A stretch of 36,703 nt of DNA from Heyndrickxia coagulans (lineage in GTDB: Bacteria; Bacillota; Bacilli; Bacillales; Caldibacillaceae): the NCBI GenBank assembly GCA_902796085.1, contig CADBNU010000336.1, positions 1 to 36,703 on the forward strand, written 5' to 3'. This document shows, piece by piece, positions 1 through 36,703 of this stretch (the first letter of the stretch is position 1; each line of letters begins with the position of its first letter). The translations under genes were made by a program, and so were the position numbers. The notes below the pieces were generated by a model. It was given only the letters and a program-made list of their open reading frames with translations. It did not search any database and was not told where the DNA came from.

Positions 1-1347
1 GGGATGATTGCTTTGCAAGGATTTGATGGCTTTTTCTACAGCATCGGCTTTTTAATCGCTTATCTTGTTGTACTGTACCTTGTTGCAGAACCTTTACGAA
101 ATCTCGGTAAATATACGTTAGCAGATATGATCAATGCGCGTTTTGATGCTAGAAAAGTACGTGGTGCAGCCGCCTTGAGTACGATTACGATCGTTTTGTT
201 TTATATGATTGCCCAACTTGTTGGTGCAGGAGCACTCATTCAATTATTATTTGATATTCCTTATTGGGTAGCGGTATTAATTGTCGGAGTGATGATGACC
301 ATATACGTTTTGTTCGGTGGTATGTTTGCAACGAGTTGGGTACAAATTATTAAAGCTGTACTCTTGATGGCTGGAATGATTATCATGACATTCATGGTTT
401 TGTGGCAATTTAATTTTAATATCGGGGCAATGTTTACAGAAGTCAAAACAGCTACAAGTCACGGTGCCAATTACTTAAATCCTGGAATTAAATATACTGA
501 TCCATTAGGTACATTATCCCTCATGTTAGCCTTAGTTTTAGGGACATCGGGATTGCCGCACATTTTAATGCGCTTTTTCACAGTAAAAGATGCGCAAACG
601 GCAAGAAAATCGGTTATTACAGCAACCTGGACAATCGGAATCTTCTATATTTTAACATTATTCTTAGGGTTTGGAGCAGCCATATATGTAGGAGAAAGTA
701 AAATTTTAGCAGCAAACCCTGGAGGCAATATGGCCGCACCGTTACTTGCAGAAGCTATTGGCGGAAATATTTTGTTTGCGATCATTTGTGCAGTTGCCTT
801 TGCAACAATATTAGCGGTCGTTGCGGGTCTCGTTTTATCTGGAGCTTCTGCTTTTGCTCATGATCTATACGGGCAAATTATTAAAAAAGGGAGAATTTCT
901 GAAAGGCAACAAATGCTAGCTGCCCGTTATGCTGCATTAGGTGTTTCGGTAGTTTCGATTTTATTATCATTAGGTGCTCAATATTTAAATGTTGCCTTTT
1001 TAGTTTCGTTAGCCTTTTGTATTGCAGCTAGTGCGAATTTGCCGGTCATTTTATATACGGTTTATTGGAAGCGCTTTAACACAACAGGTGCTGTCAGTGC
1101 ATTGTTAGCCGGATTATTTTCCGCATTAATTTTAGTATCGATTAGCCCTAGTGTGTTTTCACCGGTAGAGGGAGCCGCCCTTTTTGTGGGGGAACCTATT
1201 TTTCCATTAGATAATCCAGCACTTGTCAGTGTGCCCGTTGGTTTTCTAGCCGGTTATTTAGGAACGATATTATCAAAAGAATATGATACAAAACGTTATG
1301 CTCAAGTGTCAGTACGAGCGCATACTGGTTATAAGGAAAGCAAATAA
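1..1347 (+). CDS. Sodium:solute symporter, acetate/cation type (3' part)
   Basis: The open frame runs from the window edge to a TAA, so the N-terminus is missing. About 447 residues are visible; family members have roughly 500-550. The protein is almost entirely hydrophobic, with about eleven membrane segments. A core stretch reads GGMFATSWVQIIKAVLLMAG, typical of the sodium:solute symporter (SSS) family around the middle of the transporter. The sequence resembles the ActP/YwcA branch, which imports acetate or other short monocarboxylates with sodium across the cytoplasmic membrane. The substrate is inferred from family likeness only. The ATG at position 4 is probably internal rather than the true start. 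No clear rho-independent terminator follows; the next feature is the 94-bp palindrome at 1390. Confidence 0.8.
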   Translation, partial: GMIALQGFDGFFYSIGFLIAYLVVLYLVAEPLRNLGKYTLADMINARFDARKVRGAAALSTITIVLFYMIAQLVGAGALIQLLFDIPYWVAVLIVGVMMTIYVLFGGMFATSWVQIIKAVLLMAGMIIMTFMVLWQFNFNIGAMFTEVKTATSHGANYLNPGIKYTDPLGTLSLMLALVLGTSGLPHILMRFFTVKDAQTARKSVITATWTIGIFYILTLFLGFGAAIYVGESKILAANPGGNMAAPLLAEAIGGNILFAIICAVAFATILAVVAGLVLSGASAFAHDLYGQIIKKGRISERQQMLAARYAALGVSVVSILLSLGAQYLNVAFLVSLAFCIAASANLPVILYTVYWKRFNTTGAVSALLAGLFSALILVSISPSVFSPVEGAALFVGEPIFPLDNPALVSVPVGFLAGYLGTILSKEYDTKRYAQVSVRAHTGYKESK

Positions 1348-1389
1348 TTTTAAATATTTTAATTAATCTGATATAATTCAATTAAAATA

Positions 1390-1483
1390 ATATTCCCAAA
1401 AAATATACACTTATAATTTGTCTATAAATAGGTGATAATTGGGTGGTTATAACAAAGGGGTGTGTCATATTTTTTGGGAATAT
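1390..1483. repeat. 94-bp element with 17-bp perfect inverted ends
   Basis: ATATTCCCAAAAAATAT at 1390-1406 is repeated as an exact reverse complement at 1467-1483. The pairing continues, after one bulged base, with ACAC (1407-1410) against GTGT (1462-1465), giving a stem of about 21 bp around a 51-nt loop. Both sides are flanked by AATA (1386-1389 and 1484-1487), which could be a 4-bp target duplication but is weak evidence in such AT-rich DNA. The element ends 62 bp before the sat start. It could be a miniature inverted-repeat element or a leader hairpin/operator for sat; the sequence alone does not decide. Confidence 0.6.
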
Positions 1484-1545
1484 AATATTTTCCATTGAGA
1501 CAAAAATCATAGAAAAAGATTTGTGTAGGGGATGAGGTGAAGTTG

Positions 1546-3267
1546 ATGGAGAATCAAGTATTAAAAGTTGAGGAAAAAATAACAAAATATCCTCAACAGC
1601 CACATGGGGGAAAACTTGTTAACCGAGTTCTTACAGGTAAAGAACGAGAAGAAGCTTTGGAGAGAGCTAAACATTTACCAAAAATTATGGTCGATTTAGA
1701 AGCGGTTATTACACTTGAAATGATTGCAACAGGTGTTCTTTCACCAAATGAAGGTTTTATGAATGAAGCCGATTATAAATCGGTATTAGAAACAGGAAGA
1801 TTAACGAATGGTCTTATATGGCCAGTTCCATTAAGTTTTGCCCCAATTGGTGATCGAAATAAAGAAGTGATTCGAACGTTATCCGTTGGCGATGAAGTAG
1901 CTTTAATCGATGAAACGATGAAACCAATCGCATTACTAAAATTAGAGGACATTTTTGAATACGATCGTGATTTTCGTGCCCAACATCTTTTCGGTACGAC
2001 AGATCGGAGTCATCCAGGTGTAGATTCCATTTATCGAAGAATGGGAGATACAGCATTAGCAGGACCAATTCAACTCTTAAATCGTGTACATTGGGGACCT
2101 TTTGAAGAATTACGATTAGAACCAAAGCAAACATGGAAGTTGTTCTATGAGGAAAAGAAATTTAAAACGGTGGCAGGATTTATTACCGGTGCAAACCCAT
2201 TACATCGCGGACATGAATATATTCATCGAAATGCTTTAGAAGAGATGGATGGTTTGTTTGTTCAACCGTTAGTAGAAATGGCAAAACGGGAATATACTAG
2301 ACACGAATTCCGTATGCTATCGTATCGTGCGGTTTTAAATACTTATTATCCAAAAGATAGAACTGTTCTTGCTCCTTTACGTGTGACATATATTTTCGCA
2401 GGGCCACGTGAAGCGGTACTACATGCACTTATTATGAAAAATTACGGCTGTACCCATGCGTTAATTGGCCGGGATCACGCCGGTGTCGGTGATTTTTATG
2501 ATAAATATGCTAGCCATTCTGTGTTCGATTCCTTTAGCACAGAGGAATTAGGCATTGATATTCGTTTGTTCCATGAAGTGTTTTATTGTACACGTTGTGA
2601 TAGTCCGGCAACAGAACAAACTTGTCCACACGATGATCGCTATCGCATTAATATTTCTGGGACAGGTATCCGGGAGTTGTTACGTTACGGTGTATTACCA
2701 CCGAAAGAAATTGTTCGTCCAGAGTCAGCAAGAATTGCTATGCAAGGTATTCAACCAAAAGGTGTTGATGAAAATGGTCAAGCGATCAATCCGGTTGGAA
2801 AAACGATTAAGTCAATTTTTCCATACTACTTACATTCAAAAGGTATCGGGGGATCGAAACGAGAGAAGCCTCTTGAGGTTAGTGAGTTAACAATTGAAGA
2901 TTTGGAATCTGCGATAAAAGATGTCCGGGAAAATGCGGATCGAGTGTATAAAGAAATCTTTGAAGAATTCAGTTATGTAACCGATACATTAAGAACAGTA
3001 CAACCTGAGTGGGTAGCTGAAGCCCGGGATACAATTAAGAAACAACAAGAGATGGTTGTCGAAAATCTTATGAAGAAGGTGGAAAATGCACCAGAAAAAG
3101 CATCTGACGAATTTCTCTATCAAGATAAGTCAGAAGCGCAACGCGAACTGGATGTCGCCAAGAAAATTTTAAAAGATATCCCACAAGCATTACGTAAGGA
3201 AGATTTTGAATACCGCACATGGAATCCATTACCTTATAAACGTTATCGTGGGGATGATGAAGAGTAA
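1546..3267 (+). CDS. sat: Sulfate adenylyltransferase (ATP sulfurylase) with C-terminal extension
   Basis: Converts ATP and sulfate to adenosine 5'-phosphosulfate and pyrophosphate, the first step of sulfate activation, in the cytoplasm. Residues 1 to about 395 form the ATP sulfurylase core. They include the nucleotide-binding NPLHRGHE motif near 217-224, QPLVEMAKREYTRHE near 240-254, GRDHAGVGDFY near 308-318, and the CTRC...CPHDDR zinc-type cysteines near 348-364. Bacterial homologues such as B. subtilis Sat end at about 380-390 residues. This protein has 573, with a charged, helix-rich tail of about 175 residues. The tail has no P-loop (GxxxxGKS), so it is not an obvious APS kinase fusion. 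ATG 1546 is chosen because AGGTGA (1535-1540) lies 5 nt upstream; an in-frame GTG at 1537 is possible. No cysH, cysC or sulfite reductase genes are adjacent. Confidence 0.9.
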   Translation: MENQVLKVEEKITKYPQQPHGGKLVNRVLTGKEREEALERAKHLPKIMVDLEAVITLEMIATGVLSPNEGFMNEADYKSVLETGRLTNGLIWPVPLSFAPIGDRNKEVIRTLSVGDEVALIDETMKPIALLKLEDIFEYDRDFRAQHLFGTTDRSHPGVDSIYRRMGDTALAGPIQLLNRVHWGPFEELRLEPKQTWKLFYEEKKFKTVAGFITGANPLHRGHEYIHRNALEEMDGLFVQPLVEMAKREYTRHEFRMLSYRAVLNTYYPKDRTVLAPLRVTYIFAGPREAVLHALIMKNYGCTHALIGRDHAGVGDFYDKYASHSVFDSFSTEELGIDIRLFHEVFYCTRCDSPATEQTCPHDDRYRINISGTGIRELLRYGVLPPKEIVRPESARIAMQGIQPKGVDENGQAINPVGKTIKSIFPYYLHSKGIGGSKREKPLEVSELTIEDLESAIKDVRENADRVYKEIFEEFSYVTDTLRTVQPEWVAEARDTIKKQQEMVVENLMKKVENAPEKASDEFLYQDKSEAQRELDVAKKILKDIPQALRKEDFEYRTWNPLPYKRYRGDDEE

Positions 3268-3309
3268 TTGATTTGAATAATGGAATAATAGAAGTCTAAG
3301 GAATATAAA

Positions 3310-3350
3310 ACACCTGTATGCCTCTTAAATAGAGACTACAGGTGTTTTTT
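3310..3350 (+). terminator. Rho-independent terminator after sat
   Basis: ACACCTGTA (3310-3318) pairs with TACAGGTGT (3337-3345). An inner CTCT/AGAG pairing lies between the arms, and a run of six T residues follows. It ends the sat transcript before the SR1 locus. Confidence 0.85.
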
Positions 3351-3453
3351 AATTAATTGAGAAGAAGAATGAATATAAACAATTGTAATAGCATTATTTA
3401 TTAATAGTGTATCATATTAGCTGGCCGGTATAGAAAAAGTGATAAAAAATATG

Positions 3454-3482
3454 TTGACAAAACAATAAATGTGATATATTAT
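3454..3482 (+). promoter_or_regulatory. SR1 promoter with overlapping CcpN-like operator
   Basis: TTGACA (3454-3459), 17 nt, TATTAT (3477-3482) form a near-consensus vegetative promoter, placing the transcript start near 3489. TGTGATATATT (3470-3480) overlaps the -10 box and matches all 11 positions of the CcpN consensus TRTGHYATAYW as I remember it. CcpN represses SR1, gapB and pckA during glycolytic growth in B. subtilis, so the arrangement fits the known control of SR1. Confidence 0.75.
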
Positions 3483-3501
3483 TAAGCTACAAAGTAAATA
3501 G

Positions 3502-3512
3502 TATGTCACATT
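3502..3512 (+). promoter_or_regulatory. Second CcpN-like site downstream of the SR1 promoter
   Basis: TATGTCACATT matches 10 of 11 positions of TRTGHYATAYW. It sits about 13 nt after the expected transcript start, inside a 17-nt sequence that recurs exactly upstream of ftsW (11691-11707). Confidence 0.5.
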
Positions 3513-3553
3513 AAAACAATGTGACCTAACAAAATGATTAGGGGGATTTATAA

Positions 3554-3685
3554 ATGGGTCAAATTGTTTGTTCTACTTGCAATTCTACAGTTGAATACTT
3601 TGAAGATGAAAAAGTTACAATTCTTTACAGTGTTTGTCAACGTTGCGGTAAAGATCATCATGATCAAGACAATAATAAAGAATAG
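3554..3685 (+). CDS. sr1p: SR1P-family small peptide (GapA-binding)
   Basis: A 43-residue peptide, beginning MGQIVCSTCN, with a GGGGGA ribosome binding site (3541-3546) 7 nt before the ATG. It keeps the features of SR1P from B. subtilis (39 residues): the N-terminal MG-IVC--CN motif, the YFEDEKVT segment at 15-22, and a second cysteine pair (C28, C31). The cysteine pairs at 6/9 and 28/31 suggest metal binding. In B. subtilis SR1P binds glyceraldehyde-3-phosphate dehydrogenase GapA and stimulates its moonlighting role with RNase J1. The C-terminal tail is asparagine- and lysine-rich and differs from the B. subtilis tail. A 62-codon frame (3534-3722) overlaps it in another register and is not real. 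Confidence 0.8.
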   Translation: MGQIVCSTCNSTVEYFEDEKVTILYSVCQRCGKDHHDQDNNKE

Positions 3686-3721
3686 TTTGAACGGAAAAAT
3701 TAAAGGGGTTTCATATATATG

Positions 3722-3749
3722 ACAGATAGTTTAGGCTATCTGTTTTTTT
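3722..3749 (+). terminator. SR1 terminator
   Basis: ACAGATAG (3722-3729) and CTATCTGT (3736-3743) with a 6-nt loop, ending in a seven-T run. It follows the SR1P stop by 36 nt. Confidence 0.85.
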
Positions 3750-3843
3750 GTTATCATAACATTTAGAATATTAAGATTAAAAAATGGCAACACTTTTATA
3801 GTTTGATATACTAAATACATATTAGTAGAATAGGAGGATGGAA

Positions 3844-4803
3844 ATGAAAAATTGGGAAACGAGAGTGACAAAATTATTGAATATTACATACCCCATCATA
3901 CAAGGTGGTTTAGCCCATTTAGCATATAGTGAACTGGCAGCAGCTGTAAGTAATGCAGGTGGACTTGGGCAAATTACAGCCATGAGTCTTCCAAATCCAG
4001 AAAGCTTACGTGAAGAAATTCGAAAAGTAAAAACGTTAACGAATAAACCATTCGGTGTAAACTTTGCGATTGGTCAGCATGGTCGCCCTTTTAAAGAATT
4101 TTTAACAGTTGCAGTGGAAGAAGAAGTTCCAGTTGTTTCTGTTACTGGTGGAAACCCTGCTCCGTTTTTTGATGAATTAAAAGGAGTAAATGTGAAGAAA
4201 CTGGTATTAGTAGCAGCGAGAAGACAAGCAGTAAAAGCAGAACAATTAGGTGCAGATGCTGTTATGGTTGTTGGTCAAGAAGGTGGTGGACATTTGGGAA
4301 GAGATGATGTTTCAACATTTGTATTGGTTCCGCAAGTTGTCGATAGTGTTTCAATTCCAGTTATTGCATCCGGTGGAATTGGGGATGGAAGGGGACTCAT
4401 GGCTGCCTTAAGCTTAGGTGCAGAAGGTGTTGAAATGGGAACTCGTTTCATTGCCACAAAAGAATGTGTGCATGCCCATGAAAGTTATAAAAAAGCACTT
4501 ATTGATGGAGATGAAAGAAGTACGGTTGTCATCAAACGTACATTGGGTGCTCCGGCAAGAGCGATTCGAAATGATTGGACTGAAAAAATATTAGCTTTAG
4601 AAGCACAAAATGCAACATACGAAGATTTGAAAGATTACATATCTGGTACAGCAAATAAGAGATGGATTCATGAAGGAAATGAACAAGAAGGATTTGGTTG
4701 GGCAGGACAAGTGATGGGGCTAATTAAAGATGTACCGACAGTAGATGAACTTTTTAAACGTATGATTAAGGAAGCAGAAGAAATTCGCCAAAAATGGCAT
4801 TGA
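3844..4803 (+). CDS. NAD(P)H-dependent flavin oxidoreductase / nitronate monooxygenase-like (FabK-like)
   Basis: A 319-residue TIM-barrel flavoprotein of the 2-nitropropane dioxygenase / enoyl-ACP reductase II superfamily. Recognisable pieces in order are: YPIIQGGLAHLA near the N-terminus, VNFAIGQ, GADAVMVVGQEGGGHLGRDD with the histidine characteristic of the group, the phosphate-binding ASGGIGDGRGLMAAL, and GVEMGTRFIAT. Family members oxidise nitronates or reduce the enoyl-ACP double bond using FMN; which reaction applies here cannot be read from sequence. The start is set at ATG 3844 because AGGAGG (3832-3837) directly abuts the earlier in-frame ATG at 3838. It is followed after 15 bp by yktA, so the two may be cotranscribed. 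Confidence 0.85.
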   Translation: MKNWETRVTKLLNITYPIIQGGLAHLAYSELAAAVSNAGGLGQITAMSLPNPESLREEIRKVKTLTNKPFGVNFAIGQHGRPFKEFLTVAVEEEVPVVSVTGGNPAPFFDELKGVNVKKLVLVAARRQAVKAEQLGADAVMVVGQEGGGHLGRDDVSTFVLVPQVVDSVSIPVIASGGIGDGRGLMAALSLGAEGVEMGTRFIATKECVHAHESYKKALIDGDERSTVVIKRTLGAPARAIRNDWTEKILALEAQNATYEDLKDYISGTANKRWIHEGNEQEGFGWAGQVMGLIKDVPTVDELFKRMIKEAEEIRQKWH

Positions 4804-4818
4804 TAGGAGTGTAAAACA

Positions 4819-5088
4819 TTGAATTATTCATATCCCATATCACTAGATTGGTCAACAGAAGAAATTGTTAAAGTGGTCCAATTTTTTGAGGCGATCGAAA
4901 AAGTTTATCAAATAGGAATGAAACGGAATGAATTGATGGAAAAATACCGGAAATTTAAGGAAGTTGTCCCAAGTATTGGGGAAGAAAAGAAACTTTTTCG
5001 AGAATTTGAAGAGGTAAGTGGATTTTCATCATATAAAGCAGTAAAAAGGATGAAAGAAAACAAAGAGGATATTTTGATAAAAATTTAA
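4819..5088 (+). CDS. yktA: UPF0223 family protein YktA
   Basis: A small, charged, helical cytoplasmic protein of 89 residues that closely resembles B. subtilis YktA, including [24 protein letters not shown] at the N-terminus and the EVVPS...[14 protein letters not shown] segment in the middle. The function of the family is unknown. A TTG start is used, with GGAG (4805-4808) upstream. It lies 15 bp after the flavin oxidoreductase gene and is convergent with yktB. Confidence 0.85.
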
Positions 5089-5091
5089 TTG

Positions 5092-5112
5092 GGGGCTGGT
5101 TTTGACAGCCCC
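5092..5112. terminator. Hairpin between convergent yktA and yktB
   Basis: GGGGCTG (5092-5098) and CAGCCCC (5106-5112), 7-nt loop, sit between two converging stop codons. There is no T run on the plus strand and only a distant one on the minus strand, so termination strength is uncertain. Confidence 0.5.
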
Positions 5113-5117
5113 ATTCA

Positions 5118-5747
5118 TTATACAAGTTCACCTGTATATGACATTTTATATAACGGTACTAATCTTTTAAACGTGTCCACCGTAAAATCAATAAATTTTT
5201 CGCCGTCTGTCAGAAGTGGATCATCTTTAGCAATGTTTCTACCAATTAAAAATTCGGCTTTTTTAACATTTTTAAAACGTGTTAGTACTTCCTCTAGAGA
5301 GATTTCTGAAATCGGTTTTGCATTTTTTTGAGTATGATCCACGGAGACGACATAATCTTTCGGTACAAGTTTTTCAATTTCATCTAGATGGTTAAGGAAG
5401 TTTTGTGCTATTTGTGTTTTATTTGGGAGTTCATAAATATAGGCCAGCCAAAGAAATACATGATCATCAAATAATCCGACTTGGAAATGCGGATATTTTT
5501 TATAGCCGCGTTTATTTGGTCCGATTGCTAACCATGTATCATTTGGTGGATTTACCGTACGTCTTGCGTGTTTTGCGATATGTAAAAACATTTCACTACC
5601 AACATGAGCTGATAATTCCATTTGCAGAATGTCACCAATTTCACGAAACTTTGGTTGAATACGTTCCTGTATTGCGCTCATTCTTGCATCGAGACCTTCT
5701 ATTGTAAACACTTGAAAATCTTTTTCAGTAAAACCTTCAAACTTCAT
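5118..5747 (-). CDS. yktB: DUF1054 / UPF0637 family protein YktB
   Basis: A 209-residue soluble protein matching the YktB (DUF1054) family, with the N-terminal GFTEKDFQVFTIEGLDARM segment and the central HARRTVNPPNDTWLAIGPNKRGYKKYPHFQVGLFDDH core that is highly conserved in Bacillaceae. Structures of family members exist but no biochemical role is established. The ATG start has a GGAAGGA-type ribosome binding site. It is divergent from yktC and convergent with yktA, an arrangement kept from B. subtilis. Confidence 0.88.
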   Translation of the reverse strand: MKFEGFTEKDFQVFTIEGLDARMSAIQERIQPKFREIGDILQMELSAHVGSEMFLHIAKHARRTVNPPNDTWLAIGPNKRGYKKYPHFQVGLFDDHVFLWLAYIYELPNKTQIAQNFLNHLDEIEKLVPKDYVVSVDHTQKNAKPISEISLEEVLTRFKNVKKAEFLIGRNIAKDDPLLTDGEKFIDFTVDTFKRLVPLYKMSYTGELV

Positions 5748-5818
5748 TTTTCCTTCCTCTCTTTATTCGTTTTTCATCATTTTAGCATAGTAGTTTTGAA
5801 ATCCAAAGTAATGTCATT

Positions 5819-5847
5819 TTGACAAACGCATTTTTATTTTTTATCAC
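5819..5847 (+). promoter_or_regulatory. Candidate promoter for yktC
   Basis: TTGACA (5819-5824), 17 nt, TATCAC (5842-5847): perfect -35, weak -10. It leaves a leader of about 75 nt before yktC. Confidence 0.35.
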
Positions 5848-5928
5848 GATGGATACGCTAATGTTGACGAAGTTAATTTTTTTATTTTAAGATGGATATA
5901 TTATTTCGTTATAAATGGAGGAACAAAA

Positions 5929-6738
5929 ATGACCGATTGGAAACATATTGATGAAATGACAAAAGCATGGATCAAAGAAGCTGGTGAACAGATACGTGAA
6001 TCGTTAAAGAATACCTTAGAAGTATCTTCTAAATCAAATGCTAATGATTTAGTAACAAATGTAGATCGAGAAACCGAGTTGTTTTTTATCGAAAAAATCC
6101 GCCAAACGTTTCCTTCACATCGTATTTTAGGTGAAGAAGGTGGAGGTGATGAAATAGAAGATACTAATGGAATTATTTGGGTTATAGATCCTATAGATGG
6201 TACAATGAATTTTGTCCATATGAATCGTAATTTTGCTATTTCAATCGGAGTTTTTGAAAATGGGAAAGGTAAACTTGGATATATTTATGACGTCATTCGT
6301 GATGAGTTATTTTCGGCACAAATTGGTGAAGGTGCTTATTTAAATGGAGATAAATTAGATCGATTACAGGAAACTTCTATTGAAACTGCCATTATCGGTG
6401 TCAATCCATTTTGGTTAACGAATAATATGCGAATTGATTATCAGCTCTTACATCGTATAGTCAAAGATGCACGGGGAACAAGATCGATCGGCTCTGCTGC
6501 CTTAGAAATGGCAAGTGTCGCTGCTGGTTGGTTTGACGCCTATATAGCATTACGTCTATCACCATGGGATTTCGCTGGAGGTTGGGTCATTGTTGAGGAA
6601 TTAGGTGGAAAAGTAACGAGACTTGATGGTAAGCCGCTTTCAATTCTTGAAAAAAGTTCACTTTTAGTAGCGAAACCAGGAATCCATGAGACGATTATTC
6701 AAAAATATTTAAACAATTTTGTTGAACGGAAAGAATAA
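5929..6738 (+). CDS. yktC: Inositol monophosphatase family protein YktC
   Basis: A 269-residue magnesium-dependent sugar-phosphate phosphatase of the inositol monophosphatase family, expected in the cytoplasm. Metal-binding residues are visible: E69-E70 in LGEEGG, motif A DPIDGTMNF (87-95) with D87 and D90, and motif B WDFAGGWVIVEELGG (213-227) with D214. B. subtilis YktC hydrolyses inositol-1-phosphate, and related enzymes also act on other small phosphates, so the physiological substrate remains uncertain. The ATG has TGGAGGA 7-8 nt upstream. It is monocistronic, closed by a strong terminator. Confidence 0.92.
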   Translation: MTDWKHIDEMTKAWIKEAGEQIRESLKNTLEVSSKSNANDLVTNVDRETELFFIEKIRQTFPSHRILGEEGGGDEIEDTNGIIWVIDPIDGTMNFVHMNRNFAISIGVFENGKGKLGYIYDVIRDELFSAQIGEGAYLNGDKLDRLQETSIETAIIGVNPFWLTNNMRIDYQLLHRIVKDARGTRSIGSAALEMASVAAGWFDAYIALRLSPWDFAGGWVIVEELGGKVTRLDGKPLSILEKSSLLVAKPGIHETIIQKYLNNFVERKE

Positions 6739-6742
6739 TAAT

Positions 6743-6774
6743 AAGGCTGAATGCATACGCACTCAGCCTTTTTT
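6743..6774 (+). terminator. Terminator after yktC
   Basis: AAGGCTGA (6743-6750) pairs with TCAGCCTT (6763-6770). An inner TGC/GCA pairing tightens the loop, followed by TTTT. It lies between convergent yktC and ylaF and may serve both. Confidence 0.85.
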
Positions 6775-6777
6775 AAG

Positions 6778-6966
6778 TTAATCCAATTTTCCTTCCGCTT
6801 GCAATTTTTTCTTGCGCTGGAAACCTAATCCCATAATCACTATCAAAGCCAATGTAAATAATAAGATAAGTAGTATATTTTCATACGATATGGAAATGGC
6901 AATTCCAATCATAGAAAATACGGCTAAAATTGCATAAAACAAAAATACCCACTGTATTTTTTTCAT
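6778..6966 (-). CDS. ylaF: Small membrane protein YlaF
   Basis: A 62-residue protein with two membrane segments and a basic C-terminus ending KLD, matching B. subtilis YlaF in length, topology and position next to typA. The start used here (MKKIQWVF) has AGGTGG about 9 nt upstream; an in-frame ATG 10 codons earlier (6996) lacks a ribosome binding site. Function unknown. Confidence 0.75.
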   Translation of the reverse strand: MKKIQWVFLFYAILAVFSMIGIAISISYENILLILLFTLALIVIMGLGFQRKKKLQAEGKLD

Positions 6967-7014
6967 TATTTCTCGCCACCTTTTATCCTTGTACATCCAT
7001 ACGTTTACTCATTA

Positions 7015-7044
7015 AGTATAATATATTCTAAATTAAAATGCCAA
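7015..7044 (-). promoter_or_regulatory. ylaF promoter
   Basis: On the minus strand, TTGGCA (7044-7039), 18 nt, TATACT (7020-7015) resembles a vegetative promoter about 50 nt upstream of the ylaF start. Confidence 0.55.
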
Positions 7045-7107
7045 AACTATAGAAAACGTATTCAAGGGGAATAGGAAATATTTTTTTGTTCCATCATGCT
7101 CATTGTG

Positions 7108-7116
7108 TGTTATAAT
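7108..7116 (+). promoter_or_regulatory. typA promoter (extended -10)
   Basis: TGTTATAAT is an extended -10 element. The -35 region is poor (TTCCA-like). The start codon is 37 nt downstream. Confidence 0.5.
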
Positions 7117-7153
7117 ATCTTAGTTAATTTTCGACAAGAAAGCAGGCGAAAAC

Positions 7154-8986
7154 ATGAAAATACGTGAGGATATACGAAATATTGCAATTATAGCCCACGT
7201 TGACCATGGGAAAACAACATTGGTCGACCAACTTTTGAAACAATCTGGAATTTTTCGTGAAAATGAACATGTAGAAGAGCGAGCCATGGATTCGAACGAT
7301 CTCGAACGTGAACGGGGAATAACAATATTAGCTAAAAATACTGCTGTTCAATATAAAAATGTTAAAATAAATATTTTAGATACACCAGGACATGCAGATT
7401 TCAGTGGAGAAGTAGAACGAATAATGAAATTAGTAGATGGTGTATTATTGGTTGTTGATTCTTATGAAGGTGTTATGCCCCAAACTCGTTTTGTGTTGAA
7501 AAAAGCGTTAGAACAAAATGTAACACCTGTTGTTGTTGTCAATAAAATTGATAAAGAAGCGGCACGTCCAGAAGAAGTTGTTGATGAAGTGCTCGATTTA
7601 TTTATTGAATTAGATGCTACGGATGAACAATTAGACTTCCCTGTTGTTTATGCTTCAGCAATGAATGGCACGGCAAGTCTTGATCCTGATCCAGCCAATC
7701 AAGAGGAAAACATGCAAGTGTTGTATGAAACAATATTAGAAAAAATCCCAGCACCGATTGATAATCGTGAAGAACCATTACAAATGCAAGTTGCATTGCT
7801 TGATTACAATGATTTCGTTGGCCGTATCGGGATTGGCCGTATTTTCCGAGGTACTATGCGTGTTGGTGAATCAGTTACTTTAATGAAGTTAGACGGCTCG
7901 GTTAAAAATTTCCGTGTAACAAAATTATTTGGATTCTTAGGCTTAAAACGAATTGAGATTAAAGAAGCATATGCTGGTGATTTAGTGGCTGTCTCTGGAA
8001 TGGAAGATATCAATGTTGGAGAAACCATTACACCTCCAGACGTACAAGAAGCTTTACCAGCATTACGGATTGATGAACCTACGTTAAAAATGACTTTCCG
8101 TGTAAATAACAGTCCTTTTGCTGGCAGGGAAGGAAAATGGGTTACCGCAAGAAAAATAGAGGAACGATTGAATACCGAATTACAAACGGATGTTAGTTTA
8201 CGAGTTGAACCACTCGATGCTGATTCATGGACTGTTTCAGGTCGTGGGGAGTTACATTTATCGATCTTAATTGAGAATATGCGTCGGGAAGGATACGAAT
8301 TACAAGTATCAAAACCACAAGTCATTTTAAAAGAAATCGATGGAAAAATGCATGAACCGTTCGAGCGGGTTGTCATCGATACACCGGAAGAATTCGTCGG
8401 ATCCGTCATTGAATCGTTAGGAAGACGGAAAGGTGAAATGATTGACATGATCAATAATGGGAAAGGACAAGTTCGCTTAATTTATCTTGTTCCATCCCGT
8501 GGTTTAATTGGTTACAATACAGAACTCATGTCCATTACAAAAGGATTTGGAATTTATAACCATTCCTTTGAAACATACATGCCAAAACTACCTGGTAATG
8601 TCGGTGGTCGACTCCGTGGTGTACTTGTATCGATGGAAACTGGTACAGCTACGACTTACGGTATTATGCAAGTTGAAGACCGAGGTACAATTTTTGTTGA
8701 ACCAGGTACAGAAGTGTATGCTGGTATGATTGTTGGCGAACATAGTCGTGACAATGATTTAACTGTGAATATTTGTAAAACAAAGCATCAAACCAACATT
8801 CGTTCAGCAACGAAAGATCAAACTGCTGTTATTAAAAAACCACGAATTTTTACGTTGGAAGAAGCGCTTCAATACATTGATGATGACGAGTATGTTGAAG
8901 TTACACCTGAATCCATTCGCATGCGTAAAAAAATATTAGATAAATCCATGCGTGAAAAAGCGGCTCGTAAGAAAAAAGAGGTATAA
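7154..8986 (+). CDS. typA: Translational GTPase TypA/BipA
   Basis: A 610-residue ribosome-associated GTPase related to EF-G and LepA; it assists 50S assembly and growth under cold and other stress. The G domain shows AHVDHGKT (14-21), ERERGIT (51-57), DTPGH (76-80) and NKID (130-133). The EF-Tu-like domain 2 follows (RIGIGRIFRGTM), then the EF-G-like domains with SGRGELHLSILIENMRREG and VPSRGLIGYNTE, and the TypA-specific C-terminal domain with TKDQTAVIKKPR and the basic tail. Length agrees with B. subtilis TypA (612). The ribosome binding site is weak (GCAGGCGA). It is followed by a terminator. Confidence 0.97.
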   Translation: MKIREDIRNIAIIAHVDHGKTTLVDQLLKQSGIFRENEHVEERAMDSNDLERERGITILAKNTAVQYKNVKINILDTPGHADFSGEVERIMKLVDGVLLVVDSYEGVMPQTRFVLKKALEQNVTPVVVVNKIDKEAARPEEVVDEVLDLFIELDATDEQLDFPVVYASAMNGTASLDPDPANQEENMQVLYETILEKIPAPIDNREEPLQMQVALLDYNDFVGRIGIGRIFRGTMRVGESVTLMKLDGSVKNFRVTKLFGFLGLKRIEIKEAYAGDLVAVSGMEDINVGETITPPDVQEALPALRIDEPTLKMTFRVNNSPFAGREGKWVTARKIEERLNTELQTDVSLRVEPLDADSWTVSGRGELHLSILIENMRREGYELQVSKPQVILKEIDGKMHEPFERVVIDTPEEFVGSVIESLGRRKGEMIDMINNGKGQVRLIYLVPSRGLIGYNTELMSITKGFGIYNHSFETYMPKLPGNVGGRLRGVLVSMETGTATTYGIMQVEDRGTIFVEPGTEVYAGMIVGEHSRDNDLTVNICKTKHQTNIRSATKDQTAVIKKPRIFTLEEALQYIDDDEYVEVTPESIRMRKKILDKSMREKAARKKKEV

Positions 8987-8992
8987 ATGTAC

Positions 8993-9020
8993 AGGATCCC
9001 TGTTAAAGGGATCTTTTTTT
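8993..9020 (+). terminator. Terminator after typA
   Basis: GATCCC (8995-9000) and GGGATC (9008-9013), 7-nt loop, with a T run from 9014. Confidence 0.85.
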
Positions 9021-9099
9021 ACAAAAACAATAAATTCATGTAATATGAAATTATAACAAGAAATTTAGGAAAATTCGGTCGATAAAGGGGGAAAATAAA

Positions 9100-9417
9100 T
9101 TGGTAGAGGAAAGATTGACTTTTTTTGCGGCATTATATCGCGTTGCGGATCATCCAGACCAAGGAATGTTATTCTTATACGGAACGATTGTCATATTGAG
9201 TATAATAGCCTATAAATTAGGTTTTTCACATAAATTGCCCTTATTAAAATCAATTATTATTTATCTTTTTTTATTTCTAGGTTGCACGATTTTAAGTTTC
9301 TTAGCTGTTTTTTTGCCAGTTGCAGAAGGATTGGTCGTCATTTGTGCCGTGCTTCTTGTTTATCGAATACGGCGGTACTTTGATCACCATAAAAACAAAA
9401 AATCGATTGAAACATAA
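9100..9417 (+). CDS. ylaH: Membrane protein YlaH
   Basis: A 105-residue protein with three hydrophobic segments (about 22-42, 47-68, 72-90) and a basic histidine/lysine-rich tail. It matches B. subtilis YlaH in the [11 protein letters not shown] start, the [13 protein letters not shown] loop and [10 protein letters not shown]. Function unknown; the YlaH-like family is restricted to Bacillales. A TTG start follows AAAGGGGG by 8 nt. It is next to ylaI as in B. subtilis. Confidence 0.85.
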
Positions 9418-9450
9418 GATTGATCCCTTTTATATGAATACTATGATTTA

Positions 9451-9459
9451 TGTTATACT
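9451..9459 (+). promoter_or_regulatory. Candidate ylaI promoter (extended -10)
   Basis: TGTTATACT, an extended -10 element, lies 32 nt before the ylaI start. No good -35 is visible. Confidence 0.4.
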
Positions 9460-9490
9460 AGTCCTATCCAGCATAATTGGAGGTTTAATC

Positions 9491-9691
9491 GTGAAAGTTC
9501 AATGTGTTATTTGTGATCGTATAGAAGAAATTGATGATGATTCACCTCTTGCGAAAATGTTAAGAAACCGGCCGATTCATACCTTTATGTGCCAAGAATG
9601 TCATGATCGGATTTCGCAAAAAACAAAGGAGAGATTAGCGACTGGAAAATTCAGGCTATATCGTGATAAAAAAGACGAAGAGGAATGGTAA
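9491..9691 (+). CDS. ylaI: Small zinc-ribbon-like protein YlaI (DUF2197)
   Basis: A 66-residue protein with CVIC near residues 5-8 and CQEC near 34-37, which would form a four-cysteine zinc site. It agrees with B. subtilis YlaI, including the conserved LRNRPIHTFMCQECHDRI and TGKF stretches. A nucleic-acid or protein-binding role is likely from the fold type but unproven. The GTG start is chosen because TTGGAGG (9477-9483) lies 7 nt upstream; a longer frame from 9320 overlaps ylaH and is not supported. Confidence 0.85.
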   Translation: MKVQCVICDRIEEIDDDSPLAKMLRNRPIHTFMCQECHDRISQKTKERLATGKFRLYRDKKDEEEW

Positions 9692-9701
9692 TTAAAGGAA
9701 A

Positions 9702-9728
9702 AAGAGCTGTCAGTTGTTGACAGCTCTT
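9702..9728. terminator. Bidirectional terminator between ylaI and ylaJ
   Basis: AAGAGCTGTCA (9702-9712) and TGACAGCTCTT (9718-9728), 11-bp perfect stem, 5-nt loop. The better T run is on the minus strand (TTTTTCC), so it mainly fits the end of ylaJ. Confidence 0.75.
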
Positions 9729-9746
9729 GATTTAGATGTGTACTGT

Positions 9747-10364
9747 TTATCTGTGCTCCCGTTTCTCTTTTTCGTTGTTTGACTGTTTGTTTTGTATTTG
9801 ATCTAATTCCCTTGCTTTTTTATTGTTTGTTTCGTCTTTCGGTTCTTCCATTTGTTGTTCTACATCAGGGTCCAAGTCACTTGGAACCTCAGGCATAATT
9901 CTACCCATTATGTCGGCTAGTTCATTTAATACACCTTCAACTGGTTTACCGTTTTTTATATCCTCGTTAATTTCCTCTATTCGAGCCATAAAGTCGGGGT
10001 CTGCAACAACAACAGCGTTTGCTCCCATTGGATCTTTTTTCAATGCTTCAGCAACAGAATATTTAAGTGCACCTACTTTGGAACGATCTAGATCTTCATT
10101 TACATCGATGCCAACAATCGCATATTTCCCAAGAGCGACAGCCGTTGCTCGTTCAACATTTGGAACACTTCCAGCAATATTGGCGAGTCTTTGCGAAATT
10201 TTTTCGCTATCTTCTAATTTAACATCATCATAGGGTGAATGTCTTACATTCATAAATTGATTTGAATTTTCTTGATCGTTACGAGCTCGATCTGTCTCGT
10301 TATTGCTATTGCACCCTGAAAAGAAGAAAGCTATTAACAGGAGGAAAATAATATATTTTTTCAA
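9747..10364 (-). CDS. ylaJ: YhcN/YlaJ family sporulation lipoprotein
   Basis: A 205-residue lipoprotein with an N-terminal signal MKKYIIFLLLIAFFFSGC and lipidation cysteine at 18. After it comes a short polar linker, then the YhcN/YlaJ domain (about 45-155) with RLANIAGSVPNVERATAVALGKYAIVGIDV and a C-terminal acidic/glutamine-rich tail. Family members are made in the forespore and sit in the inner spore membrane or coat region, affecting germination or outgrowth. A TTG start at 10364 is chosen because GAGGTGG lies 5 nt upstream; the upstream GTG is part of that site. The ribosome binding site and start codon lie in one arm of a 13-bp inverted repeat (see 10363-10444). Confidence 0.85.
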   Translation of the reverse strand: MKKYIIFLLLIAFFFSGCNSNNETDRARNDQENSNQFMNVRHSPYDDVKLEDSEKISQRLANIAGSVPNVERATAVALGKYAIVGIDVNEDLDRSKVGALKYSVAEALKKDPMGANAVVVADPDFMARIEEINEDIKNGKPVEGVLNELADIMGRIMPEVPSDLDPDVEQQMEEPKDETNNKKARELDQIQNKQSNNEKEKREHR

Positions 10365-10444
10365 TATGACCACCTCAAAGTATATTTGTCTTCACTTAGT
10401 TTCTGTAACTTTTTCGTTCTTATTCAAAAAAAGGTGGTCATATT
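10363..10444 (-). promoter_or_regulatory. Inverted repeat covering the ylaJ ribosome binding site
   Basis: AATATGACCACCT (10363-10375) is the exact reverse complement of AGGTGGTCATATT (10432-10444). In a minus-strand transcript starting beyond 10444 the ylaJ Shine-Dalgarno and TTG start would be paired in a 13-bp stem with a 56-nt loop. A weak sigma-G-like element (TGAATA at 10426-10421, GAAACTA 17 nt on) lies in the loop and would give a transcript without the hairpin. Confidence 0.55.
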
Positions 10445-10484
10445 AATATTGTCATAAAATTAATTAGGGAATCCTTAAAAAATT

Positions 10485-10504
10485 AAAAAAGCTAAGCAGT
10501 TAGC
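10485..10504 (-). terminator. Terminator after ylaL (minus strand)
   Basis: On the minus strand GCTAA, 4-nt loop CTGC, TTAGC, then six T residues. The stem is short (5 bp). It lies just past the ylaL stop. Confidence 0.6.
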
Positions 10505-10518
10505 CCTTGATGAGCAAA

Positions 10519-11016
10519 TTATTCGAGTATAAAACCGGTGACGTTTTTTATCGGTTGATCTAAATTCGAACCGTCTTTAAATAAAACGTATACTGGCCCA
10601 TCTTCTTTCAAAGGTTTACCTTTATAGGAAAATTGTAATATAATTTCACTTACCTTTTCCAAAGGCAGTTCGACATTTCCTTCTTTTCGTTCTAGTATCA
10701 GTTTTGTCGCCTCTTTTAATGGTTCTGCATTGTTAATAAATGGTTCGAGCGGAATGCCGAATGTACCTGTTAACATTTTCATTTTTTTAAATTGTTTTTC
10801 AGATTTTAAAGTTGGTGGATTGTATGCACCTTCACGTACTGCCCGATGCCAAAATTCGGATTCCTTCTCTTCATGTGTCACGACTTCCTTTTCACTTTGT
10901 TCTTGATTTGAAAAATATGTATCAAGATCAATTTTTCGATCATCAAAAATCCAAGAACCTGAGTCTAGTGTAATGTTAAACTTTGTTTTTCCTTTAATGA
11001 ATAGTATTTGTTGCAT
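10519..11016 (-). CDS. ylaL: Conserved Bacillaceae protein YlaL
   Basis: A 165-residue soluble protein starting MQQILFIKGKTKFNITLDSGSWIFDDRKIDLDTYF, which matches the YlaL family by position and sequence. The middle is charged and probably disordered; the C-terminal half ends in GKPLKEDGPVYVLFKDGSNLDQPIKNVTGFILE, the most conserved part. Database entries sometimes call it a peptidyl-prolyl isomerase, which nothing in the sequence supports; function unknown. The ATG has GAGGTGA about 5 nt upstream. In B. subtilis ylaK (a PhoH-type ATPase) sits between ylaJ and ylaL; it is missing here. Confidence 0.75.
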   Translation of the reverse strand: MQQILFIKGKTKFNITLDSGSWIFDDRKIDLDTYFSNQEQSEKEVVTHEEKESEFWHRAVREGAYNPPTLKSEKQFKKMKMLTGTFGIPLEPFINNAEPLKEATKLILERKEGNVELPLEKVSEIILQFSYKGKPLKEDGPVYVLFKDGSNLDQPIKNVTGFILE

Positions 11017-11295
11017 ATGTTCACCTCATCCAAGATTGTTTATCCTCACAAGTTGTGTTTCCTTAAACCGAGTATACACGAAAAATTAAAGCGTTGCCAA
11101 TTAAAAGAAAAGAATTGTTTTTTAGTAGATTCGTTATTTTTTATTGTATTTTAATCACAAAAGAATGGGAGAGATCGTTGTAAAATCTACTAATAAAAAC
11201 AGTTTACATAATGTCCTTATCCCTAATTTCCTTGCAATTTTACTTAATTGAAGTTAAAATTTTAACAAGAACTGTTTTTGGTTGAGGGGGGAAAG
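11017..11295. other. Divergent intergenic region ylaL/ylaN
   Basis: No gene is visible. The region holds two tandem inverted-repeat pairs, TTAGTAGATT (11122-11131) with AATCTACTAA (11184-11193) and AAAAACAGTT (11195-11204) with AACTGTTTTT (11270-11279). It also holds a perfect 14-bp palindrome, GTTAAAATTTTAAC (11253-11266). I could not assign a clear vegetative promoter. Confidence 0.5.
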
Positions 11296-11580
11296 ATGGT
11301 GGCGTCAGAAACAAAACTTGATCATCGAGAAAAAGCCTACAGTCTATTATATAAGTATTCTGAGAACATAATTAAGCTAATCGAAGTTCAAATGGATCAT
11401 TTAACGATGCCCCAATGCCCGTTATATGAAGAGGTTTTAGATACGCAAATGTTTGGTCTTTCTCGTCAAATAGATTTTGCTGTTAAACTTGGGCTTGTCG
11501 ATGAAAAAGATGGCAAGGAGCTATTAGATTCAGTTGAAAGAAAACTTTCAGCTTTACATGAAGCTTCTATGAAAAAGTGA
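11296..11580 (+). CDS. ylaN: YlaN, iron-linked Fur-interacting protein (Fpa-type)
   Basis: A 94-residue helical protein nearly identical in pattern to B. subtilis and Staphylococcus aureus Yla[46 protein letters not shown] is the family signature. YlaN is needed for growth at low iron; it binds ferrous iron and Fur and relieves Fur repression. ATG 11296 follows AGGGGGG by 4-5 nt; the adjacent GTG 11299 aligns better with the B. subtilis start and is an alternative. A strong terminator follows, so the gene is monocistronic. B. subtilis ylaM (a glutaminase) is absent from its usual place. Confidence 0.92.
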
Positions 11581-11592
11581 CCTAATAGGAAG

Positions 11593-11631
11593 CTCAAACA
11601 GTTGAATTCCGACAATTGTTTGGGTTTTTTT
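11593..11631 (+). terminator. Terminator after ylaN
   Basis: A 12-bp stem (11593-11604 with 11613-11624, two or three G-T pairs), 8-nt loop, then seven T residues. Confidence 0.9.
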
Positions 11632-11660
11632 ATTATACAAATGTGAAAACTTTACATAGG

Positions 11661-11689
11661 TTTACGAAGCTTAGATATAATACTATAAA
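11661..11689 (+). promoter_or_regulatory. ftsW promoter region
   Basis: TTTACG (11661-11666), 17 nt, TATAAA (11684-11689); an overlapping alternative is TTTACA (11651-11656), 19 nt, TATAAT (11676-11681). Either places the transcript start at about 11688-11696, leaving a leader of about 95-100 nt. Confidence 0.55.
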
Positions 11690-11690
11690 C

Positions 11691-11707
11691 AAATAGTATG
11701 TCACATT
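11691..11707 (+). promoter_or_regulatory. 17-nt sequence shared with SR1, containing a CcpN-like site
   Basis: AAATAGTATGTCACATT is identical to 3496-3512 in the SR1 promoter region and lies at a similar distance below the -10 box. TATGTCACATT (11697-11707) matches 10 of 11 positions of the CcpN consensus. The SR1 copy has an inverted partner; this copy does not. Confidence 0.5.
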
Positions 11708-11719
11708 TAACAAAAAACC

Positions 11720-11765
11720 GAAAAAGTATAACACAATATAACTTTTTTGTTGAAAAAGTATAACA
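11720..11765 (+). repeat. Direct repeat in the ftsW leader
   Basis: GAAAAAGTATAACA occurs at 11720-11733 and again at 11752-11765, 32 bp apart. The first copy is followed by TATAACTTTTTTG, which can fold back on it. The repeats sit between the promoter and the ftsW ribosome binding site. Confidence 0.55.
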
Positions 11766-11790
11766 TTTTATATAAGATAGGAAGAGGAAG

Positions 11791-12954
11791 ATGATAAAAA
11801 GAAGGCTGAAATCGTTTGATTATTCTCTCCTAATAGTATATGTTCTGTTAAGTATATTTGGATTAATTATGGTTTATAGTGCAAGTATGATCACATCAAT
11901 CCAAATATATGAAGTTGAGAGCAACTTTTTCTTTAAACGGCAACTTATGTTTTTAATGCTCTCTTATGTTATGTGTATTGTTGCAGCTATTCTTCCATAC
12001 AAAAAATATAAAAATAATATTTTTTTAATGGTCATGATATTCATGATGTTTGCTTTATTAATCGGTTTGTTCCTACGTGGTCAAACGGTAAATAATGCAA
12101 CAAGTTGGATTTCTATTATGGGAGTTTCATTTCAGCCTGCAGAATTTGTAAAACTTGCGCTTATTATTTATTTAGCTGCGGTGTATAGTAAAAAACAACC
12201 ATATATTAATGACTTTAATAAAGGAGTTGTCCCACCGGTTGTTATTCTATGTCTCTTTTGTTTTCTAATTGTGCTCCAACCAGATGTAGGAACTGCAGCG
12301 ATTATTTTTGCGACAGGTGCTATCATCGTATTTTGTGCAGGTATGAACTGGAAAAATTTATTTAAACTATCGGGGATTGGTATTTTCCTAATTTTCATTT
12401 TCGTTTCTGTCATGTCCCTAACTGGCCATTCATTTATTACCGAAACAAGAATGGCACGTTTTACCAGTTTTATGGATCCATTTAAATATGAACTTGATGA
12501 AGGATTACAATTAGTCAATTCTTATGTAGCAATTGGTTCAGGAGGATTGACTGGTGTAGGTCTTGGTAAAAGTATACAAAAATTGGGATATTTGCCAGAA
12601 GCACATACTGATTTTATTATGGCCATTATTGCTGAAGAATTAGGTGTATTAGGAGTAGGATTTGTCTTATTTTGTTTAGGATTTATTGTATTAAAAGGAT
12701 TCCATTTAGGAATGAAATGTAAGGATGCTTTTGGGAGTTTACTAGCTTTTGGTATTTCTGGATTGATTGGAATTCAAACCTTTATTAACTTAGGAGGGGT
12801 TGCTGGGTTAATTCCGATCACAGGTGTTACTTTACCATTTGTAAGTTACGGTGGAACGTCATTAATGGTCTTATCTATTTGTATAGGATTATTAATGAGT
12901 GTTTCGAGCCGAGCAAATCTCGAAATGAAAGAGAAGGAAAAATTAGATTCTTAA
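11791..12954 (+). CDS. ftsW: Cell division peptidoglycan polymerase FtsW (SEDS family)
   Basis: A 387-residue integral membrane protein with about ten membrane segments, polymerising lipid II at the septum with a partner class B PBP. Signature pieces are QPAEFVKLAL (115-124), LQPDVGTA, RFTSFMDPF (223-231), LPEAHTDFIMAIIAEELG (268-285) with the catalytic-type aspartate D274, and GLIPITGVTLPFVSYGGTS near the C-terminus. Position next to pycA identifies it as the B. subtilis FtsW orthologue rather than RodA or SpoVE. ATG with AGGAAGAGGAAG upstream. The promoter region carries the sequence shared with SR1. The 131-bp gap to pycA contains a second promoter. Confidence 0.93.
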   Translation: MIKRRLKSFDYSLLIVYVLLSIFGLIMVYSASMITSIQIYEVESNFFFKRQLMFLMLSYVMCIVAAILPYKKYKNNIFLMVMIFMMFALLIGLFLRGQTVNNATSWISIMGVSFQPAEFVKLALIIYLAAVYSKKQPYINDFNKGVVPPVVILCLFCFLIVLQPDVGTAAIIFATGAIIVFCAGMNWKNLFKLSGIGIFLIFIFVSVMSLTGHSFITETRMARFTSFMDPFKYELDEGLQLVNSYVAIGSGGLTGVGLGKSIQKLGYLPEAHTDFIMAIIAEELGVLGVGFVLFCLGFIVLKGFHLGMKCKDAFGSLLAFGISGLIGIQTFINLGGVAGLIPITGVTLPFVSYGGTSLMVLSICIGLLMSVSSRANLEMKEKEKLDS

Positions 12955-12982
12955 AACATATAGCTTATTTAGTTATCTTAAA

Positions 12983-13046
12983 AAGATTGAGAGATATTGT
13001 TGAATTTAATGAATTTTGGTATGATAACAACAATTCTCTCAATCTT
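12983..13046. promoter_or_regulatory. Inverted repeat flanking the pycA promoter
   Basis: AAGATTGAGAGATATTGTTG (12983-13002) is repeated in reverse complement at 13028-13046 with a single base missing, 19 of 20 positions pairing. The arms enclose the pycA -10 box; the -35 box is the end of the left arm and the predicted transcript start is in the right arm. It is best read as a two-site operator, or alternatively as a hairpin in ftsW read-through RNA; no T run follows. Confidence 0.6.
12997..13025 (+). promoter_or_regulatory. pycA promoter
   Basis: TTGTTG (12997-13002), 17 nt, TATGAT (13020-13025), with an extended TG at 13017-13018. Transcript start near 13032, giving a leader of about 54 nt. 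Confidence 0.6.
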
Positions 13047-13085
13047 TATATAAAAACTAGTAAAATTGTATTCGAGGTGAAGTTG

Positions 13086-16000
13086 ATGCGGAAAATTAAT
13101 AAAGTGTTAGTTGCAAACCGTGGAGAGATTGCTATTCGGATTTTTCGAGCATGTACTGAATTAAACATTCGTACGGTTGCCATTTATTCCAAGGAAGATA
13201 CAGGTTCTTACCACAGATATAAAGCCGATGAAGCTTATCTAGTTGGAGAAGGAAAAAAACCAATTGATGCCTACCTTGATATAGAGGACATCATTCGCAT
13301 TGCAAAGCAAAATGATGTGGATGCAATTCACCCAGGTTACGGATTTTTGTCAGAAAATATTGAGTTTGCGAAACGTTGTGAAGAAGAAAACATAATCTTT
13401 ATCGGGCCAAAAGTTGAACATTTAGATACTTTTGGTGACAAAGTAAAAGCAAGGAATGCCGCTAAAAATGCAAATATACCAATTGTGCCAGGAAAAGAGG
13501 TCCAATCTGAAGCTGATATTCGGGAATTCGCCGAAAGATTTGGATATCCCATCATTATAAAAGCTGCTCTTGGTGGTGGCGGTCGCGGAATGCGAATTGT
13601 TCATTCAGAAGATGAACTAGTAGAAAGTTACAATCGTGCGAAATCTGAGGCAAAAACAGCCTTCGGTAGCGACGATGTTTATGTGGAAAAATTAATTTCT
13701 AATCCGAAACATATTGAAGTTCAAATTCTCGGCGATGCAGAAGGAAATATCGTCCATTTATACGAAAGAGATTGTTCCGTACAAAGACGTCACCAAAAAG
13801 TTGTAGAAGTTGCTCCTTCTGTTTCCTTATCGGATAAATTGCGAGAAGAGATTTGTGATGCTGCCGTACAGTTAATGAAATCAACAAACTATGTCAATGC
13901 TGGTACTGTTGAGTTTTTAGTATCCGGAGATGAATTTTATTTTATTGAAGTGAATCCGAGAATACAGGTTGAACATACCATTACTGAACTAATTACAGGT
14001 ATCGATATCGTACAATCCCAAATTTATATTGCTGAAGGCTACAGTTTACATGATCCAAAAGTTGGAATTCCTGAACAAAAAAATATTCAAACAAGAGGAT
14101 ATGCGATTCAATCACGAATTACAACAGAAGATCCGTTAAATCATTTCTTACCAGATACTGGAAAAATTTCCGTTTATCGTTCCGGTGGTGGTTTTGGTGT
14201 TCGTCTAGATGCAGGCAATGCCTTCCAAGGTTCTGTTATATCACCACATTACGATTCGTTATTAGTTAAAGTTTCTACGCATGCCTTAACTTTTGAACAA
14301 GCTGCAGCAAAAATGGTACGAAACTTAAGAGAATTCAGGGTTCGCGGAATTAAAACAAATATTGCATTTTTAATAAATGTTATGCAACATCCAAAATTTA
14401 TTAAAGGTGAATATGATACATCTTTTATTGATTCAACACCTGAACTGTTTAAATTCCCGATTCCAAAAGACAGGGGTACAAAACTGTTAACGTATATTGC
14501 AGATGTTACCGTTAATGGTTTTCCAGGTATTGAAAGAGTAAAGAAACCAATTTATGCAAAACCACGCATCCCTAAAGTTTCGGATGTAAATAACGACATT
14601 AGAGGAACAAAACAAATTTTAGATGAATTCGGACCAGAAGGATTAGTAGAATGGGTGAAAAATCAAGAACAAGTATTACTTACGGATACGACGTTCCGGG
14701 ATGCCCATCAGTCGCTCCTTGCAACGAGAATTCGGTCCTATGATATGCTTAAAATTGCAGAGCCAACTCAAAAACTTTTACCTGAAGCTTTCTCTTTTGA
14801 AATGTGGGGCGGAGCAACCTTTGATGTAAGTTATCGATTCTTAAAAGAAGATCCATGGCAACGACTCGTCGAACTTCGTAAAAGAATGCCGAATACTTTA
14901 TTCCAAATGTTATTTAGAGGGTCAAATGCTGTTGGATATAAAAACTATCCAGATAATGTCATCGAAGAATTTGTCAAAGTGTCCAGTCAAGCAGGTATTG
15001 ATGTGTTCCGCATTTTTGATAGCTTAAATTGGGTCAAAGGAATGGAAGTTGCCATTCGAGCTGTACGTGATGCAGGGAAAATCGCAGAAGCGGCTATTTG
15101 TTATACAGGTGATATCCATGATCCAACCCGTTCAAAATACAATTTACAATATTACATTGACCTAGCAAAAGAATTAGAACAACAAGGAGCACATATATTA
15201 GCGATTAAAGATATGGCAGGTCTGTTGAAACCTGAAGCAGCATATGAATTGATTAGTGAATTAAAAGCATCGGTAAATATTCCAATTCACCTGCACACCC
15301 ACGATACAAGTGGAAATGGAATTTTTACTTATTCAAAAGCGATCGATGCAGGTGTAGACATTGTTGATACAGCTATTTCATCGATGGCCGGACTAACTTC
15401 ACAACCAAGTGCTAACTCACTCATTTATGCCCTCGATGGTCATAATCGAAAACCGAATATTTCTTTAAATGGTTTGAATGCGTTAAGCCATTATTGGGAA
15501 GACGTAAGGTCGTTCTATAAAGACTTTGAAAGTGGCATGAATGCTCCACATCCAGAAGTCTATGAACATGAAATGCCGGGTGGACAATACAGTAACTTGC
15601 AACAACAAGCGAAAGCTGTTGGGTTACTGAACCGCTGGGATGAAGTCAAAGACATGTATCGTCGTGTGAATTTCTTATTCGGGGACATCGTGAAAGTAAC
15701 ACCTTCATCTAAAATCGTTGGAGATATGGCTTTGTTTATGGTACAAAACGAGTTAGATGAGGAAACGGTCATTACTAAGGGTAAGACCATTGACTTTCCT
15801 GAATCGGTCATCGAATTTTTCCAAGGGTATATTGGAATGCCGCATGGAGGTTTTCCGAAAGAATTACAAGAGGTCGTACTAAAAGGTAGAAAGCCGTTAG
15901 AAAAACGAGCAGGTGAGCTATTAGAACCGGTTAATTTCGATCAAATTAAAGAAGAGCTGTTCCCGAAACTAAAACGGAAGCCAACAGATTTTGATGCATT

Positions 16001-16517
16001 AGGTTATGCGTTATATCCAAAGGTATTTGAAGATTATGTGAAAGCCTTCCATCGTTATGGAGATGTTTCGTGTATTGATACTCCAACATTCTTACATGGA
16101 ATGCGTCTAGGAGAAGAGTTAGAAATTGAAATTGAAAAAGGTAAAACATTATTTATAAAACTTGTTTCTATTGGACAAGTTCAACGCGATGGAACACGGA
16201 TTGTCTTTTTTGAATTAAACGGTCAGCCACGGGAAATTGTAGTTAAAGATGAAAGTGTAAAAACTGAAGTTTCGGAACGTCCGAAAGCAGATCCGACAAA
16301 TGAAAGTCATATTGCAGCTACAATGCCTGGAACAGTACTAAAAGTGTTAGTCAAAAAGGGCGACCAAGTTCACCAAGGCGATCAATTAATGATAACGGAA
16401 GCGATGAAAATGGAGACAACGGTTCAAGCACCATTTTCTGGTACGGTTGAAGAAATTTATGTTTCCGACCAAGAAGCGATTAAACAAGGTGATCTCTTAA
16501 TTATTTTAAGTAAATAA
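13086..16517 (+). CDS. pycA: Pyruvate carboxylase
   Basis: A 1143-residue single-chain biotin enzyme that makes oxaloacetate from pyruvate and bicarbonate with ATP, feeding the TCA cycle and gluconeogenesis. The biotin carboxylase domain (about 1-455) begins INKVLVANRGEIAIRIFRA, with ATP-grasp GGGGRGMR and the EVNPRIQVEHTITE site. The carboxyltransferase domain has DTTFRDAHQSLLATR (about 533-547), AIKDMAGLL with the metal-site lysine near 706, and HLHTHDTSGNG near 735. The C-terminal biotinyl domain has EAMKMET, biotinylated lysine K1108. ATG 13086 has GAGGTGA 5 nt upstream; a frame open from 12879 overlaps ftsW and is not the start. It has its own promoter inside an inverted repeat. Confidence 0.97.
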   Translation: MRKINKVLVANRGEIAIRIFRACTELNIRTVAIYSKEDTGSYHRYKADEAYLVGEGKKPIDAYLDIEDIIRIAKQNDVDAIHPGYGFLSENIEFAKRCEEENIIFIGPKVEHLDTFGDKVKARNAAKNANIPIVPGKEVQSEADIREFAERFGYPIIIKAALGGGGRGMRIVHSEDELVESYNRAKSEAKTAFGSDDVYVEKLISNPKHIEVQILGDAEGNIVHLYERDCSVQRRHQKVVEVAPSVSLSDKLREEICDAAVQLMKSTNYVNAGTVEFLVSGDEFYFIEVNPRIQVEHTITELITGIDIVQSQIYIAEGYSLHDPKVGIPEQKNIQTRGYAIQSRITTEDPLNHFLPDTGKISVYRSGGGFGVRLDAGNAFQGSVISPHYDSLLVKVSTHALTFEQAAAKMVRNLREFRVRGIKTNIAFLINVMQHPKFIKGEYDTSFIDSTPELFKFPIPKDRGTKLLTYIADVTVNGFPGIERVKKPIYAKPRIPKVSDVNNDIRGTKQILDEFGPEGLVEWVKNQEQVLLTDTTFRDAHQSLLATRIRSYDMLKIAEPTQKLLPEAFSFEMWGGATFDVSYRFLKEDPWQRLVELRKRMPNTLFQMLFRGSNAVGYKNYPDNVIEEFVKVSSQAGIDVFRIFDSLNWVKGMEVAIRAVRDAGKIAEAAICYTGDIHDPTRSKYNLQYYIDLAKELEQQGAHILAIKDMAGLLKPEAAYELISELKASVNIPIHLHTHDTSGNGIFTYSKAIDAGVDIVDTAISSMAGLTSQPSANSLIYALDGHNRKPNISLNGLNALSHYWEDVRSFYKDFESGMNAPHPEVYEHEMPGGQYSNLQQQAKAVGLLNRWDEVKDMYRRVNFLFGDIVKVTPSSKIVGDMALFMVQNELDEETVITKGKTIDFPESVIEFFQGYIGMPHGGFPKELQEVVLKGRKPLEKRAGELLEPVNFDQIKEELFPKLKRKPTDFDALGYALYPKVFEDYVKAFHRYGDVSCIDTPTFLHGMRLGEELEIEIEKGKTLFIKLVSIGQVQRDGTRIVFFELNGQPREIVVKDESVKTEVSERPKADPTNESHIAATMPGTVLKVLVKKGDQVHQGDQLMITEAMKMETTVQAPFSGTVEEIYVSDQEAIKQGDLLIILSK

Positions 16518-16550
16518 AAATTAGGGGCTGAAAATCAGCCCCTAATTTTT
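16516..16550. terminator. Bidirectional terminator between pycA and ctaA
   Basis: TTAGGGGCTG (16521-16530) and CAGCCCCTAA (16536-16545), flanked by A5 and T5 that extend the stem to 15 bp; 5-nt loop. It works for both converging genes. Confidence 0.9.
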
Positions 16551-16560
16551 ATCGATATAA

Positions 16561-17523
16561 TTATTTTTCCATCGTAATCGGATACATCTTTTTACTTTTA
16601 TAGAATTTTTCGGCGTTTTCTTTATTCAATTTGCTTCTAGAGATAAGGAAAATGAAGTAACTTAATACGCCAAACAAAATTGAAATAAACAATGCATGAA
16701 AAAGAGCAATGATTAAATTTAGATTCGTAAAGACGACGAAAGCTCCAGATATGACTTGCAAGGTAATTAAAATAAAGGCAGTAATCCAACCGTAGTATAT
16801 AATCGGTTCATTCTTATAATTTTTTATAGCTACATACATGACATAAAAAATCCATAAAAATAAGAGCCCTGCAGCAATACGATGCCCCATTTGAATCCAC
16901 TCATACATATTGTTTGGTAATGACAAAATTCCACTTTGACAAAGCGGCCAACTGTTACATACCATGCTTGATTCTGTATGCCTAACTAATGCCCCTGTGT
17001 AAATTACAAAAAAACTGAATAACGCAATTCCTACGGTATGTAATGTCATTCGTTTGTCAATGACAAGTGTTTCAGCATTAAACTTTTTGTCAATTTCAAA
17101 TACAAGTAAAGTCAGAAGAAAAACAGCAGCAAAAGAAATTAAGGAAACACCAAAATGAATAGCCAATATGAAGTCAGATTGGCGCCATATAACATTTGCT
17201 GCTCCTATTAAACTTTGTATCATAATAAAGCCAACGGCAGTAATTGATAAAAATTTTGTTTCCCTTATATAGCCAATATATTTCCAACAGGCGAAGGCAA
17301 AAATAGTAACAATAAGGGCAACAATACCTGTTACTACACGATGAGAAAGTTCAATCATCGTTTCGACAGTTAAATGAGTCGGAATGAACTGTCCATGACA
17401 TAATGGCCATGACGCGCCACAACCATCACCTGAGTCCGTTTTTGTTACTAACGCTCCTCCCAATAAAAGCAAAAGCATTCCGAGTGTAGAAAAAACGGCT
17501 AAAATTTTTAATTTTTTAAGCAA
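16561..17523 (-). CDS. ctaA: Heme A synthase CtaA
   Basis: A 320-residue membrane protein of eight segments that oxidises the C8 methyl of heme O to the formyl group of heme A. The internal duplication is visible. Heme-ligand histidines are at 61 (IELSHRVVTG), 123 (AIHFGVSLIS), 214 (QMGHRIAAG) and 276 (ALFHALF). Cysteine pairs are at C35/C42 (GCGASWPLCHG) and C189/C195. The TTG start follows AGGTGA by 6 nt. Transcribed divergently from ctaB, as in B. subtilis, with about 356 bp of shared regulatory DNA. Confidence 0.95.
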   Translation of the reverse strand: MLKKLKILAVFSTLGMLLLLLGGALVTKTDSGDGCGASWPLCHGQFIPTHLTVETMIELSHRVVTGIVALIVTIFAFACWKYIGYIRETKFLSITAVGFIMIQSLIGAANVIWRQSDFILAIHFGVSLISFAAVFLLTLLVFEIDKKFNAETLVIDKRMTLHTVGIALFSFFVIYTGALVRHTESSMVCNSWPLCQSGILSLPNNMYEWIQMGHRIAAGLLFLWIFYVMYVAIKNYKNEPIIYYGWITAFILITLQVISGAFVVFTNLNLIIALFHALFISILFGVLSYFIFLISRSKLNKENAEKFYKSKKMYPITMEK

Positions 17524-17879
17524 CAGATTTCACCTACTTGATAAGGAATATGGTCAATATCAAAAAAATTAACAAAGAATAAATAATCCAAAAATAAAAA
17601 CAATTCCTATATTTATATTTTTAGCTGAAATTGGTAAATAAGTAAAATGATAAACTATGAATTTTCAAAAAGTCACAAAATTGTCAAAAAAATCATCGGA
17701 TTCATCCACAAAAATCTACTATTTATGTTTAAATATAAAATATAAGCGTATTTATTTAAACGTTTACATTGTGAGTGGAAAGCTTATCCAAAATTACTAA
17801 TATCAAATAATAGAAATCTTTAACAGAATCGTTTATAGTATAAATGAAAGGCTTTCCTTTGATGAAAGGAGGCACTATC
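17524..17879. other. Divergent regulatory region ctaA/ctaB
   Basis: No gene is visible. It contains a near-consensus cre site (17754-17769). A possible minus-strand promoter for ctaA (TTGTTT, 16 nt, TATTCT) lies roughly 70-110 nt upstream of its start. AT-rich stretches with TTTTGTGAC/AATTGTCA-like words could bind ResD, but I cannot place a confident ResD box. The ctaB promoter is not clear; TATAGT at 17834-17839 is a weak -10 candidate. Confidence 0.45.
17754..17769 (+). promoter_or_regulatory. Candidate cre (CcpA) site upstream of ctaB
   Basis: ATTTAAACGTTTACAT matches 15 of 16 positions of WTGNAARCGNWWWCAW, missing only the G at position 3. The B. subtilis ctaBCDEF cluster is under catabolite control, so the location is sensible. 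Confidence 0.55.
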
Positions 17880-18809
17880 TTGGAAAGTAAAGCAATTAAT
17901 AAAGACATTCATCAAGGAAAAGAGAATTTGAATAATGAGGATGTAAAAACATCTGTCTTTAAAGACTTTTTGGCATTAATTAAAATTGGTATCATTAATT
18001 CAAATATTATCACTGCCATAACGGGGATGTGGCTAGCGTTATTCTACAATGGTTTGAACTTTTTACCATATTTAGATAAAGTAATTTTTGCCACTATTGG
18101 TGTTTGGTTAGTCATAGCAGGTTCCTGTGCATTAAATAATTATATTGATATTGACATTGACACAAAAATGAAACGGACACAAAAACGTCCAACCGTTACC
18201 GGGAACTTTACACCAACATTTGCACTGACCATTGGTCTTTCCTTTGTTACGATTGGTTTATTATTTCTTTTCACGACATCAGTAACGGCAGGATTAGTGG
18301 GTGCTTTCGGATCATTTGTATATGTTGTGCTATATTCAATGTGGACTAAACGAAAATACACCATTAATACAGTTGTTGGTGCGTTCTCTGGAGCAGTACC
18401 TCCATTAATTGGTTGGGCAGCCATTGATCCAGATTTACACACCGTAGCCTGGGTATTATTTATTATAATGTTTATTTGGCAAATTCCTCACTTTTTAGCA
18501 TTAGCAATGAAAAAGACAGATGATTATCGAACTGCAGGTATTCCGATGTTACCCGTCGTATATGGCAATGAGATTACGAAAAGACAAACGTTGGTATGGG
18601 TTGCGTGTTTATTACCATTACCAATCTTTTTAGTCGATTTAGGAATTGTTTTTGTTGCATTAGCTACAATGTTGAATATTGGTTGGTTAGTGTTAGGTTT
18701 TGTAAACTATAAGAAAGATGATATGAAATGGGCAACTAAAATGTTTGTCTATTCATTAAATTATTTAACGATATTATTTGTAAGTATGGTTATTGCTACA
18801 CTAATATAA
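17880..18809 (+). CDS. ctaB: Protoheme IX farnesyltransferase (heme O synthase) CtaB
   Basis: A 309-residue UbiA-family membrane prenyltransferase that attaches a farnesyl group to protoheme IX. The first aspartate-rich motif reads [23 protein letters not shown]; the second region is [19 protein letters not shown]. About nine membrane segments are predicted. The TTG start at 17880 has AAAGGAGG (17865-17872) 7 nt upstream; the two earlier in-frame ATG codons (17844, 17862) precede that site. CCTTT (17856-17860) can pair with AAAGG (17865-17869) over GATG, partly hiding the ribosome binding site, a small hairpin of uncertain meaning. Confidence 0.94.
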
Positions 18810-18815
18810 GGTTAT

Positions 18816-18861
18816 AAATTTTCATATTAGCACTATATGCACAGTGTTAATATGAAAATTT
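18816..18861 (+). terminator. Long stem-loop between ctaB and ctaC
   Basis: A 19-bp stem (18816-18834 with 18843-18861, one G-T pair) with an 8-nt loop, followed by a short T run. It can act as a partial terminator or mRNA-stabilising hairpin separating ctaB from the strongly expressed oxidase genes. Confidence 0.75.
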
Positions 18862-18874
18862 TTGTATTAAATTT

Positions 18875-18902
18875 TTGTAAAATTTTAAAGAAATAATATA
18901 AT
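18875..18902 (+). promoter_or_regulatory. Candidate ctaC promoter
   Basis: TTGTAA (18875-18880), 16 nt, TATAAT (18897-18902). The leader would be about 48 nt and includes a small GAGT/ACTC hairpin. Confidence 0.5.
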
Positions 18903-18956
18903 ATAAAGAGTGGAAAAACTCTGCTGTTTATATTTTACTAAAAGGGGAGATTCACA

Positions 18957-20021
18957 ATGAAAAAATGGTGCCTTTTTTTATCGCTACTTATCGTTGCACT
19001 CATTCTAACAGCATGTGGAGAACCTTTCTTATCAACGATGAAACCAGCGGGTGAAGTGGCAGAAAAACAATTTGATTTACTTCTTTTGAGTACTGGGATC
19101 ATGGTTTTAGTTGTAGTGGTTGTTGTCATCATTTATTTAATTGTTCTCATTCGTTTTAGAAGAAAAAGAGTGGGAGAAGACAAAATTCCAAAACAAATTG
19201 AAGGGAGTCATAAATTAGAATTTATTTGGACTGTTATCCCGATCGTTTTGCTACTAATTTTAGCCGTCCCTACATTACTTCAAACCTTTGAATTAGGGAA
19301 TGTTTCCGGGAAAGAGAAGGTAGACAAAGACGGGAATCGTGAAAATCTAGTCGTAAATGTGAGGGCAAACTTATATTGGTGGGAGTTTGAATATCCTGAT
19401 TTAGGGATTGTTACTTCACAAGATTTAGTCGTACCGACAGATGAACGAGTATATTTTAACTTGATCGCTTCTGATGTAAAGCATTCATTCTGGGTGCCAG
19501 CAGCTGGCGGTAAGATGGATACGAATACAGATAATGAAAATTATTTCTACTTACAATTTGACTCAGAAAAGGCAGATGAAGCAGGAAATCTTTTCTATGG
19601 AAAATGTGCTGAACTTTGTGGTCCATCCCATGCGTATATGGACTTTAAAGTAAAAGCAGTTCCAAGATCAGAGTTTGATGAATGGGTAAAAGCTATGCAA
19701 AACTTTGAAGAAACTGAACCTACAACAGCAGTAGCACAACAAGGAAAAGAAATTTTTGAGAATAGCTGTATAGGATGTCATGCTGTTACACCTGACAATT
19801 CAACACCTGCCAATGCAAGAATTGCACCGAACTTAGCTGATTTTGGTAATCGAACAACGGTTGCTGGAATACTCCCTTACACAAAAGAAAACATCAAAAA
19901 GTGGATTCAAAATCCTGGAGATATAAAACCAGGCAACTTAATGTATGACTCTGAGAATTTCTCTGATGAAGAATTAGATGCTTTAGCTGAATATTTAATG
20001 AGTTTAAAAGCACAAAACTAA
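18957..20021 (+). CDS. ctaC: Cytochrome caa3 oxidase subunit II (CtaC), with fused cytochrome c
   Basis: A 354-residue lipoprotein subunit of the terminal oxidase, facing the outer side of the membrane. The signal peptide ends LTAC with lipidation at C20, followed by two membrane segments (about 39-65 and 86-110). The CuA centre ligands are H176, C217, C221, H225 and M228 (KHSFWVP and CAELCGPSHAYM). The fused cytochrome c domain (about 258-354) binds heme at CIGCH (271-275), with M329 as the probable axial ligand. This subunit receives electrons from cytochrome c. ATG with AAAGGGGAG upstream. Confidence 0.97.
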   Translation: MKKWCLFLSLLIVALILTACGEPFLSTMKPAGEVAEKQFDLLLLSTGIMVLVVVVVVIIYLIVLIRFRRKRVGEDKIPKQIEGSHKLEFIWTVIPIVLLLILAVPTLLQTFELGNVSGKEKVDKDGNRENLVVNVRANLYWWEFEYPDLGIVTSQDLVVPTDERVYFNLIASDVKHSFWVPAAGGKMDTNTDNENYFYLQFDSEKADEAGNLFYGKCAELCGPSHAYMDFKVKAVPRSEFDEWVKAMQNFEETEPTTAVAQQGKEIFENSCIGCHAVTPDNSTPANARIAPNLADFGNRTTVAGILPYTKENIKKWIQNPGDIKPGNLMYDSENFSDEELDALAEYLMSLKAQN

Positions 20022-20048
20022 TACGAAAGTTAGAGGGAGGTTTGTAGC

Positions 20049-21935
20049 TTGAGTAGTATTGCAGTCAAAAAGGGGTTTGCATCCACTGTATGGGAATATC
20101 TGACAACAGTGGATCATAAAAAGATTGCACATTTGTATTTGGGAGCGGGTGGTTTCTTCTTCTTGCTCGGTGGGATTGAAGCGATGTTCATCCGAATTCA
20201 GTTGATGAAACCACAAAACAATTTTGTAAACGAACAATTGTTTAATGAAATTATGACTATGCACGGAACAACAATGATCTTCTTAGCAGCAATGCCGTTA
20301 TTATTTGCATTTATGAATGCTGTTGTACCATTACAAATCGGTGCTCGAGATGTTGCCTTTCCTTTTTTAAATGCTTTAGGTTTTTGGCTCTTTTTCTGGG
20401 GAGGAATCTTTTTAAACTTATCTTGGTTTTTAGGTGGAGCACCTGATGCCGGTTGGACTTCCTATGCATCCTTATCATTGCGATCAGAAGGACATGGGAT
20501 TGACTTTTATACATTAGGTATTCAAATTTCAGGTTTCGGAACATTAATGTCCGGTATTAACTTCCTGGCAACAATCATTACGATGCGTGCACCAGGAATG
20601 TCATTTATGAGGATGCCTTTATTTACATGGACAACTTTTATTGCATCATCACTAATCTTAATGGCATTTCCACCATTAACCATTAGTATATTTTTCTTAA
20701 TGTTTGACAGGCTATTCGGATCTGCCTTTTTTGATGTAACAATGGGTGGTAACACAATCATTTGGGAACACTTTTTCTGGATATTTGGACATCCGGAAGT
20801 ATACATTTTAATACTGCCAGCCTTTGGTATATTTTCTGAGATTATTCCAACATTCTCAAGAAAACGATTATTTGGGTATTCATCGATGGTATTTGCAACG
20901 ATCTTAATCGGATTTTTAGGTTTTATGGTTTGGGCTCACCATATGTTTACAACTGGATTAGGAAATGTAGCAAATGCGATTTTCGCTGTTGCGACAATGG
21001 CAATTGCAGTGCCTACGGGTATTAAAATCTTTAACTGGTTGTTTACGATGTGGGGAGGAAGTATTAAAATATCTGTTCCGATGCTTTATGCTTTAGGTTT
21101 TATACCATCCTTTGTTATGGGTGGCGTTACAGGGGTTATGCAAGCAGCAGCTCCATTAGATTATCAGCTACATGATACATACTTTATTGTAGCTCATTTC
21201 CACTATGTTATTATCGGGGGAGTTGTTTTTGCTATTTTAGCTGCAACACATTTTTATTGGCCAAAAATGTTTGGGAAGATGTTAAGTGAAAAGTTAGGAT
21301 ATGTTACATTTGCGTTTTTCTTCGTTGGATTCCATATGACATTTTTCGTTCAGCATTTTCTAGGTTTAATGGGAATGCCGCGAAGAGTAGCAACATTTTT
21401 ACCTAATCAAGGTTTTGATTTGTATAACTTCATTAGTTCCATGGGTGCATTTTTCATGGCAATCGGTGTCATTGTATTATTAGTCAATGTAGTTGTCACA
21501 AGCCTGAAAAAGGAACGGGTTGGCAATGATCCATGGCAAGACGGTCGTACAATGGAATGGGCTTTATCCTCACCACCGGTTTATTATAACTTTAAACAAA
21601 TTCCGTTAGTTCGAGGTCAAGATACATGGTGGATTGAAAAAATGGAAGGTAAGGATGAATTAACACCGTCTGAACCACTTCAAGATATTCATATGCCAAA
21701 CAATTCAATCATTCCATTCTTTATCGCTTTAGGATTATTTATCGCCGCATTTGGTGCGATGTATAATCCACTAAACTCTGTTGGAGATGGCCATCCAATG
21801 GGAACCGTTGTCTTAATCTTAGGTCTTGCCTTAATGTTTGGTTCTATGTTAGTTCGTTCTATCCGTGATGATTTAGGATACTACATTCCAAAAGAGGATA
21901 TAGAGAATGATGCGAAAGGAGGAAAAGTCTCATGA
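20049..21935 (+). CDS. ctaD: Cytochrome caa3 oxidase subunit I (CtaD)
   Basis: A 628-residue catalytic heme-copper subunit with about fourteen membrane segments, reducing oxygen to water and pumping protons. Ligands visible: H72 (MHGTTM) and H385 for heme a, H383 for heme a3 (VAHFHYV), and CuB ligands H248 and H297/H298. Y252 in HPEVY is the cross-linked tyrosine. The length agrees with type A1 caa3 enzymes of Bacillus. The TTG start at 20049 has AGAGGGAGG 8 nt upstream. It lies 27 bp after ctaC and overlaps ctaE by 4 bp (ATGA). Confidence 0.97.
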   Translation: MSSIAVKKGFASTVWEYLTTVDHKKIAHLYLGAGGFFFLLGGIEAMFIRIQLMKPQNNFVNEQLFNEIMTMHGTTMIFLAAMPLLFAFMNAVVPLQIGARDVAFPFLNALGFWLFFWGGIFLNLSWFLGGAPDAGWTSYASLSLRSEGHGIDFYTLGIQISGFGTLMSGINFLATIITMRAPGMSFMRMPLFTWTTFIASSLILMAFPPLTISIFFLMFDRLFGSAFFDVTMGGNTIIWEHFFWIFGHPEVYILILPAFGIFSEIIPTFSRKRLFGYSSMVFATILIGFLGFMVWAHHMFTTGLGNVANAIFAVATMAIAVPTGIKIFNWLFTMWGGSIKISVPMLYALGFIPSFVMGGVTGVMQAAAPLDYQLHDTYFIVAHFHYVIIGGVVFAILAATHFYWPKMFGKMLSEKLGYVTFAFFFVGFHMTFFVQHFLGLMGMPRRVATFLPNQGFDLYNFISSMGAFFMAIGVIVLLVNVVVTSLKKERVGNDPWQDGRTMEWALSSPPVYYNFKQIPLVRGQDTWWIEKMEGKDELTPSEPLQDIHMPNNSIIPFFIALGLFIAAFGAMYNPLNSVGDGHPMGTVVLILGLALMFGSMLVRSIRDDLGYYIPKEDIENDAKGGKVS

Positions 21936-22564
21936 ATTTACTAGATCAAAAATTTACACCACAAACATGGCCGGAACATCCGGAAACAGCGACGCATGAA
22001 GGGAAAAATAAATTTATCGGATTTTGGCTTTTCCTTGCAGGTGAGACCGTATTGTTCGCATCACTTTTTGCAACATATCTAGCATTAAAAGACTCGGTTC
22101 CTAACTCGGAACATGCGTTGGCTGCCGATATTTACAGCTTAGAACTTGTATTTATCATGACGGCTATTCTATTAACGAGTTCACTAACAAGTGTATATGC
22201 GATTTATCATATGAGAAACTATAATTTTAAACAAATGCAATTATGGTTTTTCATTACGGTCTTGTTAGGCGCTTCCTTTTTAGCTCTAGAAATCTATGAA
22301 TTTAATCATTATGTGCATCATTATAATTTTACGTTCTCTAGCAGTGCTTTCAGTAGTGCTTATTATACCCTAGTTGGTACCCATGGTGCCCACGTTTGCT
22401 TTGGATTAGGGTGGATATTAGCACTGATCTTTAGAAACCAAAAAAGAGGACTGAACTTATATAATGCACCGAAATATTACGTTGCAAGTCTTTACTGGCA
22501 CTTTATCGATGTTGTTTGGGTCTTCATCTTTACAGTAGTTTATTTAATGGGAATTTTGGGGTGA
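21932..22564 (+). CDS. ctaE: Cytochrome caa3 oxidase subunit III (CtaE)
   Basis: A 210-residue membrane subunit with five segments. It has the conserved GFWLFLAGETVLFASLFATYLAL start, the ALEIYEFNHYV segment, TLVGTHGAHVCFGLGWI, and YWHFIDVVWVFIFTVVYL at the end. It stabilises subunit I and helps keep proton uptake active. The start codon overlaps the ctaD stop, with AAAGGAGG just upstream inside ctaD, indicating translational coupling. Confidence 0.96.
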   Translation: MNLLDQKFTPQTWPEHPETATHEGKNKFIGFWLFLAGETVLFASLFATYLALKDSVPNSEHALAADIYSLELVFIMTAILLTSSLTSVYAIYHMRNYNFKQMQLWFFITVLLGASFLALEIYEFNHYVHHYNFTFSSSAFSSAYYTLVGTHGAHVCFGLGWILALIFRNQKRGLNLYNAPKYYVASLYWHFIDVVWVFIFTVVYLMGILG

Positions 22565-22569
22565 AGCAA

Positions 22570-22905
22570 ATGGAAAATAACAATATGAATAATCATGAAT
22601 TAAAGGCTCAGTATGAATATCGAAAAAGAAAAAGCGCCGAAGGAATGAAGAACCAATTTATTAGCTTTATATTAATGATCTTTCTAACTTTAGTTGCTTT
22701 TTTAGCAGTAGGATACGACGGGTTTCCGAAAACCTTCGTTATACCTATTATCTTGCTTCTAGCTTGTGTGCAAGTTATTTTTCAACTGTATTACTTCATG
22801 CATGCAAGTGAAAAAGGACATGGAATGGTAATGCTTTTTATGTATTCAGCTATATTTGTAGCATTCATTACTGTCCTTTGCTTTATGACCATTATATGGT
22901 GGTAA
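22570..22905 (+). CDS. ctaF: Cytochrome caa3 oxidase subunit IV (CtaF)
   Basis: A 111-residue protein with three membrane segments and a polar N-terminus, matching the bacterial subunit IV family (COX4, CtaF/CyoD type) with EGMKNQFISFILMIFLTLVAFLAVG and QLYYFMHASEKGHG. ATG 22570 is preferred because GGGGTGA (22558-22564) is 5 nt upstream; a GTG at 22561 within that site is in frame. It ends the oxidase structural cluster. Confidence 0.92.
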   Translation: MENNNMNNHELKAQYEYRKRKSAEGMKNQFISFILMIFLTLVAFLAVGYDGFPKTFVIPIILLLACVQVIFQLYYFMHASEKGHGMVMLFMYSAIFVAFITVLCFMTIIWW

Positions 22906-22923
22906 TTATTTAACGTATAGATG

Positions 22924-22990
22924 AAGGGGCTGTCCAAAAAAGTCTCACCCTAGCAAGAAAGGTGAGACAATAAATAGGGGCGAGCCCCTT
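22924..22990. terminator. Nested hairpin structure after ctaF
   Basis: AAGGGGCT (22924-22931) pairs with AGCCCCTT (22983-22990) and encloses a second hairpin GTCTCACC (22942-22949) with GGTGAGAC (22961-22968). A competing local pair GGGG/CCCC lies at 22977-22988. No T run follows, so it may be a processing or stabilising structure rather than a simple terminator. Confidence 0.65.
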
Positions 22991-23090
22991 AACTTACTAT
23001 AAAAAATGAAAAAAATTCGATATGTATTTTTCAATTATTAAGGTTTAATGACTACTGGTTAAAAAGTCAAAATGATGTCAAATCTATTTG

Positions 23091-23119
23091 TTTCGAAAAG
23101 ATAGAAAAGTAGATATAAT
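23091..23119 (+). promoter_or_regulatory. Candidate ctaG promoter
   Basis: TTTCGA (23091-23096), 17 nt, TATAAT (23114-23119). The -10 is perfect and the -35 weak; the transcript start would be about 16 nt before the start codon. Confidence 0.45.
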
Positions 23120-23141
23120 TATTCATATAAAGGGGTGCCTT

Positions 23142-24044
23142 ATGTTTTACCAACTTGAGCAGTTTGGCTTTCGTGCTTTGTGGAGTCCATATTTATTCAT
23201 ATTTATTGTATTAGTTATTGGGGGGTTTTTCTACTTAGCGATAAAGAAACGTCATTTGTTTGAAGGGAACGAACCATTAACGAAAAAACAAGCAATATTA
23301 TTTATCACGACAGCATTTCTTGTATACGTTTTAAAAGGTTCACCGATGGACTTGTTAAGTCATTTAATGTTTACGTTCCATATGATTCAAATGGCTTTTT
23401 TATTTCTGCTTGTTCCGCAACTATTGATTGCAAGTATTCCGGTTTGGATGTGGAAGAAACTCCTCACCTTACCTGTGATTAAACAGGCCTTTCGATTTTT
23501 TACAAAACCAATTATAGCGCTCGTCTTATTTAATGGTTTGTTCTCGTTTTATCATATTCCATTCATTTTTGATTTAGTCAAAACAAATTTCTGGTACCAT
23601 AGTATCTATACGATTATATTATTTATTTTCGCCTTATTTATGTGGTGGCCATTATTAAATAAAGTGGAGAAAGCAAAGCTGCACGGCTTATGGAAGGTCG
23701 GTTATTTGTTTGCCAATAGTGTATTAATTACACCTGCATGTGCTTTAATAATTTTTAATAATCAACCCTTGTATGAAACATATACGAGTCTCCAAAGTTG
23801 GATCAATTCATTAACTTTATGTGTCCCACCGTCTGTTATGGCAGATTTGCAATTATCGGGACCAGAAATGTTTAGCTTTATGCCACCAATATATGATCAG
23901 CAAACAGGTGGTGTATTAATGAAAGTTTTACAGGAATTTATATATGGGGGAATTCTTTACCGGATATTACGTGAATGGTATCAAAAAGAAAAAGATGAGC
24001 CGATGCCAGTTCAGTTCCAAGATTATAGAAATATTAAATCATAG
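23142..24044 (+). CDS. ctaG: Cytochrome caa3 oxidase assembly factor CtaG
   Basis: A 300-residue membrane protein with about seven segments that is required for active caa3 oxidase in B. subtilis, probably in copper centre assembly. It is unrelated to the Cox11-type CtaG of proteobacteria. Conserved pieces include LKGSPMDLLSHLMFTFHMIQMAFLFLLVPQLLI and PPIYDQQTGGVLMKVLQEFIYGGILYR. ATG 23142 follows AAGGGGTG by 4-5 nt; a longer frame from 23088 has no ribosome binding site. It is separated from ctaF by the nested hairpin and probably has its own promoter. Confidence 0.92.
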   Translation: MFYQLEQFGFRALWSPYLFIFIVLVIGGFFYLAIKKRHLFEGNEPLTKKQAILFITTAFLVYVLKGSPMDLLSHLMFTFHMIQMAFLFLLVPQLLIASIPVWMWKKLLTLPVIKQAFRFFTKPIIALVLFNGLFSFYHIPFIFDLVKTNFWYHSIYTIILFIFALFMWWPLLNKVEKAKLHGLWKVGYLFANSVLITPACALIIFNNQPLYETYTSLQSWINSLTLCVPPSVMADLQLSGPEMFSFMPPIYDQQTGGVLMKVLQEFIYGGILYRILREWYQKEKDEPMPVQFQDYRNIKS

Positions 24045-24097
24045 AAAATTTTATCTTACTGTTACATTTTAAAAAACTTACATAATGAGGGAAACAA

Positions 24098-24562
24098 ATG
24101 GAAAAATTTTATTTCTGGCCAACATTGAGTACTTCTTTTATTGTCATTAGTGCAATTTTTGTTGCGATTGGTTGGTATTTTATAAAGCAAAAAAATATTA
24201 AGACACATAAAAGAATGATGCTATCTGCTGCTGTTTTTGCTGTATTATTTCTTACGATCTATTTAACTCGCACTATTTTTTACGGGAATACATCCTTTGG
24301 TGGTCCAGACAGCTTAAAACCGTTTTACCATACGTTTTTAATTTTTCATATTATACTAGCAACTGTTGGTGGTGTATTAGGACTTCGCACAATCTATTTA
24401 GGTTTAAAAGATTTATTGGTTAAGCACCGTAAATTAGGACCGGTTACAAGCATAGTATGGTTTTTTACCGCAATAACCGGAGTAGTTGTTTATATCTTGC
24501 TCTATGTTCTCTATCCAGGTGGCGAGACAACGTCTATGATAAAAGCAATATTTGGATTTTAA
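24098..24562 (+). CDS. ctaM: DUF420 membrane protein, CtaM/YozB-like oxidase assembly factor
   Basis: A 154-residue protein with four membrane segments of the DUF420 family. Conserved histidines lie at 37 (KTHKRMML), 78 (FYHTFLIFH), 84 and 110, plus YLTRTIFYGNTSFGGP between the segments. Staphylococcus aureus CtaM, a member, is needed for activity of the aa3-type oxidase; B. subtilis YozB lies elsewhere on the chromosome. Its place 53 bp after ctaG supports a role in heme-copper oxidase maturation. AATGAGGGA serves as ribosome binding site for the ATG. The exact step is unknown. Confidence 0.8.
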   Translation: MEKFYFWPTLSTSFIVISAIFVAIGWYFIKQKNIKTHKRMMLSAAVFAVLFLTIYLTRTIFYGNTSFGGPDSLKPFYHTFLIFHIILATVGGVLGLRTIYLGLKDLLVKHRKLGPVTSIVWFFTAITGVVVYILLYVLYPGGETTSMIKAIFGF

Positions 24563-24564
24563 TA

Positions 24565-24604
24565 AAGGCTGTTCATAAAAGGAAATCCTTCTATGAACAG
24601 CCTT
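24565..24604. terminator. Bidirectional terminator after ctaM
   Basis: AAGGCTGTTCATA (24565-24577) and TATGAACAGCCTT (24592-24604), 13-bp stem, with an inner AAGG/CCTT extension and AAAT loop. T residues on both sides are modest. Confidence 0.85.
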
Positions 24605-24660
24605 AACTTTTTCGTACATTATTTTGCGAAAGTGAATGAGCTTCTGTCAACAATGAATTA

Positions 24661-25044
24661 TTATTCCTCTACTTCTACTTCCTCTTTTTTAGCTAACGGT
24701 TTTATCTCAGTGTACAATGTGTCTAAAATTTTTTTACATTGACTAACGAGAGCCTTCGGAAAGTTCTCATCTTCTCCGTACTCAATGCCGTGTGGATAAT
24801 AATGTTTACCTAAAATTGGAACTTTTAATTGGATTGTTGCATCCTGAGCACCTACATCCCCTTCGATGGCTTCGCCTTGAACTCTTAAATAGTAAACGTG
24901 TTCATGAAGAACGATTTTCCGATCATATGTAACTCTTTCATAATCCCATGTGCCAGCACGAATTAAACCATATTGTGGGAGTATATCATCTAACGTATTT
25001 AAATCTAAAATTAAAGATTCAATCCCGGTGTTTTCAATGTACAT
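24661..25044 (-). CDS. ylbA: YugN-like family protein (YlbA position)
   Basis: A 127-residue soluble protein of the YugN-like family. It has ENTGIESLILDLNTLDDILPQYGLIRAGTWDYERVTYDRKI at the N-terminus, EGDVGAQDATIQLK in the middle and LGKHYYPHGIEYGEDENFPKALVSQC, then an acidic tail. Function is unknown; a YugN structure has been solved. The ATG follows GGAGGGG. The symbol is assigned from position next to ylbC and family resemblance. B. subtilis ylbB (a CBS-domain gene) is not found here. Confidence 0.72.
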   Translation of the reverse strand: MYIENTGIESLILDLNTLDDILPQYGLIRAGTWDYERVTYDRKIVLHEHVYYLRVQGEAIEGDVGAQDATIQLKVPILGKHYYPHGIEYGEDENFPKALVSQCKKILDTLYTEIKPLAKKEEVEVEE

Positions 25045-25393
25045 GATTTCCCCTCCAACTATATTTTCAAATGTCTCTATGAATTAATAATAGATGAAAT
25101 TCGCCTATATTTCAACGAATAAACGGAATTTTCTTTTGATTATATAAATTCTAATTTTTAAAAAGAAAATATGTGGTACTTTTTCAAAGTGTTCTTTTAC
25201 ATATTCATATTTAATAAAGAAAAATTAAATGTTATAATGGAGTGAAAGAATTGTTAGGAGTATTCTATATCAACATATACAAAACAAGATCTTGTATATC
25301 TGTCAAATAAACGTTTAGAATACATTCTATTTATTAACGTTTTCTCATATATTTTTAATAGAAAAATCGAAGATACAGAAAGGAGGGGTTCCT
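25045..25393. other. Divergent intergenic region before ylbC
   Basis: No gene is seen. A vegetative-type promoter TTTAAT (25210-25215), 17 nt, TATAAT (25233-25238) would give a long ylbC leader of about 150 nt. That leader contains a perfect 12-bp palindrome, ACAAGATCTTGT (25284-25295), which overlaps a longer imperfect pair ATATACAA (25275-25282) and TTGTATAT (25292-25299). Confidence 0.5.
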
Positions 25394-26452
25394 CTGAAAA
25401 GCTTATTTCGCATTCTAGTTGTACTTACGATCATATTAGTAATCGGCATATCACTTAATGTGTTTCAAACGAAAGAGAAGATACTAATAAACGAATCGAA
25501 GGATATCGTGAAAGATGACAAATTGGATGTTGATGAGGATAGCCTTCCAGATGAAAACAAACGACCAACTGAAGGGATTTCAACTTATATCGGTCAAACG
25601 ATTGACACCTTCCAAAAAAACTTTGGAAAACCTACTCGTATCGATCCTTCCTATTATGGATATTCCTGGTATATATATAATGACGAAGAACAGTATATGA
25701 TGGTCGGTGTATTAAATCAGTCGATTGTTTCAATTGCGGTAGCCACACCAAATATTAATACAAGCCCTTTTGAAATTGGTGAAAATTTAGAATCTGTTTA
25801 TCAAAAAGTGACGATGCAACCTGAGATTGAATTGAAAACAGAGGAAGGGATTTATCGCTTTGAATTATTTGAAGACGATTTAAATATTAATCCATTGATA
25901 CCATTAGGTGATATTTATGCACAGTTATACTTTGACCAGTTTGAAGGGAACTTATTGTTTGTCCGTTTTATGGATGAAAGAACATTGGTAAAACATAGAC
26001 CTTATGATATGACCTATCGTGGGGAATTAATCGAAGCTGGACCGGTAACAGATACGGAGTGGTCGCAAGCGGATGAAGCTACTGAAAAACAAATATTTGA
26101 ATTAACGAATATTATTCGAAATGAATTCTCATTAAATGAATTAACCTGGGATGATACGATAAGAGATGTTGCCTATAATCATAGTCTAGATATGTTCGAA
26201 ACAGAAACCTTTTCCCATGAATCTGAAAAATACGGCCAATTGGCGGATCGACTAGCAAGGCGGAACATATTTTTTGAATCAGCTGGTGAAAATATTGCTT
26301 ACCAGTATACGGATAGTATTGCTGTTGTTAGTGGCTGGTTAAATAGTAAAGGTCACCGTGAAACATTATTAAGTAAAAAATTTACCCATATCGGTGTTGG
26401 AGTTTATAAAAAATATTATACGCAAAACTTTTTAGAAAAATCGTGGGAGTAA
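25394..26452 (+). CDS. ylbC: Membrane-anchored CAP/SCP domain protein YlbC, apparent CTG start
   Basis: A 352-residue protein. The only start codon correctly placed behind the strong AAAGGAGGGG (25379-25388, 5 nt) is CTG 25394; no ATG, GTG or TTG lies in frame before GTG 25460. Starting at CTG restores the N-terminal membrane segment (about residues 4-23) and a length like B. subtilis YlbC (346). Residues about 60-200 form the CAP-associated N-terminal domain. Residues about 215-352 are the CAP domain, with the SHES, AGENIAYQY and GWLNSKGHRETLL motifs that hold the conserved histidines and glutamates. It probably acts outside the membrane; substrate unknown. Confidence 0.85.
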   Translation: MKSLFRILVVLTIILVIGISLNVFQTKEKILINESKDIVKDDKLDVDEDSLPDENKRPTEGISTYIGQTIDTFQKNFGKPTRIDPSYYGYSWYIYNDEEQYMMVGVLNQSIVSIAVATPNINTSPFEIGENLESVYQKVTMQPEIELKTEEGIYRFELFEDDLNINPLIPLGDIYAQLYFDQFEGNLLFVRFMDERTLVKHRPYDMTYRGELIEAGPVTDTEWSQADEATEKQIFELTNIIRNEFSLNELTWDDTIRDVAYNHSLDMFETETFSHESEKYGQLADRLARRNIFFESAGENIAYQYTDSIAVVSGWLNSKGHRETLLSKKFTHIGVGVYKKYYTQNFLEKSWE

Positions 26453-26477
26453 AAAGTCGGATGTACCGACTTTTTTT
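26453..26477 (+). terminator. Terminator after ylbC
   Basis: AAAGTCGG (26453-26460) and CCGACTTT (26466-26473), 5-nt loop, T run to 26477; it directly follows the stop codon. Confidence 0.9.
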
Positions 26478-26539
26478 GTTTTTTAATGAATTATTGTCGT
26501 TCTCTTTATAGAAATTTTGTGCCTTTTTTGCATAAAATT

Positions 26540-26548
26540 CATAGGCTA
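26540..26548 (+). promoter_or_regulatory. Possible sigma-E/sigma-K -10 element before ylbD
   Basis: CATAGGCTA fits the mother-cell CATAnnnTA pattern. No convincing -35 is seen. It would suit a coat protein gene. Confidence 0.3.
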
Positions 26549-26577
26549 TATATATGGAACGACGTGAGGTGAGGAAG

Positions 26578-27006
26578 ATGTCTGGTAAAAAGGGGCGAAA
26601 TGTGACTTTATTTAAACAATTTGTTAAACGACATCCGAAATTAATTATTGAAGTGAGACAAGGGAAAATGACTTGGCAACAACTTTATGAAGAATGGTAT
26701 TTATTAGGTGAAGATGATCCATCGTGGAAAAAATATCGTTCGCAATCACATAGTGAAACAGACAAAAATACAAATTCCCAAACAACAGACGAAAATCATG
26801 TTCCCGAGGTTATCAAGCAAATTATGAATTACATTAAAAAAATGGATATGGACCAGGTCCAACAGTTTCTCGGTCAAATCAATGATGCTTTGGAAAATTT
26901 CCAAAAGTTTTTGGAAGAAAATTATAAAGCAAATCCGCATGAAACGACTGGATATAGAACTAAGCGAAGAAATTTTAAAAACCCGTTTTCTTTTCGAAAA
27001 GATTAA
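26578..27006 (+). CDS. ylbD: Spore coat protein YlbD
   Basis: A 142-residue highly charged protein of the YlbD coat family. The N-terminal LFKQFVKRHPKLIIEVRQGKMTWQQLYEEWYLLGEDDPSW is the conserved part. It is followed by a low-complexity polar linker (about 60-85) and a helical segment KQIMNYIKKMDMDQVQQFLGQINDALENFQKFLEE. In B. subtilis it is associated with the spore coat. ATG 26578 follows GAGGTGAGG; an upstream ATG at 26554 lacks a ribosome binding site. It lies 15 bp before ylbE, so they form an operon. Confidence 0.85.
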   Translation: MSGKKGRNVTLFKQFVKRHPKLIIEVRQGKMTWQQLYEEWYLLGEDDPSWKKYRSQSHSETDKNTNSQTTDENHVPEVIKQIMNYIKKMDMDQVQQFLGQINDALENFQKFLEENYKANPHETTGYRTKRRNFKNPFSFRKD

Positions 27007-27021
27007 AGGAAGTGGTTATAT

Positions 27022-27255
27022 TTGAGAAAAGATGTCTATAACTATATTGTAAGTAAAAAGGATTTGCAACATTTTTTGCGAGAACAGCCGATTTGGTATC
27101 AAGAGTTATCTAGACGTCCATGGAAATTAAAACAATTTGAACAAGCGGCAATGAAATATTACAAAAAAACAATTCCTGATCGAGTAGAAAAAGTGTCCAT
27201 GGGGATGAATATTGCCTATATGATGCTTTCTATGCTAGAAAATATGAATCAGTAA
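27022..27255 (+). CDS. ylbE: YlbE-like protein
   Basis: A 77-residue basic helical protein starting MRKDVYNYIVSKKDLQHFLREQPIWYQELSRRPWKLKQFEQAAMKYYKKTIPDRVEKVS, the YlbE family signature. Function unknown; it always accompanies ylbD. A TTG start follows AAAGGAAGTGG. No membrane segment; the last 15 residues are methionine-rich. Confidence 0.85.
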   Translation: MRKDVYNYIVSKKDLQHFLREQPIWYQELSRRPWKLKQFEQAAMKYYKKTIPDRVEKVSMGMNIAYMMLSMLENMNQ

Positions 27256-27269
27256 ACATAATAAAAACC

Positions 27270-27300
27270 ATTCAAGACTGTCCTATGGGCAGTCTTGAAT
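27270..27300 (+). terminator. Stem-loop after ylbE
   Basis: ATTCAAGACTG (27270-27280) and CAGTCTTGAAT (27290-27300), 11-bp stem extended by TCC/GGG. The T run is poor. Confidence 0.65.
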
Positions 27301-27367
27301 TTCATACATAAAAATTACGATTATTCTGTAAACATTAGATTAACCATTCCCGATTTTTCGTATTTTA

Positions 27368-27376
27368 TGTTATGAT
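27368..27376 (+). promoter_or_regulatory. Candidate ylbF promoter (extended -10)
   Basis: TGTTATGAT, 20 nt before the ylbF start, with no clear -35. Confidence 0.4.
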
Positions 27377-27396
27377 TAAAGGAGGAGGTGCAACGC

Positions 27397-27837
27397 ATGC
27401 TTGCAACATTAGAAAGTGTACAAATTCTTGATACTGCTGAAAGAATTGCAAAAATGATTTTAAATAGTGATGTGGTCGAAAATTATCGTCAATGTTTATA
27501 TAAAATGAAAACTAGTTCAGAAACACAAAAGAAAATTGAAAGGTTCACAAAATTAAAGGAACAATATGAGTATGTTCAACGATTTGGACGTTATCATCCA
27601 GATTATCAAACTATTATGAAAGAAACCCGTCTAGCAAAAAGAGAAATGGATATGGATGAAAATGTAGCCAATTTTAAACGTGCTGAAACAGAACTACAAA
27701 ATTTACTTGATGAAATTAGTTTAATTATCGGTCGTTCGGTTTCAGAAAGTGTAAAAGTGGAGACTGGTAATCCATTTTTTGAAACGAAACATAAAGTTGG
27801 CTGTTCAACAGGTGGCAGTTGCGGATGTAGTGCATAG
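27397..27837 (+). CDS. ylbF: YlbF, RNase Y specificity (Y-complex) subunit
   Basis: A 146-residue helical protein of the YlbF/YmcA family. In B. subtilis YlbF, YmcA and YaaT form a complex that directs RNase Y to operon mRNAs and promotes competence, sporulation and biofilm formation; it carries iron-sulfur clusters. Seen here are the helical core with LKEQYEYVQRFGRYHPDYQTIMKETRLAKREMDMDENVANFKRAETELQNLLDEIS, and the C-terminal cysteine tail GCSTGGSCGCSA that supplies cluster ligands. ATG 27397 follows GGAGGAGGTG. It is followed after 33 bp by ylbG. Confidence 0.92.
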   Translation: MLATLESVQILDTAERIAKMILNSDVVENYRQCLYKMKTSSETQKKIERFTKLKEQYEYVQRFGRYHPDYQTIMKETRLAKREMDMDENVANFKRAETELQNLLDEISLIIGRSVSESVKVETGNPFFETKHKVGCSTGGSCGCSA

Positions 27838-27870
27838 ATCAATAATTGATATAGAAATAGGGGAAGATGT

Positions 27871-28146
27871 ATGATAGGACAAAGACAAGGTATTATTGTA
27901 TGGTTGTATTCTCTAAAGGCAGCCAAAAATTTAAAAAAATATGGGAACGTCCATTATATATCAAAACGTTTAAAATATGTTGTTTTATATTGTGATATGG
28001 ACGAATGTGAGTCAATAATGGAAAAATTAAGTAGTTTTTCATATGTAAAAAGAGTTGAACCTTCCTATCGACCATTTTTAAAAACGGAATTTGAAAGTAA
28101 GAAAACAGACAAAACGGAAGAATATGATTATAAACTAGGTTTTTGA
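27871..28146 (+). CDS. ylbG: UPF0298 family protein YlbG (DUF2129)
   Basis: A 91-residue protein with the family pattern [71 protein letters not shown]. It has an alpha/beta ferredoxin-like look and no known function. Its constant place after ylbF suggests cotranscription. The ATG follows GGGGAAG. A terminator follows the stop closely. Confidence 0.9.
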
Positions 28147-28150
28147 TAAA

Positions 28151-28178
28151 AAGGGCTGTATAAAAACAGCCTTTTTTT
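28151..28178 (+). terminator. Terminator after ylbG
   Basis: GGCTGT (28154-28159) and ACAGCC (28166-28171), 6-nt loop, extended by AAG/TTT pairing, seven T residues. Confidence 0.9.
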
Positions 28179-28284
28179 GTGGCTTCAAGATTTAGTCAAA
28201 AAGTCTCGGTAGATTCGGTCATAATTCCCTGTTTATATATTGTATAATAGTAACATCATCGTGTTTTTTAGGGAGAAAGTGGAG

Positions 28285-29682
28285 ATGCGTAAGTCCTTAT
28301 GGTGGATTTTTCTCTTATGTAGCCTAATTTTTTCAGTTGTCATTTATTGGCAATGGACTGAATTTACAGTTGGTTCAACATATAGAGAAATAAATAATAT
28401 TGAACAACAAATCGAGATTAAGCAACGTGCTGATCGACTGCTGATATCACATACATTTTATAATGTAGATGGTGAAGACATTACCGTTCGTTATCCTAAA
28501 TCGGCAACAAATTTTCAATGTGGAAACAAGCAAAGCCGCAAATGTCCTCAAACATTAAATATCGATCATGATAATGTTAATTTTCGATATGAAATTCAAT
28601 TTGACGCTCATCAAAATACATCGATTTTGCAAGATTGGTATGTTACTTTAGAGAAAATGAAGACATCTTTGACAACGATTCATATTGCTGTTGATAAAGA
28701 AGTGTCAGGTACATGGATTACGGCAGCACCGTTAGTATACAATGAAGAATTGGATCATGTTCGATATTTTTCTTTTGTGAGCGAAGATGAGGAACATTTT
28801 CCATTAATTTGGCATAAAAAACCGCTCTCATATATGAATTATGATAAGAAAGTTTCTGTGTATCATGATGGAGAAATAGATAAGGATCAATTGTCATTTC
28901 TAAAAAAATTTACGAATGACAGTGATAAAAAATATCCAATCATTTTATTAACAGATCAAATGTCACCCCAATGGTTTCCTTCACTCGTCATTACGACAAA
29001 ACATGAAAAAAAGCTTGAACAAGCCTGGACCGAACAATTTCTTCTAACCAATTTTTGGAATGGGGACGAAGAAGAACGATGGTTATTTGCATTATTAGCG
29101 ACTTATATTACAAACATAAAACCGACAAGCGAGCTTCAACCTTATATAAAGGAATTGCAGGAAAATGTTTCAGACATTGAGAAGCAACAACTAATCAATA
29201 ATATTTTAAGAACAAAAGGCTTTATAACAGCTGAGAAAATGGATGACTATTTAGGCAAGATAAAAAAGATGAAAACGACTTTCTTTAAAAGATGCCTGTC
29301 AAATTTAGGAAAGCCTGAAGTAATGTACTTCACATTAGATAAACCGATTGTCTTACATGGTGAAACAGTATTAAATGAACCCGCTATTGTTTGGAATCAT
29401 CATCTATATTTTCCGTTTGAACCAGTTGTAAAACAATTTGGTTTTAACTTTACACACATATCAAATCATGAATATTATTTAACGAATGGTGTTGATATGT
29501 ATCGTTTATATAGAAATCGCGATTTTTTTATTTTTAATGAAGAAAAATATGGATTTTTCCTAGATCAGTCCATTGACCCGATCATTGTAGTCGATGAAAA
29601 AATATATGTAACAGAAAAGGTATTTACTGACATTTTTCATTTTGGGGTAATACACTTATCAGATCAAGTGTATATTTACTAA
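28285..29682 (+). CDS. Unrecognised membrane-anchored protein with stalk-like C-terminus
   Basis: A 465-residue protein I do not recognise and that has no counterpart between ylbG and ylbH in B. subtilis. An N-terminal membrane segment (about 5-24) leaves a large outside domain. Residues about 40-250 look like a mixed alpha/beta domain with a C-GNKQSRK-C pair. A region near 250-300 (WTEQFLLTNFWNGDEEERWLFALLATYI) and following helices recall a folding or degradation-related helical bundle, but not convincingly. The last 115 residues contain IVWNHHLYFPFEPVVKQFGFNF and PIIVVDEKIYVTEKVFTDIFHFG. These resemble paired copper-amine-oxidase-N-like stalk repeats used for cell-wall-side assembly. ATG 28285 follows GGGAG by 9 nt; a TATAAT (28242-28247) lies upstream. 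Confidence 0.7.
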   Translation: MRKSLWWIFLLCSLIFSVVIYWQWTEFTVGSTYREINNIEQQIEIKQRADRLLISHTFYNVDGEDITVRYPKSATNFQCGNKQSRKCPQTLNIDHDNVNFRYEIQFDAHQNTSILQDWYVTLEKMKTSLTTIHIAVDKEVSGTWITAAPLVYNEELDHVRYFSFVSEDEEHFPLIWHKKPLSYMNYDKKVSVYHDGEIDKDQLSFLKKFTNDSDKKYPIILLTDQMSPQWFPSLVITTKHEKKLEQAWTEQFLLTNFWNGDEEERWLFALLATYITNIKPTSELQPYIKELQENVSDIEKQQLINNILRTKGFITAEKMDDYLGKIKKMKTTFFKRCLSNLGKPEVMYFTLDKPIVLHGETVLNEPAIVWNHHLYFPFEPVVKQFGFNFTHISNHEYYLTNGVDMYRLYRNRDFFIFNEEKYGFFLDQSIDPIIVVDEKIYVTEKVFTDIFHFGVIHLSDQVYIY

Positions 29683-29698
29683 GATGCATGTTTGAAGA

Positions 29699-29728
29699 GG
29701 GTGTCCATTGCGACACCCCTCCTTTTTT
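29699..29728 (+). terminator. Terminator after the stalk-like gene
   Basis: GGGTGTC (29699-29705) and GACACCC (29712-29718), 6-nt loop, then CTCC and six T residues. Confidence 0.8.
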
Positions 29729-29784
29729 GGTTAACAATAATGGTATATAAAATCGCCCTAGCGATGTTTTGAAAGAATGAACAT

Positions 29785-29937
29785 AAAAAAATCCCTGTAG
29801 AAAATCTACAGGGCTCCTTCAAACTCAAAAATGAGTGAAGGCAAAGGGAGAGGAGAAACCGGAGGAAGAACTTATGGGGAAACGTAAGTCTTCTCCGCGG
29901 TTGGCAACAACATCATCATCGTTTGTTTGATGTTGTC
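29785..29937 (-). ncRNA. csfG: CsfG-like sporulation sRNA (locus of the Rfam ylbH leader)
   Basis: A gene-free stretch of about 150 nt is densely structured. Read on the minus strand it starts with ACAACATCA/TGATGTTGT (29936-29928 with 29915-29907). A long arm follows, AACC-GGAG-GAAG and ACTTATG pairing with their complements (29857-29876 with 29883-29902), then a pyrimidine-rich single-stranded run. It ends in a 9-bp terminator hairpin (29813-29793) and seven T. That terminator has a T run only on the minus strand. CsfG lies between ylbG and ylbH in B. subtilis and is made in the forespore. A structured ylbH leader was predicted earlier for the plus strand at the same place. Function unknown. 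Confidence 0.72.
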
Positions 29938-29943
29938 ATTCTC

Positions 29944-29971
29944 ATTATGACCAAATTTCGTCTACTTATAC
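29944..29971 (-). promoter_or_regulatory. Forespore (sigma-F/sigma-G) promoter of the CsfG-like RNA
   Basis: On the minus strand GTATA (29971-29967) fits both -35 patterns. GGTCATAAT (29952-29944) matches GGnnAnAnT of sigma-F after 14 nt, and CATAATG matches CATnnTA of sigma-G at 6 of 7 after 17 nt. Transcript start near 29937. Confidence 0.6.
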
Positions 29972-30094
29972 ATTTTTTTCAAAAAAATTTGTCTTTCTTC
30001 GTGGTAGCCTTTCTTTTCTGTTTATGGTAGGATGATAAACGAACTAAAATTTTACAAATGTAGTTGATTTTATAGGTAGAATTCAGGTGATAGT

Positions 30095-31146
<1,052 letters not shown>

Positions 31147-31154
31147 GTTGAAGT

Positions 31155-31203
31155 TCTGACACCACGAAAAACATTTTGTTTTTCAATGGGTCAGACTTTT
31201 TTT
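31155..31203 (+). terminator. Terminator after coaD
   Basis: TCTGAC (31155-31160) with GTCAGA (31190-31195), enclosing GAAAAAC (31166-31172) with GTTTTTC (31178-31184), then seven T residues. It sits between convergent coaD and ylbJ. Confidence 0.8.
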
Positions 31204-31208
31204 ATTGC

Positions 31209-32408
31209 TTAGTTGGATGTCCTTTTCGCATAAATTAGGATGTAGGCAACAAGTGAAAAGATGGTAATCATTGGTCCGAATTGAGTAAAGAAGTCTATGA
31301 TTGTTGTCATTTGGGTTTGATCGAGTAAGAAAAACGTAGGTTGAGAAAGGTTTTCTCCTTGTAAATTTTTTTCATAAATTGGTTCCCAAATAAAAAGAGT
31401 TAGAACTGCTGCAAAAATCCCTTGTAAAAATCGGGCAAATAAAAATGGCAAAAAACGAATATCACTTTTCGAAAGTATACTGGCTACTTGGGCTTGAATA
31501 CTAAAGCCGCCAAAGGCTAATAGAAAAGAAACGACAACGGACTGTTGTAATAGTGTAACGCCTGTTGTTGTACTAATCAAATCGCTACCGATCGTCATTT
31601 CAAATAAACCGGATATAAAAGGGATAGCTAAATCTATTGGAATCATGAGAAATTTGAATAATAATTGAATACATAATGCTAAGTAATCGGTGATATTCAT
31701 AATGGACAACAGTCGATTAACAACGGAAAAAAGAATAATGAATCCACCGATCATTAGTAATGTATTAATCGAAGAAATAACCGCATCACCAAGTAATTTA
31801 CCGATTGGTCTTTTATCAGCAATTCTTGTTTCATGCATTTGGTTAAAGGCTTCTATAATTGAAAATTTTGTTGCCTCTCCTTTTTCTTTTTCTGTTTTTC
31901 CGTAAAACCGCATTACGAGTCCAACGAGAATATTTGCGCCATAATGTGAAATGGCAAAGATAATGCCGAGCTCTGGGTTATGAAAAAAACCAACGGCAAC
32001 AGCACCAAATATAAATAACGGATTGGCACAACTCGTAAAGGCTACCAACCTTTCAGCTTCTAATCTCGTAATTTGATTTTCCTCACGCAGTCGAACGGTA
32101 AACTTTGCTCCTGCAGGGTTTCCAGAAGCCATCCCCATTGACCATACAAAGCCCCCTACCCCGGGTACACGAAACAATGGACGCATAAACGGTTCCAATA
32201 AAACACCGATAAATTTAACAACACCAAAACCAATCAATACTTCTGCTATGATAAAAAACGGGAGAAGTGATGGAAAAACAACATCCCACCAAGTATTTAG
32301 ACCGTATATCGAAGCATCGAGAGCTTCTTTCGGATGGGAAATTAATGCTATTGCAAAAAGCATGACGGAGGATGCTAAAAGAATGGTTACGAATTTGGAA
32401 GATTGCAA
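31209..32408 (-). CDS. ylbJ: Sporulation integral membrane protein YlbJ
   Basis: A 399-residue membrane protein of the nucleoside recognition (GATE) family with about ten segments, required for normal spore formation in B. subtilis. Characteristic parts are DVVFPSLLPFFIIAEVLIGFGVV, the MGMASGNPAGAKFTVRLRE loop, and ERLVAFTSCANPLFIFGAVAVGFF. The TTG start follows AAGGAGG. On the minus strand a sigma-E-like -35 word TCATATT lies about 40 nt upstream but the -10 is not convincing. It is divergent from ylbK. Confidence 0.9.
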   Translation of the reverse strand: MQSSKFVTILLASSVMLFAIALISHPKEALDASIYGLNTWWDVVFPSLLPFFIIAEVLIGFGVVKFIGVLLEPFMRPLFRVPGVGGFVWSMGMASGNPAGAKFTVRLREENQITRLEAERLVAFTSCANPLFIFGAVAVGFFHNPELGIIFAISHYGANILVGLVMRFYGKTEKEKGEATKFSIIEAFNQMHETRIADKRPIGKLLGDAVISSINTLLMIGGFIILFSVVNRLLSIMNITDYLALCIQLLFKFLMIPIDLAIPFISGLFEMTIGSDLISTTTGVTLLQQSVVVSFLLAFGGFSIQAQVASILSKSDIRFLPFLFARFLQGIFAAVLTLFIWEPIYEKNLQGENLSQPTFFLLDQTQMTTIIDFFTQFGPMITIFSLVAYILIYAKRTSN

Positions 32409-32656
32409 GTTTATTCCTCCTTACATTTTTAGCCAATAAAGTCAATATGATAAAATAAAATCAATACTTGTCCATTCTCTAAAATAATGTATGAACGTTG
32501 GCGTCAAAAAAGAATTATAAAATTTGCTTCCAATACTCTTTTCGAATGAATTTGTAGTTGATAACATCAGAGTTTGATTTACTAGAATAAAAATTGTTAT
32601 GTTTGAACTCAATGGAAATATACATATTTTATGGGTTAGCAGAGGGGAGGAATTTC

Positions 32657-33439
32657 ATGGAAAGGCCGAAGATTGGGTTGGCATTAGGCTCTGGCGGTGC
32701 AAGAGGATTTGCGCATGTCGGTGTTTTAAAGGTATTACAACAGGAAAACATACCCATTCATATGATTGCTGGCAGTAGTATGGGGGCACTTGTCGCTGCT
32801 TTTTACGGTGCAGGACATAGTATTGATACAATGTTAAAAATCGCTCATTCCTTCAAACGGAAATTTTTTATCGATGTAACTATGCCTCCAAAATTAGGCT
32901 TTATTTCGGGTAAACGGATTAAAGATTTTATTCGTCTATTTACACATCATAAAAAAATAGAGCAGTTATATCCAAATATAGCAATAGTAGCGACTGATAT
33001 CTACAATGGAGAAAAGGTTGTTTTTAAATCAGGATCGGTTGCTGAAGCTGTAAGAGCGAGTATATCCATTCCGGGTATTTTCGTACCTGAAGTGATAGAA
33101 GGGAAAATGCTTGTTGATGGTGGGGTTGCTGATCGCGTACCGGTTTCTGTTGTGAAAGAAATGGGAGCGGATATTGTTATCGCTGTAGATGTTTCAGGTC
33201 TAAATAAAAACCCAGAAATTACAAATATTTACGGTGTAATTTTACAAAGTCTGGATATTATGCAACAAGAACTGGTGCAAAACCGAGAGCTGCTTTCAGA
33301 TATTTATTTACGCCCACCTATTCAACATTATAGTTCTTACGCGTTTGAAGAAATTGACACATTTGTGCAAGCAGGGGAAGAAGTAACACGAAAAGCAATC
33401 AAAGAAATTAAAAACGTGATCCAAAGTTGGAAGGAGTAA
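32657..33439 (+). CDS. ylbK: Patatin-like phospholipase family protein YlbK
   Basis: A 260-residue cytoplasmic serine hydrolase of the patatin / NTE class. It shows the oxyanion loop GSGGARG (11-17), the nucleophile GSSMG (39-43, S41) and the catalytic aspartate in VDGG (D154), making a Ser-Asp dyad. Expected to hydrolyse acyl lipids or lysophospholipids; the substrate is not known. ATG 32657 follows GGGGAGG; an in-frame start at 32594 lacks a ribosome binding site. It lies 6 bp before ylbL. Confidence 0.9.
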   Translation: MERPKIGLALGSGGARGFAHVGVLKVLQQENIPIHMIAGSSMGALVAAFYGAGHSIDTMLKIAHSFKRKFFIDVTMPPKLGFISGKRIKDFIRLFTHHKKIEQLYPNIAIVATDIYNGEKVVFKSGSVAEAVRASISIPGIFVPEVIEGKMLVDGGVADRVPVSVVKEMGADIVIAVDVSGLNKNPEITNIYGVILQSLDIMQQELVQNRELLSDIYLRPPIQHYSSYAFEEIDTFVQAGEEVTRKAIKEIKNVIQSWKE

Positions 33440-33445
33440 CATTAG

Positions 33446-34462
33446 GTGAAAAGAAAAAGTCGTATTCTTATTTTTTCGTTTGTTCTAATTATCATTTTAT
33501 TTGTTAACTTTTATCCACTACCTTATTATGTATCAAGACCAGGTTTAGCAAAAGTATTAGATGAAATTATCGATGTGGAAAATGGTTATGAAAATGATGG
33601 TGAATTTATGTTAACAACTATTCGGATTGGCAAAGCCAATATCATTACTTTTTTAATGACGAAAGTGAATGAATATTATCAATTAGAACCTATAGAAGCG
33701 ATCCGATTGGAAAATGAAACCGATGAAGAATACCAGATTCGTCAACTTTATTACATGGAAAATTCTCAAGAAAATGCCATTCAATTGGCCTATGAGAAGG
33801 CAGGAAAAGAGATTAAAGTTCAAATGAATGGGATTTACATATTAAATGTGATGGACGGTAGCCCTGCTGAGGGTGTTTTAAAAGCTGGTGATCGGATTAC
33901 AAGTATTGATGGAGAGACCTTTGACTCTGCAAAAGGGTTTACTGATTATATTCAAAGTAAACAAGCTGGAGATAAAATTGAAGTAACAATCAATCGAAAC
34001 GAAAAAATAATCACAGAAACAATTGAATTAAGAATTATTGAGGAAATTGGCAAACCTGGAATAGGAATTAGCCTTGTAGAAGATAAAGAAATTATGTCTA
34101 ATCCGGAGGTGGATATTAATACAAGTGAAATCGGTGGCCCATCTGCAGGATTAATGTTCGCTTTAGAAATCTATAATCAATTAATTGATGAGGACATCAC
34201 GAAAGGATTCAGCATTGCTGGAACAGGGACAATTTCCCCGGACGGAAAGGTAGGACCAATTGGGGGGATTGATCAAAAGGTTGTGGCGGCTGATAAAGCG
34301 GGGGCAGAGATTTTCTTTGCGCCGAATGAAAATGGTAAAAAAGAATCCAACTATGAAATCGCAGTGAAAACAGCAAAAGATATTGGAACGGACATGAAAA
34401 TCGTTCCCGTTGATGACTTTGATGATGCCATTCGATTTTTACAAACGTTAAAGGAAAAATAG
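33446..34462 (+). CDS. ylbL: PDZ/Lon-type serine protease YlbL (DdcP)
   Basis: A 338-residue membrane-anchored protease. One membrane segment (about 7-22), a PDZ domain (about 124-200, YILNVMDGSPAEGVLKAGDRITSIDG) and an S16 Lon-type protease domain with catalytic S233 (GGPSAG) and K278 (GGIDQKVVAA). In B. subtilis YlbL/DdcP helps clear the division inhibitor YneA after DNA damage, allowing recovery from the checkpoint. The GTG start follows AAGGAG. Coupled with ylbK. Terminator follows. Confidence 0.93.
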   Translation: MKRKSRILIFSFVLIIILFVNFYPLPYYVSRPGLAKVLDEIIDVENGYENDGEFMLTTIRIGKANIITFLMTKVNEYYQLEPIEAIRLENETDEEYQIRQLYYMENSQENAIQLAYEKAGKEIKVQMNGIYILNVMDGSPAEGVLKAGDRITSIDGETFDSAKGFTDYIQSKQAGDKIEVTINRNEKIITETIELRIIEEIGKPGIGISLVEDKEIMSNPEVDINTSEIGGPSAGLMFALEIYNQLIDEDITKGFSIAGTGTISPDGKVGPIGGIDQKVVAADKAGAEIFFAPNENGKKESNYEIAVKTAKDIGTDMKIVPVDDFDDAIRFLQTLKEK

Positions 34463-34466
34463 TTGG

Positions 34467-34493
34467 AAGGGCAGTCCAATCTGGACAGCCCTT
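34467..34493. terminator. Bidirectional terminator between ylbL and tmcAL
   Basis: AAGGGC (34467-34472) pairs with GCCCTT (34488-34493) and GTCCA (34474-34478) with TGGAC (34482-34486) across one A-A mismatch; 3-nt loop. It overlaps the tmcAL stop codon. Confidence 0.75.
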
Positions 34494-35700
34494 ATTTTAT
34501 AATAGGTGGTTGTTGGAATTCTTCGTTGATAACTTGTTGACCAATTTCGGTTTGAAAAGCAAAGGAATAAATATGACTTGCTTTTACATCTAGCCGAATG
34601 ATCTCTCGATCAGCTTGGGAAAGTTTTGAAATGATTGGCAATGTAAAATGATCTTTGTTTTGACGAATATAAGCTCTTCCTTTCTTTGTAAAGCCTAACA
34701 AACGGATGTATTCCGCTCGTTTTGAACGCTTATGCATCATGGTTTTACGACTGTTTGTTAATAGGTGTACACATGCTCGTTGTAATCTTGTCCATGTATA
34801 TCGTTTCGTTTTTACTTTTTCCATAAATTCATGAAATGTGATGGAATCTTTTGCGAAGCGAATAAAACGGTTTTCCAACCCTTCTTCTATTTCATATATT
34901 TCTTTCAATTCTTCCGGTTCACTTTGTAAAATGCGGTATTTTAAATATGGCCAAAGGTTTTCCCAACGGACAAAGGTATGGAACTTTTCATGATAATGAA
35001 CGAGTAAATTATACGATTCAAGTGGAACTTGTTTTTTAATGGCTTCTAACCTTTTTGTTTCAAATAACGCTTCTCGTATACTAGTTGCGCTTGAAATGTT
35101 TGATGGAGAAAGTGATATGTCATGATATCCGGAATTGACCCTTTTAATTGTAACGGGTTCCATATCGGAATGGAGGTCTTTCATTGCTTTTATGTAATGA
35201 TACCCTAAAATATTATTTGGTTTTGATAGATCAAGAAGATGGTTTTCGTACAAAATGTTTTTGAAGGCTCGGGAAGTTGCCTCGGGATAACTAAAACCTT
35301 CTTTCATAAAGAGTTTGACGAATTGATTATATTCATTTTCTTTTTCTTGCATCAAATCGTAAGTTTTTAAAAATTGTTCAATATGACCTGATTCACTACC
35401 AAAACAAAGGTAGGAACACCGAAGACTGTTAAGGATATCTATCGCGCCTTTTGCAAAAATGTCTGCTCTTTGGGTGGCAAAGGCATATGGGAGTTCAACG
35501 ACAATATCAACGCCGTTTTCAAGGGCCATTTTTGTTCGGAAGTATTTGGAAACGAGAGCAGGTTCACCTCTTTGTAAAAAGTTTCCACTCATAACGGCGA
35601 TGACGACGTCAGCTTTAGTCGCTTCTTTCGCTTTGTGCAGATGATAGAGATGACCGTTATGAAACGGATTATATTCAACAACGATACCACAACTTTTCAT
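34492..35700 (-). CDS. tmcAL: tRNA(Met) cytidine acetate ligase TmcAL
   Basis: A 402-residue enzyme (YlbM) that uses ATP and acetate to acetylate C34 of elongator tRNA-Met, keeping AUA/AUG decoding accurate. The N-terminal nucleotidyltransferase-like domain has GIVVEYNPFHNGHLYHL with HNGH (14-17) and VAVMSGNFLQRGEPALVSK-like residues; the middle has ALENGVDIVVELPYAFATQRADIFAKGA, and NILGYHYIKAM and SATSIREAL follow. Start ATG 35700 follows GGAGG; the ATG at 35712 precedes that site. Convergent with ylbL, divergent from ylbN. Confidence 0.94.
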   Translation of the reverse strand: MKSCGIVVEYNPFHNGHLYHLHKAKEATKADVVIAVMSGNFLQRGEPALVSKYFRTKMALENGVDIVVELPYAFATQRADIFAKGAIDILNSLRCSYLCFGSESGHIEQFLKTYDLMQEKENEYNQFVKLFMKEGFSYPEATSRAFKNILYENHLLDLSKPNNILGYHYIKAMKDLHSDMEPVTIKRVNSGYHDISLSPSNISSATSIREALFETKRLEAIKKQVPLESYNLLVHYHEKFHTFVRWENLWPYLKYRILQSEPEELKEIYEIEEGLENRFIRFAKDSITFHEFMEKVKTKRYTWTRLQRACVHLLTNSRKTMMHKRSKRAEYIRLLGFTKKGRAYIRQNKDHFTLPIISKLSQADREIIRLDVKASHIYSFAFQTEIGQQVINEEFQQPPIIK

Positions 35701-35892
35701 TGTTACCTCCATTTAAACTTTATGGTGTATTCTTTTTTACAAAAAAATGGTAATATGTAATTTATAGTTTCAAAAGTCTTACTTTATGGTCTTTCGAATA
35801 ATTGCTGAAAAAATAGCCAAAATTAAGAAAAGACTAGTTGTTAACATTATGTAATTTTTTCCTTTAACAATCAAGACTGTAAAGAAAAAATA

Positions 35893-35921
35893 TTGACAAA
35901 TCGTGCTAGTAAAGCTATAAT
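35893..35921 (+). promoter_or_regulatory. Consensus vegetative promoter for ylbN-rpmF
   Basis: TTGACA (35893-35898), 17 nt, TATAAT (35916-35921): a perfect sigma-A promoter. Transcript start near 35928, leader about 20 nt. Fits strong ribosomal gene expression. Confidence 0.9.
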
Positions 35922-35948
35922 AACCTTTGTTGCCTTGGGGTGATTTTA

Positions 35949-36476
35949 ATGAAGTGGTCGATGACACAGTTACAAAAATTTAAAAATAAAGGGTTAACCT
36001 TTGATGAAAAGGTAAACTTGGATTCAGTTAGACTGAGAGATCCACAAATTCGATCCATTTCACCTGTACGTGTAAAAGGAACTGCGGATATTCATGCGAA
36101 AGAAGTCACATTTCATCTTCACATTTCAGGTGAGATGATTTTACCGAATTCAAGAACATGGGAAGATGTTTCCTATCCTTTTTCGATTCAAACGACAGAA
36201 GTCTTTCGTGATGAAATATCGGATGTTGAAGAATACGCGGATGATAATGTGCATGTTGTACAAGGTGGGAAGATCGATTTAACCCCGATCATAGAAGAAT
36301 TAATTTTACTTGAAATTCCTATTCAAGTTTATGGCGATGAGGATGAAGAAATCCCAGCATCTCTGTTATCCGGAAATGATTGGCAATTTGTTCAAGAAGA
36401 AGAAAAGAACAATGAGCAAAAAGTAGATCCTCGATTAGCTAAACTTGCTAAATTACTTAATCAAGAAAACGATTGA
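35949..36476 (+). CDS. ylbN: DUF177 / YceD family protein YlbN
   Basis: A 175-residue protein of the YceD (DUF177) family, which nearly always precedes rpmF and is linked to 23S rRNA accumulation or 50S assembly in plants and bacteria. It has [82 protein letters not shown] and the C-terminal [15 protein letters not shown] 35949 follows GGGGTGA by 5 nt; an in-frame GTG at 35940 is inside that site. Starts 29 bp before rpmF. Confidence 0.92.
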
Positions 36477-36505
36477 TATTCATCCTGTTTAAGGAGGTGG
36501 GAAAC

Positions 36506-36679
36506 ATGGCTGTACCATTTAGAAGAACTTCAAAAACTAGAAAACGCCTACGTCGTACACATTATAAATTAAGAGTTCCTGGCATGACAGAATGCCCAAA
36601 TTGCGGAGAAATGAAATTAGCTCACCGCGTTTGCCCAAGTTGTGGAACTTATAAAGGTAAAGAAGTGATCAGTAAATAA
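36506..36679 (+). CDS. rpmF: 50S ribosomal protein L32
   Basis: A 57-residue basic ribosomal protein beginning [22 protein letters not shown], with the zinc-binding cysteines CPNC (30-33 region) and CPSC (43-46 region) of the C+ form of L32. The presence of all four cysteines marks it as the zinc-dependent paralogue. ATG 36506 follows AAGGAGGTGG. Cotranscribed with ylbN. Confidence 0.97.
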
Positions 36680-36703
36680 TGAATGAAAGAGGTTGCTTTA
36701 AAA

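Follow-up and report, generated by a model that had tools for sequence, protein, structure and literature searches.

Control of pycA, the gene for pyruvate carboxylase, has been described in two species that can be compared with the locus analyzed here. In Bacillus subtilis, pycA is reported to initiate with A and to be subject to positive stringent control (PMC5733473; PMC9931155), and in the text of these sources that was covered, this control hinges on the initiating base and not on an inverted repeat. In Staphylococcus aureus, CcpE represses pycA via a LysR-type T-N11-A motif, and the start lies 275 bp upstream of the codon (PMC11315280). No long inverted repeat is described in the control of pycA of either species in the text covered. 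The locus analyzed here shares with B. subtilis the gene and an A at its probable start, and with S. aureus a candidate regulatory site at the pycA start. It can also be compared with those intrinsic (Rho-independent) terminators of Bacillales that have A/T-rich feet, which likewise have a long stem 3′ of a gene, an A tract before and a partial T tract after the stem, and arms that are conserved while the loop diverges. Unlike these terminators, the repeat between ftsW and pycA has a 25-nt loop, a weak and broken T tail, and a nested downstream promoter. In Term-seq sets from several species, the median terminator loop is 4 nt (PMC12207403).

The window, that is, the whole 36,703-nt stretch of DNA that was analyzed, carries on its plus strand the cell-division gene ftsW (11791-12954; TIGR02614 above cut-off) and pycA (13086-16517; TIGR01235 above cut-off), whose ATG is at 13086-13088 and whose ribosome-binding site, GAGGTG, is at 13074-13079. 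Between the two genes lies an inverted repeat with a left arm at 12982-13002 (AAAGATTGAGAGATATTGTTG) and a right arm at 13028-13047 (CAACAATTCTCTCAATCTTT), which pair at 20 positions with one bulge around a 25-nt loop (13003-13027). The minimum free energy of the hairpin is -23 kcal/mol, compared with -9.8 ± 2.6 for shuffled sequences (z -5.1), and 0 of 200 shuffles folded as well, so that the stable transcript hairpin that marks an intrinsic terminator is present. The 13-nt exact core of the repeat is one of six exact inverted repeats in the window with arms of at least 13 nt and a separation of no more than 80 nt; the number expected from first-order shuffles is 0.05, and the repeat is thus not a product of chance. 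The six include the hairpin directly 3′ of pycA and the hairpin between ctaB and ctaC, and repeats of this kind occur generally in the intergenic DNA of this window.

The repeat surrounds a promoter-like sequence composed of TTGTTG (12997-13002), a 17-nt spacer, and TATGAT (13020-13025), with a TG at 13017-13018 that would complete a putative extended -10 of the pycA promoter (TGGTATGAT, 13017-13025). This was the top-scoring promoter candidate of the ftsW-pycA spacer in a scan made for this analysis, and it was absent from the list of a consensus promoter scan because its -35 shares only three of six bases with TTGACA. We infer both the promoter and its start position as drawn here; judged by the distance from the -10, pycA transcription would start near A13032/A13033, which places the -35 in the left arm, the -10 in the loop, and the start in the right arm. 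RNA beginning at this start has no notable fold (z 0.63), so the hairpin would belong to ftsW read-through RNA, and we reject a leader structure within pycA's own transcript. The original prediction of a 20-nt inverted repeat with one bulge that encloses a promoter-like sequence is thus confirmed, and the predicted fold supports its proposal that ftsW read-through RNA would fold into a large hairpin, which could uncouple the two genes.

Conservation of the arms in relatives had been set beforehand as a test of the prediction, and we observe it in the one congener compared, Pallidibacillus pasinlerensis (L036; same ftsW-pycA locus as G001 and L004). Both arms are kept, the left with one 2-nt indel and the right identical, and the right arm is part of a 41-nt stretch, from TTTTGGTATGAT to TTATATAAA, that is identical in the congener. 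The promoter keeps its -35 and extended -10 at a distance of 17 bp, and the spacer sequence has changed (AATTTAATGAATTTTGG vs AGAATGAATTTTTTTGG); divergence is also seen 5′ of the left arm and in the leader from the right arm to the ribosome-binding site. A gapped comparison places the stretch, with the ylbH leader RNA and 35818-35860, among the longest non-coding runs that are conserved in the window. No compensatory substitution is found in the arms in the comparison with this one congener. The inverted repeat around the pycA start signal is therefore real and conserved, and by sequence comparison the conserved arms reach past what a promoter alone needs, so that either pairing in RNA or binding of the DNA would explain them.

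Two other stretches of the window stand out in the same comparison. The ylbH leader RNA (Rfam RF00516, 29783-29900) is nearly unchanged in P. pasinlerensis; it is the single Rfam match in the window, and the ftsW-pycA repeat matches no RNA family in Rfam. A strongly conserved non-coding stretch at 35818-35901 lies upstream of the window's last genes, and a TTGACA there could be a -35.

We compared the repeat with other hairpins, using about 385 kb of this genome for the hairpin statistics. Stems that are long and have A/T feet are frequent in these 385 kb. Two T-tailed hairpins of this genome (L085, 5381-5475 and 10159-10240) have stem feet that are unchanged in the congener (GCTATCC/GGATAGC and AAAGCTATCCC/GGGATAGCTTT) and 54-nt loops that have diverged there. 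The stem foot of another T-tailed hairpin (L082, 9308-9353) is also kept in the congener, and the ctaB-ctaC hairpin of the window (18816-18861) has the same pattern of a kept stem foot and a diverged loop. Because T-tailed hairpins keep their feet while their loops diverge, the ftsW-pycA repeat evolves like a terminator stem, a resemblance of pattern and not a proof of termination. The hairpin 3′ of pycA (16514-16552) has a compensated change in the congener. The two L085 hairpins have similar GCTATCC/GGATAGC feet.

The tail and the loop of the repeat differ from what is usual in terminators. Its T tail (TTTATATAAAA, 13045-13055), which in part overlaps the stem foot, is a broken tract that scores 3.1, compared with mostly 3.5-5.6 in clear terminators of this genome. 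A short loop is usual in intrinsic terminators but not strictly defining; the loop here is 25 nt, and the T-tailed hairpins of the genus reach 54 nt. A terminator scan with a loop limit of 8 nt did not flag the ftsW-pycA hairpin.

Two further long-loop repeats were seen in the window. One, at 1390-1483 between genes for a symporter-like protein and a sulfate adenylyltransferase, has 17-nt exact arms (ATATTCCCAAAAAATAT) and a 60-nt loop. In P. pasinlerensis its right arm is identical, its left arm has two inner differences, its loop has diverged, and there is no T tail; since it is largely conserved without such a tail, some long-loop hairpins may not be terminators. The other, at 10363-10444, lies where a minus-strand gene for a YhcN/YlaJ-type sporulation lipoprotein begins; it has 13-nt exact arms and a 56-nt loop, and one arm holds AGGTGG, which resembles a ribosome-binding site.

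We give roughly even odds (about 50%) to the reading that the repeat gives ftsW read-through RNA a terminator-like 3′-end hairpin that limits entry into pycA, with the pycA promoter nested inside the repeat. Most likely, then, this is an RNA hairpin limiting the ftsW message rather than a new repressor switch. The potential to form the hairpin, its conservation, and its look and evolution like those of the T-tailed hairpins of the genus are established, and termination at the hairpin is what the sequence suggests. Under the proposed mechanism, ftsW read-through RNA would fold into a long-stem, large-loop hairpin that would limit read-through from ftsW into pycA, and the pycA promoter would use the same DNA, with its elements distributed over arm, loop, and arm as above. 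The transcript of pycA itself would carry the right arm only in part and thus could not form the hairpin. The arrangement is mostly ordinary, but compact. A narrowly phrased literature search for promoters nested in terminators found nothing useful.

A strong conserved hairpin coupled with a weak T tail is also what would be expected if the repeat serves ftsW RNA as 3′-end protection or as an RNase cleavage site, giving the two messages separate fates without true termination. We regard such a processing or stability element as unlikely, since the T-tailed hairpins of the genus share its pattern of arms and loop, which makes termination the simpler explanation.

The original prediction had also proposed a repressor bound at both arms, one covering the -35 and the other the start, possibly with looping. 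The strong conservation of arms that span the -35 and the inferred start suits such an operator, but several observations make it a doubtful reading. With the 20-mer arm and up to 3 mismatches, we find no second paired copy in this genome or in the congener. Recurrence of the same site at other promoters or at a regulator gene would support an operator without being strictly required; such recurrence was not found, and no regulator was identified. The arms are spaced 40 nt apart in one species and 38 nt in the other, and their near-perfect complementarity over 20 asymmetric positions exceeds the need of two half-sites. The pattern of the repeat is shared with T-tailed hairpins, and the known control of pycA by CcpE in S. 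aureus uses, in the text covered, a T-N11-A motif (PMC11315280). Other genera of the family have unrelated hairpins in the ftsW-pycA spacer, before (G005) or after (G006 and G007) a promoter-like motif. Among more distant Bacillales, some have terminators made of a hairpin and a T run in this spacer (L007, L022, and L023), and others have short spacers without a hairpin and T run. From these sequences, a layout that is lineage specific and shifting would fit hairpins at the ftsW 3′ end better than a conserved operator, although an operator may be private to pycA or to this genus. The prediction as a whole thus stands in part: the conserved repeat around a promoter-like sequence and the read-through hairpin are supported, and the repressor binding at two sites or looping is not.

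Searches with the arm did not point to a wider family of sites. A 15-nt core with up to 2 mismatches gave 19 and 22 matches, compared with 13 and 12 for the reversed control, a small excess. Ten of the near matches from these searches were checked and all lie within open frames (one of them short, 97 codons), and a match with 3 mismatches (L002) is intergenic and has no partner arm; on the matches checked, we reject a regulon of such arms. We also reject a MITE-like mobile repeat because the paired repeat is single copy.

It is improbable that selection acts on the promoter and start region alone with incidental pairing, even though the promoter has kept its -35, its -10, and their 17-bp spacing and A13032/A13033 would fit the initiation with A reported for stringently controlled B. 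subtilis pycA in the text covered (PMC5733473), because the conserved sequence, in agreement with the arms, also includes bases 5′ of the -35 and reaches some 15-25 nt past the start, and the pairing is far above chance.

Terminator-like pairing with a nested promoter could have a further consequence, to which we give little weight: cell division and pyruvate carboxylase might be coupled in a way specific to this genus, through interference between ftsW read-through and pycA initiation or through a protein that recognizes the repeat as an operator in the DNA. If the terminator-like reading is true, 66 bases of an AT-rich Bacillales genome serve both as the end of one gene's message and as the promoter of the gene that follows. 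In genomes of this kind, long-loop terminators could then mimic operators, and scanners with short loop limits would miss them.
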